NCBI RefSeq assembly: GCF_014174155.1
Contig: NZ_JABEQM010000005.1
Coordinates: 1 to 64,000 of the forward strand
Length of the DNA: 64,000 nt
DNA from: Gluconacetobacter tumulisoli
Lineage (GTDB): Bacteria; Pseudomonadota; Alphaproteobacteria; Acetobacterales; Acetobacteraceae
Direction: 5' to 3'
Below, one piece after another: positions 1 to 64,000 of the stretch (its first letter is position 1; every line of letters begins with the position of its first letter). A model generated the notes under the pieces. That model was not told the origin of the DNA and made no database searches. It saw nothing but the letters and a program-made list of their open reading frames with translations. A program made the position numbers and the translations under genes.

Positions 1-118
1 GATCGACGAGGTGCTGACCGCCCTCGCCGAGCGCGGCGAAGACGGCTGCGCCGACATCGAGGACGCCGTCCACCTCAAGGTCAAGGCCCTTTGCGCCCGA
101 TTCCCCATCTATTTATGA
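1..118 (+). CDS. glyA: Serine hydroxymethyltransferase, C-terminal end (partial)
   Basis: Only the last 38 codons are inside the window, read from base 2 to the TGA at 116-118. The peptide ends in VKALCARFPIY-L, the typical C-terminus of bacterial serine hydroxymethyltransferase, which interconverts glycine plus 5,10-methylene-THF and serine plus THF. The context fits: sarcosine oxidase, serine ammonia-lyase and formyl-THF deformylase in this window make or use the same metabolites. The family assignment rests on a short tail, so it is probable rather than certain. Confidence 0.75.
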   Translation, partial: IDEVLTALAERGEDGCADIEDAVHLKVKALCARFPIYL

Positions 119-154
119 ACATCCTTCGGGAGCGGACATAGGGGACAGGACCAC

Positions 155-796
155 ATGCCAGTCGTGATCGAAACCCGGATGGGCGCGGACATCGCCGCGG
201 TCCTGCCCGACCTGGCGCGCCTGCGCATCGCGGTATTTCGCGAATGGCCGTACCTGTATGACGGCGACGACCCGGATTACGAGGAACGCTATCTGGACGT
301 CTATGTCCGCAGTCCGGCGGCCGCCATCGTCACGGCCGCCGACGCGGGCCGGATCGTCGGCGCATCGTCCTGCCTGCCCCTGCGCGACGAGATGGCGTGC
401 ATCCGCGCACCGTTCGAGGCACGGGGGCTGGATCTCGACCGCTTCTTCTATTTCGGCGAATCGGTCCTGCTACCGCCCTGGCGGGGCCAGGGGCTGGGCG
501 TGCGCTTCTTCGCGGAACGCGAACGCCATGCCCGCACCGGCCCGGCGGAATTCGCAGTGTTCTGCGCGGTGCGCCGCCCGGATACCCATCCCGCCCGCCC
601 AACGGACGCGCCCTCGCTGCATGGTTTCTGGCGGCGCCGGGGCTTTCGTCCGCTGCCCGGCGTCTTCTGCGCGCTGGACTGGCGGGAACCGGGCGATGCG
701 GCCGAACGCGCGCATACGCTGGATTTCTGGATCAAGCCCTTGCGGGACGCGCCGGTTCCATCCAGCCTGCTGGACCATTCCCCGCCGGACGAATGA
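155..796 (+). CDS. GNAT-family N-acetyltransferase
   Basis: A 213-aa protein with a GNAT fold signature. The acetyl-CoA pyrophosphate-binding loop is visible as RGQGLGVRFF at about residues 112-121, after a strand ending in FYFGESVLLPP. The acceptor substrate cannot be told from sequence. The gene starts 36 nt after glyA and is followed 16 nt later by a nitrilase-superfamily amidohydrolase; GNAT and nitrilase genes are often neighbours, so the two probably act on the same small molecule. Cytoplasmic; no signal peptide. Confidence 0.8.
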   Translation: MPVVIETRMGADIAAVLPDLARLRIAVFREWPYLYDGDDPDYEERYLDVYVRSPAAAIVTAADAGRIVGASSCLPLRDEMACIRAPFEARGLDLDRFFYFGESVLLPPWRGQGLGVRFFAERERHARTGPAEFAVFCAVRRPDTHPARPTDAPSLHGFWRRRGFRPLPGVFCALDWREPGDAAERAHTLDFWIKPLRDAPVPSSLLDHSPPDE

Positions 797-812
797 AAAG
801 GATCCTCTGCCC

Positions 813-1688
813 ATGACCCGCCCCCTCCGCCTGGGTGTCCTGGCCTGGCAGGTGGAACGCATCGCCTCGCTCGACGATTATGCCGCCCATCTGGACCGGC
901 TGGTCGCCGAAGGCGCGGCCGGCGCCGACCTGCTGCTGATGCCGGAATATGCCTGCATGGAGGCCGCCGCCCTGGCGACGCAGCCCGACCCCACGGCGGA
1001 GCTGGAAGCCTTCTGCCGCCGCAGCGACGACGTCCTGGCCATCATGCGCGACGCCGCCCGACGCCACGGCGTCTGGCTGATGCCCGGCACCCTGCCCCGG
1101 CCCGAGCCCGGCCGCATCCGCAACCGCGCGCCGCTGATCGCGCCGGACGGGCGCGTCGCCTTCCAGGACAAGCACGTCATGACCCGGTTCGAAACCGAAT
1201 CCTGGGGCGTGCAGGCCGGCGACCCACCCGGCATCTTCGAAACCCCCTGGGGCCGGATCGGCACGGCGGTCTGCTACGATTCCGAATTCCCCGCCCTGAC
1301 CCGTGCGCAGATCGAGGCCGGGGCATGGCTGATCCTGGTCCCGACCTGCACCGACACCATGCACGGCTTCAACCGCGTGCGGATTTCGGCCCGCGCGCGG
1401 GCGCTGGAAAACCAGTGCTTCGTCGCGGTGTCGCCCACCGTCGGCGCGGCGCCCTGGCTGGCCACGCTGGACGACAATCACGGCGCGGCCGGCATCTACG
1501 GCCCGATGGATCGCGGCTTCGCCGCCGACGGCATCGTGGCCGAAGGCCCGAATGATGCGGGGGGCTGGGTCTTCGCCACCCTCGACCCTGCGATGCTGGA
1601 GGCGGTGCGCCAGGACGGGGCCGTGCGCAACTGTCGCGACTGGCCCCCGCACGTGCCCGCCGCCACCGCCAATCCCTTTTCCGTCTGA
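813..1688 (+). CDS. Carbon-nitrogen hydrolase (nitrilase superfamily)
   Basis: A 291-aa cytoplasmic amidase-type enzyme. The Glu-Lys-Cys triad is visible: E45 in LLMPEYACME, K120 in AFQDKHVMTRFE and C154 in GTAVCYDSEFP. The ATG at 813 is chosen because an AAAAGGAT ribosome-binding site lies just upstream and the protein then begins with the usual first strand (RLGVLAWQ); an open frame continues further upstream but only as a shadow of the GNAT gene. It probably hydrolyses an amide or carbamoyl compound; the substrate is unknown. It sits between the GNAT gene and a SnoaL-like gene in the glyA-purU direction. Confidence 0.88.
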   Translation: MTRPLRLGVLAWQVERIASLDDYAAHLDRLVAEGAAGADLLLMPEYACMEAAALATQPDPTAELEAFCRRSDDVLAIMRDAARRHGVWLMPGTLPRPEPGRIRNRAPLIAPDGRVAFQDKHVMTRFETESWGVQAGDPPGIFETPWGRIGTAVCYDSEFPALTRAQIEAGAWLILVPTCTDTMHGFNRVRISARARALENQCFVAVSPTVGAAPWLATLDDNHGAAGIYGPMDRGFAADGIVAEGPNDAGGWVFATLDPAMLEAVRQDGAVRNCRDWPPHVPAATANPFSV

Positions 1689-1717
1689 TCCTTCCCCCGA
1701 CGATACGAGGCCCCGCC

Positions 1718-2134
1718 ATGTCGATTGACGCCACCCGTGCCCTGATCGAAACCTATTACGCCACCTTCAACACTGGTGATCGCGACGCCTTCCTGGCCCT
1801 GCTGGACGATGATGTCGCACACGACATCAACCAGGGTGGGCGAGAGGTCGGGCGTGACCTGTTCCGCGTCTTCCTGGCCCGGATGGATCGCTGCTATAGC
1901 GAGACCATCACCGACGTGGTGGTGATGGTGAATGCGGACGGCACCCGCGCCGCCGCCGAATTCGTGGTGCACGGCACGTACCTGGCCACCGACGACGGCC
2001 TGCCCCCCGCATCGGGGCAGACCTACGTCCTGCCGGCGGGCGCGTTCTTCACCGTCCGCGATGGCAAGGTCGCGCGGATCTCCAATTTCTACAACCTGCC
2101 GGACTGGACGCGGCAGGTGACCGGCGGAGCCTGA
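1718..2134 (+). CDS. SnoaL-like / ketosteroid-isomerase-related protein
   Basis: A 138-aa single-domain protein with the NTF2/SnoaL pattern: an N-terminal helix (ALIETYYATFNTGDRDAFLALL), a DDVAHDINQGG segment and a C-terminal sheet ending in ISNFYNLPDW. It resembles the ketosteroid-isomerase-related group often found beside GNAT and nitrilase genes in proteobacteria. No reaction can be assigned. It is the third gene of the GNAT-nitrilase-SnoaL trio and lies 29 nt after the nitrilase gene. Confidence 0.75.
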   Translation: MSIDATRALIETYYATFNTGDRDAFLALLDDDVAHDINQGGREVGRDLFRVFLARMDRCYSETITDVVVMVNADGTRAAAEFVVHGTYLATDDGLPPASGQTYVLPAGAFFTVRDGKVARISNFYNLPDWTRQVTGGA

Positions 2135-2152
2135 TACCGCCGGACGCGGAAA

Positions 2153-2190
2153 GGCCCGGAACTAAAATGAATCCATGACGTTCCTGGGCC
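2153..2190 (+). terminator. Possible hairpin after the SnoaL-like gene
   Basis: GGCCCGGAAC at 2153-2162 pairs with GTTCC-T-GGGCC at 2180-2190 (10 bp with one bulged T). There is no clear T-run, so intrinsic termination is uncertain. The 3' arm overlaps a candidate regulator half-site. A second perfect stem, GCCTCG-CAA-CGAGGC, is at 2247-2261. Confidence 0.3.
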
Positions 2191-2203
2191 AGAATATGTC
2201 GCC
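2175..2203 (+). promoter_or_regulatory. Candidate direct-repeat operator for the glxA-type/purU operon
   Basis: Two direct half-sites, ATGACGTT (2175-2182) and ATGTCGCC (2196-2203), start 21 bp apart, about 120 nt before the regulator's ATG. Very similar pairs occur upstream of gbcA and soxB on the minus strand, which suggests a common AraC-type activator. Inferred from pattern only. Confidence 0.35.
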
Positions 2204-2318
2204 TGCGGACAAGTAGGAATCCGACACGGTTCGTAGGCTCGATCCCGCCTCGCAACGAGGCGTCGGCTGCACGCCTTCACCCGAAGGATGTCGCACTGTC
2301 CCCTGTACGGGAGATGGC

Positions 2319-3404
2319 ATGATGCGTTTCAGACCCGCCGAAACCGCCGGACATCCCTGCCTGCGGGTTGGCGTGATCCTGGCGGAAAATTTCACGCTCT
2401 CGGCCTTTTCGCTGTTCATCGACCATCTGCGCCTGGCCGCGGACAAGAACGACAACAGCCGCCCCATCCTGTGCCGCTGGCAGATCATGAACAGCCGGCC
2501 CGATCCGGTCCGGTCCAGTTGCGGGGTCGCGGTGGCGCGCAATTCCGATTTCTGCGACCCGACCGAATTCGATTACGTCGCCGTCGTCGGCGGCCTGCTG
2601 CATGGCCGGCGGCAGGTGGACGATGCGACCATCCGTTATCTGCGCCGGGCGGCGGATGCCGGCGTGTCGCTGATCGGCATCTGCACCGGCGTGTTCGTCC
2701 TGTGCCGCGCCGGCGTGATGGAAGACCGATCATCCTGCGTCAGCTGGTATCATCGCCAGGATTTCACCGAGGAATTTCCCGACCATCACGTGGTCAGCGA
2801 CCATATGTTCCTGGTCGACGGCGACCGCATCACCTGTTCCGGCGGGGGCGGCGCGGCCGACCTTGCGCTGCATCTGATCGAACGGCATCTGGGCCGTCCG
2901 GTGGCCAAGAAGGCCAGCCATGTCCTGCTGCTGGACCGCCCCGCACGCAGCAACCGCGCACCATTGCAGCCCCATCCCCCGGTCATCGACGAAATCAGCC
3001 ACATCGCCGATCCGCGCGTCCGCCGCGCGGTGCTGGAGATGGAGCAGAACATGGCCGAGCCGATCCCCATCGCCGACCTCGCCAGCCGTCTGGGCATTTC
3101 ATCGCGCCAGCTGGAACGGCTGTTCCACACGGTGCTGGGCGTCAAGCCCGCCAATTTCTACCGTCTGATCCGCCTGCGCTATGCGCGCGCGCTGTTGCAG
3201 CAGGGCGAACTGTCGGTGACAGAGGTCGCGGTCGAGACGGGGTTTTCCGACTGCGCCCATTTCTCGCGCCAGTTCAAATCGATGTTCGGCCACAGCCCCA
3301 GCGACCTGCGCATCCACCGGGGCCGTCCCACCGGGGGCACGCCGATCCTGCTGCCCGAACGCCCCAGCGAACGCGCGGGCGTGCGCCTGTTCGAGGAACG
3401 CTGA
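2319..3404 (+). CDS. GlxA-family transcriptional regulator (DJ-1/PfpI domain + AraC HTH), GbdR-like
   Basis: A 361-aa regulator. Residues about 10-190 form a DJ-1/PfpI-like amidotransferase fold with the nucleophile-elbow sequence [14 protein letters not shown]. Residues about 230-330 are an AraC-type double helix-turn-helix ([19 protein letters not shown] and [20 protein letters not shown]). GbdR, the activator of glycine-betaine catabolism in Pseudomonas, has this architecture. The gene is followed by purU after one base, so they are co-transcribed. A second regulator of the same type lies at 10916-11914; sequence alone does not show which is the true GbdR counterpart. Confidence 0.87.
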
Positions 3405-3405
3405 C

Positions 3406-4272
3406 ATGCCCACGCCCGGCCGTCTGGTCCTGATCGTCAGCTGCGTCAGCCAGACCGGCATCGTCGCGGCCTATGCCCGCTATCTGTTCGAGATCGGCGG
3501 CAATATCCTGGAAATCAACCAGCATAACGACCTGGCCAGCGGCCGCTTCTTCATGCGGATCGCCTTCAGCCTGCCGGACGGCGAACACGACCCTGCCCGC
3601 CACCACGCGGCGTTGTCGGCGCTGGCGGAACAGTTCGACGCGGACTGGTCCCTGCGCGACCAGGCGACGCGGCGCCGCGTGCTGATCATGGTTTCGCGCT
3701 TCGACCACTGCCTGGCCGACCTGCTCTATCGCTGGCGCATCGGCGAACTGGCGATGGAACCGGTCGCCATCGTCTCGAACCACCCGCGCGCGGCCAATGC
3801 CTCGGTGGACACGGGCGGCATTCCCTTCCATCACCTGCCGATCACCCCGGCCACCAAGCCCGCGCAGGAAGCGCGCCTGTGGTCGCTGATCCAGGACACG
3901 GGGGCCGAACTGGTGGTGCTGGCGCGCTACATGCAGGTCCTGTCGGACGACATGTCGGCGCGACTGGCCGGACGCTGCATCAACATCCACCATTCCTTCC
4001 TGCCCAGCTTCAAGGGCGCGCGCCCCTACCACCAGGCCCATGCCCGCGGGGTAAAGCTGATCGGGGCGACGGCGCATTACGTCACCACCGACCTGGACGA
4101 AGGCCCGATCATCGAGCAGGACGCCGAACGGATCAGCCATTCGGACACCGCCGAGGACCTGGTCCGCAAGGGACGCGACGTCGAACGCCGCGTCCTTTCC
4201 CGCGCCGTCCACTACCATCTGGAAGACCGGGTAATTCGCAACGGCCTCCGGACGGTCGTATTCCCCGACTGA
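3406..4272 (+). CDS. purU: Formyltetrahydrofolate deformylase
   Basis: A 288-aa protein of typical length for PurU, which hydrolyses 10-formyl-THF to formate and THF. An N-terminal ACT domain (about 5-85, [23 protein letters not shown]) is followed by a formyltransferase-fold domain with the catalytic signature [19 protein letters not shown] and [20 protein letters not shown]. In this neighbourhood it would recharge THF that sarcosine oxidase loads with one-carbon units. Translation is closely coupled to the upstream regulator (stop and ATG one base apart). Convergent with the gene at 4361-4885. Confidence 0.95.
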
Positions 4273-4360
4273 CATTCGGGCAGGGCAGGGCAGGCCAGAC
4301 ATTGCCCGAGGCCCATGTGCGCGAAGGTCGCACGACGAATGGTCCTTCGAGGCACCTGCC

Positions 4361-4885
4361 TCAATCGGGAAACGTCACCACCAGCGGTTCCACCCCGATC
4401 GCCGCCAGGACGTGCTTCAGTTCCTCGACCGACAGGGACAGGGTCGCGGTGTTGTCCATCGGGTGGCAGGTCACGCGTCCGGCCGCCAGCAGGGCGGCGT
4501 CGATCGCGAAGTGCACCGCGTGGTCGGGGTCGGCGACGAGGCTGAGTGGCCCCAGCGCCCCCGGCCGCGTGCCCAGGCATGTTTCCATCAGATCCGCGCT
4601 GCCGAACGACAGGCGCTTGGCCCCGATCATCGGGGCCAGCGCCTTCATGTCCACCTTGCGCTCCATCGGCAGCGTCACCAGGAACAGCGCGCCCTTGGCG
4701 TCCTTCAGGAACAGGTTCTTGGTATGCGCGCCCTCCAGCATGGCCCAGTAGGGCAGCGCGTCCTCGACGGTATGGACGGGGGGATGCGATACCGATGGGG
4801 CGTCGATATCCAGGCGTGCCAGCAGAGCCTGCAGCCGGGCCGGCGCCCCGGTCAACCGATCCTCGGCCGATGATGTTGCGTCCAT
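4361..4885 (-). CDS. YbaK/ProXp-type prolyl-tRNA-associated deacylase
   Basis: A 174-aa single-domain YbaK/PrdX-like protein. Visible blocks include HTVEDALPYWAMLEGAHTKNLFLKD and a C-terminal DPDHAVHFAIDAALLAAGRVTCHPMDNTATLSLS, typical of free-standing trans-editing deacylases that clear mischarged tRNA(Pro). The ATG at 4885 is preceded by GGAAGGAAACATC, a reasonable ribosome-binding site. It is the last gene of the gbcA-gbcB-regulator-dgcA-dgcB-etfA-etfB operon, 35 nt after etfB. Why a tRNA editing factor ends a betaine operon is unclear. Confidence 0.82.
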   Translation of the reverse strand: MDATSSAEDRLTGAPARLQALLARLDIDAPSVSHPPVHTVEDALPYWAMLEGAHTKNLFLKDAKGALFLVTLPMERKVDMKALAPMIGAKRLSFGSADLMETCLGTRPGALGPLSLVADPDHAVHFAIDAALLAAGRVTCHPMDNTATLSLSVEELKHVLAAIGVEPLVVTFPD

Positions 4886-4920
4886 GATGTTTCCTTCCGT
4901 CTGGCAGGCGACGGGTCCGG

Positions 4921-5697
4921 TCAGGACCCGGCAGGCGGGGGCAGCACGCCCAGCGCCCGCAGATGATCGATGATGGCCCGCGCGGCGTCCTGTGGCGGGG
5001 GATCGACCAGCACCTGGCCGCCCGGCGCCTGCGTCGCCGTCGACGCGATCAGGCGCGGCCGGCGACGATAGGCGCGTTCCTCCACCGTTTCGGTCACGGG
5101 GGCCGACGGCTCGGCGAGGCCGGACGGCATCGTGCGCAGGACGGCCATGCGAGTCCGCGCGAAGACGAAATCGGGAACGCAGGATGCGACATCGTGCACA
5201 GCCAGCGCGCAGGGGGCCGCGACCCGCGCCGCGCGCCGTGTCCCGCGCGGGCGGGCCTGTTCGACGTCGAATTCCGGCGGCCGGCTGGCCGGGACAGCCA
5301 CCTGCCCTTCGGCGACATCCGCCACGATCGGCCAACCCAGGCGTTCCGCCACCGCATAGGGCAACAGTCCGCTGTCCATCCCGCCCGAGGCACGTCGGCC
5401 CGCCAGCACCAGATCCACCGTCCCGTCCGTGAACAGCGATCCCGACACGATGGCCCGCGCAAGGGCTGCGACCGGATCGTGCCCTGCCCCGTCGAGGCAG
5501 ACGATATCCGCCAGCCCATAGCCGGCATATTCGCGCAGGACCGGTGCGGCGGGACCGGCATGCAGCCCGATCATCCGCGCGCCCAGCGCCCGTGCCAGGC
5601 CGATGGCGCGGATTTCGGTTCCGACAGGGGCGGGGCGGCCCGACACCGGGTCGATCCCCGCCGACAGAAGCACCACTGCCCGCAATTCCGTGGCCAT
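4921..5697 (-). CDS. etfB: Electron transfer flavoprotein beta subunit (dimethylglycine pathway)
   Basis: A 258-aa EtfB-type protein with an adenine-nucleotide alpha-hydrolase fold: LARALGARMIGLHAG near the N-terminus, and a nucleotide-binding block LVLAGRRASGGMDSGLLPYAVAERLGWP near the middle. It should pair with EtfA to take electrons from DgcA/DgcB demethylation and pass them to the quinone pool. The ATG at 5697 overlaps the TAA of etfA (TAATG), so translation is coupled. It is divergent from housekeeping EtfB, as expected for the betaine-dedicated subtype. Confidence 0.85.
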   Translation of the reverse strand: MATELRAVVLLSAGIDPVSGRPAPVGTEIRAIGLARALGARMIGLHAGPAAPVLREYAGYGLADIVCLDGAGHDPVAALARAIVSGSLFTDGTVDLVLAGRRASGGMDSGLLPYAVAERLGWPIVADVAEGQVAVPASRPPEFDVEQARPRGTRRAARVAAPCALAVHDVASCVPDFVFARTRMAVLRTMPSGLAEPSAPVTETVEERAYRRRPRLIASTATQAPGGQVLVDPPPQDAARAIIDHLRALGVLPPPAGS

Positions 5698-6950
5698 TAC
5701 CCGCCCTCCGCCGCCAGCGCATCGCGGATGGCCGGCATCACGCGCTGCGCGTCCGCAATGACCGACAGGCCGGCGCGCGCCACCATCGCGGCATGCAGGT
5801 CGGTATTGACGGCCACCACATGTTCGACGCGTCCCAGCCCCTGCAGATGCTGCGGCGCGCCCGCGATGCCGAAGGCCAGGTAGCACACGGCATCCAGCAC
5901 GGTGCCGGACGCACCCACCTGCGCCGCGCGGGGCATGAGCCCGGCGTCGCAGACCACGCGGCTGGCCCCCGGCGTGGCGTGCAGGTCGGCGACGACCGCC
6001 CGGAACAGGCCGAAATCGGTCACGCCATTGCCCGCCGCCACCACGAACGGGGCCTCGGCCAGTTTCATCGTCGCCGGATCGGCGGCGCGCGGCGCCGACG
6101 CGCGAATGCGCCCCGGCACCGGCAGGACCGGAACCGGGTCGACCCCGCCCGGCAGCAGCCTGGCCTCCCGCACCGCGCCCGCATAGGGGGCGACCCGGTC
6201 GGGCGCCAGCGTCATCAACGCCGGTGGGGCCGAGATCTGTTCACGACGGCCCGCCCGGCACGGGCGGATCGCCTGCCGGGCGGTCAGGACCTCCACCCCC
6301 GTCATCAGGCCCTGCCCCGTGTGCGCGGCGACGCGGCGCGCCAGGTCCGCACCATCGTCGCTGTCGGGAAACAGGACGTGCCGGGGCGACAGCGCGGCCA
6401 GTGCGGCACAGACGACCGCGGCCCGATATTCCGGGTCCAACACCGCCTGGCCGGGCAGGGCCGTATCCACCATTGCCAAGCGGTCGGCGCCCGCCTGCGC
6501 GGCCTCCTGCACCAGGTCGGGATGGGCCGCGCCGCCCAACATCACCACCGCGCCGGACGCCGCGTCCGCCAACACGCGCGCCGCCCCCAGCACCTGCCGG
6601 TCCAGCCGGTCCAGCCGCCCATCCGGCAGGTCGGGGATCGCGACGACCAGGCAGGCCGGATCGTCCACGCGGATCACTTGGGCCGGGGCCGGCGCGGAGA
6701 CGCGCGCCGTACCGGTGCCCCCAGTGCCGCCGCGCACCAGGCGCGGCCGATCTCCGCCGGGCACCAGCAATCGCGCCTGTTCGGCACGCGGGTCGCGTCG
6801 AATCCGGCCCGAAGGCCCGATCCCGGACACCCCGCCCCCTGGGGACCGTCCGCCTGGCGGTTGCGCCAGATCGAAACGCGGCCGCGCGCCGAGCCCGACC
6901 TGCCGCGCCGCCCGTTCGGCGCGCGGATCGCGGCGCAGACGGCCGGTCAT
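5697..6950 (-). CDS. etfA: Electron transfer flavoprotein alpha subunit, long form
   Basis: A 417-aa EtfA. The C-terminal FAD-binding domain is clear: SRVVCDAGLMPRAAQVGASG, then FGIAGAPQHLQGLGRVEHVVAVNTD and ADAQRVMPAIRDAL. Usual EtfA proteins have about 310 residues; this one carries an N-terminal extension of about 100 residues with two RRDPRAE repeats, as in the EtfA linked to dimethylglycine catabolism in pseudomonads. The ATG at 6950 overlaps the dgcB stop (ATGA), which fixes the start. The electron donor is probably DgcAB. Confidence 0.88.
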   Translation of the reverse strand: MTGRLRRDPRAERAARQVGLGARPRFDLAQPPGGRSPGGGVSGIGPSGRIRRDPRAEQARLLVPGGDRPRLVRGGTGGTGTARVSAPAPAQVIRVDDPACLVVAIPDLPDGRLDRLDRQVLGAARVLADAASGAVVMLGGAAHPDLVQEAAQAGADRLAMVDTALPGQAVLDPEYRAAVVCAALAALSPRHVLFPDSDDGADLARRVAAHTGQGLMTGVEVLTARQAIRPCRAGRREQISAPPALMTLAPDRVAPYAGAVREARLLPGGVDPVPVLPVPGRIRASAPRAADPATMKLAEAPFVVAAGNGVTDFGLFRAVVADLHATPGASRVVCDAGLMPRAAQVGASGTVLDAVCYLAFGIAGAPQHLQGLGRVEHVVAVNTDLHAAMVARAGLSVIADAQRVMPAIRDALAAEGG

Positions 6951-8860
6951 GCCGTCACCACGGCGTCGAGCACCAGTTCCGCGATGTCCCGCACCTCGGG
7001 CCGGGGGGCTGGCACGCCCTCCAGCATCGCGGTGCAACCCGGGCAGCCCACGGCGACGATCGCCGCCCCCGCCGCGTCGGCCTGCGCCATGCGCAGGTCG
7101 GGAATCCGCGCGGCCCCGTCGACATCGCTGATCGGGTTGCCCCCGCCCCCGCCGCAGCACATCGAGCGCATGCCATGACGCTCCATTTCCACCCGCGTGC
7201 CGCAGGCGGCGTCCAGCAGACGACGCGGGGCCGCGATCTCGCCATTATAGCGGCCGAGATAACAGGGATCGTGATAAGCGACCGGCGGCAGGTCGCGTGG
7301 CGCCAGGCGCAGGGCCCCGCCGGTCACTAGTTCGTCCAGCAGCGCCGTATGGTGCTGCACCGTCCAGTGCCCGCCCAATGCCGGATATTCGTTGCGCAAC
7401 ACATGCAGCGCATGCGGGTCGGCGGTCACGATCCGTTGGAACGTACGAGCCTTCAGCGTCGCGATGGCCTCGCCGGCCAGAAGGTGGAACGTCGCCTCGT
7501 CCCCCAGGCGGCGGGCCAGGTCGCCGCAATCGGTTTCGGCCTCGCCCAGGATGGCGAAGCGCAAGCCCGCCAGCCGCATCAGCCGCACCAGCGCCTGCAG
7601 GGTCCGGCCATAGCGCAGGTCGAATGCCCCCTCGCCCAGCCACAGCAGGATGTCGGTCTCTCCCCCCTCGGGCAGCACCGGCACATCCAGCGCCGCCAGC
7701 CCGTCGGCGCGGGCGGCCAGCGGACGACCGCCGGGCTCGGCGCTGTCGCGCATCCGGCGCAGCGCCTGCGCGGCGCCCGGACGCACCTGTCCCAGCATCA
7801 GGGCCTGCCCGCGCCGCAGATCGACGATCGCGTCGACATGCTCGATCATCATCGGGCACTCCTCGACGCAGGCACGGCAGGTGGTGCAGGCCCACAGCGT
7901 ATCCGGATGGATCATCGCATCCACACCGATGACAGGGGCATCCATGCTGCCCCGGCATGCCACCGGCGGGGCATTGGGGGCCGGGCTGCCGCTGTAGGGT
8001 TCGGCGGCGCTTCCACCGCGCGTGGCCGCGACCAGGTCCTGGATCAGCGCCTTGGGGTTCAGCCGCTGCCCGGCGGCGAAGGCTGGGCAGGCCTGTTCGC
8101 ACCGGCCGCACTGGATGCAGGCGTCGAAACTGGCCAGCGCGGTCCAGGCGAAATCGGACGGTGCCAACGCGCCCAGACGCGGGGCATCCAGGTCCAGCGG
8201 CCGCAATGCGGTGTCCCGCCCGCCCCCGAACCGGCCCGGCCGCGCGTGGGCGGCCAGCCAGACGGTGCCGGCGAATGCATGCCGCATCGGCCCGCGCGCG
8301 AACTGCACCAGCAGCCCCCCTGCCCCGCCGACGGCCAGCAGCAGGGGCGCCAGCAGCAAGGGCGACGCACCACCACCCGGCACGGCCAGCATGCCCAGCG
8401 CCAGCAGCAGCGCCCCGCCCGCATAGGCGCCCAGCGCCGCCGGCAGCCACAGGAACATGCCCGCCGACAGGAAGGACGGCACCACCGGTCGCCGCCGCCG
8501 CCGGACCAGGATCGCGCCCCACAGGGCCGCGGCGAACAACACCGCCACCACCGCCCAATAGACCCGGCTGCCGCGCAACGCCGGCAGCACCGCCAGCATC
8601 AGCGCGACGCTGCCCGCCAGCAGGCCGCCGGCCGTGGGCACATGCATCCGCGCCGCCTCGGGCCGGCGTTCGACGACGTGATGGACATCCACCAGATAGC
8701 GGCGCGGCACGGCGGCCAGGCCCGCGACCCAATCCACCCGGACGGGCCGCCCCTGCCGCCAGCGCCGCGCGAGGCCCCGGGCCGCCAGCAGCACGCCTGC
8801 CGCAAGCCCCCAGGCCAGACAGACCAGAACCAGTCCCACGAGGCTCAGAAATCCTTGCAC
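6947..8860 (-). CDS. dgcB: Dimethylglycine demethylase subunit DgcB, membrane Fe-S protein
   Basis: A 637-aa protein. The N-terminal 190 residues hold about five hydrophobic segments, so it is membrane-anchored. Two 4Fe-4S motifs follow: C248-C251-C254-C258 (CIQCGRCEQACP) and C325-C328-C331-C335 (CTTCRACVEECP). Near the C-terminus are CCG-type haterodisulphide-reductase-like blocks, including YHDPCYLGR and MCCGGGGG. It is thought to relay electrons from DgcA towards ETF or quinone. A GTG at 8860 is the start, overlapping the end of dgcA by 16 nt. Confidence 0.92.
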   Translation of the reverse strand: MQGFLSLVGLVLVCLAWGLAAGVLLAARGLARRWRQGRPVRVDWVAGLAAVPRRYLVDVHHVVERRPEAARMHVPTAGGLLAGSVALMLAVLPALRGSRVYWAVVAVLFAAALWGAILVRRRRRPVVPSFLSAGMFLWLPAALGAYAGGALLLALGMLAVPGGGASPLLLAPLLLAVGGAGGLLVQFARGPMRHAFAGTVWLAAHARPGRFGGGRDTALRPLDLDAPRLGALAPSDFAWTALASFDACIQCGRCEQACPAFAAGQRLNPKALIQDLVAATRGGSAAEPYSGSPAPNAPPVACRGSMDAPVIGVDAMIHPDTLWACTTCRACVEECPMMIEHVDAIVDLRRGQALMLGQVRPGAAQALRRMRDSAEPGGRPLAARADGLAALDVPVLPEGGETDILLWLGEGAFDLRYGRTLQALVRLMRLAGLRFAILGEAETDCGDLARRLGDEATFHLLAGEAIATLKARTFQRIVTADPHALHVLRNEYPALGGHWTVQHHTALLDELVTGGALRLAPRDLPPVAYHDPCYLGRYNGEIAAPRRLLDAACGTRVEMERHGMRSMCCGGGGGNPISDVDGAARIPDLRMAQADAAGAAIVAVGCPGCTAMLEGVPAPRPEVRDIAELVLDAVVTA

Positions 8861-10893
8861 AGGCGCAGCGCGTCATACAGCGCCGCGTGGATGTTGCGGC
8901 CGGCCACCGCGTCGCCGATGCGAAACAGCGCGTAGTCCCCCGTGCCGCAGGCAGCCAGGGCCGGCTGCGCCCGGCCTTCCAGCAGGGCCGGCAAATCGGT
9001 CTGGCCGCGATTGACCGAAGCGTCCTTGAGCGCGAAATACAGCACGTCGCGCGGCAGGGTGCCGCATTCGACGACCACATGGTCGACCACACGCTCCTCC
9101 TCCGCCCCGGTCATGGTGTTGCGCAGGACGGCGACAAGGCGATTGCCCTCGCGGTACGTCTCGATCAGTTCGGCATTGGGGGTCAGGACCACGCCCAGCC
9201 GGTACAGTTCGCGCAGGTGCACCGGCTGGTTGGTGGTGCCGACCTCCTGCGCGACCATCCGGTCGTGGGTCGCGAATTCGACCAGACAGCCGCGCGTCGC
9301 CAGCACTTCCGCCACCGAGGCCGCGTTGTGCTGCCCCATCTCGTCATACAGCAGGACACTGCCGGTCGGGCTGACGGTGCCGTCCAGCACGGCATGGGTG
9401 GACCATGTCAGGTCCGATCCCGGCAATTCGCCCAGCGACGGCGCGCCGCCGGTGGCCACGATCACGATATCGGGCTTTTCCGCCGCCACCAGCGCCGCCG
9501 TCGCCTCGACCCCGGTGCGGACATCGACGCCCAGCTTGCGCACCTGGGCGTCCAGCCAGCGGACGATGCCCGACAGGGCCTCGCGCCAGCCCGCCCTGGC
9601 CGCGATATTCACCTGGCCGCCGGTCGCGCCCTCGCGTTCGAACAGCACCACGTCATGCCCGCGCCACGCGCAGACCCGCGCGGCCTCCAGCCCGGCCACG
9701 CCGCCGCCCACGACCACGACACGGCGCCGCACGTCGCCGGGCCGGATATCGTGCGGCATCGTCGCCTCGCGCCCCGTGGCTGCGTTCTGCAGGCACAGCG
9801 CATCCCCGCCGACATAGATCCGGTCGATGCAATAGCCCGCGCCGACGCATTGCCGGATATCGTCGTCCCGCCCCTCGGCCAGCTTGTTGACCAGATGCGG
9901 GTCGGCGATGTGCGCGCGGGTCATCGCCACCATGTCGACATGCCCCTCCGCCACCGCGCGCGCGGCGGATGCCAGGTCGGTGATCCGCTGGGCGTGGAAG
10001 ACCGGCACGTCGACCGCGCGCTTGATGGCGCTGGCCAGATGCAGGAACGGGGCGACGGGAAAGGACATGTTCGGCAGACTGACGGCATGGGCCATGTCGT
10101 CGCGCGCCTGGCCACCGACGATATTGACGAAATCCACCAGGCCGCGCCCGGCATATTCGGCGGCAATGGCGGTGCATTCGTCGTGCGTCAGCCCGCCGTT
10201 GAGCAGTTCGTCGCCCGACATGCGCATGCCCACGACGTAATCGTCGCCCACGGCCTCGCGGATCGCGGTCAGGACCTCGATGCCGAAGCGCATGCGATGG
10301 TCCAGCGACCCGCCGTACGCGTCCTGCCGCGTGTTGGCCGACGGACTCCAGAACTGATCCACCAGATGCCCGTGCGCGGCCGAGATTTCCAGCCCGTCCA
10401 GCCCGCCGTCGCGGCAGCGCCGGGCCGCGTCGGCGAAGGCGCGGACAACGCGCGCGATATCCTCGGCCTCCATCTCCTTGGGGATCGAGCGCGACGCGGG
10501 CTCGCGCCGGACCGACGGCGCGATCACCGGCAGCCACGCATCGGTATCCCAGCGGGTACGACGCCCCATATGCGTCAGCTGGATCATCAGCCGCGCGCCG
10601 TACTCATGCACCCGGTCCGAGAATTCCCGGAAATAGGGCACGATGCTGTCGTCGCTCACCGCGATCTGGTTCCACGGCGTGGCCGGGCTGTCGCATTCGA
10701 CCGAGGACGATCCGCCGAACATGGTCAGGCCGATCCCGCCCTTCGCCTTTTCGGCGTGATAGAGCTGGTAGCGTTCCTGCGGCTTGCCGTCCTTGCCGTA
10801 GCCGGGGGCGTGGCTGGTGCTCATCACCCGGTTGCGGATGACCAGATTCTTGATCCGCAATGGTTTGAAGAGCGCCTCGGCATTCGTAATCAT
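8845..10893 (-). CDS. dgcA: Dimethylglycine demethylase subunit DgcA
   Basis: A 682-aa flavoenzyme of the trimethylamine-dehydrogenase/old-yellow-enzyme family. An N-terminal FMN TIM barrel (about 1-350, with LKPLRIKNLVIRNRVMST-type opening and GLDGLEISAAHGHLVDQFWSP) is followed by a C-terminal Rossmann domain with VVVVGGGVAGLEAARV. In the pathway it converts N,N-dimethylglycine to sarcosine. The gene lies 22 nt after the GlxA-type regulator gene and overlaps dgcB. The iron-sulphur cysteines (CVGAGYCIDRIYVGGDALCLQNAATGRE region, about residues 350-375) are in place. Confidence 0.93.
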   Translation of the reverse strand: MITNAEALFKPLRIKNLVIRNRVMSTSHAPGYGKDGKPQERYQLYHAEKAKGGIGLTMFGGSSSVECDSPATPWNQIAVSDDSIVPYFREFSDRVHEYGARLMIQLTHMGRRTRWDTDAWLPVIAPSVRREPASRSIPKEMEAEDIARVVRAFADAARRCRDGGLDGLEISAAHGHLVDQFWSPSANTRQDAYGGSLDHRMRFGIEVLTAIREAVGDDYVVGMRMSGDELLNGGLTHDECTAIAAEYAGRGLVDFVNIVGGQARDDMAHAVSLPNMSFPVAPFLHLASAIKRAVDVPVFHAQRITDLASAARAVAEGHVDMVAMTRAHIADPHLVNKLAEGRDDDIRQCVGAGYCIDRIYVGGDALCLQNAATGREATMPHDIRPGDVRRRVVVVGGGVAGLEAARVCAWRGHDVVLFEREGATGGQVNIAARAGWREALSGIVRWLDAQVRKLGVDVRTGVEATAALVAAEKPDIVIVATGGAPSLGELPGSDLTWSTHAVLDGTVSPTGSVLLYDEMGQHNAASVAEVLATRGCLVEFATHDRMVAQEVGTTNQPVHLRELYRLGVVLTPNAELIETYREGNRLVAVLRNTMTGAEEERVVDHVVVECGTLPRDVLYFALKDASVNRGQTDLPALLEGRAQPALAACGTGDYALFRIGDAVAGRNIHAALYDALRLCKDF

Positions 10894-10915
10894 GCAGGGT
10901 TGTCCATGGACACCG

Positions 10916-11914
10916 TCAGCCAGGCGACGGATGTGGGTGAAGGGCGATCGCGGAGGCCAGCCGCATCTTGCGCTCCTCGCGCGGGGCGCGGCCGAAGCGG
11001 CTGCGATAGGCGGTACTGAAATGCGCGGCGGAGACGAAGCCGCAGGCGATGCCGATGTCGGTCACCGGCATGACCGTCTGCCGCAGCAGCCGCCGCGCCC
11101 GGTCCAGCCGGGCCGCCACCAGATAGGCGGCGGGCGTCGACCCGGTATGGCGGCGGAACAGCCGTTCCAGCTGGCGGACCGACAGGCGCGCCGCCGCCGC
11201 GATGTCGGCGATGCGCAACGGCCGGTCGATGTCCTTCTCGATCAGGCGCAGCGCCCGCGCCATGGCCGGCGGGGCATCGGCCAGGGCGGGCACCGGCTGC
11301 ACCTCGTCGCCGGTGCGGCTGCGGTCCAGGATGAACTGCGCCGACACCGCGCGGGCGCGGGCCGGCCCGAACCGGGCCTCGATGATCCGCAGCATCATGT
11401 CCAGCGGCACCGACCCGCCGGTGCAGGTCAGCCGGTCGCGATCGATGACGAACAGATCGTCGGAAATGTCGATTTCGGGAAATTCCTCGCGGATCGAGGA
11501 CAGGTTTTCCCAATGGATCGCACAGCGATACCCCCGCAGCAGCCCGGCCTCGGCCAGGGCGAAGGTGCCGGTGCACAGCGCCCCCAGCGCGACCCCTTCC
11601 CGCGCCTGCCGCCGCAGCCACGCCAGCAGCGGCCGCCCGGTCGCCGCACGGACGTCGATGCCCCCGCAGACGAACAGGACGTCGAACGGCCGCGCATCGG
11701 CCGCCGCCACCGTGGGATGCAGCGCCAGCCCGTTGCTGGCCGGCATCCCCGCGCCGTCCATCGTCACGATGTCCCAGTCATAGACCGGCGCATCGCCCAC
11801 CCGGTTGGCCATGCGCAGGGCCTCGATCGCGTTGCTGACGGCGATCATCGAATAGCCGGCCAGGGTCAGGAACCCGAAGCGCTGCAACCCGGCAAGATCG
11901 AGCGGCCGCGACAT
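10916..11914 (-). CDS. GlxA-family transcriptional regulator (GbdR-like) inside the gbc-dgc operon
   Basis: A 332-aa protein with the same two-domain plan as the regulator at 2319: a DJ-1/PfpI-like domain (LGALCTGTFALAEAGLL at the nucleophile elbow) and a C-terminal AraC HTH (IADIAAAARLSVRQLERLFRRHTG, then VTDIGIACGFVSAAHFSTAYRSRFG). It sits two bases after gbcB and 22 before dgcA, so it is made with the demethylases it probably controls. GbdR senses glycine betaine and dimethylglycine; whether this protein does is inferred from position only. Confidence 0.88.
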   Translation of the reverse strand: MSRPLDLAGLQRFGFLTLAGYSMIAVSNAIEALRMANRVGDAPVYDWDIVTMDGAGMPASNGLALHPTVAAADARPFDVLFVCGGIDVRAATGRPLLAWLRRQAREGVALGALCTGTFALAEAGLLRGYRCAIHWENLSSIREEFPEIDISDDLFVIDRDRLTCTGGSVPLDMMLRIIEARFGPARARAVSAQFILDRSRTGDEVQPVPALADAPPAMARALRLIEKDIDRPLRIADIAAAARLSVRQLERLFRRHTGSTPAAYLVAARLDRARRLLRQTVMPVTDIGIACGFVSAAHFSTAYRSRFGRAPREERKMRLASAIALHPHPSPG

Positions 11915-11916
11915 CG

Positions 11917-13023
11917 TCAGCGTTCGACCACCAGGTCGCTGGTCGGCCGCGCGCAGCAGATCAGGATCATGCCCTGGTCGATCTCGCGCTGGCGGATGCC
12001 GCCGTCATGTTTCATGTCCACCGTGCCGGACACCAGGCGGCATTTGCATGTCCCGCACATCCCCTTGGCGCAGGAGGCCGGCAGGCGCATCCCCGCCGCC
12101 CGCGCCGCCGACAGGATGGTGGTGTCGGCCCCACATTCGATCTCGCGACGGCTCTTGGTGAAGGTCACGGCGTGGCGCGCGGCCTCCAGCTCCGCGATGG
12201 CCTCCGGCAGTTCGGGTTCCGCCGCCGACAGGGTCGCGAAATCGAAACTTTCCTCGTGATGACGGGACATGTCGAAACCCGCCCCGCGCAGCATCTCGCG
12301 CACCGCCGCCATATACGGGGCCGGTCCGCAGACGAAGATTTCGCGCTCGAGGAAATCCGGGGCGATCATCGCCAGCATCGCCGGCGTCAGGCGCCCGCGA
12401 TGGCCGTTCCACCGGGCGGACGGGGTATCGTGCTCGCACACCGCGACCGCGCGGAAGGCCGGCCAGTTCTGTTCCATCAGCGCCAGTTCGCGCGCGAACA
12501 CCACGTCGCCGGGGCTGCGCGCGCTGTGCAGGAACACCACGTCCTCCTGCCCGCCCAGATCGTGGAAACTCCGTGCCATCGACATCATCGGCGTGACGCC
12601 GCTGCCGCCCGACAGGAACAGATATCTGTCCGCCGCCAGCCCGTCGCAGGTGAAGTCGCCCATCGGGCCCAGCGCGCGGATCTCCATCCCCGGGCGCAGC
12701 GTATCGTGCAGCCAGTTGGATACGACCCCGCCCGCCACGCGTTTGACCGTGATCGCCAGCGTATCCGGCCGCGTCGGCGACGAGGAGATGGTATAGCAGC
12801 GATTGATCTCGCCGCCCCCGTCCCCGATGGGCAGGGTCAGGGTCATGAACTGCCCGGGACTATAGGCGAACCGGCGGGGTTCCGGCGCGGTGAAGACGAA
12901 GGTCCTGACGTCATGCGTCTCGTCGCGCACCTGCCGGCAGACCAGGATTTCGTCCACCTCCGGGTTCCAGTACGGCACGGCGTGGCGCGGCGGGCGCGCC
13001 ACGATGTCGCCTGCGCCGCTCAC
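11917..13023 (-). CDS. gbcB: Glycine betaine demethylase reductase subunit GbcB
   Basis: A 368-aa ferredoxin-NAD(P) reductase-like protein. Order of domains: FAD-binding (RRFAYSPGQFMTLTLP, RCYTISSSP), NAD-binding (LFLSGGSGVTPMMSM, FVCGPAPYM) and a C-terminal plant-type 2Fe-2S domain (CAKGMCGTCKC plus a later Cys in ICCARP). It supplies electrons to the Rieske oxygenase GbcA. The GTG at 13023 overlaps the gbcA stop (GTGA) and is chosen over longer in-frame starts that lie within gbcA. Confidence 0.92.
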   Translation of the reverse strand: MSGAGDIVARPPRHAVPYWNPEVDEILVCRQVRDETHDVRTFVFTAPEPRRFAYSPGQFMTLTLPIGDGGGEINRCYTISSSPTRPDTLAITVKRVAGGVVSNWLHDTLRPGMEIRALGPMGDFTCDGLAADRYLFLSGGSGVTPMMSMARSFHDLGGQEDVVFLHSARSPGDVVFARELALMEQNWPAFRAVAVCEHDTPSARWNGHRGRLTPAMLAMIAPDFLEREIFVCGPAPYMAAVREMLRGAGFDMSRHHEESFDFATLSAAEPELPEAIAELEAARHAVTFTKSRREIECGADTTILSAARAAGMRLPASCAKGMCGTCKCRLVSGTVDMKHDGGIRQREIDQGMILICCARPTSDLVVER

Positions 13024-14276
13024 GGCAGGGACGCGGCCAGGCGGTCGATGTACCAGGCGGCGAATTTCTCGACCAGTCCTTCGGTATAGGGGGAATAGGG
13101 ACCGGCCTCGTACGCCGGGTCGGTGGCCCCCTGCTGGCCGATGGCGACCAGGTCGGCATCCTGGCGGTTCGTCGCGTCCCACACTTCGGTCAGGCGCTGC
13201 AGGTCGTAATCCACGCCCTCGACCGCGTCCTTGTGCACCAGCCATTTGGTACGGACCAGCGTATGGGATTCGTCGATCGGGATCGCCGTGAAGGTGACGA
13301 TGTGGTCGCCCATGAAATGATGCCAGGAATTGGGCTGCGTCCAGAAGGACAGGCCGCCGACCGACTTGTCCGTCAGGCCACCCAGCGCCACGCGGCACGC
13401 CGCGCGGGTGTCCATCGTCTGGCTTTCACCCGACTGGTCGATGGGCAGCCGTTCGGTCCGGAACCCCGTCGTCCGGTCGGCCAGATGCTCGATCTCCCGC
13501 GACGGCAGGCCGACGGCCTCCCACCGCGCGTGCGAATCGCGCATCAGCTGGGCATAGCGCTCGGCCTCGCGCCGTCCCTCATCATCCAGCGCATCGGGGG
13601 CGAAGCCGAAGCCATAGGCGAAGAGCGGGATCGTCAGTTCCGGATGGTTGGGTGCGCAGTGATAGCACTCGCGATTGTTTTCCATCGTCAGCTTCCAGTT
13701 CCCGTCCTCGATCAGGTCGGACTGGAAGGCGACGCGGGTATTGCGGATGTCGTGCGGCGCCAGGTAGGGCGCCATCGCCGCCGCCATCTCGTCGATGTCC
13801 GCCGGCGGATCGTCGGACAGGCAGATGAACAGCAGGCCGGAGACCGAGCGCAGGGCGACGGGCTTCAGCCCGTGGCACTTGGGATCGAATCCCGCCCCCA
13901 TGTGCTCGGCGAATTTCAGGTCGCCGTCCAGGCCGTAGGTCCAGGAATGATAGGGGCAGACGATATTGCCGATGATCGCCTTGCCTTCGGGCATGATGCG
14001 CGCGCCGCGATGGCGGCAGACATTGTGGAAGGCGCGGATTTCCTCGTCATCGCCCCGCACGATGATGATCGAGGACGGACCGATGTTGATCGCCATCGCG
14101 TCGCCGGCCTCGGGCACGTCGGGTTCGACGCCGACATAGATCCAGTGCCGCCCGAAGATCACGTCCATGTCGACGCGAAAGATCTCCGGACTGGTATAGA
14201 ACGGGGCCTCCAGCGCGTGGCCGACCTTGCGGCGCGCGACCAGATCCTTCACCGACATCTTGCTCTGCTCGGACAT
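13020..14276 (-). CDS. gbcA: Glycine betaine demethylase oxygenase subunit GbcA (Rieske)
   Basis: A 418-aa Rieske non-haem iron oxygenase. The 2Fe-2S ligands C87-H89 (CRHRGARI) and C107-H110 (CPYHSWTY) are present. The mononuclear iron site shows in NNRECYHCAPNHPEL (H206, H211). With GbcB it removes one methyl group from glycine betaine, giving dimethylglycine and formaldehyde. A GGGAAGGG ribosome-binding site precedes the ATG. First gene of an eight-gene operon running to 4361; its promoter region (14277-14416) is AT-rich and carries a repeated motif. Confidence 0.93.
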   Translation of the reverse strand: MSEQSKMSVKDLVARRKVGHALEAPFYTSPEIFRVDMDVIFGRHWIYVGVEPDVPEAGDAMAINIGPSSIIIVRGDDEEIRAFHNVCRHRGARIMPEGKAIIGNIVCPYHSWTYGLDGDLKFAEHMGAGFDPKCHGLKPVALRSVSGLLFICLSDDPPADIDEMAAAMAPYLAPHDIRNTRVAFQSDLIEDGNWKLTMENNRECYHCAPNHPELTIPLFAYGFGFAPDALDDEGRREAERYAQLMRDSHARWEAVGLPSREIEHLADRTTGFRTERLPIDQSGESQTMDTRAACRVALGGLTDKSVGGLSFWTQPNSWHHFMGDHIVTFTAIPIDESHTLVRTKWLVHKDAVEGVDYDLQRLTEVWDATNRQDADLVAIGQQGATDPAYEAGPYSPYTEGLVEKFAAWYIDRLAASLP

Positions 14277-14358
14277 CCCGACCGGCCCTTCCCTGCTGAC
14301 CCCGCCGCCTGCGCGGGTACCTCACTGTGCCGCGTTGACGAAGGTTTAATTGCCGCAA

Positions 14359-14387
14359 AACGACATATTTTTAATACGCAACGACTT
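14359..14387 (-). promoter_or_regulatory. Candidate direct-repeat operator upstream of gbcA
   Basis: Read on the minus strand, half-site AAGTCGTT (14387-14380) precedes ATGTCGTT (14366-14359) by 21 bp, about 85 nt upstream of the gbcA ATG. This is two helical turns, the usual geometry for AraC-type activators. Similar pairs occur at 2175-2203 and 21014-21045. Confidence 0.45.
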
Positions 14388-14416
14388 CCAATGCCAGCCT
14401 TCTCCCGACAGGCCTC

Positions 14417-15787
14417 TCAACACTCGGGGAATCCCACCGCCAGGCCGCCAAGGGACGTCTCCTTGTAGCGGCTGCTCATGTCCGCGCCGGTCTCGCGCAT
14501 CGTCACGATCACCTGGTCCAGCGAGACATGGTGCGCCCCGTCGCCGCGCATCGCCAGCGACGCGGCGTTGATCGCCTTTACCGCGCCGAAGGCGTTGCGT
14601 TCGATGCAGGGGATCTGCACCAGCCCGCCCACCGGGTCGCAGGTCATGCCCAGATGATGTTCCATCCCGATCTCGGCCGCGTTCTCGATCTGCGCGGGGT
14701 CGGCGCCCAGCGCCGCCGCCAGCCCTGCCGCCGCCATCGAGCATGCGACCCCGACCTCGCCCTGGCAGCCGACCTCGGCGCCGGAAATCGAGGCATTGCG
14801 CTTGAACAATCCGCCCACCGCCGACGCCGTCAGCAGGAAATCGCGCAGGCCCGCCGGAGACGCGCCGGGACAGAAATCGCGATAATAGCGCAGCACGGCG
14901 GGCACGACGCCCGCCGCGCCGTTGGTCGGCGCCGTCACGATCCGGCCGCCGGCGGCGTTTTCCTCGTTCACCGCGATGGCGAACAGGCTGACCCAGTCCA
15001 TTACCTCGTGCGCCGCGCGGACATTGCGGAAACGGTCGGCCTCCAGCCGCGCGCGGATGGCCGGCGCCCGCCTGCGGACGGCCAGGCGGCCCGGAAGCAC
15101 GCCGTCCTGCGCCATGCCGCGATCGACGCTGGCCATCATCGCCGCCACGATCCGGTCGAGATAGGCCGTCACCTCGGCCACCGGACGCAGCGCGGCCTCG
15201 TTCGCCAGGACGATCTCGGCGATGGTCAGGCCGGTGCGCCGGGCACGGTCCAGCAGGTCGCGGCCCGAGACGAAATCGAACGGCACCGGTTCGGACAGCG
15301 CCGCCACGGTCGCGGGCTCGTCCTCGGGCACCACGAAGCCGCCGCCGATGGAGCAGAAGCGCAGGACCAGCAGCGGCTCGCCCGCCGCGTCCAGGGCCTC
15401 GAACTGCAGGGTGTTGGGATGGACGGGGGGGACGCTGTCGCGGTCGAAGACGATGTCGGTCGCGGGATCGAACGCGATCGCGACCCCGCGCACATCCACC
15501 ATGCGGGCCGCGCGGACCGTATCGGCCAGGCGGTCGGCGGCGTCAGGTTCGACGCGATCGGGCAGCAACCCGGCCAGGCCGAGGATCACCGCCTTGTCCG
15601 TCGCATGCCCCACGCCGGTCCAGGCCAGCGACCCGTACAGCGTCACCCGCAGCCGCGCGACATCGGCCAGCGCATGGTCCGGCCCCGGCAGCGCCACCGC
15701 GAAATCGTGGGCGGCGCGCATCGGTCCCACCGTATGCGACGAGGACGGGCCGATCCCGATCTTGAACAGGTCGAAGAGACTGATCAT
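14417..15787 (-). CDS. sdaA: L-serine ammonia-lyase
   Basis: A 456-aa single-chain, iron-sulphur L-serine dehydratase. It opens with [25 protein letters not shown], the family hallmark, and shows the conserved [20 protein letters not shown] and [19 protein letters not shown] blocks with the cluster cysteines. It deaminates serine to pyruvate, the exit point of the betaine pathway once SoxBDAG and GlyA have made glycine and serine. It is 33 nt after soxG and presumably in the same transcript. Confidence 0.95.
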
Positions 15788-15820
15788 CCTGCCATCCTCC
15801 CGGCCTGACCGGCCCTGCCG

Positions 15821-16354
15821 TCAGAATGCGGCGTCGCGCGCCGCCTCGTCCAGCAAACCGGAAATATAGGGCGCGAACGACCGCCAGATTTCCAACCGGA
15901 ATTGCTCCGGACCGGTGCGCCACAGCACGCCGTCGGCCTTGCCCAGCAGGGTCCGCGTGGCCATGCCGACCGGGAAGGCCGGCAGCGCGACGTCGATCGA
16001 CGTCAGGGACGCCAGCGCCGGTTCCACCAGGGCGCCGGACAGGTCCAGCCCGACCTGCCGGTCGCTGACCTCCACCAGGCTGTGCGCGACGGCGTCCAGT
16101 CCGGTGCGCAGCGCCGCCAGGCTGTCCCCGGCCCCCGCCGGATCCAGCAGCAGCAGGATTTCCTGCGGTCCCAGGCGCAGGGCCGTGACGGCCCCGCCGC
16201 TGGCAGTCGCCAGCATGGCGGGCGCCTCCGCCAGGCCCAGCGCACGGGCCGCGGCGTCCAGGGTCCCGGGCCGGGCCTGCAGCACGAACCGGCGCCGATC
16301 GGCGGCCGTCGCAAGGGTGAACCCGCTTCGGGCAAGCTGCATGGTGTCAGACAT
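15821..16354 (-). CDS. soxG: Sarcosine oxidase gamma subunit
   Basis: A 177-aa small subunit of heterotetrameric sarcosine oxidase. It has the expected conserved stretches QVGLDLSGALVEPALASLTSIDVALPAFPVG and the C-terminal FRLEIWRSFAPYISGLLDEAARD. Its ATG lies 8 nt inside the end of soxA, so it is translationally coupled. No catalytic residues are expected; the subunit is structural. Confidence 0.92.
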   Translation of the reverse strand: MSDTMQLARSGFTLATAADRRRFVLQARPGTLDAAARALGLAEAPAMLATASGGAVTALRLGPQEILLLLDPAGAGDSLAALRTGLDAVAHSLVEVSDRQVGLDLSGALVEPALASLTSIDVALPAFPVGMATRTLLGKADGVLWRTGPEQFRLEIWRSFAPYISGLLDEAARDAAF

Positions 16355-19300
16355 TCAGACGTGCCCCTTCGACATCGTAGAACACCGGTTTCGTCACCGT
16401 CACCGCGATGGTGCGGCCTTCCATGGGCACGTACAGCGTCTCGCCTTCGCGCGCGCGGCCGCCGGCCACCATCGCCAGCGCGATGGACCGGCCCAGCGTC
16501 GCGCTGAAATAGGACGAGCTGACATGGCCCAGCGTGCGCATCGGAATCGCCTCGTCCGGTCGGGCGACCAGCTGCGCGCCTTCCTCCAGCACCTCCCACG
16601 GTGCCTCGGTCAGCAGGCCGACCAGTTGCTTGCGGTCCGGGGCCTGCATCGCCGGCAGGGCCAGCGAGCGCTTGCCCACGAAATCCGCCTTGGCCTTGCT
16701 GACCGCCCAGCCGCAGCCCGCATCGTCCGGCGTCGCGGTCCCGTCGGTTTCCTGGCCGACGATGATGTAGCCCTTCTCCGCCCGCAGCACGTGCATCGTC
16801 TCGGTGCCGTAAGGGGTGATCCCCGCCGCCTGCCCGGCGTCCCAGATCGCCTCCCACACCGCGCGGCCGTGGCGGGCGGGCACGTTGATCTCGAACCCCA
16901 GTTCGCCCGTGAAGCTGACGCGGAACAGGCGCATCGGCACGCCGCCGATGGTTCCCTCGGCCAGGCTCATATGCGGCAGGGCGCCGGCCGAGATGTCCAG
17001 CCCGTCGACCAGCGGCGCCAGCACCTCGCGCGCCTTCGGGCCCTGCAGGGCGATCACCGCCCATTCCTCGGTCGTCGAGGTCAGCCAGACATCCAGTTCC
17101 GGCCATTCGGTCTGGAGGTAATCCTCCATCATCGCCAGCACGCCCGGCGCGCCGCCGGTCGTGGTCGTGACATGGAACCGGTCCTGGGCGATCCGCCCGA
17201 CCACGCCGTCATCGTAGACGAAGCCGTTTTCCCGGCACATCAGGCCATAACGGCATTTGCCGACACCCAGCTTCGTCCAGGCATTGACATACATGCGGTT
17301 CATGAACGTCGCGGCATCGGGACCGACGATTTCGATCTTGCCCAGGGTGGAAGCGTCGAAGATGCCCACGCCGCCCCGCACCGCCAGGCATTCGCGCCGT
17401 ACGGCGGCCTCCATGTCCTCGCTGCCGCGGGGGAAATAGCGCGCGCGCCGCCACAGACTGACATCCTCGAACACCGCACCGTGCGCACGCGCCCAGGAAT
17501 CGATCGGGGTCCGGCGGTCCGGATCGAACAGGTCGCCGCGCGCGTGGCTGGCGAAGGCGCCGAACGTGACGGGGGTGAAGGGCGGACGGAAGGTGGTCAG
17601 CCCGACCTTTTCCACCGGCCGGCCCAGCGCGTCGGCCGCAATGCCCAGCGCGTTGACGTTGGACATCTTGCCCTGGTCGGTCGCCATGCCGGTGGTGGTG
17701 TAGCGCTTGATATGCTCGATGGACTGGAAGCCCTCGCGCACCGCCAGCTTCACGTCCTTGGCCGTCACGTCGTTCTGGAAATCGACGAAGGCCATGGCCA
17801 GCAGGCCCTTGCCACGCCGCGGCAGCGCGCCGACATAGCCGCCGCGCCCCGGTTCGTCCGCCACATCGACCGACCAGGACGGCGCTTGGACCGCCGCGAG
17901 GCCCGCGGCCGCGGCGGCGGCCGCGCCCGCCGCCGCGCCGTCGGCCAGCACATCGGCCAGGCGATAGACGCCCCGGCAGGCGCCCGACGAGCGCGTACGG
18001 TCGGCCGGTTCACCGGGGACGTAGACGCCCAGTTCCTCGTCGAACACCAGCTTGCCCCGCGATTGCGAGAACAGATGCACGCTGGGCGTATAGCCGCCGG
18101 ACATCAGCACCAGGTCGGTCCGCCAGCGCTGTCCGCGCCCCACCGATCCGTCCGGCAGCAGGCGTGCCAGTTCCACGCTATGGACCCGGGTGCTGCCGTG
18201 CGCGCGCTGGATGGTGGTGCCGGGCAGCACCGTCAGGCCCGCGCCCTGCGCCGCGCGAACCAGCGCCGAATCCGGGGCCGGGCGCAGGTCGGCGATCGCC
18301 GTCACCGTCACCCCGGCATCGTGCAGGTCCAGCGCCACGCGATAGGCGGAATCATCCGCCGTCACGATCACCGCCCGCTTGCCGCAGGCGACGCCGTAGC
18401 GGTTCAGGTAGGTCCGAGCGGCACTGGCCAGCATCACGCCGGGGCGATCATTGCCCTCGAACACCAGGGGGCGTTCCAGGGCGCCGGCGGCCAGCACGAC
18501 CTCCTTCGCGCGGACCTGCCACAGGCGTTCGCGCGGCATGCCGGGCGCCGGGTCAGCCAGATGTTCGGTCAGGCGCTGATTCAGCGCGACCATGTTGTGC
18601 GGCCCGTAATTGAACGCGGTGCAGCGCGTCAGCACCCGCACATTCGGCAGGGCCGCCAGTTCGGCCAGGATGTCGGCAACCCAAAGTGCCGCAGGGCGCC
18701 CGTCGATCCGCGACGTGCGGTCGGACAGCAGCGATCCGCCGGCCTCGGCGGTCTCATCGGCCAGGATGACCCGCGCGCCCGACCGGCCGGCCGCCAGCGC
18801 GGCCGCCAGGCCCGCCGGGCCGGCGCCGGCCACCAGCACGTCGCAATGGGCGTACTGGAAGGCGTAATGGTCCGGATCGGGCGCGGTCGGGGCCACGCCC
18901 AGGCCGGCGGCGCGGCGGATGACGGGTTCGTAGACCTTGTCCCAGAAGCCGCGCGGCCACATAAACGTCTTGTAGTAGAACCCCGCCGGCAGCAGCGGCG
19001 CCGCCAGCGTGTTGACCGCGCCGAAGTCGAACTGCAGGCACGGGAAGCGATTCTGGCTGACGGCGGCCAGGCCCTCGTACAGTTCCACCTGCGTCGCGCG
19101 CAGGTTGGGCGTCTGCAGGGCGGGGCCGCTGCCCACCGCGACCAGCGCGTTCGGCTCGTCCGACCCGGCCGAGACCGCGCCGCGCGGGCGGTGATATTTG
19201 AACGACCGGCCCATCAGGTGATGCCCGTTCGCCAGCAGGGCGGACGCCAGCGTGTCGCCGGCCAGGCCCTGGAAACGGCGACCGTCGAAGGTGAAACTCA

Positions 19301-19355
19301 CGGTCCGTGCGGAATCGACCCGGCCACGGCCGGGAACGCGAAAAGCCTGGCTCAT
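16347..19355 (-). CDS. soxA: Sarcosine oxidase alpha subunit
   Basis: A 1002-aa protein of typical length. The N-terminus carries the 2Fe-2S-like fold and SFKYHRPRG motif; a Rossmann NAD/FAD-binding domain follows (VLVAGAGPAGLAAALAAGRSG near residue 135). The C-terminal about 400 residues are an aminomethyltransferase-type THF domain (GVGIFDASTLGKIEIVGPDA, LGFEINVPARHGRAVWEAI). This subunit passes the methylene group to THF, giving 5,10-methylene-THF. Start ATG overlaps the soxD stop (ATGA). Confidence 0.95.
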   Translation of the reverse strand: MSQAFRVPGRGRVDSARTVSFTFDGRRFQGLAGDTLASALLANGHHLMGRSFKYHRPRGAVSAGSDEPNALVAVGSGPALQTPNLRATQVELYEGLAAVSQNRFPCLQFDFGAVNTLAAPLLPAGFYYKTFMWPRGFWDKVYEPVIRRAAGLGVAPTAPDPDHYAFQYAHCDVLVAGAGPAGLAAALAAGRSGARVILADETAEAGGSLLSDRTSRIDGRPAALWVADILAELAALPNVRVLTRCTAFNYGPHNMVALNQRLTEHLADPAPGMPRERLWQVRAKEVVLAAGALERPLVFEGNDRPGVMLASAARTYLNRYGVACGKRAVIVTADDSAYRVALDLHDAGVTVTAIADLRPAPDSALVRAAQGAGLTVLPGTTIQRAHGSTRVHSVELARLLPDGSVGRGQRWRTDLVLMSGGYTPSVHLFSQSRGKLVFDEELGVYVPGEPADRTRSSGACRGVYRLADVLADGAAAGAAAAAAAGLAAVQAPSWSVDVADEPGRGGYVGALPRRGKGLLAMAFVDFQNDVTAKDVKLAVREGFQSIEHIKRYTTTGMATDQGKMSNVNALGIAADALGRPVEKVGLTTFRPPFTPVTFGAFASHARGDLFDPDRRTPIDSWARAHGAVFEDVSLWRRARYFPRGSEDMEAAVRRECLAVRGGVGIFDASTLGKIEIVGPDAATFMNRMYVNAWTKLGVGKCRYGLMCRENGFVYDDGVVGRIAQDRFHVTTTTGGAPGVLAMMEDYLQTEWPELDVWLTSTTEEWAVIALQGPKAREVLAPLVDGLDISAGALPHMSLAEGTIGGVPMRLFRVSFTGELGFEINVPARHGRAVWEAIWDAGQAAGITPYGTETMHVLRAEKGYIIVGQETDGTATPDDAGCGWAVSKAKADFVGKRSLALPAMQAPDRKQLVGLLTEAPWEVLEEGAQLVARPDEAIPMRTLGHVSSSYFSATLGRSIALAMVAGGRAREGETLYVPMEGRTIAVTVTKPVFYDVEGARLNV

Positions 19356-19657
19356 CGTGCAGCCTCCGCCGCTGCGGCGGCGTCGATCTCGGGCCGGGGC
19401 TGGCCCATTTCATAGGTCGTCACGAAACGGTCGGTCCGGGTATCGCGCAGGGCATTGAAAAACCGGTTGCAGCCATGGGCATGGCGCCAGCGCTCGGCGA
19501 TCAGCCCCTTGGGGTTGTCGCGCATGTACAGATACTGGGCCCATTCCTCGTCGGTCTGGGTCATCGGGTCGGCCGGGCGGGCGATATGGGCCTCGCCGCC
19601 GTTCGCGAACTCGATTTCCGCGCGGTCGCCGCAATAGGGACAACGGATCAGAAGCAT
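19352..19657 (-). CDS. soxD: Sarcosine oxidase delta subunit
   Basis: A 101-aa zinc-binding subunit. Likely ligands are C8/C11 in IRCPYCGDRAEIEF and the H-x-C pair in HAHGCNRFFNALRD. A strong AAGGAGG ribosome-binding site precedes the ATG at 19657. It lies between soxB and soxA, 10 nt after soxB, in the conserved soxBDAG order. Confidence 0.93.
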   Translation of the reverse strand: MLLIRCPYCGDRAEIEFANGGEAHIARPADPMTQTDEEWAQYLYMRDNPKGLIAERWRHAHGCNRFFNALRDTRTDRFVTTYEMGQPRPEIDAAAAAEAAR

Positions 19658-19667
19658 GATGCCCTCC

Positions 19668-20927
19668 TTAATGGGCGACGGCCGCGGCCGCGGCCTCGTC
19701 GATCATCACCCCATCGCGGAACCGTTCGATGGTGAAGGGCGCGTTGATCGGATGCGGCTCATTCTTGGCGATGGTCCAGGCGAACAGGTTCGCCGCCCCC
19801 GGCGTGGCCTTGAACCCGCCGGTGCCCCAGCCGCAATTGACGTACAGACCCGGAACCGGCGTCTTCGCCGTGATCGGCGAGCGGTCGGGGGTGTTGTCGG
19901 TGATCCCGCCCCACGAGCGCAACATGCGCAGGCGGCGGAACATCGGGAACAGTTCGCAGATCGCCTCCAGCGTGTGGGCGGGAATATGCAGCCCCCCGCG
20001 CTGGGTGTACGACACGTAGGAATCCGTGCCCGCGCCGATCACCATCTCGCCCTTGTCGGACTGGCTGATATAGGCGTGGATGGTGTTGGACATGACGATG
20101 GTGGGAAAGGCCGGTTTGACCGGTTCCGACACCAGGGCCTGCAACGGGTTGCTCTGCAACGGCAGACGGATGCCCGCCATGCCCATCACGACCGAACTGT
20201 GCCCCGCCGCCGACACCCCGACCTTGCCGGCGCGGATGGTGCCGCGCGTGGTCTCGACACCCCGGACCTCGCCGCCCGGGCCGCGCAGGATGCCGGTGAC
20301 CTCGCAATTTTCGATGATGTCGACGCCCATGTCACTGGCCGCCCGGGCGAAACCCCATGCCACGGCGTCATGCCGGGCGGTGCCGGCCCGGCGCTGCAAC
20401 GACGCACCCAGGACGGGATAACGGATATTCGGCGAAATATTCAGCGGCGGGCAGAATTCCTTCGCCTCCTCCGCCGACAGCCATTCGTTGTCGATTCCGT
20501 TCAGGCGGTTGGCGTGCACATGCCGCTTGAACACCTGCACGTCATGGACCGTATGCGCCACCATCAGGCAGCCGCGCTGGCTGAACATGACGTTGTAGTT
20601 CAGTTCCTGCGAGAGATTTTCCCATAATTTCAGGGAATGCTCGTAATAGGACGAACTTTCGTCGAACAGATAGTTCGACCGGATGATCGTCGTGTTCCGC
20701 GCGGTGTTGCCGCCGGCCAGCCAGCCACGTTCGATCACCGCGATGTTGCGCAGCCCGTGTTGCTTGGCGAGATAGTACGCGGTGCCCAGCCCATGGCCGC
20801 CCCCGCCGACGATTACGATGTCATAGGCGGGCTTCGGCGCCACGGACCGCCATTGCGGCGTCCAGCCGAGATGACCGCCCAGGGCCTGCCGTGCCAGCGA
20901 AAGCGCTGAAAATTTCTGCATGTTCAT
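19668..20927 (-). CDS. soxB: Sarcosine oxidase beta subunit
   Basis: A 419-aa flavoprotein that oxidises sarcosine to glycine. The FAD-binding motif [20 protein letters not shown] is at about residues 36-54 and H186 in [12 protein letters not shown] is the expected covalent-FMN histidine. Start at 20927 ([11 protein letters not shown]) or the in-frame ATG at 20921 (MQKFSALSL, as in most SoxB proteins) are both possible; an open frame extends to 21026 but that part does not match the family. First gene of soxB-soxD-soxA-soxG-sdaA. Confidence 0.94.
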
Positions 20928-21013
20928 CCCGCGTGCTGCAAGACCAGTCAACGGGACAATGCGCCGGCCCCACCCTGTCCGCTCGCACGGATCGGACGCG
21001 CAGCTTGAATAAA

Positions 21014-21045
21014 AACGACATGCCATTTTTTTCTAAAAACGTCAT
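21014..21045 (-). promoter_or_regulatory. Candidate direct-repeat operator upstream of soxB
   Basis: On the minus strand ATGACGTT (21045-21038) is followed by ATGTCGTT (21021-21014), each extended by a T-run, starting 24 bp apart, about 90 nt before the soxB start. The half-sites match those upstream of gbcA and of the regulator at 2319, though those are 21 bp apart. The two also form GACATG/CATGTC inverted arms at 21017-21022 and 21043-21048. Confidence 0.4.
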
Positions 21046-21104
21046 GTCCGCGTCGCCTCAGGGCGCCGCGCCTTCCCCGTCTCGGTAATGGCACCGTCCG
21101 GGGT

Positions 21105-22760
21105 TCAGCGTTGGCGGTCCTGCCAGTGCGGATCCTCGTAATAGGGCGCGTTGGAGGCCGGCAGCAGCGGCCGGCCCATGATGTGGTCCGCCGCCTTTTC
21201 CCCCATCATCACCGTGGGACCGTTGAGGTTGCCGTTGGTGACGCGCGGCATGATCGAGGAATCGACCACGCGCAGCCCCTCCACCCCGATCACCCGCGTT
21301 TCGGGATCGACGACGGCCATCGGGTCGTCCACCCGGCCCATCTTGCAGGTACAGGACGGGTGCAGCGCGCTTTCGACCTTGTCGCGAATGAAGGCGTCGA
21401 TCTGCGCGTCGGTCACGCAATCGGCGCCGGGCTGGATTTCCCGGCCGCGGAACGGATCGAACGCGGCCTGGGCGAAGATCTCCCGCGTCAGGCGGACGCA
21501 GGCCCGCATGTCCACCCAGTCTTCCTCATGGCTCATGTAGTTGAAGAAGATGCGGGGCTTGTCCTCGGGGTCGGCCGAGCGCAGGCGCACCCAGCCCCGG
21601 CTTTTCGAACGCATCGGCCCAACATGGGCCTGGTAGCCATGGCCGGACGCCAGCCCCTTGCCGTCATAGGTCACGGCCAGCGGCAGGAAATGGAACTGGA
21701 TGTCGGGATATCGGATGCCGGCCCGGCTGCGGATGAAGGCGCAGCTTTCGAAATGGTTGGTCGCCCCCAGCCCGTCCTTGCGCAGCAGCCAGCGCAGACC
21801 GATCCGCGCCTTGGCCAGCGGGTTCATCGCCGAATAGAGGGTGATCGGCTGACTGCACGCCACCTGGAAATAGAATTCCAGATGATCCTGCAAATTTTCG
21901 CCCACGCCCGGGCGGTCGGCCAGCACCGCGATGCCATGGTCGCGCAGTTCGGCCGCCGGCCCGATGCCCGACAGTTTCAGAAGCTGCGGCGAATTGATCG
22001 ATCCGCCGGATAGGATGATTTCGCGCCGGGCGCGGGCCACATGCTCCACCCCATGACGGCGATAGGCCACGCCCACGGCGCGACGGCCCTCGAAGAGGAT
22101 GCGCGTCACCCGGGCATGCGTATGCAGTTCCAGGTTCCGGCGCTTCAAGGCAGGCCGCAGATAGGCGTTCGCGGTGCTCCATCGCCGACCGTTCTTCACG
22201 GTCATGCTCATCTTGTCGAAGCCTTCCTGCTGGAAGCCGTTATAATCCGACGTCATCGGATAGCCCGCCTGCTGCCCGGCCGTCAGCCAGGCGTGATGCA
22301 GGGGGTTTGCGACGGTGCCGTACTGGGTATGCAGCGGCCCGGTGCGCCCGCGATACAGATCCTCGCCCTCGGCGCAGGATTCGGCGCGGCGAAAATAGGG
22401 CAGCACGTGGCGATAGCCCCAGCCCGTCGCCCCTTCATCCTCCCAGTCCTGGAAATCGAGGGCGTTGCCCCGGACATAGACCATGCCGTTGATCGAGGAC
22501 GACCCGCCCAGCCCCTTGCCGCGCGGCGTATGCATGCGCCGCCCGCCCAGATGGGGCTCGGGCTCGCTGTCATAGAACCAGTTGAAGCGCTTGCTGTGCA
22601 TGGGCATCGCCAGGGCGCTGGGCATCTGGACGATGATCGATTTGTCGCTGCCGCCGAATTCCAGCAGCAGCACGCTGTCCGCACCGGATTCCGTCAAGCG
22701 GTTGGCCAGCACGCAGCCGGCCGAACCGGCACCGACGACGATATAATCGAATTCGTTCAT
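21105..22760 (-). CDS. betA: Choline dehydrogenase
   Basis: A 551-aa GMC-family flavoenzyme of typical BetA length. The FAD-binding opening [23 protein letters not shown] is at residues 4-26. Family signatures include [37 protein letters not shown] and the C-terminal catalytic-histidine block [13 protein letters not shown]. It oxidises choline to betaine aldehyde. It lies downstream of the betI-betB fusion gene on the same strand, separated by 155 nt that contain two strong hairpins, so it may have its own promoter. Confidence 0.95.
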
Positions 22761-22867
22761 GATACCATTCCGCGTGATGAATGACTCTTCGGCAGCATGC
22801 CCAGGGCCCTGCCCCGAAACCCGCCGAAGGCCGTCGCCTTTGGAACCGATCCGTTGACGACCGGGGT

Positions 22868-22906
22868 CCAGGGCCTCAGACCCTGGCGGGTTCGGGCAAA
22901 GCCCGA
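22868..22906. repeat. Two-hairpin intergenic element, copy A
   Basis: Stem 1 is CCAGGG (22868-22873) with CCCTGG (22881-22886); stem 2 is TCGGGC (22892-22897), loop AAA, GCCCGA (22901-22906). It sits just after the 3' end of the betIB gene. Copy B with the same second stem is at 49125-49163, also just after a minus-strand gene. It may act as a terminator or mRNA 3'-end stabiliser. Confidence 0.6.
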
Positions 22907-22915
22907 CTTGTGCCG

Positions 22916-25012
22916 TCAGTACGGCGACTCGACATCGCCCAGCGCCACGTAGACGCTCTTGACCTGGGTATAGTGCTCCAGCGCGGCGCGGCTGTTCTCG
23001 CGCCCCAGGCCGGATTGCTTGTAGCCGCCGAACGGCATTTCGATCGGCGTGATGTTGTACTGGTTGATCCAGCAGGACCCGGCCTCCAGCCGCGCCACGA
23101 CGCGGTGCGCGCGGGGCAGGTCGCGGGTGAACACCCCGGCGGCCAGGCCGAATTCGGTGGCGTTGGCGCGGGCCACGACCTCGTCCTCGGTCTCGAACCC
23201 CAGCACGGCCATGACGGGTCCGAAGATTTCCTCACGCACGATGCGCATGTCGTCGCGGCAATCGACAAAGACGGTCGGAGCCACGAACGCGCCTCGCGCC
23301 AGCGCACCGTCGGTCACGCGATGGCCGCCGACCAGCACCCGCGCGCCTTCCTGTCGTCCCAGTTCGATATAGGACAGCACCTTGTCCATGTGCGCCTGGC
23401 TGATCAGGGCGCCGACATGGGTATCGGGCGACAGGGGGTCGCCGATCGTCATCCGGCCCACCCGTTCGGCCAGGGCCGTCAGGAAGCGGTCGCGGATGCC
23501 CGCCTGCACGAACACGCGCGTGCCGTTGGAACAGATTTCCCCGCCCGAATAGAAATTGGCCAGCAGCGCCGCCGACACCGCGTTGTCCAGGTCGGCGTCG
23601 TCGAAGACGATCAGCGGTGATTTTCCGCCCAGTTCCAGCGTGACATATTTCAGGGTCCGTGCCGCATCGGCCATCACCGCGCGGCCGGTCCCGACCTCGC
23701 CGGTCAGGGAAATCTTGCGGATCTGCGGCGCCGCCGTCAGCAGCCGGCCGGTGTCGCGCGCGCCTTGCACCACGTTGAACACGCCGTCCGGCACCCCGGC
23801 CTCGCGGTAGATTTCGGCCAGTTTCACCGCCGTCAGCGGCGTCAGCTCGGCGGGCTTGAAGATCATCGCATTGCCGCAGGCCAGCGCCGGGGCGGATTTC
23901 CAGCATGCGATCTGGATCGGGTAGTTCCACGCCCCGATGCCGGCGGTGATGCCCAACGGCTCGCGGCGAGTATAGCCGAACGCGGCCTCGCCCAAGTCCA
24001 CGGCCTCGCCATTGATGGCGACGGCCAGCGCGCCGAAATATTCCAGCGCATCGGCGCCCGACAGGATATCCACCGCCGCCGTCTCGGCGATCGGCTTGCC
24101 GGTATCCAGCGTTTCCAGCCGGGCGAGCATATCATTGTCCCGCCGCAGCAGGTCCGCCGCGCGACGCAGGATACGCCCGCGTTCGGTCCCCGTCATCCGC
24201 GCCCAGATCTTCTGCCCGCGCGCGGCGCTGTCGATCGCCAGCGCGATTTCGGCCGCGCCCGCGCTTTCGACCTCGGCCAGAACGTCGCCGGTCGCAGGGT
24301 TCACGGTTTCGAACCGTTCGCCGTCCGAGGACACGTACCGCCCGTCGATCCAGCTGCGGCAGGTCGCGCGGGCGCCGGACAGAATGGCCGGCGCAGCCGG
24401 GACCTGCTGCCGGAGCCGTTCGACCTGGCTGTCCAGGAAGGCGGTGACCTGACTGCGGGCGGCGGCGCTGTCGGCCTCCTGCCAGTCGGACAGGGCGGCG
24501 CGCAGCCAGGTCCCGTCGATCAGCGCCGCGATAGCCGAGGCCAGCGACCGGGCCTCGGGCTCCGGCACCAGGCACGCCAGATCGTAGCGCAGATTGGACA
24601 GCATGCGCCCCTGATAGACGCGCTGCACCCGGCGCAGGGTCGGATTGTGCGGCACCTGCCCCCAGAAAGCCAGCCAGACCGCCCCCACCCGGGGCTGGAA
24701 CTGCCGCGCGCCGAGACAGCCGTCGATGACGGCCTGCAGGCGCGCGCGCGGGCCGCGGGCCTCGGCGAAGCGGCGCACGGTTTCCTGGCGCAGCGTCTCG
24801 GACAACTGGCGGAAGGCCGCCCCCATCAGGGATTCCTTGTCCCCGAAATAATGGACCAGCAGGCCGGGCGAGACTTCCGCCCGCTCGGCAATCCGGGCCA
24901 GCGTGGTGCCGACATAGCCGTAATCGGCCAGAACCTCGATGGTCGTGGCGGCGAAACGCCGACAGCGTTCGTCATCAGGACGGGGGGCGGGGGGAATGCT
25001 GGACGAAGACAT
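22916..25012 (-). CDS. betB: BetI-BetB fusion: TetR-type repressor joined to betaine aldehyde dehydrogenase
   Basis: One uninterrupted frame of 698 aa. Residues about 1-205 are a full TetR/BetI repressor: HTH at about 30-60 ([23 protein letters not shown]) and a BetI-like ligand domain ([19 protein letters not shown]). Residues about 215-698 are a full betaine aldehyde dehydrogenase with E460 ([10 protein letters not shown]) and C494 (GGEICSNGT) in place. There is no ATG or stop near the junction, so it is a fusion rather than two overlapping genes. The ATG at 25012 is preferred over 25078 because a palindrome at 25033-25048 lies between them. In most bacteria betI and betB are separate adjacent genes. 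Confidence 0.9.
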
Positions 25013-25032
25013 GCCAGATATCCTGCACACTC

Positions 25033-25048
25033 TTGAACGATTGTTCAA
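25033..25048. promoter_or_regulatory. Candidate BetI operator upstream of betIB
   Basis: Perfect inverted repeat TTGAAC-GATT-GTTCAA, 20 nt before the betIB start codon. GTTCAA-type arms resemble operators reported for BetI in other proteobacteria. The position suits autorepression by the fused repressor domain. Confidence 0.55.
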
Positions 25049-25076
25049 CGACAAATCCAGCCTTGTATGAAAGCGC

Positions 25077-25092
25077 AAAACCGGCCGGTTTT
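25077..25092. other. Perfect 16-bp palindrome in the betIB/importer divergent region
   Basis: The sequence AAAACCGGCCGGTTTT is fully self-complementary. It has no loop, so it fits a protein-binding site better than a terminator. It lies 65 nt upstream of the betIB start, between two divergent transcripts. Confidence 0.45.
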
Positions 25093-25205
25093 CTTGTCTT
25101 GTTCCGACAAAATCATGAATTTTAAAGGAAAAAACTACGGTTGGCAGGTCCGATTCCTTCGGTGTAGCGTTGCCGTCGAAACCCTGCCCGCCACGGCTCT
25201 TGCAC

Positions 25206-25213
25206 GAACGTTC
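25206..25213. promoter_or_regulatory. Second GTTC-type palindrome, before the importer operon
   Basis: GAACGTTC followed by AAT, sharing the GAAC/GTTC arms of the site at 25033-25048 but without the 4-bp spacer. It is 56 nt upstream of the importer start. It may be a second BetI site; weak evidence on its own. Confidence 0.35.
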
Positions 25214-25268
25214 AATCGCCTTCCAGAATAATTTCCCGTTCCTCTGTCGAAAGGATATGCTGCCTGCG

Positions 25269-26228
25269 ATGCGCCGCGCGATCCTCCTGCTGTCCGTCCT
25301 CGTGCTGTGCGCCGCCTGTCCGGTCGCCCGCGCCCAGGACCCCGCCGCCTGCCGGACCGTGCGCCTGGCCGATGTCGGGTGGACGGATGCCTCGGCGGTG
25401 ACCGCGGTCGGCGCGACCCTGTTCGACGCATTGGGCTACCAGACGCGCACCCCGATGCTGGCTCTCACCGTCGCCTATCTGGCCATGAGTACCGGGCAGG
25501 TCGACGGGTTCCTGAGCAACTGGGAACCGTCGGGCGCCACCGCCATCGCCCCGTTCCTGAAGAAGGGCACCGTGCAGCAGATCGCGACCAACCTGTCGGG
25601 CGCGCACTATACCCTGGCGGTGCCCGAGGAGGTCTGGCAGGCCGGATTGCACGATTTCCGCGATATCGCAGGCTGGGGATCGAAGCTCGGCCACGTCATC
25701 TACGGGCTGGAAGCCGGCAATGACGGCAATGCGCTGGTCCTCGACATGATCCGCGACAACCGGTTCGGACTGGGCCGGTTCCGCCTGGTCGAAAGCAGCG
25801 AACAAGGCATGCTGAGCCAGGTCGCGCGGTCGATCGAAAGCCATCGGCCCATCGTCTTCCTGGCGTGGGAGCCGCATCCGATGAACATGCGTTTCCACCT
25901 GCGCTACCTGACCGGCGGGGATGCGATCTTCGGTCCCGACGCCGGGGCCACCGTGCATACCGTGATCCGGACCGGGTACGACACCGCCTGCCCCAACGCC
26001 ACGCGCCTGCTGCGCCAGATCCGTTTTTCCATCGACGGGGAGAACGTGATGATGAAGGCCATCCAGGACGAACACACGCCTCCCCGGGACGAGGCCCGCC
26101 GCTGGCTGCGCGCCCATCCCGATGCGCTGACCCTCTGGCTGGACGGCGTGACCACCCTCGACGGCCGCCCCGGACTGCCGGCCGTCCTGTCCGCCCTCTC
26201 CGTCCCCCAGAGCGCGCAACGCCCCTAG
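25269..26228 (+). CDS. Choline/glycine-betaine ABC transporter substrate-binding protein
   Basis: A 319-aa periplasmic protein of the ProX/ChoX (OpuAC) family. A Sec signal peptide is clear ([21 protein letters not shown], cleavage after ARA). Family features include [27 protein letters not shown] and the tryptophans in FLSNWEPSG and [10 protein letters not shown] that form the quaternary-amine aromatic cage. AAGGA lies 13 nt before the ATG at 25269; the ATG at 25257 is too close to it. First gene of a three-gene importer operon; substrate (choline or betaine) is inferred from neighbours. Confidence 0.9.
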
Positions 26229-26263
26229 GCGGCGCAACGCCCACAGATAGCGAAAAGACAGAC

Positions 26264-27115
26264 ATGGACGGTCTCGAACACTGGATTACGACCCACAAGA
26301 TCCCCGTCGGCATGGTCATGGCGAAGGTCGTGGACCTGATCCGAACGCATTGCCTGGGCCTCTTCAACGCCATCAGCGATGTCGTGGGGTTCTGTGCCGA
26401 CGGGCTGACCAATCTGTTGCTGGACGTGCCGTCACTGCTGCTGGTCGCGCTGTTCGCGGCCGGCGCCTACGGGTGGCGGCGTTCGATCGGCCTGGCGGCG
26501 CTGATCGCGCTGGGACTGCTGTTCATCATCAACCAGGGCTATTGGCAGGACACGATGGCGACCCTGTCGCTGATCCTGTTCTCCACCCTGGCGTGCATGC
26601 TGATCGGCGTGCCGGTGGGCATCGCCGCAGCACATCGCCCGTGGCTGGGCCGGACGCTGCATCCGGTGCTGGACCTGATGCAGACGCTGCCGACCTTCGT
26701 CTATCTGATCCCGACCCTGATCCTGTTCGGGCTGGGCACCGTGCCGGGCATGATCTCGACCATCGTCTTCGCCATCCCCGCCCCAATCCGCATGACGCAG
26801 ATGGGCATCGCGTCGGTCCCGCGCGGTTTGATCGAGGCCGGCGAATCCTTCGGCGCCACGCCGTCGCAATTGCTGTGGAAGGTGGAACTGCCGGCCGCCC
26901 TGCCGATGATCCAGGCGGGGCTGACGCAATGCATCATGCTCAGCCTGTCGATGGTGGTGATCGCCGCCCTGGTCGGCGCGGGCGGGCTGGGGGTCCCGGT
27001 CGTGCGCGCCCTGAACACGGTGCAGGTCGATACGGGCTTCGAATCCGGCTTCGCCATCGTCCTGCTGGCCATCATGCTGGACCGGCTGTGCCGGCCGAAA
27101 GGCTCCTCGCGATGA
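26264..27115 (+). CDS. Choline/glycine-betaine ABC transporter permease
   Basis: A 283-aa inner-membrane permease of the ProW/OpuAB type with about six hydrophobic segments. The EAA loop is visible as GLIEAGESFGATPSQLLWKVELPAALPMIQAG. The ATG at 26264 follows AAAAGACAGAC; the longer open frame from 25865 overlaps the binding-protein gene and is a shadow. It overlaps the ATPase gene by 4 nt (ATGA). Confidence 0.93.
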   Translation: MDGLEHWITTHKIPVGMVMAKVVDLIRTHCLGLFNAISDVVGFCADGLTNLLLDVPSLLLVALFAAGAYGWRRSIGLAALIALGLLFIINQGYWQDTMATLSLILFSTLACMLIGVPVGIAAAHRPWLGRTLHPVLDLMQTLPTFVYLIPTLILFGLGTVPGMISTIVFAIPAPIRMTQMGIASVPRGLIEAGESFGATPSQLLWKVELPAALPMIQAGLTQCIMLSLSMVVIAALVGAGGLGVPVVRALNTVQVDTGFESGFAIVLLAIMLDRLCRPKGSSR

Positions 27116-28317
27116 CAACGGCGCTTGCCTTCCACCATGTCGACATCCTGTTCCACCGCACCAATTCCGCCGGCCCGCTGGCCGAGGCCATGCGGCGCCT
27201 GGACCAGGGCGGCACGCGCGAGGAGATCGCCCGCGACCTGGGGGTAACGGTCGGCGTCGCCGACGCCAGCCTGGACATCGAACGCGGCGAGATCAGCGTG
27301 CTGATGGGCCTGTCGGGGTCGGGCAAATCCACGCTGCTGCGCGCCGCCAACGGCCTGAACAAGGTGGCGCGCGGCGAGGTGCGGATCGGCAATGGCCTGG
27401 CCCATGTCGACATCGCCAGTTGCGATGCCGAGACATTGCGCGACCTGCGCAAGACCCGCATCGCCATGGTATTCCAGCAATTCGGCCTGCTGCCCTGGCG
27501 CACGGTGCGCGACAATGTCGGCTTCGGCCTGGAACTGCGCGGCATGGCGCCCGCCATCCGGCGCGAGGTGGTGGACGAGAAGCTGGAACTGGTCGGCCTG
27601 ACGCGCTGGGCGGACTCGTACGTCAGCGAATTGTCCGGCGGCATGCAGCAGCGCGTCGGCCTGGCGCGCGCCTTCGCCACCGATGCCGACATCCTGCTGA
27701 TGGACGAACCGTTCTCGGCCCTCGATCCGCTGATCCGCCGCAAGCTGCAGGACGAATTGCTGGACCTGCAACGGCGGTTGAAGAAAACCATCCTGTTCGT
27801 CAGCCACGATATCGACGAGGCCCTGAAGATCGGAAACCAGATCACGATCATGCGCGAAGGCCGGATCGTGCAGACCGGCCGCCCCGACGACATCGTCATC
27901 CGCCCCGTCAATGATTATGTCAGCGCCTTCGTGCGGCACATGAACCCGCTGCCGGTGCTGAACGCCGGCACCGTCATGCGGCGGCTGGACCAGGCGGCCC
28001 GCCTGGACGACGGGCGCGTGGCGCTGGACCCCGCCGGGACCTACGGCCTGGACCCCGCGACGCAGCAGGTGACCCGCCGCGACGGCGTGCCGGTTCCGGT
28101 CGAACGCATGCCGGCCGACGACCCGGCCACCGCGCCCATCCAGCCCGGCACGATCTATCGCGCGCCGGTCGCGTGCTCGCTGCAGACGATCGCCATCCTG
28201 CGCCAGCGCAGCGGTCTGCCGGTGCTGATCGACGACGGGGACACGCTGGCAGGACTGTGCGACGACACCGACATGATCGGCGCGATGATCGGCATTCCCC
28301 GCGCCGCCTTGCCCTGA
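27112..28317 (+). CDS. Choline/glycine-betaine ABC transporter ATP-binding protein
   Basis: A 401-aa ATPase of the ProV/OpuAA group. Walker A GLSGSGKST is at about 65-73, the signature LSGGMQQRVGLARA is near 180 and Walker B ILLMDEPFSALDP near 200. An N-terminal insertion (LDQGGTREEIARDLGVTVGV) is typical of this group. The C-terminal about 120 residues after MNPLPVLNA are a weak CBS-like tail, which in homologues senses ionic strength or nucleotides. The start overlaps the permease stop. Confidence 0.93.
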   Translation: MTTALAFHHVDILFHRTNSAGPLAEAMRRLDQGGTREEIARDLGVTVGVADASLDIERGEISVLMGLSGSGKSTLLRAANGLNKVARGEVRIGNGLAHVDIASCDAETLRDLRKTRIAMVFQQFGLLPWRTVRDNVGFGLELRGMAPAIRREVVDEKLELVGLTRWADSYVSELSGGMQQRVGLARAFATDADILLMDEPFSALDPLIRRKLQDELLDLQRRLKKTILFVSHDIDEALKIGNQITIMREGRIVQTGRPDDIVIRPVNDYVSAFVRHMNPLPVLNAGTVMRRLDQAARLDDGRVALDPAGTYGLDPATQQVTRRDGVPVPVERMPADDPATAPIQPGTIYRAPVACSLQTIAILRQRSGLPVLIDDGDTLAGLCDDTDMIGAMIGIPRAALP

Positions 28318-28323
28318 CCGGAA

Positions 28324-28347
28324 CAGGTCAGGTCAGGTCAGGTCAGG
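28324..28347. repeat. AGGTC pentanucleotide tandem repeat
   Basis: Four exact copies of AGGTC (28325-28344) plus a partial fifth, 7 nt after the end of the importer operon. A 5-bp unit could change length by slippage, but it is outside any reading frame. Confidence 0.85.
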
Positions 28348-28388
28348 CGAAGAACAGCTCGATCGGGCTTTCACCCCCCTTGATTCCG

Positions 28389-28405
28389 GGCGGCGCGAAG
28401 CCGCC
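28389..28405. terminator. Hairpin between convergent importer and peroxidase genes
   Basis: GGCGGC-GCGAA-GCCGCC, a perfect 6-bp stem. Placed between the ATPase gene (+) and the di-haem peroxidase gene (-), so it could serve both transcripts. No long T-run. Confidence 0.45.
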
Positions 28406-28422
28406 GACCTACTTTCCAGGAC

Positions 28423-29790
28423 TCACCGGCCAGAGGCTTTTTTCTCCCCGGACCAACCGTCCGTCAACGTCTTGAGAAAGGCGACGATGGCATGTCGCTC
28501 GTCTTCATCGAGCGCGGGCACATCGCCGGGATGACGGTCCAGGGGGGCGTCCGTCGTATCGAGATTCGCACGATATTCATCCGGCAGATCGTCATAGACA
28601 TGGATTTTGCCCTGGGCATCCTTCGGATAGAATCGAGCGGGGTCGGTATCACGCAAGGCATAGAAGTCGACCACCTTGTCAAGGTCGTGAAACACCCCGT
28701 TATGGAAGAACACGCGCCGCGTGGCGACATTTCGCAGCGTCGGCGTCGTGAACATGCCGCAATAGGGGGCGAAAGCCTTTTCCCCGCCGGGCTGCTGCGT
28801 GCAAACGCCAAGATCATGAAAAGACGGATCATGATTCTGAATCAGCGCGGGATTGCGCGGCGCGCCGAGCGCCTCGTACTGATGATCCGTAAAGAGAGGA
28901 GGAAGCCGATCCGGCCCCATGGTATCGAGATGACAGGCCGCGCAATTCCCTTTTTGCGGGTCATTGAACAACTGGTATCCCTTGCGCTCCAGCGGCGAGA
29001 AGCGCACCTTTCCCTCCAGCCAGGCATCGAACTTGCTTGAGTAGGGATGGAAGGCGCTTTCCTCGACCTGGTAGCGCGCGAGCGCGAACAACGCCTCGGA
29101 CAGCAGGAACCGGGACGATTGCTGCCCGGGGATGCCCGCGATACCCGCCAGCGCCGGGCCGTAAGGCGCGTGTCTCAGCCGGTCGATGACTTTCCCGGGC
29201 GTCGATGCCATTTCAACGGGGTCGTAGAGCGGACCGCTGGCCTGCTGCTGCAAGGTGTCGGCTCGACCGTCCCAGAAAAGGCCGCCTTGCGGCACCATGC
29301 GCGGCGCACCGACGCCTCCCGCGCTCTTGGCCGGAAGAGGCCCGGCGGCGGCCACGACAGGCTGCGGCGCGGTCTCGGCGGCAGGATCGTCGGGTCCGAT
29401 GCTGAAAGGAGGCTGTCGTTCGAGATAGGTCAGCGTCGGAATGGCGCGATGCCCCTGACGGTCGAGCCCCGGACCGCCCAGGAAGACCGGCACATCGCCC
29501 CTGGGGCCGAAATGAGACGCCGGGTCATGGCATGACGCGCAGGAGACCTTACCGGAAGCGGAAAGCGCCCGGTCGTAAAACATCGCCCGTCCGATAAGCG
29601 CCATTTCCGAAAGGGGTGCCACGGGCGGACGACGGAGCGCCGATGGACAGGGATTGCGGCCGTCAGCCGTCGGATCGCAAGACGCACCTGTCTGCGCGTA
29701 AGCCGAAACCGCGGACCCAAGGAGTACCGCGAACACCCCGAACCGGATAGAGTTGAAAGCCAGGCGAAAGCTGCGCACGTCAAAACTCAT
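28423..29790 (-). CDS. Secreted di-haem cytochrome c peroxidase (CcpA/MauG family)
   Basis: A 455-aa periplasmic protein. Signal peptide: FGVFAVLLGSAVSAYAQ. Two haem c motifs, CASCH at 84-88 and CAACH at 283-287, and the family blocks GGLFWDGRADTLQQQASGPL and TPTLRNVATRRVFFHNGVF. It reduces H2O2 or carries out related long-range oxidation. No convincing ribosome-binding site precedes the ATG at 29790, which follows an A-rich run and a strong hairpin. It lies directly downstream of the phosphoesterase gene and may be co-transcribed with it. Confidence 0.9.
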   Translation of the reverse strand: MSFDVRSFRLAFNSIRFGVFAVLLGSAVSAYAQTGASCDPTADGRNPCPSALRRPPVAPLSEMALIGRAMFYDRALSASGKVSCASCHDPASHFGPRGDVPVFLGGPGLDRQGHRAIPTLTYLERQPPFSIGPDDPAAETAPQPVVAAAGPLPAKSAGGVGAPRMVPQGGLFWDGRADTLQQQASGPLYDPVEMASTPGKVIDRLRHAPYGPALAGIAGIPGQQSSRFLLSEALFALARYQVEESAFHPYSSKFDAWLEGKVRFSPLERKGYQLFNDPQKGNCAACHLDTMGPDRLPPLFTDHQYEALGAPRNPALIQNHDPSFHDLGVCTQQPGGEKAFAPYCGMFTTPTLRNVATRRVFFHNGVFHDLDKVVDFYALRDTDPARFYPKDAQGKIHVYDDLPDEYRANLDTTDAPLDRHPGDVPALDEDERHAIVAFLKTLTDGWSGEKKASGR

Positions 29791-29804
29791 ATTTTTTACA
29801 TGTT

Positions 29805-29833
29805 GGGGCGGGCTGCGATGTGCAACCCGCCCC
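29805..29833 (-). terminator. Strong hairpin between phosphoesterase and peroxidase genes
   Basis: GGGGCGGG (29805-29812) pairs with CCCGCCCC (29826-29833); after one C/A mismatch TGC pairs with GCA around a GATGT loop. On the minus transcript it is followed by an A-rich rather than T-rich stretch, so it may be an attenuator or processing site rather than a full terminator. Confidence 0.55.
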
Positions 29834-29857
29834 CGAGGCCAGTTTAACGCTTCTGTC

Positions 29858-31555
29858 TCAGTTCGCCATGCCGTCATAGCGAACGTTGCCGGTCGCCGTA
29901 TCGAGCAGCAGTTCCTCCGTCCGCGGGGCGGTCGTGAAGTCGAAGAGACTGTCGAGCTTGCCGGCCGTCGCGTCGAACGAACCGCCGCCGATACGCTTTC
30001 CGTGGAGCCAGTTATCCTCGATGAAGCGGACAACGGAGCTCTGGGTGACCAGGTTATGCGAAATGTGGTTCGTCTTGGCCCAGGGCGAGATGACGATGAG
30101 GGGGATGCGCGTGCCGGGACCGCAGCGACCGTTGACGGGCTGCCCGTTCACGCCCTGGGGAACGTTCCCCGTTTCACCGCAGACGCCCGCCCCGTTGACC
30201 TGATCGGCCGTGCCGGCGAAGGACCCATGGGTCGGGGTCGCATACAAATGATCGTACCATCCATCGGAGTCGTCATAGGTGATGACGATAGCGGTATCTT
30301 TCCATTCGGGAGTCTTCTGGAGGAAATTGACCAGCCTGACGATGCCTGCCTGTTCGTCAAGCGGATCGGAATATCCCGCGTGGCCGTCCTGATATGCGGG
30401 CATCTTGATGAACGACACGGCGGGGAAATTATCCCGTTTCACCGCCTTGTAGAAATCATCGATGTCATATTCATGATTGGCGGGGTCGGCCTTGTTCTTT
30501 CCCGGAATAGTCGTGTATCCGACCGACGCGATCGAGTCCGGGCGCGCGTGCATCGGGTTCGAGGTGGATTTGTAGTACTGGAACCAGTTGTGGTGCGGGA
30601 TGTAATCCACGACGTTCTGCGCCACGACCGTCGAATAGCTGTATCGCGTGCACCCGTTGGATCCGTTGTCGTTGGACGTCCTCAGGTCGAATCCCCCCAT
30701 GAAGCCGCCCCACGTGATGCCGCTCGCATTGAGCAGATCGCCGATATTCTGTCCGGACATCAGAACCTGGTCCGTCTTGGACGAGCAGGCGTCGTAAGCC
30801 GGATCGATGTCGTTGATCATCGTGTATCCGCCCTGCCCGTCTTCCACGAAAGCCGACGGCGTGCTCTGGGTCGACGGCTGCTTCGTGGTGGCGACGATCA
30901 CCATGCCGTTCGTCTGGCCGGAAACGACGTTCAGGGCGCCGGGCGTCGAAGGACCATAGACGTCGGTGTACGCATTGTCATTCATCGCGAAGCGCTGGGC
31001 GTAACGCCAGAGAGCCGTGACGGTGTTGCCGTCGTAATAGCCCATGACCTGCCCGCTCGTACCGAAGGCCCCCACGCCGCCAGGGGTGCCCTTGCCGGTA
31101 TAAAGCGGGAAAAGATCCGCCTTGCCGTTATCGTAGGCCATCTGTTCGGCGGTGTAGGCGTGATTCTGGTCAGCCGAACTGGCCTGCGTGCGGTCGAGGC
31201 GGAAAGGAAGGGCCGCACCCGTTCCGTTCTGCGCGCCGGTATTCGGGTTCTGGCTCAACAGATGCGAGGTACGCAGGGTGTAGACGGCCGTGGGCGTGCC
31301 CACCTTTGCCGTGAAGGCCGGCTCACCTTTCGGGTTCGTCGCCCGCGGATAGGTGCCGAAATAATGATCGAACGACACGTTTTCCTGATAGATCACCACC
31401 AGATGCTTGATCGGCGTCCGTGTCGTGAAGTCACTCGCCGAAACCGCCGTCGCGGCCGCGGTGCCCGTTCCATCGGCCGACGCGCGAGAGACGGGCGTCA
31501 GCATGGTGACGGAGAGCAAGGCGCAGAGCGCAAGATTGGATTTTTTTCCGACCAT
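29858..31555 (-). CDS. Secreted PF04185-family phosphoesterase (acid phosphatase / phospholipase C-like)
   Basis: A 565-aa protein with a Sec signal peptide (NLALCALLSVTMLTPVSRASA). The family signature IYQENVSFDHYFGTYP is near the N-terminus; later blocks are IVITYDDSDGWYDH and IPLIVISPWAKTNHISHNLVTQSSVVRFIEDNW. AcpA-like acid phosphatases and phospholipases C share this fold. The start at 31555 has a GAGGAAAA ribosome-binding site. A triple PHO-box-like array lies about 190 nt upstream, so phosphate-starvation control is likely. It could be a substrate of the type II system encoded next to it. Confidence 0.88.
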   Translation of the reverse strand: MVGKKSNLALCALLSVTMLTPVSRASADGTGTAAATAVSASDFTTRTPIKHLVVIYQENVSFDHYFGTYPRATNPKGEPAFTAKVGTPTAVYTLRTSHLLSQNPNTGAQNGTGAALPFRLDRTQASSADQNHAYTAEQMAYDNGKADLFPLYTGKGTPGGVGAFGTSGQVMGYYDGNTVTALWRYAQRFAMNDNAYTDVYGPSTPGALNVVSGQTNGMVIVATTKQPSTQSTPSAFVEDGQGGYTMINDIDPAYDACSSKTDQVLMSGQNIGDLLNASGITWGGFMGGFDLRTSNDNGSNGCTRYSYSTVVAQNVVDYIPHHNWFQYYKSTSNPMHARPDSIASVGYTTIPGKNKADPANHEYDIDDFYKAVKRDNFPAVSFIKMPAYQDGHAGYSDPLDEQAGIVRLVNFLQKTPEWKDTAIVITYDDSDGWYDHLYATPTHGSFAGTADQVNGAGVCGETGNVPQGVNGQPVNGRCGPGTRIPLIVISPWAKTNHISHNLVTQSSVVRFIEDNWLHGKRIGGGSFDATAGKLDSLFDFTTAPRTEELLLDTATGNVRYDGMAN

Positions 31556-31888
31556 TGTTTTCCTCGATTTTTCTCGCCCGCAACGTATTTTCACATCTCA
31601 AATACAAGTAAATTTTCATTATCTACGTGAATTTGACATGCCAATACTTCCGGACATCCACACGCAACGCCCAGCATTGCATTCGGCACAAATTGAAAAT
31701 AGTGTAACGACCGCTGTTCAATACATCCTGGCCACCAAGACCAGTGTGATAGTTTGGTGAAGAACTTGTGACAGCGCCCTGCCATGACAAACCAGGATGA
31801 CGATGCCGTTCGTCATGCAAGGAGCAGGCATAGCGGCACGGAAAACGTGCGTCGGATCACCACAATCCCGCATTTCAAAAGAGGGCGC
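31556..31888. other. Non-coding region between T2SS operon end and phosphoesterase
   Basis: This 333-bp stretch has no convincing gene; short open frames here lack family features. It is AT-rich near 31580-31640 and holds the phosphoesterase promoter with the PHO-like array at 31746-31774. Confidence 0.6.
31746..31774 (-). promoter_or_regulatory. Candidate triple PHO box upstream of the phosphoesterase
   Basis: On the minus strand three half-sites follow at an exact 11-bp period: CTGTCAC (31774-31768), TCTTCAC (31763-31757) and CTATCAC (31752-31746), with spacers AAGT and CAAA. The PhoB consensus is CTGTCAT/C repeats with 4-bp AT-rich spacers, so halves 1 and 3 match 7 and 6 of 7 positions. 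Confidence 0.6.
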
Positions 31889-32320
31889 TCAGGACGGCGG
31901 GGCCGTCCCTTGATAGTCGGGATGAAGTCTGAGCGCCTTTCCATCACGGGTGATCACCACCGTGTCTTTCTCCACCACGATGAGTTTCCACCCCAGGATC
32001 TCCCCTCCGACCGGCACGGGCTTTCCGGCCTCGTCTTCGGCCTGGGACTGGAACAATGCGGCCTGCTCGCCTCTTCCCTGGACGATCCCGGTCAATACCG
32101 GTACGCTCTCCTGTTCCTGCGGTTCGCCGGCAGGGCGGCGATCCGCGGCAAAGAGCGGCCGATCCAGGATGACGGCGACCGGGTCGCTCCCAGTCGGCGG
32201 GGGCGTCGCGAAGGCCCGATCGACAGGTATCGTCAAGGCCATCAGAAATGGCACGGCCAGGGCCCGTGCCAGCACGCCCCGACCGGTTTCGGCCTGATCC
32301 AAACGCATGCGGCTAGTCAC
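31889..32320 (-). CDS. Type II secretion GspC/GspN-like small protein
   Basis: A 143-aa protein with one hydrophobic N-terminal segment (LARALAVPFLMALTIPVDRAFA) followed by a small periplasmic domain resembling the homology region of GspC/PulC (DPVAVILDRPLFAADRRP, LTGIVQGRGEQAALF, GGEILGWKLIVVEKDTVVITRDGKALRL). It lacks a PDZ or coiled-coil part, so it is shorter than classical GspC. GTG at 32320 overlaps the gspJ stop; ATG at 32308 is the alternative. Last gene of gspE-F-H-I-J-N. Confidence 0.72.
   Translation of the reverse strand: MTSRMRLDQAETGRGVLARALAVPFLMALTIPVDRAFATPPPTGSDPVAVILDRPLFAADRRPAGEPQEQESVPVLTGIVQGRGEQAALFQSQAEDEAGKPVPVGGEILGWKLIVVEKDTVVITRDGKALRLHPDYQGTAPPS
31892..31908 (-). 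terminator. Hairpin at the end of the gsp minus operon
   Basis: GGACGGC/GCCGTCC, 7-bp perfect stem with a 3-nt loop, covering the last codons of the GspN-like gene. On the transcript a TTTT run follows about 12 nt later. Possible weak terminator. Confidence 0.4.
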
Positions 32321-32894
32321 GCTCCGACGATCCTGTCACGGGATGCACCAGGATCTCGGCCATCCTTTCCCCATCTTGTCGCGCCAGCGCCAGCCCGACG
32401 AGGTCAGGTACCCCATCCCCCTGCCAGTTCCTGGTCCATCCTTTTCCAGACTGCCAATATCTCATATTCAGACTCGCGATCGACGACATCAGGACATCCT
32501 CGTGAACGGGAAGGGAAGATCCGCACTCGACGTCGGGCCGGATCTGCCAACGCATGACAAGACGATGAAACCGGTCGATCCCCAGCCCCACGTGGATCCG
32601 GTGCATCTGACGGTCCGCAAGCCGGGTCAGGGTCGAAAACGAGACACGATCCTCCGTTCCGGCGAATTCGCCCCCCGGAACTCCATCCCCGTCCTGCGCG
32701 GCCTCGAGCAGGCGGCGCAGATCGGCCGCCGTCTCCATCGAGGCGGCGCGCCGGTCGGCATCGCGTTCCTGCCTCGCCCATCCCTTGAAACCAAGGACCA
32801 GCCCGCCTGAGAGCAGGAGAGAGAGCATCGCAAGCAACAGCGTGACAACCAGCATTTCAAGAAGGGTAAATCCACCCTCCCGCACCGCCCTCAT
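32313..32894 (-). CDS. gspJ: Type II secretion minor pseudopilin GspJ
   Basis: A 193-aa prepilin-like protein. Leader MRAVREGG is followed by the cleavage/methylation motif G-FTLLEMLVV and a hydrophobic helix. Size and the W-rich C-terminal part (MRYWQSGKGWTRNWQGDGVPDLV) fit GspJ. The ATG at 32894 overlaps the gspI stop (ATGA). Confidence 0.88.
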   Translation of the reverse strand: MRAVREGGFTLLEMLVVTLLLAMLSLLLSGGLVLGFKGWARQERDADRRAASMETAADLRRLLEAAQDGDGVPGGEFAGTEDRVSFSTLTRLADRQMHRIHVGLGIDRFHRLVMRWQIRPDVECGSSLPVHEDVLMSSIASLNMRYWQSGKGWTRNWQGDGVPDLVGLALARQDGERMAEILVHPVTGSSERD

Positions 32895-33268
32895 GGCACA
32901 GCCGGCGCGAAGCGCCGCCCCGCCAGATGGGCCAGGACGACCGGACCGCGCAGAACCGTCACGTCCATCGCATAGAAACCGACATGCCGACCTTCGCTGG
33001 GCGGCAGCGTCCCGATCAGGCGCATCTCGATACGCCATCGGAATGCATCGGCCGCCTGGCCTTCCCATTGTCCGGTCGGCAGGCGCGGCACCGTCAACGC
33101 CATTTCAAGCCGCGACCGTGCCTGTTCGAGGGCTTCCTCCCGCTGCCCGGCGCGCACGGATCCGTCGATCGTGCCGCCCAGGACAAGCATCAGGACGGCC
33201 AGCGCCGCGCCCGCGATCGCCAGTGCGACGATCGTTTCGAGCAACGTGAATCCACGCTCGCTACGCAT
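32891..33268 (-). CDS. gspI: Type II secretion minor pseudopilin GspI
   Basis: A 125-aa prepilin with leader MRSERG and the motif G-FTLLETIVALAIAGAAL. The domain after the helix (ARSRLEMALTVPRL, FRWRIEMRLIG) fits GspI. ATG at 33268 overlaps the end of gspH. Confidence 0.88.
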   Translation of the reverse strand: MRSERGFTLLETIVALAIAGAALAVLMLVLGGTIDGSVRAGQREEALEQARSRLEMALTVPRLPTGQWEGQAADAFRWRIEMRLIGTLPPSEGRHVGFYAMDVTVLRGPVVLAHLAGRRFAPAVP

Positions 33269-33875
33269 CAACCAGAATCCTGCCGGTCAGGGGATCGAGG
33301 CGCAGCGACGTGCCGTAGCCCTCGACCGACAGCCGCCAGGCTCCCTGGCGTGCCGTTCCATCGGAAAAGAAAACGAATGCGCCGTCGGCCGACGTCAGGA
33401 TGCCGGCCCCGCGCGCCAGCGCCACGCGGCGGACGACGCGGTGTCGCGCGATCTCCACCAAGGCACCCGAAACCGGCTCGAACTTGACGGAAACCGACGC
33501 TCCGTCCAGTTGGGCATCGAGCCGGGCCATGCGCAAAAGCGCAAGGACGCGCGCGCGCTGGACATTGAAATCCGCCCTGGCGCTGTGCAGCGGCCCCCGC
33601 TCGACGACGAGGCCGAGCAGCAGCCCCGCGACGACCAGCACGACAATCGTCTCGAGCAGCGTGAAGCCCGCGATTCCCGGCGGGATCCGGCCCGCCCCCT
33701 CGGAGGCTGTGGGAAAATGCGGGCTGGCGAGCGAGAGCGGCCCCTTGGACCACCCCCGGCGTGTGGTTTCGAGCACCGAAGCGGAGCGGCCTTGCGGGCC
33801 AGGAGCGTCGGAGCATGGAAAAGACGCGGCGGATCGCGGCCGAATCGCGTTGTCCAACAGCCTCTCAATGCGCAA
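33261..33875 (-). CDS. gspH: Type II secretion minor pseudopilin GspH
   Basis: A 204-aa frame with prepilin motif G-FTLLETIVVLVVAGLLLG at about residue 70 and a GspH-like C-terminal domain (VLALLRMARLDAQLDG, GILTSADGAFVFFSDG). The stretch before the motif is unusually long for a prepilin leader. The ATG at 33875 overlaps the gspF stop by 11 nt; a GTG at 33776 would shorten the leader to about 37 residues. The start is therefore uncertain. Confidence 0.8.
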   Translation of the reverse strand: MRIERLLDNAIRPRSAASFPCSDAPGPQGRSASVLETTRRGWSKGPLSLASPHFPTASEGAGRIPPGIAGFTLLETIVVLVVAGLLLGLVVERGPLHSARADFNVQRARVLALLRMARLDAQLDGASVSVKFEPVSGALVEIARHRVVRRVALARGAGILTSADGAFVFFSDGTARQGAWRLSVEGYGTSLRLDPLTGRILVDA

Positions 33876-35091
33876 GGTCGTTCAACCCGAGCATGGCAAG
33901 CAGGAGCGCCGACACGATGCCGGCAACGATCGCACCCATGACGATCGTAATGACCGGCACCAGCAGCGCAACGAGGCGCTGCAGGCGAGTCCGCGCGGCC
34001 TCTTCGTGAATCTCGGCGGCACGAAGGCAGAGATCGGCAAGCTGTCCCGTCTCTTCCCCCAGTTCCATCAGGTGGGTGGCGCGCACGGGAAACACGTCCG
34101 ACACCGCGAGGGACCGCGCCAGCCCCCTGCCCTCGCGGGTCTGCAGGCCAGCCTGTTCCAGGGCGGCCCTGCCGGCCATGTTGCCGATCACGCCCTCGAC
34201 GATACGAAGCGCCGCCAGGAGGGACACGCCGTTCTGCAGCAGCGTGCCGAGCGTCCTGGTCAATCGTGCGGCCATGATGTCGCGTGCCAGAGCGCCAAGA
34301 ATCGGCAGGCGCAGCACCTGCCGGTCGAACGGACGGCGCAGTTCCGGACGCCGCAGGAGGCCGCGGACCAGGAACGCGCCCAGACCAAGGACCGCCAGCA
34401 GCGCCATGCCCCAATGCTGCAGAAAGTCACCCATCGCGATCACGATACGCGTCGCCAGCGGAAGCTGGGCCCCCGCCTCCTCGAAAAGCGGCACGAATTG
34501 CGGCAGAACCTGTGTCAGCAGCAACACGATGGAAGCGATCGACGCAAGCACGAGAATGATCGGATAGATCAGCGCCGACTGGATCGAGGCCGAGAGACTG
34601 CGTTCGCGCTCCATAAACGTCGCGATGCGATCCAGCGTCCCGGCCAATGCTCCGCCGGCCTCCCCCGCGCGGACGAGCCCCACGTAGAGGGGAGAGAAAC
34701 TCTCGGGCCGGGTGTCGAGCGCCGCGGCGAACGCGCCTCCACCACGCATTCCCTCCCGCAGGCCCACCAGCAGCGCGCGCGCCTTCGGACGGGGGACCGT
34801 CTCCACCAGGAAGCGCAAGGCGCGGTCGAGGTCCTGCCCCGCTGCCAGCATCAGCGCCAGTTCGCGCGTGATGTCGGTCACTTCGCGGCGGCTTAGCCCG
34901 CCCTGCCGTCGGGAAAGGGTGATCGCGGGCCACCCCGCCGCCAGACCCCATCCCGGACGTGCCACGCGCACCGGATGCAGCCCTGCCCGCCGGAGTCCGG
35001 CGACAATCCCCGCCTCGTCCTCGCCCAGCATCACGCCGTGGCGAAGCTGCCCGTCATCGGCGAGGGCCGTATAACGCCACCGCCGGCTCAT
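33865..35091 (-). CDS. gspF: Type II secretion inner-membrane platform protein GspF
   Basis: A 408-aa protein with duplicated GspF domains. The first carries LSRREVTDITRELALMLAAGQDLDRAL; hydrophobic segments follow (SALIYPIILVLASIASIVLLL, WGMALLAVLGLGAFLV, and a C-terminal VALLVPVITIVMGAIVAGIVSALLLAM). It forms the cytoplasmic-membrane platform with GspL and GspM. ATG at 35091 overlaps the gspE stop (ATGA). Confidence 0.93.
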   Translation of the reverse strand: MSRRWRYTALADDGQLRHGVMLGEDEAGIVAGLRRAGLHPVRVARPGWGLAAGWPAITLSRRQGGLSRREVTDITRELALMLAAGQDLDRALRFLVETVPRPKARALLVGLREGMRGGGAFAAALDTRPESFSPLYVGLVRAGEAGGALAGTLDRIATFMERERSLSASIQSALIYPIILVLASIASIVLLLTQVLPQFVPLFEEAGAQLPLATRIVIAMGDFLQHWGMALLAVLGLGAFLVRGLLRRPELRRPFDRQVLRLPILGALARDIMAARLTRTLGTLLQNGVSLLAALRIVEGVIGNMAGRAALEQAGLQTREGRGLARSLAVSDVFPVRATHLMELGEETGQLADLCLRAAEIHEEAARTRLQRLVALLVPVITIVMGAIVAGIVSALLLAMLGLNDLAH

Positions 35092-36815
35092 CCCCCTTCG
35101 GCGCGCACGATGCGCACCACCTCCTCGACGGTCGTCTCGCCGGCGCATGCCGCGGCCAATCCCGCCTGGTAGAGCGTGACCATGCCTTCCGCCACCGCCT
35201 GGCGCTCGATCGCGGCGTGATCGGCACGCGCCAGAATGAGGCGCATCACAGCCGGCGAAGGGGAGAGGAATTCGACGATCGCAAGGCGGCCGCGATAGCC
35301 TGTATGGCGGCATTCCGGACAGCCTGATGCCCGGTACAGCGTGGCGCCGGCCGCCTGGTCCAGCCCCAGCGCCACCGCCTGCTCAGGTTCCAGGGGCGCC
35401 GGGACGCGGCACGAGGGGCAGAGCCGGCGCACGAGCCTCTGGGCGAGCACGCCGCGCAGAACGGCCGTCTGGAGATAGTCTTCCAGACCCATGTCGCGCA
35501 GGCGGGTGACAGCGGCGGCGGCCGAGTTCGTATGCAATGTCGAGAGCACGAGATGGCCTGTCAGCGCGGCCTGCGCCGCGATCTGGGCGGTCTCGAGATC
35601 GCGTATCTCGCCCACCATGATCACATCCGGATCCTGCCGGAGGATCGCGCGCAGCAGGGAGGCGAACGTCAGCCCGATCTGCGGTCGGATCTGGACCTGG
35701 TTGATCCCGGCGATCTGGTATTCGACCGGATCCTCGATCGTCATCACCTTGCGCGCGCCGATGTCCAGGCTGGCCAGGCCGGTATAGAGCGTCGTGGTCT
35801 TGCCGCTGCCGGTCGGTCCCGTGACAAGGACGATGCCGTTGGGCTGCTCCAGCGCGGCGCGGAAGAGGCGCGTAACCTCCGACGACAGCCCAAGCCGGGC
35901 GAAGTCGAAACGCACCGATCCCCGGTCGAGCACACGCAGGACGACCGTCTCGCCATACAGCGCCGGCACGGTCGAGACGCGGAAATCGACCTCATGCCCG
36001 CGGACCGCCAGCTTGATGCGACCGTCCTGCGGCAGCCGGCGCTCGGCAATGTCCAGCCGCGCCATGATCTTGACGCGTGACACCAGCGCCGCCGTCAGCG
36101 ATGCCGGCTGGCTGTCCACTTCGTGCAGCACCCCGTCATAGCGATAGCGCACGCACAACCGGTCTTCCTGCGGTTCGAAATGGATATCGGATGCCCGCGT
36201 CTCGACCGCGCGGAAGATGATCTGGTTCACAAGGCGGATGACCGGCGCCTCGCTTGCAAGATCCTTGAGGCGATCGGCATCCTCCTCCAGCGGTTCGTCG
36301 CGGTTCGCCGCCGTTTCGCCTTCGTCCCCGACGTCCGTGGCATCGGGATAGAGGCGCTCCATCGCCGCCTCGAGATCGCCGGGCAGCGCGGCCAGCGGGC
36401 GAACCGTGAGGCCCGTCACGAGGCCGATCGCGTCGACGACAAAACCATCCAGCGGATCTGCCATGGCGACCGGCAGCGTATTGCCGTCCGGCGGCAGCGG
36501 CAAGGCGCGAACCGACCGCAGGAACCCTGCCGCCAGGCGCTCGGCCAGCACGGGCGCGCGGCAGGATGTCAGGATGTCGGATGAAAGCGCCGGGAATCCC
36601 GTCAGATCGGCGTACGCCCCCGTCATGAGGGTTTCGCTGACGAGGCCGAGTTGCAGGAGCACGGACGGAAGCGCCTGCCCGCTTTCTCGCGCAACCTTGC
36701 GCGCACGCTCGATCATCATCGCATCGCAGGCACCACGGGCTTCGAGCGCGCTGACGAGCCTCTCCGCGCTCAGCGCCTGCTGGGACGAGGTCGCCATGCC
36801 GTGGATCATTCTCAT
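35088..36815 (-). CDS. gspE: Type II secretion ATPase GspE
   Basis: A hexameric secretion ATPase of about 575 aa. It has Walker A GPTGSGKTTT (about 333-340), an Asp box (ETRASDIHFEPQED), Walker B-type DPDVIMVGEIRD and a four-Cys zinc module (CPSC and CPECRHTGY). The ATG at 36815 is chosen; GTG 36848 and ATG 36809 or 36797 are possible. First gene of the minus-strand gsp operon, divergent from gspO with 90 nt between. Confidence 0.93.
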   Translation of the reverse strand: MRMIHGMATSSQQALSAERLVSALEARGACDAMMIERARKVARESGQALPSVLLQLGLVSETLMTGAYADLTGFPALSSDILTSCRAPVLAERLAAGFLRSVRALPLPPDGNTLPVAMADPLDGFVVDAIGLVTGLTVRPLAALPGDLEAAMERLYPDATDVGDEGETAANRDEPLEEDADRLKDLASEAPVIRLVNQIIFRAVETRASDIHFEPQEDRLCVRYRYDGVLHEVDSQPASLTAALVSRVKIMARLDIAERRLPQDGRIKLAVRGHEVDFRVSTVPALYGETVVLRVLDRGSVRFDFARLGLSSEVTRLFRAALEQPNGIVLVTGPTGSGKTTTLYTGLASLDIGARKVMTIEDPVEYQIAGINQVQIRPQIGLTFASLLRAILRQDPDVIMVGEIRDLETAQIAAQAALTGHLVLSTLHTNSAAAAVTRLRDMGLEDYLQTAVLRGVLAQRLVRRLCPSCRVPAPLEPEQAVALGLDQAAGATLYRASGCPECRHTGYRGRLAIVEFLSPSPAVMRLILARADHAAIERQAVAEGMVTLYQAGLAAACAGETTVEEVVRIVRAEGG

Positions 36816-36905
36816 GCGGCCTGCCCCGGGCGGGCGGCCCGCTTGCACCGCCGAGGGGAATTCGGCAGTAAATCCCCCTCTGCCGTCTGGATCGAGATCT
36901 CACGC

Positions 36906-37640
36906 ATGGGTTGGCTCGTCATCGCACTCGCGCCCTTCGTCGGCAGCCTGCTCGGCGTCCTGATCCGGCGAATACCTGACGGAAAGCCGATCTTTCTCGA
37001 CCGCTCGCGGTGCGAGTCCTGCGACAGGCAATTGGCCCCTCATGAATTGGTGCCGCTCCTCAGCTACGTTGTTCAGCATGGTCGTTGCCGTTCCTGCCAC
37101 GCGCGCATCGACCCCTTCCATCCGACCGTCGAACTCGCGGCGACCGCCGTCGCCCTCGTCGCATGGCTCGTGCGCGGGGACGCCGATCCGCGGCTCTGGG
37201 GGGACGTGGCGCTGGGCTGGACTCTTCTCGCCCTGGCATGGATCGACCTGCGGTGCTGGCGGCTGCCGGACGTGCTGACGCTGCCCCTTCTGCTTGCAGG
37301 CCTCGGCGAGGCCGTCCTGGCCGGCGATCCGTTCGCACTCGAAAGTCGCGCCGTCGCCGTCATTGCCGGATGGAGCGTGCTGACCGCCATCGCGCTGGGT
37401 TATCGGCGCATGCGGGGGCGCGACGGGCTCGGCGGTGGCGACGCCAAGCTCTTCGCGGCCGGAGGCGCCTGGACGGGAACCGACGCCCTTCCGCACATCC
37501 TGCTTGTCTCGGCGATCTGTGGTCTCACCCTTGCTCTCGTCACACTATCTCGCGGCCGCCCCATGGGCATGGGCACGGCCATGCCGTTCGGACCATGCCT
37601 GGCCGTCGCCATCTGGGGGATGCGCCTGGCATCGTTTTAG
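36906..37640 (+). CDS. gspO: Prepilin peptidase GspO
   Basis: A 244-aa polytopic membrane aspartic protease that cleaves and N-methylates the pseudopilins. The cytoplasmic zinc motif is intact (C36-x2-C39 and C61-x2-C64). The catalytic aspartates are D114 in AWIDLRCWRLPD and D179 in the GxGD motif GLGGGDAKLF. Between the two gsp operons, which it serves. Confidence 0.93.
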   Translation: MGWLVIALAPFVGSLLGVLIRRIPDGKPIFLDRSRCESCDRQLAPHELVPLLSYVVQHGRCRSCHARIDPFHPTVELAATAVALVAWLVRGDADPRLWGDVALGWTLLALAWIDLRCWRLPDVLTLPLLLAGLGEAVLAGDPFALESRAVAVIAGWSVLTAIALGYRRMRGRDGLGGGDAKLFAAGGAWTGTDALPHILLVSAICGLTLALVTLSRGRPMGMGTAMPFGPCLAVAIWGMRLASF

Positions 37641-37677
37641 GCTCCGTCGTGCGTTTTCTGCCAGATGAAGACGCGCA

Positions 37678-37695
37678 TTGTCATAAAACGATCAT
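37678..37695 (+). promoter_or_regulatory. Candidate PHO box upstream of gspL
   Basis: TTGTCAT (37678-37684), spacer AAAA, CGATCAT (37689-37695), again followed by AAAA. Half 1 matches CTGTCAT at 6 of 7 positions; half 2 at 5 of 7. The 11-bp period and AT spacer are right for PhoB. About 110 nt upstream of the gspL start. Confidence 0.5.
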
Positions 37696-37803
37696 AAAAC
37701 GCCGCTCGTCATGCCGTACGAACGAGTGATAAGGGCATGGGCAGTGAATATGGCGCCGACGATACCATGACGATGCGGCCTGCGTGTGTCGCGCCGTCGG
37801 CGA

Positions 37804-38910
37804 ATGACTATGACCCGTGACCTTCGATTTCTTTCCATTTTCTGTTCCTGGTGGACAAGGCAGATGCTGGCCCTCGCCGAACCCGCCGCAAGGGCTGTAC
37901 GGGACCGTTGCGCACCGCTGGTGCGCCGCCTTCCCTTCTCATGGCGCCAGCAGTTGCGGCGCATGGAAATTCCCTGGCTGGTGCTCGATCCCGACGGACA
38001 TGGCCTGACGTTCGTCCCGCGCGATGCGATGGAACCCGAACTGCATGTCCCGGCGACGCGTGAGGGCCTCGATATCCTGGCGCGCCAGATCGCCCCGGAC
38101 CGGCGGGGGCGCCGCCGTACGATTCCCGTGCGACTTGCCCTGCCGGGTCTGCCGATCCTCGAACGCGACATCAGGATTCCCGAAATCGTGCGCCGGGACG
38201 GGGCGAGTCTCATCGGGTACGAGATCGAGCGCCTGACCCCGTTCCGGCGCGACGAAATTTTCTGGAACGTCGAGCCGTCGCCTGACATGCCTTCCCCTGG
38301 AATGTGCACGCTGCGCCTGCGGTGCACGCCGTCGGCGCCGCTTGCACCATGGCTCGACCTGTTGCGAAACGCCGGCCTGCGGCCGTCGAGCATCAGGCGC
38401 GACCTCGACGCCTCCGCGCCGGCCGTACATTTCGAACCGACGTCGGCCCTGCGCTTCCGCCGGCGCGCGGCGGCCTTCCTGCTCGGTCTCGCCGCACTCG
38501 GCATCCTGCCCCTGGCCATGCAGGCCATTGCCGCGCATCGCCTTGCCGCGCGGCTCGACATCCTGCAGCCGGAACGTGCCGTCGCGGAAGGACTGCGCGA
38601 CCGCATCGACGCGCTGACAAAGGGCGCGGCCATGCTGGATCGCGAAGCCAGGCGCAACGGATCTCCGATCGACGTCCTTGCCGCGCTGACCGGGGCGTTG
38701 CCCGACGACACGCATCTCGACGCACTCTCGATGAAATCGGGCCGCCTGACGATCGAGGGGCAGTCACGTGACGCGACGCGCCTGATCGGCCTCATCGAGC
38801 GCACGGGCATCATCCGGGAGCCAGGCTTCGCGGGGCCGGTGATCCGCATGCCCAACGACGGTACCGAGAGCTTTTCGATCAACACCCGCGTCGGAGAAGA
38901 CGCGCGGTGA
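37804..38910 (+). CDS. gspL: Type II secretion protein GspL (PilN-like)
   Basis: A 368-aa protein. The cytoplasmic N-terminal half resembles the actin-like GspL domain (IPWLVLDPDGHGLTFVPRD, DIRIPEIVRRDGASLIGYEIERLTPFRRDEIFWNV). One membrane segment (AAAFLLGLAALGILPLAMQAIA) is followed by a PilN-like periplasmic part (IDVLAALTGALPDDTHLDALSMKSGRLTIEGQS). Start codon uncertain: GTG 37786, ATG 37804 or ATG 37810. Overlaps gspM by 4 nt. Confidence 0.85.
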   Translation: MTMTRDLRFLSIFCSWWTRQMLALAEPAARAVRDRCAPLVRRLPFSWRQQLRRMEIPWLVLDPDGHGLTFVPRDAMEPELHVPATREGLDILARQIAPDRRGRRRTIPVRLALPGLPILERDIRIPEIVRRDGASLIGYEIERLTPFRRDEIFWNVEPSPDMPSPGMCTLRLRCTPSAPLAPWLDLLRNAGLRPSSIRRDLDASAPAVHFEPTSALRFRRRAAAFLLGLAALGILPLAMQAIAAHRLAARLDILQPERAVAEGLRDRIDALTKGAAMLDREARRNGSPIDVLAALTGALPDDTHLDALSMKSGRLTIEGQSRDATRLIGLIERTGIIREPGFAGPVIRMPNDGTESFSINTRVGEDAR

Positions 38911-39593
38911 ACGAACAGGCCATTCATGACATCAGCGCGCGCGCCGGACGCGACGCCGCATTTCTGCCCGAGGGCGCGCGCGGCAAGGCATTGGCCATCG
39001 CGGTCACGATGGCGGGCCTGGCGCTGCTGACCAGCCTGGTTGCGCCCTTCGTGAAGCTCTATCGCGACGATGCGGCTACGATCGCGGACCAGAGGGCCAT
39101 GGTCGCGCATGTCGAGGCGCTGGCGGCGCGCATTCCCACCCTTCGCGAGCAGTACGCTCAGGCCCTTGCGATCCACCGCCAGGGAGAAACGACCCTCTCC
39201 GGCCGGAACGACGCGGAGGCCGGCGCCGAACTGGCCCAGAAGCTCCATGCCCTAGCCTCCACCCATCGCATCGTCATCGCAAGCGACGAAACCTTGCCGC
39301 CCGCGCGCGACGGACATTTCCGCCGCATCGGCCTGCGCGTGGCGCTGGTGGGGCGATGGGACGATTTCGTCCGCTTCCTCGACGATTTCGACCATACCAC
39401 ACCGCATATTCTCGTGGACGAACTGGAAATCCGGCCGGGCCACGATGCAACGCTGTCCGACCCTGCGGAACGCTCCGGCGGCACGGCCGCGCCCACCCCT
39501 CTTGTCATAAGCAGTACGCTGACGCTGGTCGGTTTTCGCCCCGCTCCCCTTTCACCGGACCGTCCTGGACACGATAGCAGCACACCCTCATGA
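38907..39593 (+). CDS. gspM: Type II secretion protein GspM (GspMb type)
   Basis: A 228-aa protein with one N-terminal membrane segment (ALAIAVTMAGLALLTSLVAPF) and a coiled-coil then ferredoxin-like periplasmic domain (LRVALVGRWDDFVRFLDDFDHTTPHILVDELEI). This is the GspMb pattern. GTG at 38907 overlaps the gspL stop (GTGA); its own stop overlaps gspD (ATGA). Confidence 0.85.
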   Translation: MNEQAIHDISARAGRDAAFLPEGARGKALAIAVTMAGLALLTSLVAPFVKLYRDDAATIADQRAMVAHVEALAARIPTLREQYAQALAIHRQGETTLSGRNDAEAGAELAQKLHALASTHRIVIASDETLPPARDGHFRRIGLRVALVGRWDDFVRFLDDFDHTTPHILVDELEIRPGHDATLSDPAERSGGTAAPTPLVISSTLTLVGFRPAPLSPDRPGHDSSTPS

Positions 39594-41929
39594 TCCGACT
39601 TGATTTTCCCCGCTCCCTAGTTCCGGCCACCGCACTGGCCACGCTCCTCCTGTCCGGCTGCTCGCCTTCCATGCCCTCCGTGCCGCCGCCCCTGCCGGGA
39701 CCACGTACCATCACAGGGGCGACACCGCGCATCGACGGCCCCGTGGGCGGCAGCGCCCCCTCCGCCGCCGCTTACGCGCAAATGGGCCGCCTGACGCGCA
39801 CGGACTCCCATGCGGGCACCGGTGGCGGCGGCGATGTCACACTCAATTTCGCGGGCACCGACATCCGGCAGGCGACAGAGGAGATCCTCGGCAGGGTCCT
39901 TGGCGTCAATTACACCGTCGATTCCGCCGTCAAAGGCACCGTCACGCTCCACACGGTCCAGCCACTGCGCCGTGATCAGCTGATTCCAACCCTTCGCGTC
40001 CTTCTTGCCGGTGCCAATGCCAGCCTTGTCATGCAGGACGGGCTCTATCGCGTGGTCGCCAACACTGCGCCCGGTCCGGGCAGCGGCGGGGCCGGCAGCG
40101 AGACCGCCATACCACTGCGCTACGCGAATGCGGAAAACATAGCAAAAGTCATAGCCCCCGTCGTGCAGAACGGCGGCCATGTCGCTGCGGATCCGGCGAG
40201 CAATACTCTCATCATTTCCGGCGACGCCGCCACGCGCGCGACACTGGTCGAACTCGTCCGCAGTTTCGACGTCGACTCGCTCGCAGGACAATCCTATCTG
40301 CTGCTTCCGGTGACGAACGGCACCACCACGGAAATGACCGAAGCCCTGCAATCGGCGCTGGGCCTCCGCCATTCCAGCAGCGGGACGACGTTCGGCGGCG
40401 CGACCGCGAACCCGGCCCCCGAGGGGAGCAGCCACGACCCCGTCCGCATTTTCGCCATGCCGGGGATCGATTCGATCCTGGTCGTCGCGCAACAGCCCCG
40501 CCTGATCGAGGACGCACGCCGCGCCTTTTCCGTCATCGAGGCAGGCCGCCGCCGCACCTTCCGCAGCTGGAACATCTACTATCTTCAGAACGACAGGGCC
40601 AACGACGTCGCCTACATCCTCCAGCAGGCCTTCACGCCCGACCACGTCACGGCGACACCTACCCGGACGTCCCAGCCCTCGGGCGGCATGACCTCCGGCA
40701 ACCGCTCCGGCACGTTCGGCAACATGTCCAACAGTTCCGGGCTGGGATCGAGCCTGTCGGGCAGCGCACTGTCGGGGGGCGGCATGTCGACGGCATCCGG
40801 CGCGGACGGAACGTCCCAGACGCAGTCCAGCAGCGAGCAAGGCCAGGGCGGCAGCCAGCAGAGTGACGGAATCACCAATAACCCGCTCCTGGCCGGGCTG
40901 GGCAATTTCGGTCAATCCGCGTCGAAGGAGCCGCAGATCCGCATTATTCCGGACATGCAGAACAATTCGGTCCTGGTCTACGGCACGCAGGTCGAGGCGG
41001 ATACCGTCTCGGCCATGCTGCACCGGATCGACATCATGCCGCTTCAGGTGCGCGTCGATGCGACCATCGCGGAGGTCACGCTCAACGACAATCTGAAGTA
41101 CGGAACGCAGTTCTTCTTCAAATCCGGCGGGATCAACGGCATCCTGAGCAATGCGTCACAGAGCCTGGGTTCCGCCAACCTGGTCTCGTCTCAGCTTTCC
41201 AGCAGCTTTCCGGGATTCGTTATCGGGGGCAGCAGCCAGGGTGGCGCGCCCTTCGTCATCGACGCGCTACAGGCCGTCACCACGGTCCGCGTCCTGTCGT
41301 CGCCCGAGGTCATGGTGGTGGACAACCAGCCGGCCTCGCTCATGGTCGGCGATCTCGTCCCCTATCTGACCGGCGCGACGACGAGCGTGCTGACGGCGGA
41401 TTCCACCATCACCAACTCCATCAATTACCAGCCAACCGGCGTCATCCTTCAGGTTACGCCGCATGTCAGCAATACCGGCCTCGTGACACTCGATATTTCG
41501 CAACAGGTCAGTTCCGTGTCCACCATGACCACCACGACCAGTTCGTCCGGAAGCATCAACAGCCCGACCTTCTCCGAACGGCAGGTGACGTCGCGCGTGG
41601 CCATCGAAGATGGACAGACCGTCGGACTGGCCGGCCTGATCACCGACAACACATCCCGCTCCAACCAGGGCATTCCCTGGCTCAAGGACATTCCCGTCAT
41701 CGGCCTGCTCGGGGCGCAACAGACGAACCAGCGCACGCGCACCGAACTCCTCGTGCTCATCACGCCGCACGTCATCCACGATCAGATGCAGGCGCGCGCC
41801 ATGACCGACGATTTGCGCCGCAACCTCGCGCAGGCGGCGGGCCTGGCGCCGGAACTTGCGGCGACGCCCGCCACCGGCTCTTCCGATCCGCAGCACCGCG
41901 TCCTGCGCGCCGTCGGACTCCATGACTGA
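39590..41929 (+). CDS. gspD: Type II secretin GspD with a lipoprotein signal (liposecretin)
   Basis: A 779-aa outer-membrane secretin. The N-terminus has a signal peptide ending in lipobox LLLSG-C24, so the protein itself is lipidated; HxcQ of Pseudomonas is the known example of this. N-domains follow (VTLNFAGTDIRQATEEILGRVLG; IPLRYANAENIAKVIAPVV). Residues about 365-440 are a Ser/Gly/Asn/Gln-rich insertion. The secretin core is clear (VRVDATIAEVTLND, VLSSPEVMVVDNQPASLMVGD, VTSRVAIEDGQTVGLAGLI, RTELLVLITPHVI). Confidence 0.94.
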   Translation: MIRLDFPRSLVPATALATLLLSGCSPSMPSVPPPLPGPRTITGATPRIDGPVGGSAPSAAAYAQMGRLTRTDSHAGTGGGGDVTLNFAGTDIRQATEEILGRVLGVNYTVDSAVKGTVTLHTVQPLRRDQLIPTLRVLLAGANASLVMQDGLYRVVANTAPGPGSGGAGSETAIPLRYANAENIAKVIAPVVQNGGHVAADPASNTLIISGDAATRATLVELVRSFDVDSLAGQSYLLLPVTNGTTTEMTEALQSALGLRHSSSGTTFGGATANPAPEGSSHDPVRIFAMPGIDSILVVAQQPRLIEDARRAFSVIEAGRRRTFRSWNIYYLQNDRANDVAYILQQAFTPDHVTATPTRTSQPSGGMTSGNRSGTFGNMSNSSGLGSSLSGSALSGGGMSTASGADGTSQTQSSSEQGQGGSQQSDGITNNPLLAGLGNFGQSASKEPQIRIIPDMQNNSVLVYGTQVEADTVSAMLHRIDIMPLQVRVDATIAEVTLNDNLKYGTQFFFKSGGINGILSNASQSLGSANLVSSQLSSSFPGFVIGGSSQGGAPFVIDALQAVTTVRVLSSPEVMVVDNQPASLMVGDLVPYLTGATTSVLTADSTITNSINYQPTGVILQVTPHVSNTGLVTLDISQQVSSVSTMTTTTSSSGSINSPTFSERQVTSRVAIEDGQTVGLAGLITDNTSRSNQGIPWLKDIPVIGLLGAQQTNQRTRTELLVLITPHVIHDQMQARAMTDDLRRNLAQAAGLAPELAATPATGSSDPQHRVLRAVGLHD

Positions 41930-42788
41930 CACCGCGCGACGCCGGGAACGCGGCTTCGCGCTCCTGATCGTGCTGTGGACGCTGGTGTTGCTCAGCCTTG
42001 TCGTGACGGCTGTCATCGCGCTCGGCCGGAATACGACGCAGGGGGAAATGTCCCGGACAAGGCTGGCCTGGGCGCGCGCCCAGGCGGACTCGGCCATCCA
42101 GACCGCGATGTTTCACCTGCTGGGCGCTGGCCGGGATCGCTGGGTTCCGGACGGCCGCTGGCACACGCTCTCGGAACCGGACCTGACAGCGCGCGTGCGG
42201 GCCGTCATCGAAAGCGGCGCCCTCAACCCCAACACCGCTCCCCCCGCATTGCTGGAAAGCGTGCTGCTCACGCTGGGGGTGGCCGCGCCGGACGCCACGT
42301 CGCTCGCACGTTGGATCGTCAACTGGCGCCAGCCGCTCTCGGCCGGTGAACTTGCCAGGGCGAGGCTGACAGCCGGCGAGAATGGCGGGTGCATGGCGCC
42401 TGGACGCCCTTTTCATTCCATCGACGATCTCGCTGTCGTACCTGGCATGACATCCGCCCTTCTCGCGCGGCTCGCCCCGCATCTCTCCTTCACGCAAACA
42501 CGGGCGTTGGGGCCCGACACCACCGATCCGATCCTGCGCGCCGCAGTGGCGCGGTCGCGCGTCGGGACGGACGCCGGCAAGCCGGACCTCGCTCCAAATG
42601 GGACCGCCGCGGCGGCCGACATCGATGACGAAACCGGCGAGAGCGCCACCCTTGTCATCGACGCCGAGGCGCCAACGACATCGGGCCACACGCTGCGCCG
42701 CCGTGCCGTCATCCTGACGGCGCCGGACCATATGCCGCCCTTTCGGGTGATCACGCTGCGTAGCGAGGATTCGGAAGCACCCTCATGA
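41922..42788 (+). CDS. gspK: Type II secretion minor pseudopilin GspK
   Basis: A 288-aa protein with leader MTDTARRRERG and prepilin helix FALLIVLWTLVLLSLVVTAVIAL. The long globular domain with FHSIDDLAVVPGMTSALLARLAPHLSF is typical of GspK, the tip pseudopilin. The ATG overlaps gspD by 8 nt. Last gene of gspL-M-D-K, convergent with gspG 14 nt away. Confidence 0.9.
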   Translation: MTDTARRRERGFALLIVLWTLVLLSLVVTAVIALGRNTTQGEMSRTRLAWARAQADSAIQTAMFHLLGAGRDRWVPDGRWHTLSEPDLTARVRAVIESGALNPNTAPPALLESVLLTLGVAAPDATSLARWIVNWRQPLSAGELARARLTAGENGGCMAPGRPFHSIDDLAVVPGMTSALLARLAPHLSFTQTRALGPDTTDPILRAAVARSRVGTDAGKPDLAPNGTAAAADIDDETGESATLVIDAEAPTTSGHTLRRRAVILTAPDHMPPFRVITLRSEDSEAPS

Positions 42789-42802
42789 CGTCGAAGAGTG
42801 TC

Positions 42803-43273
42803 TCAGGGGTTGCAGATCGCGCCAGGTTGCCCGGACACGGCCGAACCATATCCCAGCGGTCCTGCCGAGCAGAGATCGTAGTCATGCCCCTCCCGCGAAG
42901 AGGGCTGTTCGTAAGCATAGGCGTGGTTCCAGGGATCCTTGGGGGCATCGTTCCCCTTGAGATAGGGACCGTTCCAGTTATCCACGCCCGGCGGACGATG
43001 GAGGAGCGCATCGAGCCCTTCTTCGGACGTCGGATAAGTGCCGACATCCAGCTTGTACATGTCGAGCACCGTCCCCAGGCGCGCGATCGACTGATGGGCA
43101 ACCGAAACGCGCGCACCGCCAAGCTGGCGCAGGGCCGCAGGGGCAACAAGCCCGACCAGAAGACCAAGTATCGCCAATACGACCAGGATTTCCAGTAACG
43201 TGAAGCCCGCATCGCGTACGTGCCTGTCATGTATATCGGGCGCCGAAGCATCATCCGAAGGAGCATGTGTCAT
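42803..43273 (-). CDS. gspG: Type II secretion major pseudopilin GspG
   Basis: A 156-aa major pseudopilin. Motif G-FTLLEILVVLAILGLLVGLVAPAALRQLGGA at about residue 27, then LGTVLDMYKLDVGTYPTSEEGLDALLHRPPG and the DPWNHAYAYE/DYDLCSAGPLG calcium-loop region. The leader of about 26 residues is long. ATG at 43273 has a GAGGCGAAAC ribosome-binding site. It stands alone and opposite to gspK, unlike the common gspE-F-G order. Confidence 0.93.
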   Translation of the reverse strand: MTHAPSDDASAPDIHDRHVRDAGFTLLEILVVLAILGLLVGLVAPAALRQLGGARVSVAHQSIARLGTVLDMYKLDVGTYPTSEEGLDALLHRPPGVDNWNGPYLKGNDAPKDPWNHAYAYEQPSSREGHDYDLCSAGPLGYGSAVSGQPGAICNP

Positions 43274-43374
43274 GTTTCGCCTCAACTCGCATCTCCATGG
43301 CAGCGACATGCGCGCCCGTATGGTAACTGCCCTGTGCCGGCCGTCCCTGATCATGATGGCGAAGGAATAAGCCG

Positions 43375-43782
43375 ATGCCGATTCCCTTGCTTGCCTGCAT
43401 GATCGCCAGTGCCGTCCGCTATGACCTGCCACCACGCGTTTTGCCTGTCATCCAAAAGATTGAAGGCGGCGCGGCCGGTACGGTCCGTCGGGACACCGAC
43501 GGCAGCGCCGACCTGGGCCTGATGCAGATCAACACCCGTTGGGTTCAACCGTTGGCGGCCATCGTACATATGCCGGCGGCGCAGACGGCCGCCCGCCTCG
43601 TTTCGGACTCGTGCTTCAACATAGCGGCGGCGGCACTGATCCTGCGCAGCTATGTCACCGAGGAACGAGGAGACGTCATGCACGCGATCGGAGATTACCA
43701 CTCCCACACGCCGTCCCTCAACGCGACCTATCAACAAAAGGCGCTTGCAGCGGCCCACGCGATGTTTCCAGGACCAGACTGA
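43375..43782 (+). CDS. Small lytic transglycosylase (SLT family)
   Basis: A 135-aa single-domain protein. The catalytic glutamate is in VIQKIEGG and the companion motif GLMQINTRWV follows. The A/S-rich helix FNIAAAALILRSYV fits the SLT/VirB1 fold. GAAGGA precedes the ATG. It may open peptidoglycan for the secretion machine encoded next to it. No obvious signal peptide other than a short hydrophobic start (IPLLACMIASAV). Confidence 0.82.
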   Translation: MPIPLLACMIASAVRYDLPPRVLPVIQKIEGGAAGTVRRDTDGSADLGLMQINTRWVQPLAAIVHMPAAQTAARLVSDSCFNIAAAALILRSYVTEERGDVMHAIGDYHSHTPSLNATYQQKALAAAHAMFPGPD

Positions 43783-43800
43783 CGTCAGGCACGCCTGACG
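43783..43800 (+). terminator. Hairpin immediately after the transglycosylase gene
   Basis: CGTCAGG-CACG-CCTGACG, a perfect 7-bp stem that starts at the base after the stop codon. No T-run follows. The rest of 43801-43995 shows no gene. Confidence 0.45.
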
Positions 43801-43995
43801 AACGCTCCACTGAGGCCATGGTCCTTGTTATTGCGGAGCGGCGGGATCTGCCGGATTGCGGATCCTGGCAACTCGACAGGAAACGCGGCCATCCGCGCCG
43901 GGCGCTGCGAACGCGACGGCTGTCCTCGGCGCGCCATGGGATGCACAAGCAGGTCCGGGACGCACCGCCAATCGGGGAGCGCCCCGGACAGACGA

Positions 43996-46350
43996 TCAGA
44001 ATTCGGCGCTGACGGTGCCGAAATACTGACGTGGGGGACCCGCCAGGGCCGACTGGAAATCGCCCGACAGGGGAAAGCCGTTTTCACCGATCTGCGAGAT
44101 GTAGCTGGTGTTGAACAGGTTGTAGACATTGAAATCGACGGTCAGGTTCCGCAGCATCCCGTAGTTGCCGAAGCGGTACCGCGCACCCAGGCTGGTCATC
44201 CAGTACCCGGCCACCGACATGTCGTTGACATAGCTGAAATAGCGTCTGGAGCTGTAGTTCGCATCGAAATGCGCCTCCGCCCCATGGAAGCGATAGGTCA
44301 GGTTGGCCTTGTACATGAACTGCGGATAATCGATGACCTTCTTGCCCTTCAGGGCATAGGTCGTGCCCTGGCTGACGATGTCGTTTCCGTACGTCGAGTG
44401 ATTGTAGCTGACGCTGTTTGTAATCGACAGGTTGCGGACAGGATTGACGGTCAGGGCGGCGTCGACGCCATACATGCTGACGCTGCCGACATTCACCACG
44501 GTCGAGACCGGCTGAATGATCGTGCCGGCCGTCAGCGATTGCAGCCGGTTCGAGAAATCGGCGTGATAGAGATTGAGCGAGCCCACGATCAGCGGCGTCG
44601 TGTAGCGATAGCCCACGTCATAGACCCAGTCGCTTTCCGGCTTGATCGTCTTCTTCAACTGGTCGAACGTCGCCTGGTTCGACACGCCCCAGGCCGAGCC
44701 CAGCTGGTACCCGCCATAGCTGTAGGCCCTCATGTTCTTGGCGATGTCGAAATAGAGTTCATGGTTCGGCAGGAAATGCCATTCGGCGTTGAAATGCGGC
44801 AGGAACCCGTTGGCAGTCGTCAGGCTGCCGTTTGGCAGGTCGGTCTGCCCGTTATAGGCGGCATCGTTCGCCGTCGCGCCACCCGCCGTCGTCACCAGCA
44901 GGGATTTGAATCCGGCCCGCAGGGTCAGGTTCGGCAGGACGCGATAGGAATCCTGCAGATGGAACTGGAACGTGTTGGTGCTGTAGCCCATGCCCCAATT
45001 GTGCTGGAACGGCGTCCCGAAATTGCCCAGCACGCCGCTGACCGGCACGCCCTGGCCCAGAAGCGGTTCGGCATACTGGAATTCATTGATGTCATAGCGA
45101 TTGTTCTCGTACCACACGCCGCCTTCGATCGTGTGATGCCCGAGGCTGTAGCGCAGCGCCGAGGTCAGGCCGAAACGCTGGTTGCCGGCGAAGATCACCT
45201 GTTCGGACAGGGGCGCGCCGTTGGGCGACGGGGTATAGGGGCTGGTCCAGGTACCCCAATGGTTTTCCGCCTGACCATAGACGACGGAATTCCATTCCAA
45301 CCGGTTGGTCAGGGTCAAATGCAGGTTCAGGCCGCCGAGATAATCCGAGGCATGCGTCACCCCGTCATAATACGAGACATCCAGCGCGTCGGAATAATTG
45401 GCGATTTCACCGCTGAACTGGCCCTCGGCCGCCAGATAGGCGCGGGTATAGTCGGGATAGTAATAGTCGTTGCGGTGTCCCAGCGTGCGCAGCATGTCCA
45501 GAGACTGGTCGGCGTAGTTGAACTGCGTCGCATCGTTCCAGTTGAAGAATGCGGTGATCCGGCTTTCCGGCGCCAGGGGCTGAACGATCTTGGCGTTGAC
45601 CTGCTGATCGAACTGGCTGCCCGCTCCCTTCCATTTCTGCCCGTCCGACCGCGCATACGACACGGTGAATTTGGTGCCCGACCGGTTCAGCTTGCCGCTG
45701 TCGAAGCGCACATAGGTCCGGAATGCCTTGTTGCTGCCGAACATCTGCGCGACCTTCCCCCCCATCCGGTCGGCCGGGTCGGCGGAATAGATCTGGATCG
45801 CCCCGCCCAGATTGGTGGTGGCGGGCACATCGACTGCGCCACCGCCCTGCGAGATGTCCATATGGTCGATATTGTCCGACAGGATCGCGAAATTGATACT
45901 CTGTCCGTTATAGGTATAGTAATCCTGCGCCCCCAGCGGCACACCGTCCAGCGTCACACCCAGTTGCTGCTGCATGAAGCCGCGCATGTACAGGCTGGAC
46001 CCCCACGTATCGACGCCCAGCGGATCGTTGGCGACGAAATTGATGCCCGGCAGGCGCGACAGCATCTTCATGGGGCTGGTACCCTGGACGAACTGGTCCA
46101 TGACGCTGCGCGACATGGCCTGGACCGCACCGTGGGACACCGCATGCGAGCCCGTCACCGCAATCGCCTCGTCGGACGACGCATGATAGGGCGCCGCCGG
46201 GCGAGACAGCCTTGCCGGACGGGCAGAGGCATGGGCGGGATGCCGCCCGCCATGGGTCGGCGGGACAGCCGCCTGCCCCCAGGCCGCGGCCGGCAGGACG
46301 GACAGGGCCGAGCCGGCCATCAATACTGTCAGAAGACAGGGGCGTATCAT
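43996..46350 (-). CDS. TonB-dependent outer-membrane receptor
   Basis: A 784-aa receptor with signal peptide (LLTVLMAGSALSVLPAAAWGQA). The plug domain is seen in SPMKMLSRLPGINFVANDPLGVDTWGSSLYMRGF and GGAVDVPATTNLGGAIQIYSADP; the barrel ends in the C-terminal aromatic (VSAEF). There is no N-terminal signalling domain, so it is unlikely to control an ECF sigma factor. ATG at 46350 is used; the codon before it is GTG. The ligand is unknown. It is similar in layout to the receptor at 49176-51596. Confidence 0.9.
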   Translation of the reverse strand: MIRPCLLTVLMAGSALSVLPAAAWGQAAVPPTHGGRHPAHASARPARLSRPAAPYHASSDEAIAVTGSHAVSHGAVQAMSRSVMDQFVQGTSPMKMLSRLPGINFVANDPLGVDTWGSSLYMRGFMQQQLGVTLDGVPLGAQDYYTYNGQSINFAILSDNIDHMDISQGGGAVDVPATTNLGGAIQIYSADPADRMGGKVAQMFGSNKAFRTYVRFDSGKLNRSGTKFTVSYARSDGQKWKGAGSQFDQQVNAKIVQPLAPESRITAFFNWNDATQFNYADQSLDMLRTLGHRNDYYYPDYTRAYLAAEGQFSGEIANYSDALDVSYYDGVTHASDYLGGLNLHLTLTNRLEWNSVVYGQAENHWGTWTSPYTPSPNGAPLSEQVIFAGNQRFGLTSALRYSLGHHTIEGGVWYENNRYDINEFQYAEPLLGQGVPVSGVLGNFGTPFQHNWGMGYSTNTFQFHLQDSYRVLPNLTLRAGFKSLLVTTAGGATANDAAYNGQTDLPNGSLTTANGFLPHFNAEWHFLPNHELYFDIAKNMRAYSYGGYQLGSAWGVSNQATFDQLKKTIKPESDWVYDVGYRYTTPLIVGSLNLYHADFSNRLQSLTAGTIIQPVSTVVNVGSVSMYGVDAALTVNPVRNLSITNSVSYNHSTYGNDIVSQGTTYALKGKKVIDYPQFMYKANLTYRFHGAEAHFDANYSSRRYFSYVNDMSVAGYWMTSLGARYRFGNYGMLRNLTVDFNVYNLFNTSYISQIGENGFPLSGDFQSALAGPPRQYFGTVSAEF

Positions 46351-46353
46351 CAC

Positions 46354-46936
46354 CGACGCGATCCTTCCGTGCAGTCTGTTATCCGGCAGCTATCCGGAAT
46401 GCAGGCGGGGTGGACATGTCCCGGCCATGCCGCCGTCCCACCGCCGCGGCAGGGCCGGATGTGGAACCGATGTTGCATGGTCATTCAAGGCCGATCCGCC
46501 AACGACCCGAATGTCGGTCGCATGCAGTTATCTTTTTCTTGCAGATCCGAAATTAATATTATTTTTGCGCCGAAATGTTGAACACAGGCGACCTGATCTG
46601 CGTTTCAATGTCGATTTTCACGTCCGATGCCCCGAGGAGGGCCATTGAACGGCCATCTGGTTTTCGGATGCATCGCGCCGCGCCCGATTCCACCGCGGCA
46701 GGCGGATGCATTCGTATGCGCTCCAGCGGGCGACGGAAACGGCCGGACGAACCGTTCGTGGGATGATGTTCAGCGCCTCATCCGGGCGCGATCGACCCGG
46801 ACAGCAGCCCGTTCAGGATCAGGGACAGGCGGGTTGCCGCAAAGGGCGCCTGCATGGCGATATCGCCGTCGCCGTCATCGAAGATCGTCAGTGGCCATTC
46901 GGAACGGCATGACGCCGGATGTGACGGGCCGGACCG
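46354..46936. other. Gene-free stretch between receptor and phospholipase C
   Basis: This 583-bp region has only short shadow frames. An AT-rich patch lies at about 46525-46570, a possible promoter for the receptor at 43996. No PHO-box-like pair, RNA gene or repeat was recognised here. Confidence 0.55.
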
Positions 46937-49030
46937 TCAGACCGTGCCGCGTCCCATCATCGGGTCGCTGCGGCTGGGCCGTCCGGTTTCCATATGCCCT
47001 GCCAGCCGCGCCACCGGCTCCGACCGTCCGTCCAGATGAACGGACAGGTCATACCAATGATCGGTCGCGGCGATCGGCCACACGCTGTCGATCTGGCCGC
47101 CGGCCGGAATCGTGGAACGCTGCCCCTCCGGACCGTCGGCGGCGGCAATCCGCACGTCCATCGGGGCCGCGCCCGGATTGCGGACGGTCAGGACGATGCG
47201 GTCCTGCGCCGGTTCGTAGCGTTCCGCCACAACGGGCGACACTCTATCGGCTTCCATCCGGAATTCCCGCAGGAAACCGTTCGGCCCATGAATGCGCAAC
47301 GGCGCGCCGCCCGCGATCACATGCGTGGTCAGCCGGCTGCCGGCGCCCACAGTATAATGGCGCGGACCCGCGGCGGCACCGTCATGCAGGCTGAAGACGG
47401 CACCCGCCGCACCCGCGCTGGCAAAGGTCAGGCTGACCGAACCCGGCCCGGGCTCCGCCGTCACGGTCAGTTCATAAGGCAGCGGCCTGGCCGGACGCTG
47501 GCCGGGTTCCTGCGTGGGCATGGCCTGGTCGGCCGGCACGACGGGCTTGTCCGGCAGCATGCAGGACCGCCGCGTGGCCGCCGGGTACCCGTCCGTATCG
47601 GGCAGCGGACCCGGCCACGACCGGTCGGTCTGGGCGAAATCGAAGATCGAGGTCAGGTCCCCGGTCACCGCCCGTCGCCACGGGGTGATGTTGGGTTCGG
47701 GCACGCCGAAACGCCGTTCCAGAAACCGCAGGACAGAGGTGTGATCGAACAGTTCCGAATTCACCCAGCCGCCCTTCGTCCAGGGCGAAACCACGATCAT
47801 CGGCACCCGTGGGCCCAGGCCCACGGGCACGCCGTGGAAGCTCTCGCCCGTCACCGGGACGGTGCCGTCCCCCTGCGACGGGTCCAGCGCCGGAACCGGG
47901 GCCGGAACATGGTCGAAGAATCCGTCGTTTTCATCATAATTGAGGATAAAGACCGTCTTCGCCCACACGTCCGGATGCCGCACCAGCACATCCATCATGC
48001 GCGAGATCAGGAATTCCCCATATCCCGGCGGGGCATTCGGATGTTCCGTCAGCGCGGTCGGCGGCACGATCCAGGACACCTGCGGAAGGTGTCCCGACGC
48101 GACGTCGCGCTCGAACGCCTCGATCAGGAAGCGGCCCTCCGAACTGTCCTTGTTCTCGGCGGTGGAACCCGGAACGATGGCGCGCGCATTGACAAAGCGG
48201 CGCGACGCACGGTCGAGATTGCGGAACTGCGCGAACGAGGCCAGCGGGTTGTCGCCGAAATTGTCATATTCCTGATAGATTTTCCACGACACCCCGTGTT
48301 CCAGCAGGCGATCGGCATAGGTCGTCCAGCGGAAGGGTACGAAATCCTTGCGGTCGTGGGCCATGTCGGCCGACCAGTTGCCGTCATCGACGTTCTCGAT
48401 CACCTGCTTGCCGTCATGGCCGACGGCAAGTCCGCTGGTTCCCGAGAACAGGAACAGCCGGTTCGGATTGGTCGGGCCGAAGATCGAGGCGTGATAGGCG
48501 TCGCAGATCGTGAAGGCATCGGCCAGCGCGTAATAATAGGGGATGTCCTGGCGGGTGAAATATCCCATCGTCATGTCCGTCTTGTGACGGATCCAGACAT
48601 TCCAGTTGTTCCAGTCGGCCTGCGATCCCTTCCAGTCATGGTTCAGGCTGGGCAGGCATTCGGCACTGGTCCTGTCCGTGTTGAAGCGGAACGGCAGGAC
48701 CGATCCCCCGCCCTCCGTCGGCTGACGAAACACCGAACTCCCATCCGGCAGGACAGCCGCCCGCGGATCGCCGTAGCCGCGTACCCCGCGCAAGGTCCCG
48801 AAATAATGGTCGAACGACCGGTTTTCCTGCATCAGGATGACGACATGTTCGACGTCGTGCAACGTGCCGGTCATCCGCCGGGGCGGAATGGCCAGCGCGC
48901 GGCGAACATTGTCCGGAACCAGGCCCGAAGCCACAGCCGCCGCCGCGGCGCTGAATTTCAGGAACTGCCGTCGGCCCTGGTCGGGGGGAAGCGCCATGTC
49001 CGGGATCATCCTGTCCGTTCGGCTTCGCAT
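46937..49030 (-). CDS. Tat-exported phospholipase C (phosphocholine-type)
   Basis: A 697-aa enzyme. A twin-arginine signal (GRRQFLKFSAAAAAVASGL) leads the PF04185 domain: HVVILMQENRSFDHYFGTLRGVRGYGDPRA, then FILNYDENDGFFDHVPAP and RVPMIVVSPWTKGG. Two C-terminal DUF756-like beta domains (YELTVTAEPGPGSVSL, RYEPAQDRIVLTVRN) are typical of PlcH/PlcN-type phospholipases C. The ATG at 49030 has GGGGA 6 nt upstream. It would release phosphocholine or similar from phospholipids outside the cell. Lies 145 nt downstream of a TonB receptor gene. Confidence 0.9.
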   Translation of the reverse strand: MRSRTDRMIPDMALPPDQGRRQFLKFSAAAAAVASGLVPDNVRRALAIPPRRMTGTLHDVEHVVILMQENRSFDHYFGTLRGVRGYGDPRAAVLPDGSSVFRQPTEGGGSVLPFRFNTDRTSAECLPSLNHDWKGSQADWNNWNVWIRHKTDMTMGYFTRQDIPYYYALADAFTICDAYHASIFGPTNPNRLFLFSGTSGLAVGHDGKQVIENVDDGNWSADMAHDRKDFVPFRWTTYADRLLEHGVSWKIYQEYDNFGDNPLASFAQFRNLDRASRRFVNARAIVPGSTAENKDSSEGRFLIEAFERDVASGHLPQVSWIVPPTALTEHPNAPPGYGEFLISRMMDVLVRHPDVWAKTVFILNYDENDGFFDHVPAPVPALDPSQGDGTVPVTGESFHGVPVGLGPRVPMIVVSPWTKGGWVNSELFDHTSVLRFLERRFGVPEPNITPWRRAVTGDLTSIFDFAQTDRSWPGPLPDTDGYPAATRRSCMLPDKPVVPADQAMPTQEPGQRPARPLPYELTVTAEPGPGSVSLTFASAGAAGAVFSLHDGAAAGPRHYTVGAGSRLTTHVIAGGAPLRIHGPNGFLREFRMEADRVSPVVAERYEPAQDRIVLTVRNPGAAPMDVRIAAADGPEGQRSTIPAGGQIDSVWPIAATDHWYDLSVHLDGRSEPVARLAGHMETGRPSRSDPMMGRGTV

Positions 49031-49124
49031 TGAAATCCCCGGGACCGGTGCCGTCAAGATCCGTGGCGGCACGCCTCGGCGCGCGGCCCTTCGAAAACCC
49101 GGATTCTGATAAATGAATGGAATG

Positions 49125-49163
49125 CAAGGGCCGAGGCCCTTGCGCGGTTCGGGCAGAGCCCGA
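49125..49163. repeat. Two-hairpin intergenic element, copy B
   Basis: Stem 1 CAAGGGCC (49125-49132) with GGCCCTTG (49135-49142); stem 2 TCGGGC (49149-49154), loop AGA, GCCCGA (49158-49163). Second stem and spacing match copy A at 22868-22906. It follows the 3' end of the receptor gene. Confidence 0.6.
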
Positions 49164-49175
49164 CCTTCCTTTCCC

Positions 49176-51596
49176 TCAGAAATGCTTGCGCAGGGTAAAG
49201 AACACCATGCGCGGCGAACCCGCCTGGAGGGTGGCGAAGGTATGGTCCGGATCGCTGAACTGGAAGCCGTTGCTGCCCACCGTCGCGACATAGCGTTTGT
49301 CGAACAGGTTGCTGACATTGACCTGCGCGTCCAGCCCACGCAGCACGATGTTCCGGCTATGGAAGCGGTAGCCGAGATTGAGGTTGAACACGTCGGTCGC
49401 CGGAACCCAGGAGTCGTTGGTATATGTATAGGTGCGCCTATCCTGGAACTGCATCAGCACGTTGCCCCAGATCGTGCCGTCATCGTAGCCGAGCTGCACG
49501 TTGGCCAGGTTGCGCGGCATGGCGACGACGTTCTTGCCCTTGATGTTGTAGATCGTGCCGCCGGAATTGACGTTGTTGTCATAGTAGGAATTGTTGAACG
49601 CGTAGGAGGCGTAGATCGACCAGTGCGGCGCGAACTGGTAATTGAAGGCCGCATCGACACCACGGGCCGTCACGCCGCCGACATTGGCCAGGGCCGAGGC
49701 ATTGCCCTGAATACCCGTCCCCTGCGTGATCGACAGCAGACGGTTTTCGAATTCCACATAATAACCGGTAAGCGATGCCTGGATATTATTGTCGTGATAG
49801 CGATAGCCGACTTCTTCGGTATAGGACATCTCCGGCTTGATCTTGCCCTTGATGGCGTCATAGCCCGCGATGGTCGTCGCGAAGGGGCTTGTGGCACCGG
49901 TCTGCGAATTGTCGAAGGCCGCCATGTTGCGGGCGAAATCGGCGAAGATTTCGTTATGGCGGTTCAGCCGGTAATTCACGCCGACCTGGGGCAGGAACCC
50001 GTTGGACGACTGGATGGAGCCGGACGGATAGCCGTCCGCGCCCTTCACGCCCATCAGGTTGGAGCCGATCTGGGTGGCGGTGTTGTCCACGATCAGCGAC
50101 TTGAAGCCGTAATTCAGCTTCAGGGCCTTCATGATCTGCCACGTATCCTGCAGATGCACCTGGTAGGTCTTCGTGTTGAAGGCCGCCTGCCACTGGGTAT
50201 AGAATGGATTGCCCTGGTACCAGTGCAGGCTGTCCGGCGTGCCGTCGATCGACAGCGGGTAGTAGCGACGCGCCTGTTCGAAATCGTTGTTCTCGAACCA
50301 GAAGCCACCTTCGATGGTGTGGTGCCCGGCCTGGTAGGACAGGCTGCCGATGAACCCTTCGCGATGGATGCCGTATTCGGTGGTCCGGGTGGAGAGCGGT
50401 GAACCGCCGAGGGCGGCGGGCGTGGGCACGTAAGGCGTCACCCACACGCCTTCGCCGCTGTTCGTATGGCCGTAGACCGTGGCAAAGCCCTTCAGCCGGT
50501 CAGAGAGACGGAAATCGAGCTTGCCGTAGCCCAGAGCGTCCTGGCGCAGGCCGGCAGCGTTGTAATAGACGAAATCCGGCGGGCTGTCGTAATTGGTCGA
50601 CCCGATGCCGGCAGGATAGGCCGTGCCACTCTGGTAGGCAGAGCCGATCTGCTTGGCGAGCGCATAATTGCCGGTGATGTTGTCGACATTGTAGCCATAT
50701 TTCTGAATCGTCGCGAGCGACAGGTCCTGATAGTCGTTCTCCTGCCGCATCGACCAGTCGCCGTACAGCGTCAGCTTCACGTTCTCGCCGATGGGCTGGA
50801 CGAATTTCGCATTGGCCTGCTGCTGACGCTGCTGGCCGTCGCCCTTCCATTTGTTGGCATCCAGATAATCGTAGGACACATAGAACTTGCCGCCCGTGGG
50901 CAGCAGGCCGGAATTGACGCGCATGAAGGTGCGCCACGTGGCGGCGGAACCGACCGTCCCCGCCACATCCACGCCGAACCTGTTCGTCGGGTCGATCGAA
51001 GTGAATTCCAGCGCGCCGCCAAGATCGTTGGACGCGGCGACGCCCACGGACCCGGCACCCTGCGTCAGCGTGGCCGCGCCGTTATTCTCGGTCTGGAGCG
51101 CGCGACCGATCGAAAGGCCGTTGTCGTTGCCATACGCCAGATTGCCCAGCGGAATCCCGTCCATCGTGAAGCCGAGACGGCTCTGGTCGAAGCCACGGAT
51201 GATGATCTGCTGCGACCATTCATAGGCGCCCAGCGGGTCCGATGTCGTGAACATCACGCCCGGCAGCTTGGAAAGCGCCTTGAAGGGACTCGTCCCCGGA
51301 ACATACTGGCTGATGGCCATGCGCGAGACGGTCTGGGTCTCGCGGGAGGCGCCGGCGCCAAGCACGATGATCGCCTCGGACGGGCTCGGAGGAAGGGCGG
51401 CGGACGTCTGCGCCACCTGGACGGGGGCGGCCACGGCGGGGACAGCAAGGGTCTGGTTCTTCGTGCCAGGGGCTGCCCGCGTCTGCACCGCGTGACCGGG
51501 CTTGAGCGATTTCCTTGCCGTCGCGGCAGCCGCCGCCTGATGAACCAGAAGGGCGCTCAGGCAGGTGGTCAGGCACAGGGATATCGTCTTGTTCAT
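49176..51596 (-). CDS. TonB-dependent outer-membrane receptor, PHO-box preceded
   Basis: An 806-aa receptor. Signal peptide NKTISLCLTTCLSALLVHQAAAA; plug with SPFKALSKLPGVMFTTSDPLGAYEWSQQIIIRGFDQ; barrel ending in FTLRKHF. The ATG at 51596 has GAGGA about 13 nt before it. A candidate PHO box lies 85 nt upstream, and phospholipase C follows downstream, so it may import a phosphorus compound or a metal needed under phosphate starvation. The ligand is not known. Confidence 0.9.
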   Translation of the reverse strand: MNKTISLCLTTCLSALLVHQAAAAATARKSLKPGHAVQTRAAPGTKNQTLAVPAVAAPVQVAQTSAALPPSPSEAIIVLGAGASRETQTVSRMAISQYVPGTSPFKALSKLPGVMFTTSDPLGAYEWSQQIIIRGFDQSRLGFTMDGIPLGNLAYGNDNGLSIGRALQTENNGAATLTQGAGSVGVAASNDLGGALEFTSIDPTNRFGVDVAGTVGSAATWRTFMRVNSGLLPTGGKFYVSYDYLDANKWKGDGQQRQQQANAKFVQPIGENVKLTLYGDWSMRQENDYQDLSLATIQKYGYNVDNITGNYALAKQIGSAYQSGTAYPAGIGSTNYDSPPDFVYYNAAGLRQDALGYGKLDFRLSDRLKGFATVYGHTNSGEGVWVTPYVPTPAALGGSPLSTRTTEYGIHREGFIGSLSYQAGHHTIEGGFWFENNDFEQARRYYPLSIDGTPDSLHWYQGNPFYTQWQAAFNTKTYQVHLQDTWQIMKALKLNYGFKSLIVDNTATQIGSNLMGVKGADGYPSGSIQSSNGFLPQVGVNYRLNRHNEIFADFARNMAAFDNSQTGATSPFATTIAGYDAIKGKIKPEMSYTEEVGYRYHDNNIQASLTGYYVEFENRLLSITQGTGIQGNASALANVGGVTARGVDAAFNYQFAPHWSIYASYAFNNSYYDNNVNSGGTIYNIKGKNVVAMPRNLANVQLGYDDGTIWGNVLMQFQDRRTYTYTNDSWVPATDVFNLNLGYRFHSRNIVLRGLDAQVNVSNLFDKRYVATVGSNGFQFSDPDHTFATLQAGSPRMVFFTLRKHF

Positions 51597-51960
51597 ATCA
51601 CGCGGTTCCTCAGCCATTCCTGCCCGGATCGAACGGCAGGCTTCCCCGCACCGCTATATGAGCGCCCTGGCATTTGGTCTCGTGATGATTTTATGACAGG
51701 CCGAAATGATGGCCGCCTTTCCAAGTCAATAGGGCAACCCGCGTCGTAGAGACGATTATTTATTATAGTATTCGCCGTGCAACACCCGTGGAAGAACGGC
51801 CGACATTCCTTCCCGGCAATCCGGCCCGCATTGCACGATCCATTCAAAAATGCCGGCCATGCGCCCGAAGCGGCTTGACGGCCCTCCCCATGCATTGGCC
51901 ATCATGCCCGCAGGCGGCGGGTCGGGCCCGGCGCCCCGAAGCGGAGGGACAAGCTGGATC
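51597..51960. other. Divergent control region between TonB receptor and eutB
   Basis: A 364-bp region without a supported gene. It holds the PHO-like site and an AT-rich block at about 51750-51780 (TATTATAGTATT) that could supply -10 elements in either direction. The N-terminal extension of the eutB frame (51850-51960) is counted here as probably untranslated. Confidence 0.5.
51682..51699 (-). promoter_or_regulatory. Candidate PHO box upstream of the TonB receptor
   Basis: On the minus strand CTGTCAT (51699-51693), spacer AAAA, TCATCAC (51688-51682). Half 1 is a perfect consensus match; half 2 matches 4 of 7. The receptor ATG is 85 nt downstream. Confidence 0.55.
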
Positions 51961-53343
51961 GTGACTTATCGCGCGACCCTGGATGGGGAACATTACCGAT
52001 TTTCCGACCTGCGGCAGGTCCTGGCCTGGGCATCGCCCCAGCGGTCCGGGGACGAACTGGCCGGCATCGCCGCTGCCGACCCGGTGGAACGCATTGCCGC
52101 GCGCTATGCCCTGGCCGACGTCCCTCTGGCGACGTTCCTGGAAGATCTGCCGGTCCCCTATGAAGCCGACGAGGTCACGCGCCTGATCGTCGATACGCAC
52201 GACGCGGCGTCTTTCGCCCCGGTGGCGCACATGACGGTGGGGCAGTTCCGCGACTGGCTGCTGTCGCACCAGGCGGACGCGGATGCGATTGCCGCCGTGT
52301 CGCCGGGCCTGACGCCGGAAATGGTGTCGGCCGTCAGCAAGCTGATGCGCAACCAGGACCTGATCGCGGCGGCGCGCAAGATCCGCGTCCGCACCGCCTT
52401 CCGCAACACGCAGGGCCTGCCCGGGCGGCTGGGCACCCGCCTGCAGCCCAACCACCCCACCGACGATCCCCGGGGCATCGCGGCGTCGCTGCTGGACGGG
52501 CTGCTGCTGGGGGTCGGCGACGCGGTGATCGGGATCAATCCGGCCACCGACAACATCGCCAACGGCATCGTCCTGCTGGACATGCTGGAGTCCGTGCGCA
52601 CCCGCTACGCCATTCCGACGCAGAGCTGCGTGCTGACGCACGTCACCAATTCCATCGCGATGATCGAGCGTGGCGCACCGGTCGACCTGGTGTTCCAGTC
52701 CGTCGCGGGGACCGAAGCCGCGAACGCCGGCTTCGGTGTGTCGCTGTCGCTGCTGGCCGAGGCCCAGGACGCCGCCCTGTCTCTGGGCCGCGGAACGGTC
52801 GGCCAGGACGTGATGTATTTCGAGACCGGACAGGGCGCGGCGCTGTCGGCCAACGCCCATCACGGCATGGACCAGCAGACGGCCGAAGTCCGCGCCTATG
52901 CCGTGGCGCGGGCCTTTTCACCCTTGCTGGTCAACACCGTGGTCGGCTTCATCGGACCGGAATATCTGTACGACGGCAAGCAGATCATCCGTGCGGGGCT
53001 GGAGGACCATTTCTGCGGCAAGCTGATGGGCCTGCCGATGGGATGCGACGTCTGCTACACCAACCATGCCGAGGCCGATCAGGACGACATGGATAATCTG
53101 ATGATGCTTCTGACGGTGGCGGGGGTGAATTTCCTGATCACCGTGCCCGGCGGCGACGATGTGATGCTCAGTTACCAGAGTCTGTCCTACCATGACATGC
53201 TGACCCTGCGATCCAGCTTCGGCGTCCGCGCCGCCCCCGAATTCGAAGCGTGGCTGGAGGGCATGGACCTGCTGGACACGCGGGGACGGCTGCGTCTGAA
53301 CGCGCCGCACGCCCTGGGCCGCATTCTTGCCCCCGAGACCTGA
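51961..53343 (+). CDS. eutB: Ethanolamine ammonia-lyase large subunit
   Basis: A 460-aa protein when started at GTG 51961, matching usual EutB length and its opening (TYRATLDGEHYRFSDLRQVLAWASPQRSGDELAGIAA). GGAGGG lies 12 nt before. An ATG at 51904 or 51850 would add 19-37 residues unlike the family. Other conserved blocks: LPGRLGTRLQPNHPTDDP, GDAVIGINPATDN and MGCDVCYTNHAEADQDDM. With EutC and adenosylcobalamin it splits ethanolamine to acetaldehyde and ammonia. Confidence 0.94.
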   Translation: MTYRATLDGEHYRFSDLRQVLAWASPQRSGDELAGIAAADPVERIAARYALADVPLATFLEDLPVPYEADEVTRLIVDTHDAASFAPVAHMTVGQFRDWLLSHQADADAIAAVSPGLTPEMVSAVSKLMRNQDLIAAARKIRVRTAFRNTQGLPGRLGTRLQPNHPTDDPRGIAASLLDGLLLGVGDAVIGINPATDNIANGIVLLDMLESVRTRYAIPTQSCVLTHVTNSIAMIERGAPVDLVFQSVAGTEAANAGFGVSLSLLAEAQDAALSLGRGTVGQDVMYFETGQGAALSANAHHGMDQQTAEVRAYAVARAFSPLLVNTVVGFIGPEYLYDGKQIIRAGLEDHFCGKLMGLPMGCDVCYTNHAEADQDDMDNLMMLLTVAGVNFLITVPGGDDVMLSYQSLSYHDMLTLRSSFGVRAAPEFEAWLEGMDLLDTRGRLRLNAPHALGRILAPET

Positions 53344-53347
53344 TCCC

Positions 53348-54121
53348 ATGAACGAATCCCGACCCGACCCGGCAACCGATACGATGACCCTTAACGGGAC
53401 CGATCCGTGGGCGCCGCTGCGGGGCCTGACCCACGCCCGCGTCGGCCAGCCCCGGGCCGGCGACACCGTCGCGGGTGGCGAGGTCCGGGCCTTCCAGCTG
53501 GCCCACGCACGGGCGCGCAAGGCGGTCACGGCCCCCCTTCGGCAGGACGCCATGCCGCTGGATGGTCCGGTCCTGACCGTCCACAGCGAGGCCACCGATC
53601 GGGCGATGTTCATCCGCCGTCCCGATCTGGGCCGCCGCCTGTCGGCCGACAGCGCAGCGGTGCTGACGCGCGGGTCGTATGACGTGGTGTTCGTGATCGC
53701 CGACGGCCTGTCGTCCGTGGCCGCGGAACGACAGGCCCCGCCGGTCCTGGCCGCCTGTCGCGCGCTGTTGCCCGGCTGGCGGATCGCACCGGTGGTGGTG
53801 GCACACAATGCGCGCGTCGCCCTGGGCGACGACATCGCGCACCGGCTGGGGGCCGGCTGCGTCGTCATGATGATCGGCGAGCGACCGGGACTGAGCGTTT
53901 CCGACAGCCTGAGCCTGTACATGACCTGGGATCCCCATCCCGGCCGGCTGGATTCCGAACGCAACTGCATTTCGAATATCCACGACCAGGGCGGCCTGTC
54001 CGCCGGCGTCGCCGCGGCCAAGCTGGCATGGCTGCTGGCGGGCGCGCGCCGGATCGGACGCAGCGGCATCATGCTGAAGGACGAAACCCCGGCCGATCCC
54101 GCCGCGACGCTTCCCCCCTGA
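53348..54121 (+). CDS. eutC: Ethanolamine ammonia-lyase small subunit
   Basis: A 257-aa EutC. Conserved parts: WAPLRGLTHARVGQ, FQLAHARARKAVT, DVVFVIADGLSSVAAERQA and GERPGLSVSDSLSLYMTWDPHPG. It completes the B12 site with EutB. Starts 4 nt after eutB. No eutA reactivase, eutL transporter-like or microcompartment genes are nearby. Convergent with 54143-55210. Confidence 0.94.
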   Translation: MNESRPDPATDTMTLNGTDPWAPLRGLTHARVGQPRAGDTVAGGEVRAFQLAHARARKAVTAPLRQDAMPLDGPVLTVHSEATDRAMFIRRPDLGRRLSADSAAVLTRGSYDVVFVIADGLSSVAAERQAPPVLAACRALLPGWRIAPVVVAHNARVALGDDIAHRLGAGCVVMMIGERPGLSVSDSLSLYMTWDPHPGRLDSERNCISNIHDQGGLSAGVAAAKLAWLLAGARRIGRSGIMLKDETPADPAATLPP

Positions 54122-54142
54122 CCTCCCCCCGATGACGAGGGA

Positions 54143-55210
54143 TCAGGGCTGCTCGTCCACCGTGGCGTCGGCCATTCGGGACTGGGCCGGGCTGAGGCCC
54201 GAATGCGCCATTTCCGTCCCGCCCGTCGGCAGTTGCGGATCCGAAAAATAGAGCATCCGGCTGGGGAAGGCGAAGAGCACCGTCCGGTTCCGGAAGAAAT
54301 CCAGCCCCAGCATGTTGTAGCCCGCCTTGGCCACGTCGGCCTGCAGCGCCGTGCCGTGGAACGTGCCGAGCACGAACCGGTCGAAGCGGTGCCGGTGGCC
54401 GACGATCGCGATGCCGGCATCGGTGCGGCTGCGGGGATCGTTGGCCAGGTCCGATGTACCGACCCCGGCGTCGGCCGCATCGGCGGTCCGGATGATGGAC
54501 GCGTTCGACCCGGGTTCCACCTCCATGCCGATGGGCACCCCATTGATCGCCACCTGCACCATGACATCCATCCCCCGCGCATCGGGTATCAGCGCCGCGG
54601 CATAGGACCGCGCCCCCACCAGACGCGACAAGGGCGGGCAACCTGGGGCGCCGCTTTCCTTGAACAGGGTCAGGGTCTGGTTGGGAAAATCCAGCAGAAC
54701 ATTGTAATTGCCCAGGATATCATACCCCAGCACCCCCAGAACCGGCCGCCCCGCGATCTTCCTGTCGCCGAATACCCCCAGCATGACCCCGTTGATGTGA
54801 TGGGCCGTCCCCCGCCCGATCACGAGGTCGTCGACGACCGTGGTGTAGGAACGGCCTTCGCCGGTCACCGTCTGCACCGGAAGGGTCTTGCCCACGGGAT
54901 AGTGCATGCCGTCGCGCTCGAACACGCCCAGGGATTCCTGCGTCGTGCCCAGGAACGCCGCCCCCTCCGTCCCGTTGATCTTCACCGGGACGGCGGGGCT
55001 GCCGTCGCCGGTCAGCAGCGGCACCTCGATCATGTGCGCGATGCAGCGTTCCGGCACGACATCCGTGTCGGCTCGATCGGGCCCGTCGGCCGCCCGAACA
55101 GGCCCGCACCAGAACGTGGCCAGCAGGATGGCGGGGACAAGGACGGCCGGACGTGACGACAGGCGTATTCCACCTGTATCCGACCCGGTGCCTGCCCCTG
55201 TACCCGCCAT
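54143..55210 (-). CDS. Exported retropepsin-like protein with degenerate active-site motifs
   Basis: A 355-aa protein with an N-terminal signal-like segment (VLVPAILLATFWCGPVRAA). Two retropepsin-like halves are recognisable: VPVKINGTEGAAFLGTTQESLGVF with VLGVLGYDILGNYNVLLDF, and VAINGVPIGMEVEPGSNASII with MLGLDFFRNRTVLFAF. In active proteases each half would show DTGA; here the places read LGTTQ and VEPGS, so the catalytic aspartates appear lost. It may bind rather than cleave. 9 nt from gntK and on the same strand. Confidence 0.75.
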   Translation of the reverse strand: MAGTGAGTGSDTGGIRLSSRPAVLVPAILLATFWCGPVRAADGPDRADTDVVPERCIAHMIEVPLLTGDGSPAVPVKINGTEGAAFLGTTQESLGVFERDGMHYPVGKTLPVQTVTGEGRSYTTVVDDLVIGRGTAHHINGVMLGVFGDRKIAGRPVLGVLGYDILGNYNVLLDFPNQTLTLFKESGAPGCPPLSRLVGARSYAAALIPDARGMDVMVQVAINGVPIGMEVEPGSNASIIRTADAADAGVGTSDLANDPRSRTDAGIAIVGHRHRFDRFVLGTFHGTALQADVAKAGYNMLGLDFFRNRTVLFAFPSRMLYFSDPQLPTGGTEMAHSGLSPAQSRMADATVDEQP

Positions 55211-55219
55211 GTGGATCGT

Positions 55220-55765
55220 TCAGTTCTTCAGCCCGTATTTCAGCTGGCCCAGCGTCGCCGCGATCACTTCGGCCACGGTGCTTTCGATGTCGATGACCAG
55301 GGCGTGCTCGTCCGGCGCCGGCTCCTCCAGCGTCGCAAGCTGGCTGGGCAGCAGGCTGGGCGGCATGTAATGCCCCTTGCGCCGGGCCAGACGCGCCTGC
55401 AGGACCGATTCCGGTACCTTCAGGTAGATGAACACCACCTGGTCCGTTCCCTGCCGCAGCACGTCGCGGTACGACCGCTTCAGCGCCGAGCAGGTCAGGA
55501 TGCCGCCGCCGCCTTCGGCGATCCGCGCGTCGATCCATTCGCGGCACAGCGCCAGCCACGGCCAGCGGTCGTCGTCGGTCAGGGGGATCCCGGCGGCCAT
55601 CTTGTCCACATTGGCCTTGGGATGCAGAAGGTCGCCCTCCTGGTACGGCCAGCCCAGGATGTTGTGCAGACCCTCGGCCACCGTCGTCTTCCCGCAGCCC
55701 GACACGCCCATGATGACCAGGACCCGGGGGCGGATTCCCTCGGCCTGCGGCAGGGGGGCAGTCAT
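55220..55765 (-). CDS. gntK: Gluconokinase
   Basis: A 181-aa kinase of GntK type. Walker A MGVSGCGKTTVAEGL is near residue 22, then YQEGDLLHPKANVDKMAAGIPLTDDDRWPWL and CSALKRSYRDVLR. It phosphorylates gluconate to 6-phosphogluconate, feeding the pathway encoded upstream. The ATG overlaps the rpiA stop (ATGA). Confidence 0.95.
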   Translation of the reverse strand: MTAPLPQAEGIRPRVLVIMGVSGCGKTTVAEGLHNILGWPYQEGDLLHPKANVDKMAAGIPLTDDDRWPWLALCREWIDARIAEGGGGILTCSALKRSYRDVLRQGTDQVVFIYLKVPESVLQARLARRKGHYMPPSLLPSQLATLEEPAPDEHALVIDIESTVAEVIAATLGQLKYGLKN

Positions 55766-56466
55766 GCCGCGACCAGGCGGGTCAGGCCGTTCCGGCCGGC
55801 CACGATGACCTCGGACGTCCGGCGGATGAACAGGCCGCTTTCGACCACGCCGACGATGCCGCGGATCCCGGCGGCCAGGGCCGGCGGATCGGCAATGGGG
55901 CCGAACGTGCAATCCAGGATCATGTTGCCGCCGTCGGTGACGAACAGGCCGCCATTGCGGTCCATCCGCGGCGCGATCCGCGCGCCCAGCTCGCCCAGCT
56001 GCCGCGCCGTGCTTTCCCAGCCGAAGGACGTGACCTCGACCGGGACCGGCACGTGGCTGCCCAGGTGATCGACCAGCTTGCTTTCGTCCACCACGACGAT
56101 GAAGCGCTTGGCCGCCGCAGCCACGATCTTTTCCCGGAACAAGGCGCCGCCCAGCCCCTTGATCAGGTCCAGCGACCCGCGCTCCACCTCGTCGGCGCCG
56201 TCGATGGCCAGGTCCAGCTGCGGATGCGTCGCGAACGTCACCAGCGTGATGCCGTGCGCCCGCGCCTGATCGGCCGAGCGTTCGGACGTCGGAATGCCGA
56301 CGAAGCGCAGCCCTTCGGCCCAGCGCCGGCCCAGCACGTCGATCATCATCGCCGACGTGCTGCCCGACCCCAGACCAACCGCCATCCCCTCCTGCACCAT
56401 GGCGGCTGCTTCCTCGGCCGCCATGCGCTTCAGTTCATTCATCGGATCCGAATTCTGGACGCCCAT
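55762..56466 (-). CDS. rpiA: Ribose-5-phosphate isomerase A
   Basis: A 234-aa RpiA. It shows GMAVGLGSGSTSAMMIDVLG, the catalytic block DGADEVERGSLDLIKGLGGALFREKIVA and IVVVDESKLVDHLG. The start at 56466 has GGGAGA 9 nt upstream. Interconverts ribulose-5-P and ribose-5-P. 76 nt after pgl. Confidence 0.95.
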   Translation of the reverse strand: MGVQNSDPMNELKRMAAEEAAAMVQEGMAVGLGSGSTSAMMIDVLGRRWAEGLRFVGIPTSERSADQARAHGITLVTFATHPQLDLAIDGADEVERGSLDLIKGLGGALFREKIVAAAAKRFIVVVDESKLVDHLGSHVPVPVEVTSFGWESTARQLGELGARIAPRMDRNGGLFVTDGGNMILDCTFGPIADPPALAAGIRGIVGVVESGLFIRRTSEVIVAGRNGLTRLVAA

Positions 56467-56542
56467 TGCTTTGTCTCTCCCGGAGCCTGCCGGACGACCC
56501 GGCGGCCCTCTTGTCGTTCCGTCACCCGCCGGGCAGGCCGGA

Positions 56543-57280
56543 TCAGGCCTCGGCCGCCGCCTTGTCCAGCAGCCAGACCAGTTCGCCCTCGGTGGTGATG
56601 TGGCTGGCCGGCTCCCCGGGATCGCCCGCGCGCACCTTGGCGAAGGCCTCCTTCTTGCCGGCGCCGGCCAGCATGAACACCACATGGCGGCTGGAATGGA
56701 TCGCCGGATAGGTCAGGGTCAGGCGCGTGTGGGGCGCGTCGTCCGGCACGCAGGTCGACACCCACAGCGTGCGTTCCTTCAGCACCGGCGTGCGCGGGAA
56801 CAGCGAGGCCGTATGGCCGTTATCGCCCAGCCCCAGCAGAACGACATCGAACAACGGCCGGCCCGCCTGCAATGTGTCGGCGCCATAGACCGCCTGCAGT
56901 TCCGCCTGGTACTGCGCCGCCGCCGCCGCCGGGTCGCCCTGGGTTGGCATCGGATGGACGTTCGCCGCGGGAACGGGGACATGCGACAGCAGTGCCTGGC
57001 GGGTCATGGTGTAATTGTTCGCCGGGTCGCTTTCGGGAACGAATCGTTCGTCGCCGAAGAAGAACTGGGTACGGTCCCAGGGAAAGCGCGCGGCATAGTC
57101 GGGCGAGGCCAGGATCTCATACAACCGCTTGGGCGTGGATCCCCCTGACAGGGCCACCACGAACGGGCCGCCGGTCTTGGCCAGCGCCTGCTCGGTCAGC
57201 CAGCCGGCCATGTACCGGGCGATCGCCTCGCCATCCGCAAGCACGATCATCTCGCCGGTTTTTACATCGTGACCGCCCAT
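56543..57280 (-). CDS. pgl: 6-phosphogluconolactonase
   Basis: A 245-aa enzyme of the DevB/SOL group. Blocks: FVVALSGGSTPKRLYEIL, WDRTQFFFGDERFVP, DVVLLGLGDNGHTASLFP and RLTLTYPAIHSSRHVVFMLAG. Hydrolyses the lactone made by Zwf. The ATG overlaps the stop of the upstream HAD gene (TGATG). Confidence 0.95.
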   Translation of the reverse strand: MGGHDVKTGEMIVLADGEAIARYMAGWLTEQALAKTGGPFVVALSGGSTPKRLYEILASPDYAARFPWDRTQFFFGDERFVPESDPANNYTMTRQALLSHVPVPAANVHPMPTQGDPAAAAAQYQAELQAVYGADTLQAGRPLFDVVLLGLGDNGHTASLFPRTPVLKERTLWVSTCVPDDAPHTRLTLTYPAIHSSRHVVFMLAGAGKKEAFAKVRAGDPGEPASHITTEGELVWLLDKAAAEA

Positions 57281-58104
57281 CAGGCTTCCTCTCCCAGAAT
57301 ATAACGTTCGACGCCCACCGCGAATCCTTCCTCCTCCGACGAGGTCGAAACGTGGCTGGCCTGCGCCTTCACCTCGTCATTGGCCTGGCCCATGGCGATG
57401 GACAGGCCGCTGCACCGGAACATCAGCACGTCGTTCGGCTGGTCGCCCAGCGTCGCCATCTGCGCCGCCGGAATGCCCAGAAGCCGTTCCAGCGCCCTTA
57501 CCACCCCGCCCTTGTTGGCGTCGTGATGCGTAACGTCGACGTAATAGGGCTGCGACCGCGCGGCGGAGGCCGCATCGCCCAAGGCCTCCTGCACATCGTG
57601 CTCGACCCGCTTCATCAGTTCCAGATCGTCGCTGACACCGGTGATCTTCACCACCTGGTCCAGCGCCGCGCCGACGTCGGCGGCGACCTTGGGCGGGAAT
57701 TTCACCGTCCATTGTTCGCGGGCGACGTGCGGGGCCTCGGGGTTGGATACGATCCAGTCGCTGCCGTTATAGACCCAGGGATCGACCTTGTGGTCGCGCA
57801 GGATGCCCAGCGTCCGGCGCGCGATCTCGGGCGTCAGGGTATGGGCCTCGATCACCGAAAAATCGGGGTGGACGATCATGCCGCCATTGAATCCGGCGAT
57901 CGGCTGGTCGATCCGCAGCGGTTCGACCAGCATCTTCATGCCCAGCGGCGGACGGCCGCTGGTGATGGCGAACAGGATCCCGCGTTCGCGCAGGCGATCG
58001 ACCGCGCGGATCGCACGCGGGGTCAGGATCTTGTCGCGCGTGACCAGCGTCCCGTCGACATCCGCCAGCACCAGGCGGATCGGTCCGGCAGTGCCCGCAA
58101 TCAT
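57280..58104 (-). CDS. HAD-superfamily hydrolase (Cof type), copy 1
   Basis: A 274-aa Cof-like HAD phosphatase. Motif I is LVLADVDGTLVTRD, motif II FAITSGRPP, motif IV GDQPNDVLMFRCSGLSIAMGQA. A GGAGGGA site 7 nt before the ATG at 58104 decides the start over the ATG at 58119. A second related gene follows upstream at 58141-58986. The substrate is probably a sugar phosphate; not identifiable from sequence. Confidence 0.88.
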   Translation of the reverse strand: MIAGTAGPIRLVLADVDGTLVTRDKILTPRAIRAVDRLRERGILFAITSGRPPLGMKMLVEPLRIDQPIAGFNGGMIVHPDFSVIEAHTLTPEIARRTLGILRDHKVDPWVYNGSDWIVSNPEAPHVAREQWTVKFPPKVAADVGAALDQVVKITGVSDDLELMKRVEHDVQEALGDAASAARSQPYYVDVTHHDANKGGVVRALERLLGIPAAQMATLGDQPNDVLMFRCSGLSIAMGQANDEVKAQASHVSTSSEEEGFAVGVERYILGEEA

Positions 58105-58140
58105 GCCGGATCCCTCCATTTTCCCGCCCGCACGGGCCGT

Positions 58141-58986
58141 TCAGGCCCGCGGCAGGATATACCGTTCCATTGCATGCGCCCAGCCATCCTGTCCATTGCT
58201 GTCGGTCACGAAATGGGCGTGCGCCTTGACCCCGTCGGGGGCATTTCCCATCGCGATCGCGACACCGGCTTCGTCCAGCATCGGCACGTCATTGTACATA
58301 TCGCCGATACACGCAACTTCCCCGATATCAACTTTCATCAGGCGCGCCAGTTCTAATGCTGCATAGCCCTTGTTCGCCCGCGAATGGGTGATGTCGAGGT
58401 AATAATCCGACGAGCGATGCACGCTGGCGCGGCCCGCCAGCAGGGCGCCGATCTCCGTCTCCATCCGCGCCAGCAGCGCATGGTCGGGCGACGCCCCCAT
58501 GATCTTGCCGACATTGTGGTAGTGCGCATCGAAATCGGGCACCACCACGGGATCGGTCTGCACCACCTGCCGTTCGCGCGCGACATACGGACCGGCGGCA
58601 TCCGTCACCAGCCAGTCATGGCCGATGAACAGCCACGGATCGATATGGTGCGCCTGCAGGACCTCGACAGCCTGCCGCGCCGCCTCGGGATCCAGCGACA
58701 GGCGCGAGACGATGGCGCCGTCCGGCATGGCGATCAGCCCGCCATTCAACCCGGCGCGCGGCGTATCGATCCCCAGCGGGCCCAGGAACATCTCCATGCC
58801 CCGTGGCGCACGGCTGCTGACCAGGCACAGCCGCACCCCGGCCGCGCGCAGCGACCGCGCGGCCGCCAGCACGGCTGGGGTCAGGTGCTTGTCCGGCGTC
58901 ACCAGCGTGCCGTCGATGTCCGACACCACCAGACGGATCCGCGACGACGGCGCGGCGCGGGTCACGGGCACGGTTTGCACGCTCAT
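58141..58986 (-). CDS. HAD-superfamily hydrolase (Cof type), copy 2
   Basis: A 281-aa paralogue of the neighbouring HAD protein. It shares LVVSDIDGTLVTPDKHLTP, AGLNGGLIAMPDG, SDYYLDITHSRANKGYAALELARLM and GDMYNDVPMLDEAGVAIAMGNA with all four HAD motifs intact. The ATG overlaps the zwf stop (ATGA). Both copies seem functional; they may differ in substrate. Confidence 0.88.
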   Translation of the reverse strand: MSVQTVPVTRAAPSSRIRLVVSDIDGTLVTPDKHLTPAVLAAARSLRAAGVRLCLVSSRAPRGMEMFLGPLGIDTPRAGLNGGLIAMPDGAIVSRLSLDPEAARQAVEVLQAHHIDPWLFIGHDWLVTDAAGPYVARERQVVQTDPVVVPDFDAHYHNVGKIMGASPDHALLARMETEIGALLAGRASVHRSSDYYLDITHSRANKGYAALELARLMKVDIGEVACIGDMYNDVPMLDEAGVAIAMGNAPDGVKAHAHFVTDSNGQDGWAHAMERYILPRA

Positions 58987-60521
58987 TCCGCCAGCCCCAG
59001 CCAGTGCCGCCCATCCCGCACCAGCAGTGCGTCCGCTTCCACCGGACCGGCCGAACCGGCGGCATAGGAACAGAGCGGCGCCTCCTCAGGCCGGTCGCAC
59101 CAATCCAGCACGGGCTGCACGGCGCGCCACCCGGCCTCGATATTGTCGGCGCGCTGGAACAAGGTCGCATCCCCCGTCATGCAGTCATAGATCAGGGTTT
59201 CGTAGCCGGTGCTCGGCCCCTCGCTGAACCATTCCGAGTAATCGAACTTCATGCGCACGCCGCCCAGCCGGACCGTGGGGCCCGGGATCTTGGCGCCGAA
59301 CTGCATGGTGACCCCTTCGGTCGGCTGGATATGGATGGTCATGATATTGGGCGTCAGCCGTTCGACCGGCGTATCGCGGAACAGCGCATACGGCGCGTGC
59401 CGGAAATGGATCGCGATCTCGGTCTTGCGGACCGCCAGTCGCTTGCCGGTGCGCAGATAGAACGGCACCCCGGCCCAGCGCCAATTGTCGATGTTCAGCT
59501 TCATCGCGACATAGGTCTCGGTTCGCGAATCCGACGCCACGTCGGGCTCGTCGCGATAGCCGCGCACGGGTACGCCAGCCAGCGTCCCGGCGGTATACTG
59601 CCCGCGCACCACATCCTCGGGCGTCAGGCTGTGGATCGCCTTCAGGACCTTCGATTTCTCGTCACGCACCGCATCGGCATCGAATGAAACCGGTGCCTCC
59701 ATGGCCGTCATGGCCAGAAGCTGCATCAGATGGTTCGGCACCATGTCGCGCAGCGCGCCGGTGCCTTCGTAGAACCGGCCACGCTTTTCCACGCCCACGG
59801 TTTCGGCCGCCGTGATCTGGACATGGTCGATGTTCTGCCGGTTCCACAGCGGTTCGAAGAACCCGTTGGAAAACCGCAGGGCCATGATGTTCTGGACCGT
59901 TTCCTTGCCCAGGTAATGATCGATCCGATAGATCTGCCGTTCCCGCAGGGTCGCCAGCAGGCGCCCGTTGAGTTCGCGCGCCGAACGCAGGTCGTGCCCG
60001 AACGGCTTTTCGACGATCACCCGGCGATAGGCGCCCTCGGTCTCATCCGTCAGGCGTGAGGTGCCCAGGCGGTCCACGATGGGGCCGAAGAAGCGCGCGG
60101 CGACCGCGAGGTAGAAGACGGCGTTCCCGCCGCCGACGCGCTCCACCAGCCGGTCGTAGGTGGCCGCCTCCTCGAACGACCCGCGCAGGTAGGTGACGCG
60201 GGTGTCCAGCCACTGCCAGATATCGTCGCGCAGCACGGTCGCCGAAGTACCGCGCCGCGCCACGAATTCCTGCAGGGCGTCGTGGAACTGGTCGCGCAGG
60301 ATCTCGCTCGACAATTCGGCCCAGTCGACAGCGACGATGGAAAACCCGTCATCCAGCAACCCGGCACAGGCCAGGTTGTAGATCGCGGGCACCAGCAGCC
60401 GCTTCGTCAGGTCCCCTCCGCCGCCAAAGACGACGAAGGTACAGGACGGGGCCGGGCGCGGCTGCGTTCCCGCGCCGGCCCCCTGTATCTCGGACGATGC
60501 AGACGCGACTATTCCATCCAT
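58983..60521 (-). CDS. zwf: Glucose-6-phosphate 1-dehydrogenase
   Basis: A 512-aa enzyme of usual length. The nucleotide-binding start FVVFGGGGDLTKRLLVPAIYNLACAG and the active-site signature RIDHYLGKETVQNIMALRFSN are present. The ATG at 60521 has AGGGAAA upstream; the longer open frame to 60635 overlaps gnd. Oxidises G6P to 6-phosphogluconolactone, with Pgl and Gnd next to it. Confidence 0.95.
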   Translation of the reverse strand: MDGIVASASSEIQGAGAGTQPRPAPSCTFVVFGGGGDLTKRLLVPAIYNLACAGLLDDGFSIVAVDWAELSSEILRDQFHDALQEFVARRGTSATVLRDDIWQWLDTRVTYLRGSFEEAATYDRLVERVGGGNAVFYLAVAARFFGPIVDRLGTSRLTDETEGAYRRVIVEKPFGHDLRSARELNGRLLATLRERQIYRIDHYLGKETVQNIMALRFSNGFFEPLWNRQNIDHVQITAAETVGVEKRGRFYEGTGALRDMVPNHLMQLLAMTAMEAPVSFDADAVRDEKSKVLKAIHSLTPEDVVRGQYTAGTLAGVPVRGYRDEPDVASDSRTETYVAMKLNIDNWRWAGVPFYLRTGKRLAVRKTEIAIHFRHAPYALFRDTPVERLTPNIMTIHIQPTEGVTMQFGAKIPGPTVRLGGVRMKFDYSEWFSEGPSTGYETLIYDCMTGDATLFQRADNIEAGWRAVQPVLDWCDRPEEAPLCSYAAGSAGPVEADALLVRDGRHWLGLAE

Positions 60522-60573
60522 GTCGGACGTTTCCCTGACCTGTTTCCACCCGTTCCCGTCGTTGAGATTTTTG

Positions 60574-61569
60574 TTATTTCTTCTCGACGTGGCCGCCAAA
60601 GCCGAAGCGCATGGCGGAAAGAACCTTCTCGGCATAATTGTTGCCGGTACGCGACCGGAAGCGCGTGAACAGCGACGCGGTGATGACCGGCGCCGGCACC
60701 GATTCCTCGATCGCCGCCTCCAGCGTCCAGCGTCCTTCGCCGGAATCCGCGACCTCGCCCGTGAATTCGGACAGCGACGCGTTCTTGGCCAGCGCTTCCG
60801 CCGTCAGGTCCAGCAGCCACGAGGACACGACGCTGCCGCGCCGCCAGACCTCGGCGATGTCGGCCATGTTCAGGTCGAAGCGCTGGTCCTCGGGCAGGAT
60901 GGCCGAATTCTTGGTCTTCATGATGTCGAAGCCCTCGGCGAAGGCCTGCATCATGCCGTACTCGATGCCGTTATGGACCATCTTGACGAAATGGCCCGAC
61001 CCGGCAGGACCGCAATGCAGGTAGCCCTGCTCCGCCCGCGGGTCCAGGCCCGGCTTGTCGCGGTCGGGGGTGACGGGCGCATCGCCCTTGCCCGGCGCCA
61101 GCGCGCTGAGGATCGGGTCGATATGGTCGGTCGAATCCTTCGTGCCGCCATACATCATGCAATAGCCGCGCTCCAGGCCCCACACGCCGCCGGACGTGCC
61201 GACGTCGATATAATGGATGCCCTTTTCCGACAGCTGGGCCGCGCGGCGGACGTCGTCCTTGTAATAGCTGTTGCCGCCGTCGATGACGATGTCGTCCTTG
61301 CCCAGCAGGCCGTTCAACTGCTGGACCGCGGCCTCGGTGATCTCGCCGGACGGCAGCATGACCCATACGATCTTGCGGTCGGCGGACAGCTTCGTGACCA
61401 GGTCCTCGACGCTGCTGGCGGCAATGCCGCGCCCGCCCTCGGTCCGCTCGGCGACCTTGGCGACGGTGGCGGGGTCGCGGTCGAACAGGACCACGTCATG
61501 TCCATGCCGCGTCAGGCGGACGGCGATGTTCCCGCCCATGCGGCCCAGGCCGATGATGCCGATTTGCAT
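60574..61569 (-). CDS. gnd: 6-phosphogluconate dehydrogenase, short form
   Basis: A 331-aa decarboxylating dehydrogenase of the short (YqeC/GndA-like) class rather than the about 470-aa form. Motifs: [54 protein letters not shown]. The acidic residue after the second strand (LFDRDP) suggests NAD preference; this is an inference. AAAGGAG precedes the ATG. Confidence 0.94.
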
Positions 61570-61647
61570 GTTCTTGTTTCTCCTTTGCGCGAAACGTTGC
61601 CGCGCATGAGTCGGCCGCCCGGATCACGGTCCGGCAGCCGGCAGGAC

Positions 61648-61674
61648 GCCCCGCCCGCAAGACGCGGGCGGGGC
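61648..61674 (-). terminator. Very strong hairpin between tal-pgi and gnd
   Basis: GCCCCGCCCGC pairs perfectly with GCGGGCGGGGC around AAGAC (11-bp stem). It is 9 nt after the tal-pgi stop. No T-run follows, so it may be a partial terminator or an mRNA-processing/stability element that tunes expression between the two genes. Confidence 0.6.
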
Positions 61675-61682
61675 AGGACTGG

Positions 61683-64000
61683 TCAGATGGAAGCGTCGAT
61701 CGCCTTGCCCAGCGCGTCGAGGCCGGACTTGAGGTCGCCCTTGATATGCACCCGCAGGGCCCGACGTCCCCGTTCGGCCAGGACGTCGAAATCGCCACGC
61801 GCCTGCGCGGCCTTCACCACGCCGAACGTGTATTTCTCGCCCGGGACCGGCAGGTCCGCGACGTCGTCGGCGGTGATCTGCAGGAACACGCCGCTGTTGG
61901 GTCCGCCCTTGTAGGCCTGGCCGGTCGAATGCAGGAAGCGGGGTCCGAATTCCGCCGCCGTCGCGACCTTCAGCGCATCGCGGATCGCCAGGCGCGCCGC
62001 CTGGATCCAGGTCCGCGTCGCCTCGTCGCGTTCGACATAGGCCAGCAGGCCCACATAATCGCCTGCCTTCACCCGGCCGAAATGCGCCTTCAGGATCTCG
62101 GCCAGCGACCCGCCCTTCAGCGCCTCGGCATTCGCCGCGTCGGCGAAGAACGTGAACGCTCCGTCGGTGGCGAACGGCGTTTCGGACGGCAGCTTGCCCG
62201 TCTCGTTATAGGCGGTCGTCAGCTTCTTGGTCTCGATCTTCGAGGCCTCGACATCCGGCTGGTCGAACGGGTCGATCCCCAGGATCGATCCGGCCACGGC
62301 GGTCGCGAATTCCCAGTGGAAGAACTCCTGGGCGACCTGCAGCTTGTCGTGCAGGTCGATCGTCACCACCGGCGCACCGGCCGCGACCAGCGCGCGGATC
62401 GCCTTATCCTGCTCGGCCGACGGTTCGGACGCGAGGCGCAGATAGGCGAAGACGCGATCCGTGCCGTAGACGTCGGGCGCGCCCAGCGTCTCGTCATCGA
62501 TGGGGATCAACCCCTTGCCAATCTTGCCGGTCGATTCCGCGATCAGCTGTTCCAGCCACGCACCCAGATCATAGATAGCGGGCGAGGCGACGATCGTGAC
62601 CTTGTCGCGCCCGAACTTCGTCGCGGCAATCCCCAGCACGGTGCCGAGTTGCACGCCCGGGTTCAGCGCCGGCGGCACCGACGCGGCCGACGCCCGGACC
62701 CCATATAGCGCGGAGTCCAGGAACGGCTTCAGCGGCACGCCGGCGGCGGCGGCCGGGACGATGCCGAAATTCGACAGCACGGAGTAGCGGCCGCCGATCT
62801 GCTTCTCGCCGTAGAAGATCTTCCAGAACCCGTCCTGCTTCGCCACGTCTTCCATGTGCGATCCGGGGTCGGTCACCGCGACGAAATGCGATCCGACGGC
62901 GTCGCCCAGGACCTTCTTCGCGGCCGCGAAGAAATAGGCCTTGAGGATATTCGGCTCCAGCGTGCCACCGGATTTGGAAGACACGATGAACAGCGTCTTC
63001 GCCAGGTCGACTTTCTTCTCGAAGGCCGCGACCTGCTGCGGGTCGGTGCTGTCGAGGACATGAAGCGTCGGGAAGCCCGCGTGCTTGCCGAACGTCTCGG
63101 CCAGCACCTCGGGCCCAAGGCTCGACCCGCCCATGCCCAGCAGCAGGATGTCCGTGAAGCCCTTTTGCTTCACCTCGGCCTGGAAGGCCTCCAGCGCCGG
63201 CAGGTCTGCCAGGCGATCGTCAACGATATCCAGCCATTTCAGCCACTTGGCTTCATCCTTGCCGGTCCAGACGGTCGCATCCCGCGCCCACAGGCGACGG
63301 ACGATCCCACCCTTGCGCCACGCGTCCAGGCTGGCCTTCACGGCGCTGTCCAGGTCGGCGGGCAGTTCGATCGTCGTCTTGGTCAGCGCATCGCCCAGCA
63401 GCGCATTTTCCTTGGTGGCCACCGTGCCCAGCAGATCATCGAACGCATCGGCGAACGAGGACACGCCTTCGTCCACCAGGGTCTTCGTCACCCCGTCGAG
63501 GTCGAGGCCCAGGCGTTCGGCCTCGGCCATGACATGGCGCGCACCCTCGACATCCTCGGTCAACGAGGGCCGGACCTTGCCGTGATCGCGGAAGGCGTCG
63601 AACGTTGCCGGCGGGATGGTGTTGACGGTCTCGGGACCGATCAGCTCCTCGACATACAGCACGTCGCTGTAGGCCTTGTCCTTGGTGCCGGTGCTGGCCC
63701 ACAGCAGGCGCTGCGTCTGCGCGCCGGCGGCAGCGAGCTTCTGCCAGCGCGGGCTTGCCGTCACCTCCAGCCAATGCTGGTAGGCCATCTTGGCGTTCGC
63801 GATCGCGACCTTGCCGCGCAGCGCCTTCAGGGCCTCGGCGTCCTTGTCGCCGGCCGCCACGCGATCGTCGATCTTCTTGTCGATCTTGCCGTCGATGCGG
63901 CTGACGAAGAACGAGGCGACGCTGGCGATGCCGGAGACGGGCAGCCCCTTGGCGTGACGGTCCTCGAGGCCCGCGATATACGCCTCCAGCACCTTCCTGT
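61683..64000 (-). CDS. Transaldolase/glucose-6-phosphate isomerase fusion (5' end outside window)
   Basis: At least 772 codons to the window edge. The first part is the C-terminal portion of transaldolase ([91 protein letters not shown]). After about residue 200 the phosphoglucose isomerase domain starts ([50 protein letters not shown]). Such Tal-Pgi fusions are characteristic of acetic acid bacteria and a few other groups. Full proteins are about 950 aa, so roughly the first 180 residues are missing here. Confidence 0.93.

Follow-up and report, generated by a model that had tools for sequence, protein, structure and literature searches.

The choline locus of Gluconacetobacter tumulisoli contains a long open reading frame in which a BetI-type repressor and a betaine aldehyde dehydrogenase (BetB) appear to be joined, and this raises the question of whether the two are really one polypeptide and, if so, what the joining would mean for control of the pathway. 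The locus was analysed within a window of 64,000 nucleotides (assembly GCF_014174155.1, contig NZ_JABEQM010000005.1, positions 1 to 64,000 of the forward strand). A preliminary description of this DNA, made from its letters and translated frames, had proposed a regulator and an enzyme, both intact, in a single frame with no stop or start codon at the junction, and had suggested that the product would be a direct metabolic sensor whose repressor part inherits the oligomeric state of the enzyme.

Frame, domains and neighbours of the fusion gene

On the minus strand the frame runs from an ATG at position 25012 to a stop codon at 22916-22918 with zero internal stops, and the features of the locus are listed in Table 1. 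Both TetR_N and TetR_C_6 exceeded the Pfam cut-offs, and the Pfam Aldedh match covered fusion residues 226-687. The two NCBIfam equivalog models for betaine aldehyde dehydrogenase were matched above their cut-offs, with 805 bits against 593 for NF009725 and 695 bits against 669 for TIGR01804. When residues 1-211 were scored alone, the BetI model NF001978 gave 174 bits (cut-off 118), while TIGR03384 gave 191 bits, 10 bits under its cut-off of 201. A codon scan of residues 192-226, around the linker of the window's fusion, found no in-frame ATG, GTG or TTG and no stop codon. The next in-frame start candidate after the linker is a GTG at residue 227 (position 24334), which lies inside BetB and has a Shine-Dalgarno match of only 3 nt, at 14 nt. 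The frame, the Pfam matches and the codon scan thus bore out a BetI regulator and BetB in one frame, with neither stop nor start at the junction.

Table 1. Predicted features of the choline locus, in coordinates of the window
Feature	Position	Strand	Basis
soxA, sarcosine oxidase alpha family	16347..19355	-	TIGR01372 above cut-off
soxB, sarcosine oxidase beta family, betaine-catabolism neighbour	19668..21026	-	TIGR01373 above cut-off
betA, choline dehydrogenase, downstream of fusion	21105..22760	-	TIGR01810 above cut-off
BetI-BetB fusion gene, one 698-aa polypeptide	22916..25012	-	Open frame, Pfam/NCBIfam matches, kept in relatives
BetB domain (betaine aldehyde dehydrogenase), residues 217-698	22919..24364	-	NF009725
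Linker, residues 204-214, pLDDT <50, without start or stop codon	24371..24403	-	Codon scan and predicted structure
TetR_C_6, BetI-type ligand/dimer domain, residues 88-196	24425..24751	-	Pfam PF13977
TetR_N helix-turn-helix, residues 23-65	24818..24946	-	Pfam PF00440
BetI box 1, perfect inverted repeat TTGAAC-N4-GTTCAA, centre ~28 bp upstream of fusion start	25033..25048	.	Predicted site
Sigma-70-like promoter match, toward fusion, between boxes	25119..25147	-	Consensus 9/12; 1 found vs 0.1 expected in shuffles
choX, choline ABC transporter substrate-binding protein, divergent from fusion	25170..26228 (longest frame)	+	TIGR03414, 379.2 bits vs 379.05
BetI box 2, one mismatch, choXWV side	25200..25215	.	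Predicted; 167 bp centre to centre from box 1
choW permease	26294..27115 (family match starts 26294; exact start not set)	+	TIGR03416 above cut-off
choV ATPase	27127..28317 (family match starts 27127; exact start not set)	+	TIGR03415 above cut-off

Structure prediction gave ten TetR-like helices across residues 12-201, a low-pLDDT stretch (<50) at residues 204-214 and then the enzyme, in a model of moderate confidence (mean pLDDT 74.9, pTM 0.57). The solved structures nearest to the enzyme domain are free betaine aldehyde dehydrogenases (BADHs) of approximately 61% identity, and the solved chain nearest to the BetI part by sequence is the TetR regulator 3e7q (E 6e-13). In an alignment of 19 fusions, N363, K372, E460 and C494 were invariant; we take these to be the BADH catalytic residues, with the roles of Cys, Asn and Glu drawn from the ALDH literature. 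The residues S48, L51, H54, F56, D58 and K59 of the helix-turn-helix region were likewise unchanged across the 19. Nei-Gojobori dN/dS values from 12 close pairs, which are not independent of one another, were 0.03-0.23 for BetB, 0 to 0.5 for two BetI regions and 0 to 1.4 for the short linker, with elevated values for the BetI region in pairs with locus L003 (0.30-0.50) and for one region of the pair L005-L008 (0.40). The proposal that both domains are intact held, and the two are conserved in relatives and under purifying selection.

A stop or frameshift at the junction was looked for and none was found, and the fused relatives are also stop-free there. That the frame owes its length to a stop codon missed in sequencing or assembly is practically negligible as an explanation: stop-free frames over both domains occur in independent genomes at approximately 56-96% identity, a complete Komagataeibacter plasmid carries the fusion as a single CDS, and nothing was found in favour of such an artefact. 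Because relatives carry the same stop-free fusion, an assembly accident is ruled out, and the BetI-BetB fusion is confirmed as real.

Besides the genes of Table 1, of which choX probably has its true start nearer 25260, the neighbours include an L-serine ammonia-lyase and a Rieske oxygenase that is closest to glycine betaine monooxygenase, at a score below the cut-off (430 vs 670 bits). With the sarcosine oxidase genes, these make positions 13020-21026 of the window look like a choline-to-pyruvate island. Exactly one BetB match over the cut-off, the fusion itself, was found in each of the 22 fused genomes that were searched (22/22). The fusion is also the only strong BetI-type match in the window's genome, at 95 bits with a runner-up at 33 bits, and no redundant second BetI or BetB was found there above these levels. 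Extra BetI-type matches of at least 66 bits occur in 2/22 fused genomes (two copies in G165 and one in G852), and weaker ones (28-53 bits) in several of the 22.

Distribution and origin of the fusion

Whole genomes were searched with the fusion as query, and a match was counted when it extended across both domains in one stop-free frame. Within the genus, 9/14 genomes carry the fusion and 1 more is cut by a contig end; in the remaining 4/14 no match passed E 1e-120, and the best ones there were approximately 42% identical. Separate betI and betB, which the preliminary description had named as the finding that would speak against it, were looked for in these close relatives and were not found in the genus. 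In the family, the fusion is present in at least 25 of 397 sampled genomes, spread over several genera, and so the search for this two-domain architecture in related genomes was answered in the affirmative. Samples of the class and the phylum gave 3/385 and 4/398 fused genomes, respectively, with the window's genome counted in both, and four further families of the class gave 15/188, 1/39, 4/159 and 10/159. All genome-search counts are lower bounds, as L181 and L182 were listed as BetB-only and proved fused on re-examination, and some long frames were left unfetched. Among its best 80 matches, a scan of named genomes added Gluconacetobacter johannae, Gluconacetobacter sacchari, Acetobacter conturbans, Azorhizobium doebereinerae, members of Ancylobacter, Faunimonas, Methylobrevis, Aureimonas and Novosphingobium, a Caulobacterales MAG, and MAGs labelled Gammaproteobacteria. 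In a complete plasmid of Komagataeibacter saccharivorans the fusion is annotated as a single 2031-nt CDS, "betB", that begins 66 nt inside the match.

Two sets of loci were collected for comparison. The first held 69 fused loci out of 147, or 66 after collapsing to non-identical BetB, and in three of the 69 (L126, L147 and L155) the frame stops short of the BetB end. The second held 29 fused loci out of 35, some of which repeat species of the first set, to give a total of 98 fused loci with species repeats included. Long frames in L012, L058, L132, L135, L141, L143 and L156 resembled the fusion by length and were rejected, since BetI either lay in a different frame or was undetected. Genus g691 is divided (L189, L190, L192 and L193): the fusion is free of stops in two genomes and interrupted by TAG codons inside the match in two others, possibly through decay or draft errors.

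A tree of the BetI region (105 rows) placed the 66 fused rows on one side of a single branch with an SH-aLRT of 95, subject to a long-branch warning. The tree of both domains joined (96 rows) separated 60 fused from 36 unfused rows by one branch with support of 95, after removal of nine rows, of which six were near-copies and three (L044, L106 and L110) were fused rows on long branches. The BetB-only tree (125 rows) disagrees in part: it requires nine changes, groups 64/66 fused rows with eight unfused rows (support 90), and places fused L070 and L108 outside this main group. The trees were quick and made without bootstrap; their sample had been collected by searching with the fusion and does not include the 29 fused loci of the second set. 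The fusion seems to have arisen once. For seven of the eight nested unfused rows the available stretch gave no BetI match at E 1e-3, and the eighth, L056, has a partial BetI. Stand-alone BetBs nested among the fused ones, with no BetI in the available stretch, were observed in L123, L118, L119, L153 and L075; residues resembling the linker persist in L123, suggesting that its BetI half was lost. In Methylocapsa sp. S129 (L142:3629-5491), a BetB that falls among the fused ones in the BetB tree has, where BetI would be, a DUF302 domain encoded upstream within the one open frame.

Elsewhere among the relatives, one to three stops separate betI from betB within a shared frame, or the two genes occupy different frames. 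A series from adjacent genes, to one frame with a stop, to an open frame with the old start kept, to loss of that start would fit these arrangements, the order being our reading of the sequences.

The starts that persist in some linkers bear on a second possibility, in which each locus would make the fusion plus free BetB from an internal start. Among the 66 fused loci, an in-frame linker ATG has a Shine-Dalgarno match of at least 4 nt in 9, of 3 nt in 12 more and none in 2, the first two groups being the ones that speak for dual products; a GTG or TTG has at least 4 nt in 4 loci and a poor site in 20. No start codon of any kind is present in the linkers of 19/66, the window among them; with the 20 loci whose sole candidate is a GTG or TTG at a poor site, this makes 39/66. 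The region around the linker is moreover short in 21/66, and many of these, by eye, lack the stretch where a free BetB begins. We consider dual products improbable. A fusion made as one obligate product, in turn, has in its favour the lack of any linker start codon from which free BetB could begin, and against it the chance of translation from GTG 227, which would cut into the BetB N-terminus, or from a non-canonical start.

Predicted BetI boxes and their spacing

Two predicted BetI boxes lie at the fusion/choX intergenic region, each toward one of the two gene starts (Table 1). Only three places in the 3.96-Mb genome match the box at one mismatch or fewer, and two of them are in this region. 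The third, at C2:293168, was judged to be there by chance and rejected as a regulon member, its surrounding ORFs being by eye an antiporter-like gene, a VapBC-like pair and a transposase. With the pattern derived from the window's own site, a box with at most two mismatches was found within 390 bp upstream in 64/66 fused loci; the corresponding rates were 1.6% in 3300 Markov shuffles and 0.45% in 1320 other stretches of those loci. A box with at most one mismatch was found in 38/66 and one with none in 11/66. A matrix built from the sites, with consensus TATTGAATGATCATTCAATA, finds at least one box in 37/38 unfused loci as well. Boxes of unfused loci are often asymmetric (TTGATTGA..GTTCAA) and those of many fused loci symmetric (TTGAAC..GTTCAA), as if box specificity had shifted in the fusion lineage.

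The number of boxes differs between the two kinds of locus. With the matrix built from the sites, two or more boxes were found upstream in 55/66 fused but only 2/37 unfused regions, and in 75/94 against 2/39 when all usable loci were taken. A matrix trained on unfused loci alone (threshold 14) gave 53/94 against 1/39, and other thresholds pointed in the same direction. Where a divergent choX is present the counts were 37/41 fused and 2/26 unfused, and the difference is not accounted for by this gene arrangement alone. Of the 29 new fused loci, 20 had two or more boxes, 8 had one and L190 had none. Fisher values for paired boxes ignore kinship, and because the fusion seems to be of single origin, its link with paired boxes amounts to approximately one evolutionary observation.

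It may be that the two boxes simply serve the two divergent promoters, one each, and that the fusion adds only 1:1 co-expression, with no allosteric or looping role. The placing of the boxes in the window agrees with this, as does the higher frequency of a second box beside a divergent choX among fused loci, both in the first set (37/41 with divergent choX vs 18/25 without) and in the new one (15/16 vs 5/13). On the other hand, 25/27 unfused loci with a divergent choX have a single box, and independent placing predicts no phased spacing, if the phasing is real. We put this explanation at slightly short of even odds.

The spacing between the two best boxes is 137-189 bp in 40/55 loci. In lac loops, the in vivo repeat is given as approximately 11 bp with the strongest repression near 133 and 144 bp (in the available text of PMC8501960), and 48 collapsed spacings followed that phase (V 0.30, V test p 0.0018; smooth-null p ~0.002), which was picked after the clusters had been seen and was one of four period/phase settings tried. 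A free period scan returned 11.2 bp (p ~0.012); this value was not relied on, since the spacings of 130 bp or more, taken alone, fit 12.3 bp best. Seven hold-out spacings were not significant (Rayleigh 0.32-0.53; V test p 0.047-0.074 over the four settings). In 16 loci of the Ancylobacter group, with some species repeated, the spacing had a standard deviation of 7.3 bp, against 35.5 bp for the distance from box to start. The phase statistics are suggestive only.

These spacings, together with the excess of paired boxes in fused loci, including those with a divergent choX, and the promoter-like match between the boxes, are what a looping repressor would lead one to expect. A BetB tetramer would join two BetI dimers, and the particle, bound to both boxes, would throw the DNA between the two divergent promoters into a loop and repress them jointly more tightly than BetI could by itself. 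The BADH of Pseudomonas aeruginosa is described as tetrameric (PMC3554688, as far as the available text goes). Several observations pull the other way: the fusion has a single apparent origin, L133, the unfused locus closest to it in the BetI tree, likewise has two boxes, 19/94 fused loci have fewer than two, the hold-out spacings fell short, the fitted period changes with the spacings used, and the phase was chosen post hoc. Looping is accordingly rather doubtful. For a repressor that takes on the oligomeric state of the enzyme, only indirect support was obtained, from the paired operators.

A candidate repressor-enzyme and its known relatives

The reading that we prefer is that the obligate BetI-BetB fusion may act as a self-regulating repressor-enzyme over the betIB-betA and choXWV promoters, to which we give a probability of roughly 0.77. 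It draws on the single frame, the sole BetB over the cut-off, the sole strong BetI match, the constraint on both domains and the boxes between betIB-betA and choXWV; the points that tell against it are the narrow miss of the TIGR03384 model, the higher dN/dS of the BetI region in some pairs and the moderate confidence of the predicted structure. In the absence of choline, the fusion would bind the boxes and hold down expression of the fusion gene itself, of betA and of the choline importer. Its release would come from choline, or possibly betaine aldehyde, after which repressor and enzyme would rise jointly at 1:1 and the freed molecules would act as dehydrogenase. Choline is the known BetI effector, and we infer choline-released repression by the fusion because known BetI proteins act in this way, as the available text of PMC12442346 describes. 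As for the suggestion of a direct metabolic sensor, the part that stands is the single protein with both domains. The part that does not is that the tethered enzyme clears the inducer: BetA consumes choline and BetB consumes betaine aldehyde, so the tethered BetB does not itself clear the known inducer.

A bolder generalization would make these fusions a widespread repressor-enzyme class in which a tetrameric dehydrogenase makes a TetR dimer two-headed and able to loop the DNA that separates two phased operators. Repression of the pathway would then be set by the oligomeric state of its own enzyme, and perhaps by whether substrate or NAD is bound; we regard this as unlikely. The fusion is a natural example, retained in many bacteria, of a TetR repressor fused to an enzyme whose gene would be under its control, and it makes testable whether a looping repressor can be built by borrowing enzyme oligomerisation and whether the occupancy of the enzyme acts back on transcription. 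In one annotated fused record that was examined it carries the plain name betB. A BetI-BetB fusion was not described in the titles or abstract openings listed by searches of open-access literature, which is weak evidence that no description exists, as most subscription journals lie outside that scope.

The closest relatives in gene content are betI-betB-betA operons with separate genes, in which the same two proteins are encoded by neighbouring genes and a choline-responsive repressor lies beside its targets (PMC12442346, in the text available). A box of the same type lies upstream in those operons, as at the fusion. They differ in making two proteins where one is made here, and in having two boxes in 2/39 loci against 75/94 for fused ones. 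The BetB/BADH enzymes of Pseudomonas aeruginosa (PDB 2wme) and Burkholderia (6wsa) are 61% identical to the fusion over the enzyme domain; their chains of 489 residues are the enzyme alone without a DNA-binding domain, unlike the fusion.

In architecture, the nearest functional parallel would be the trigger enzyme PutA (trifunctional proline utilization A), whose dehydrogenase belongs to the aldehyde dehydrogenase superfamily. As in the fusion, an N-terminal DNA-binding domain and a dehydrogenase are described in one autoregulatory polypeptide (PMC5293562, available text), and a predicted DNA-binding domain and a predicted catalytic domain in one frame are the mark by which the fusion would be counted among trigger enzymes. 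PutA differs in its head, which is a ribbon-helix-helix, and in having a proline dehydrogenase domain and a membrane switch driven by proline, as given in the available text of the same source, whereas the head of the fusion is of the TetR/BetI kind and brings a ligand domain of its own. Pfam found only TetR_N, TetR_C_6 and Aldedh in the fusion, and neither the ribbon-helix-helix nor the proline dehydrogenase domain. By this analogy, the BetI-BetB fusion would work like PutA as a trigger enzyme without being a member of the PutA family.
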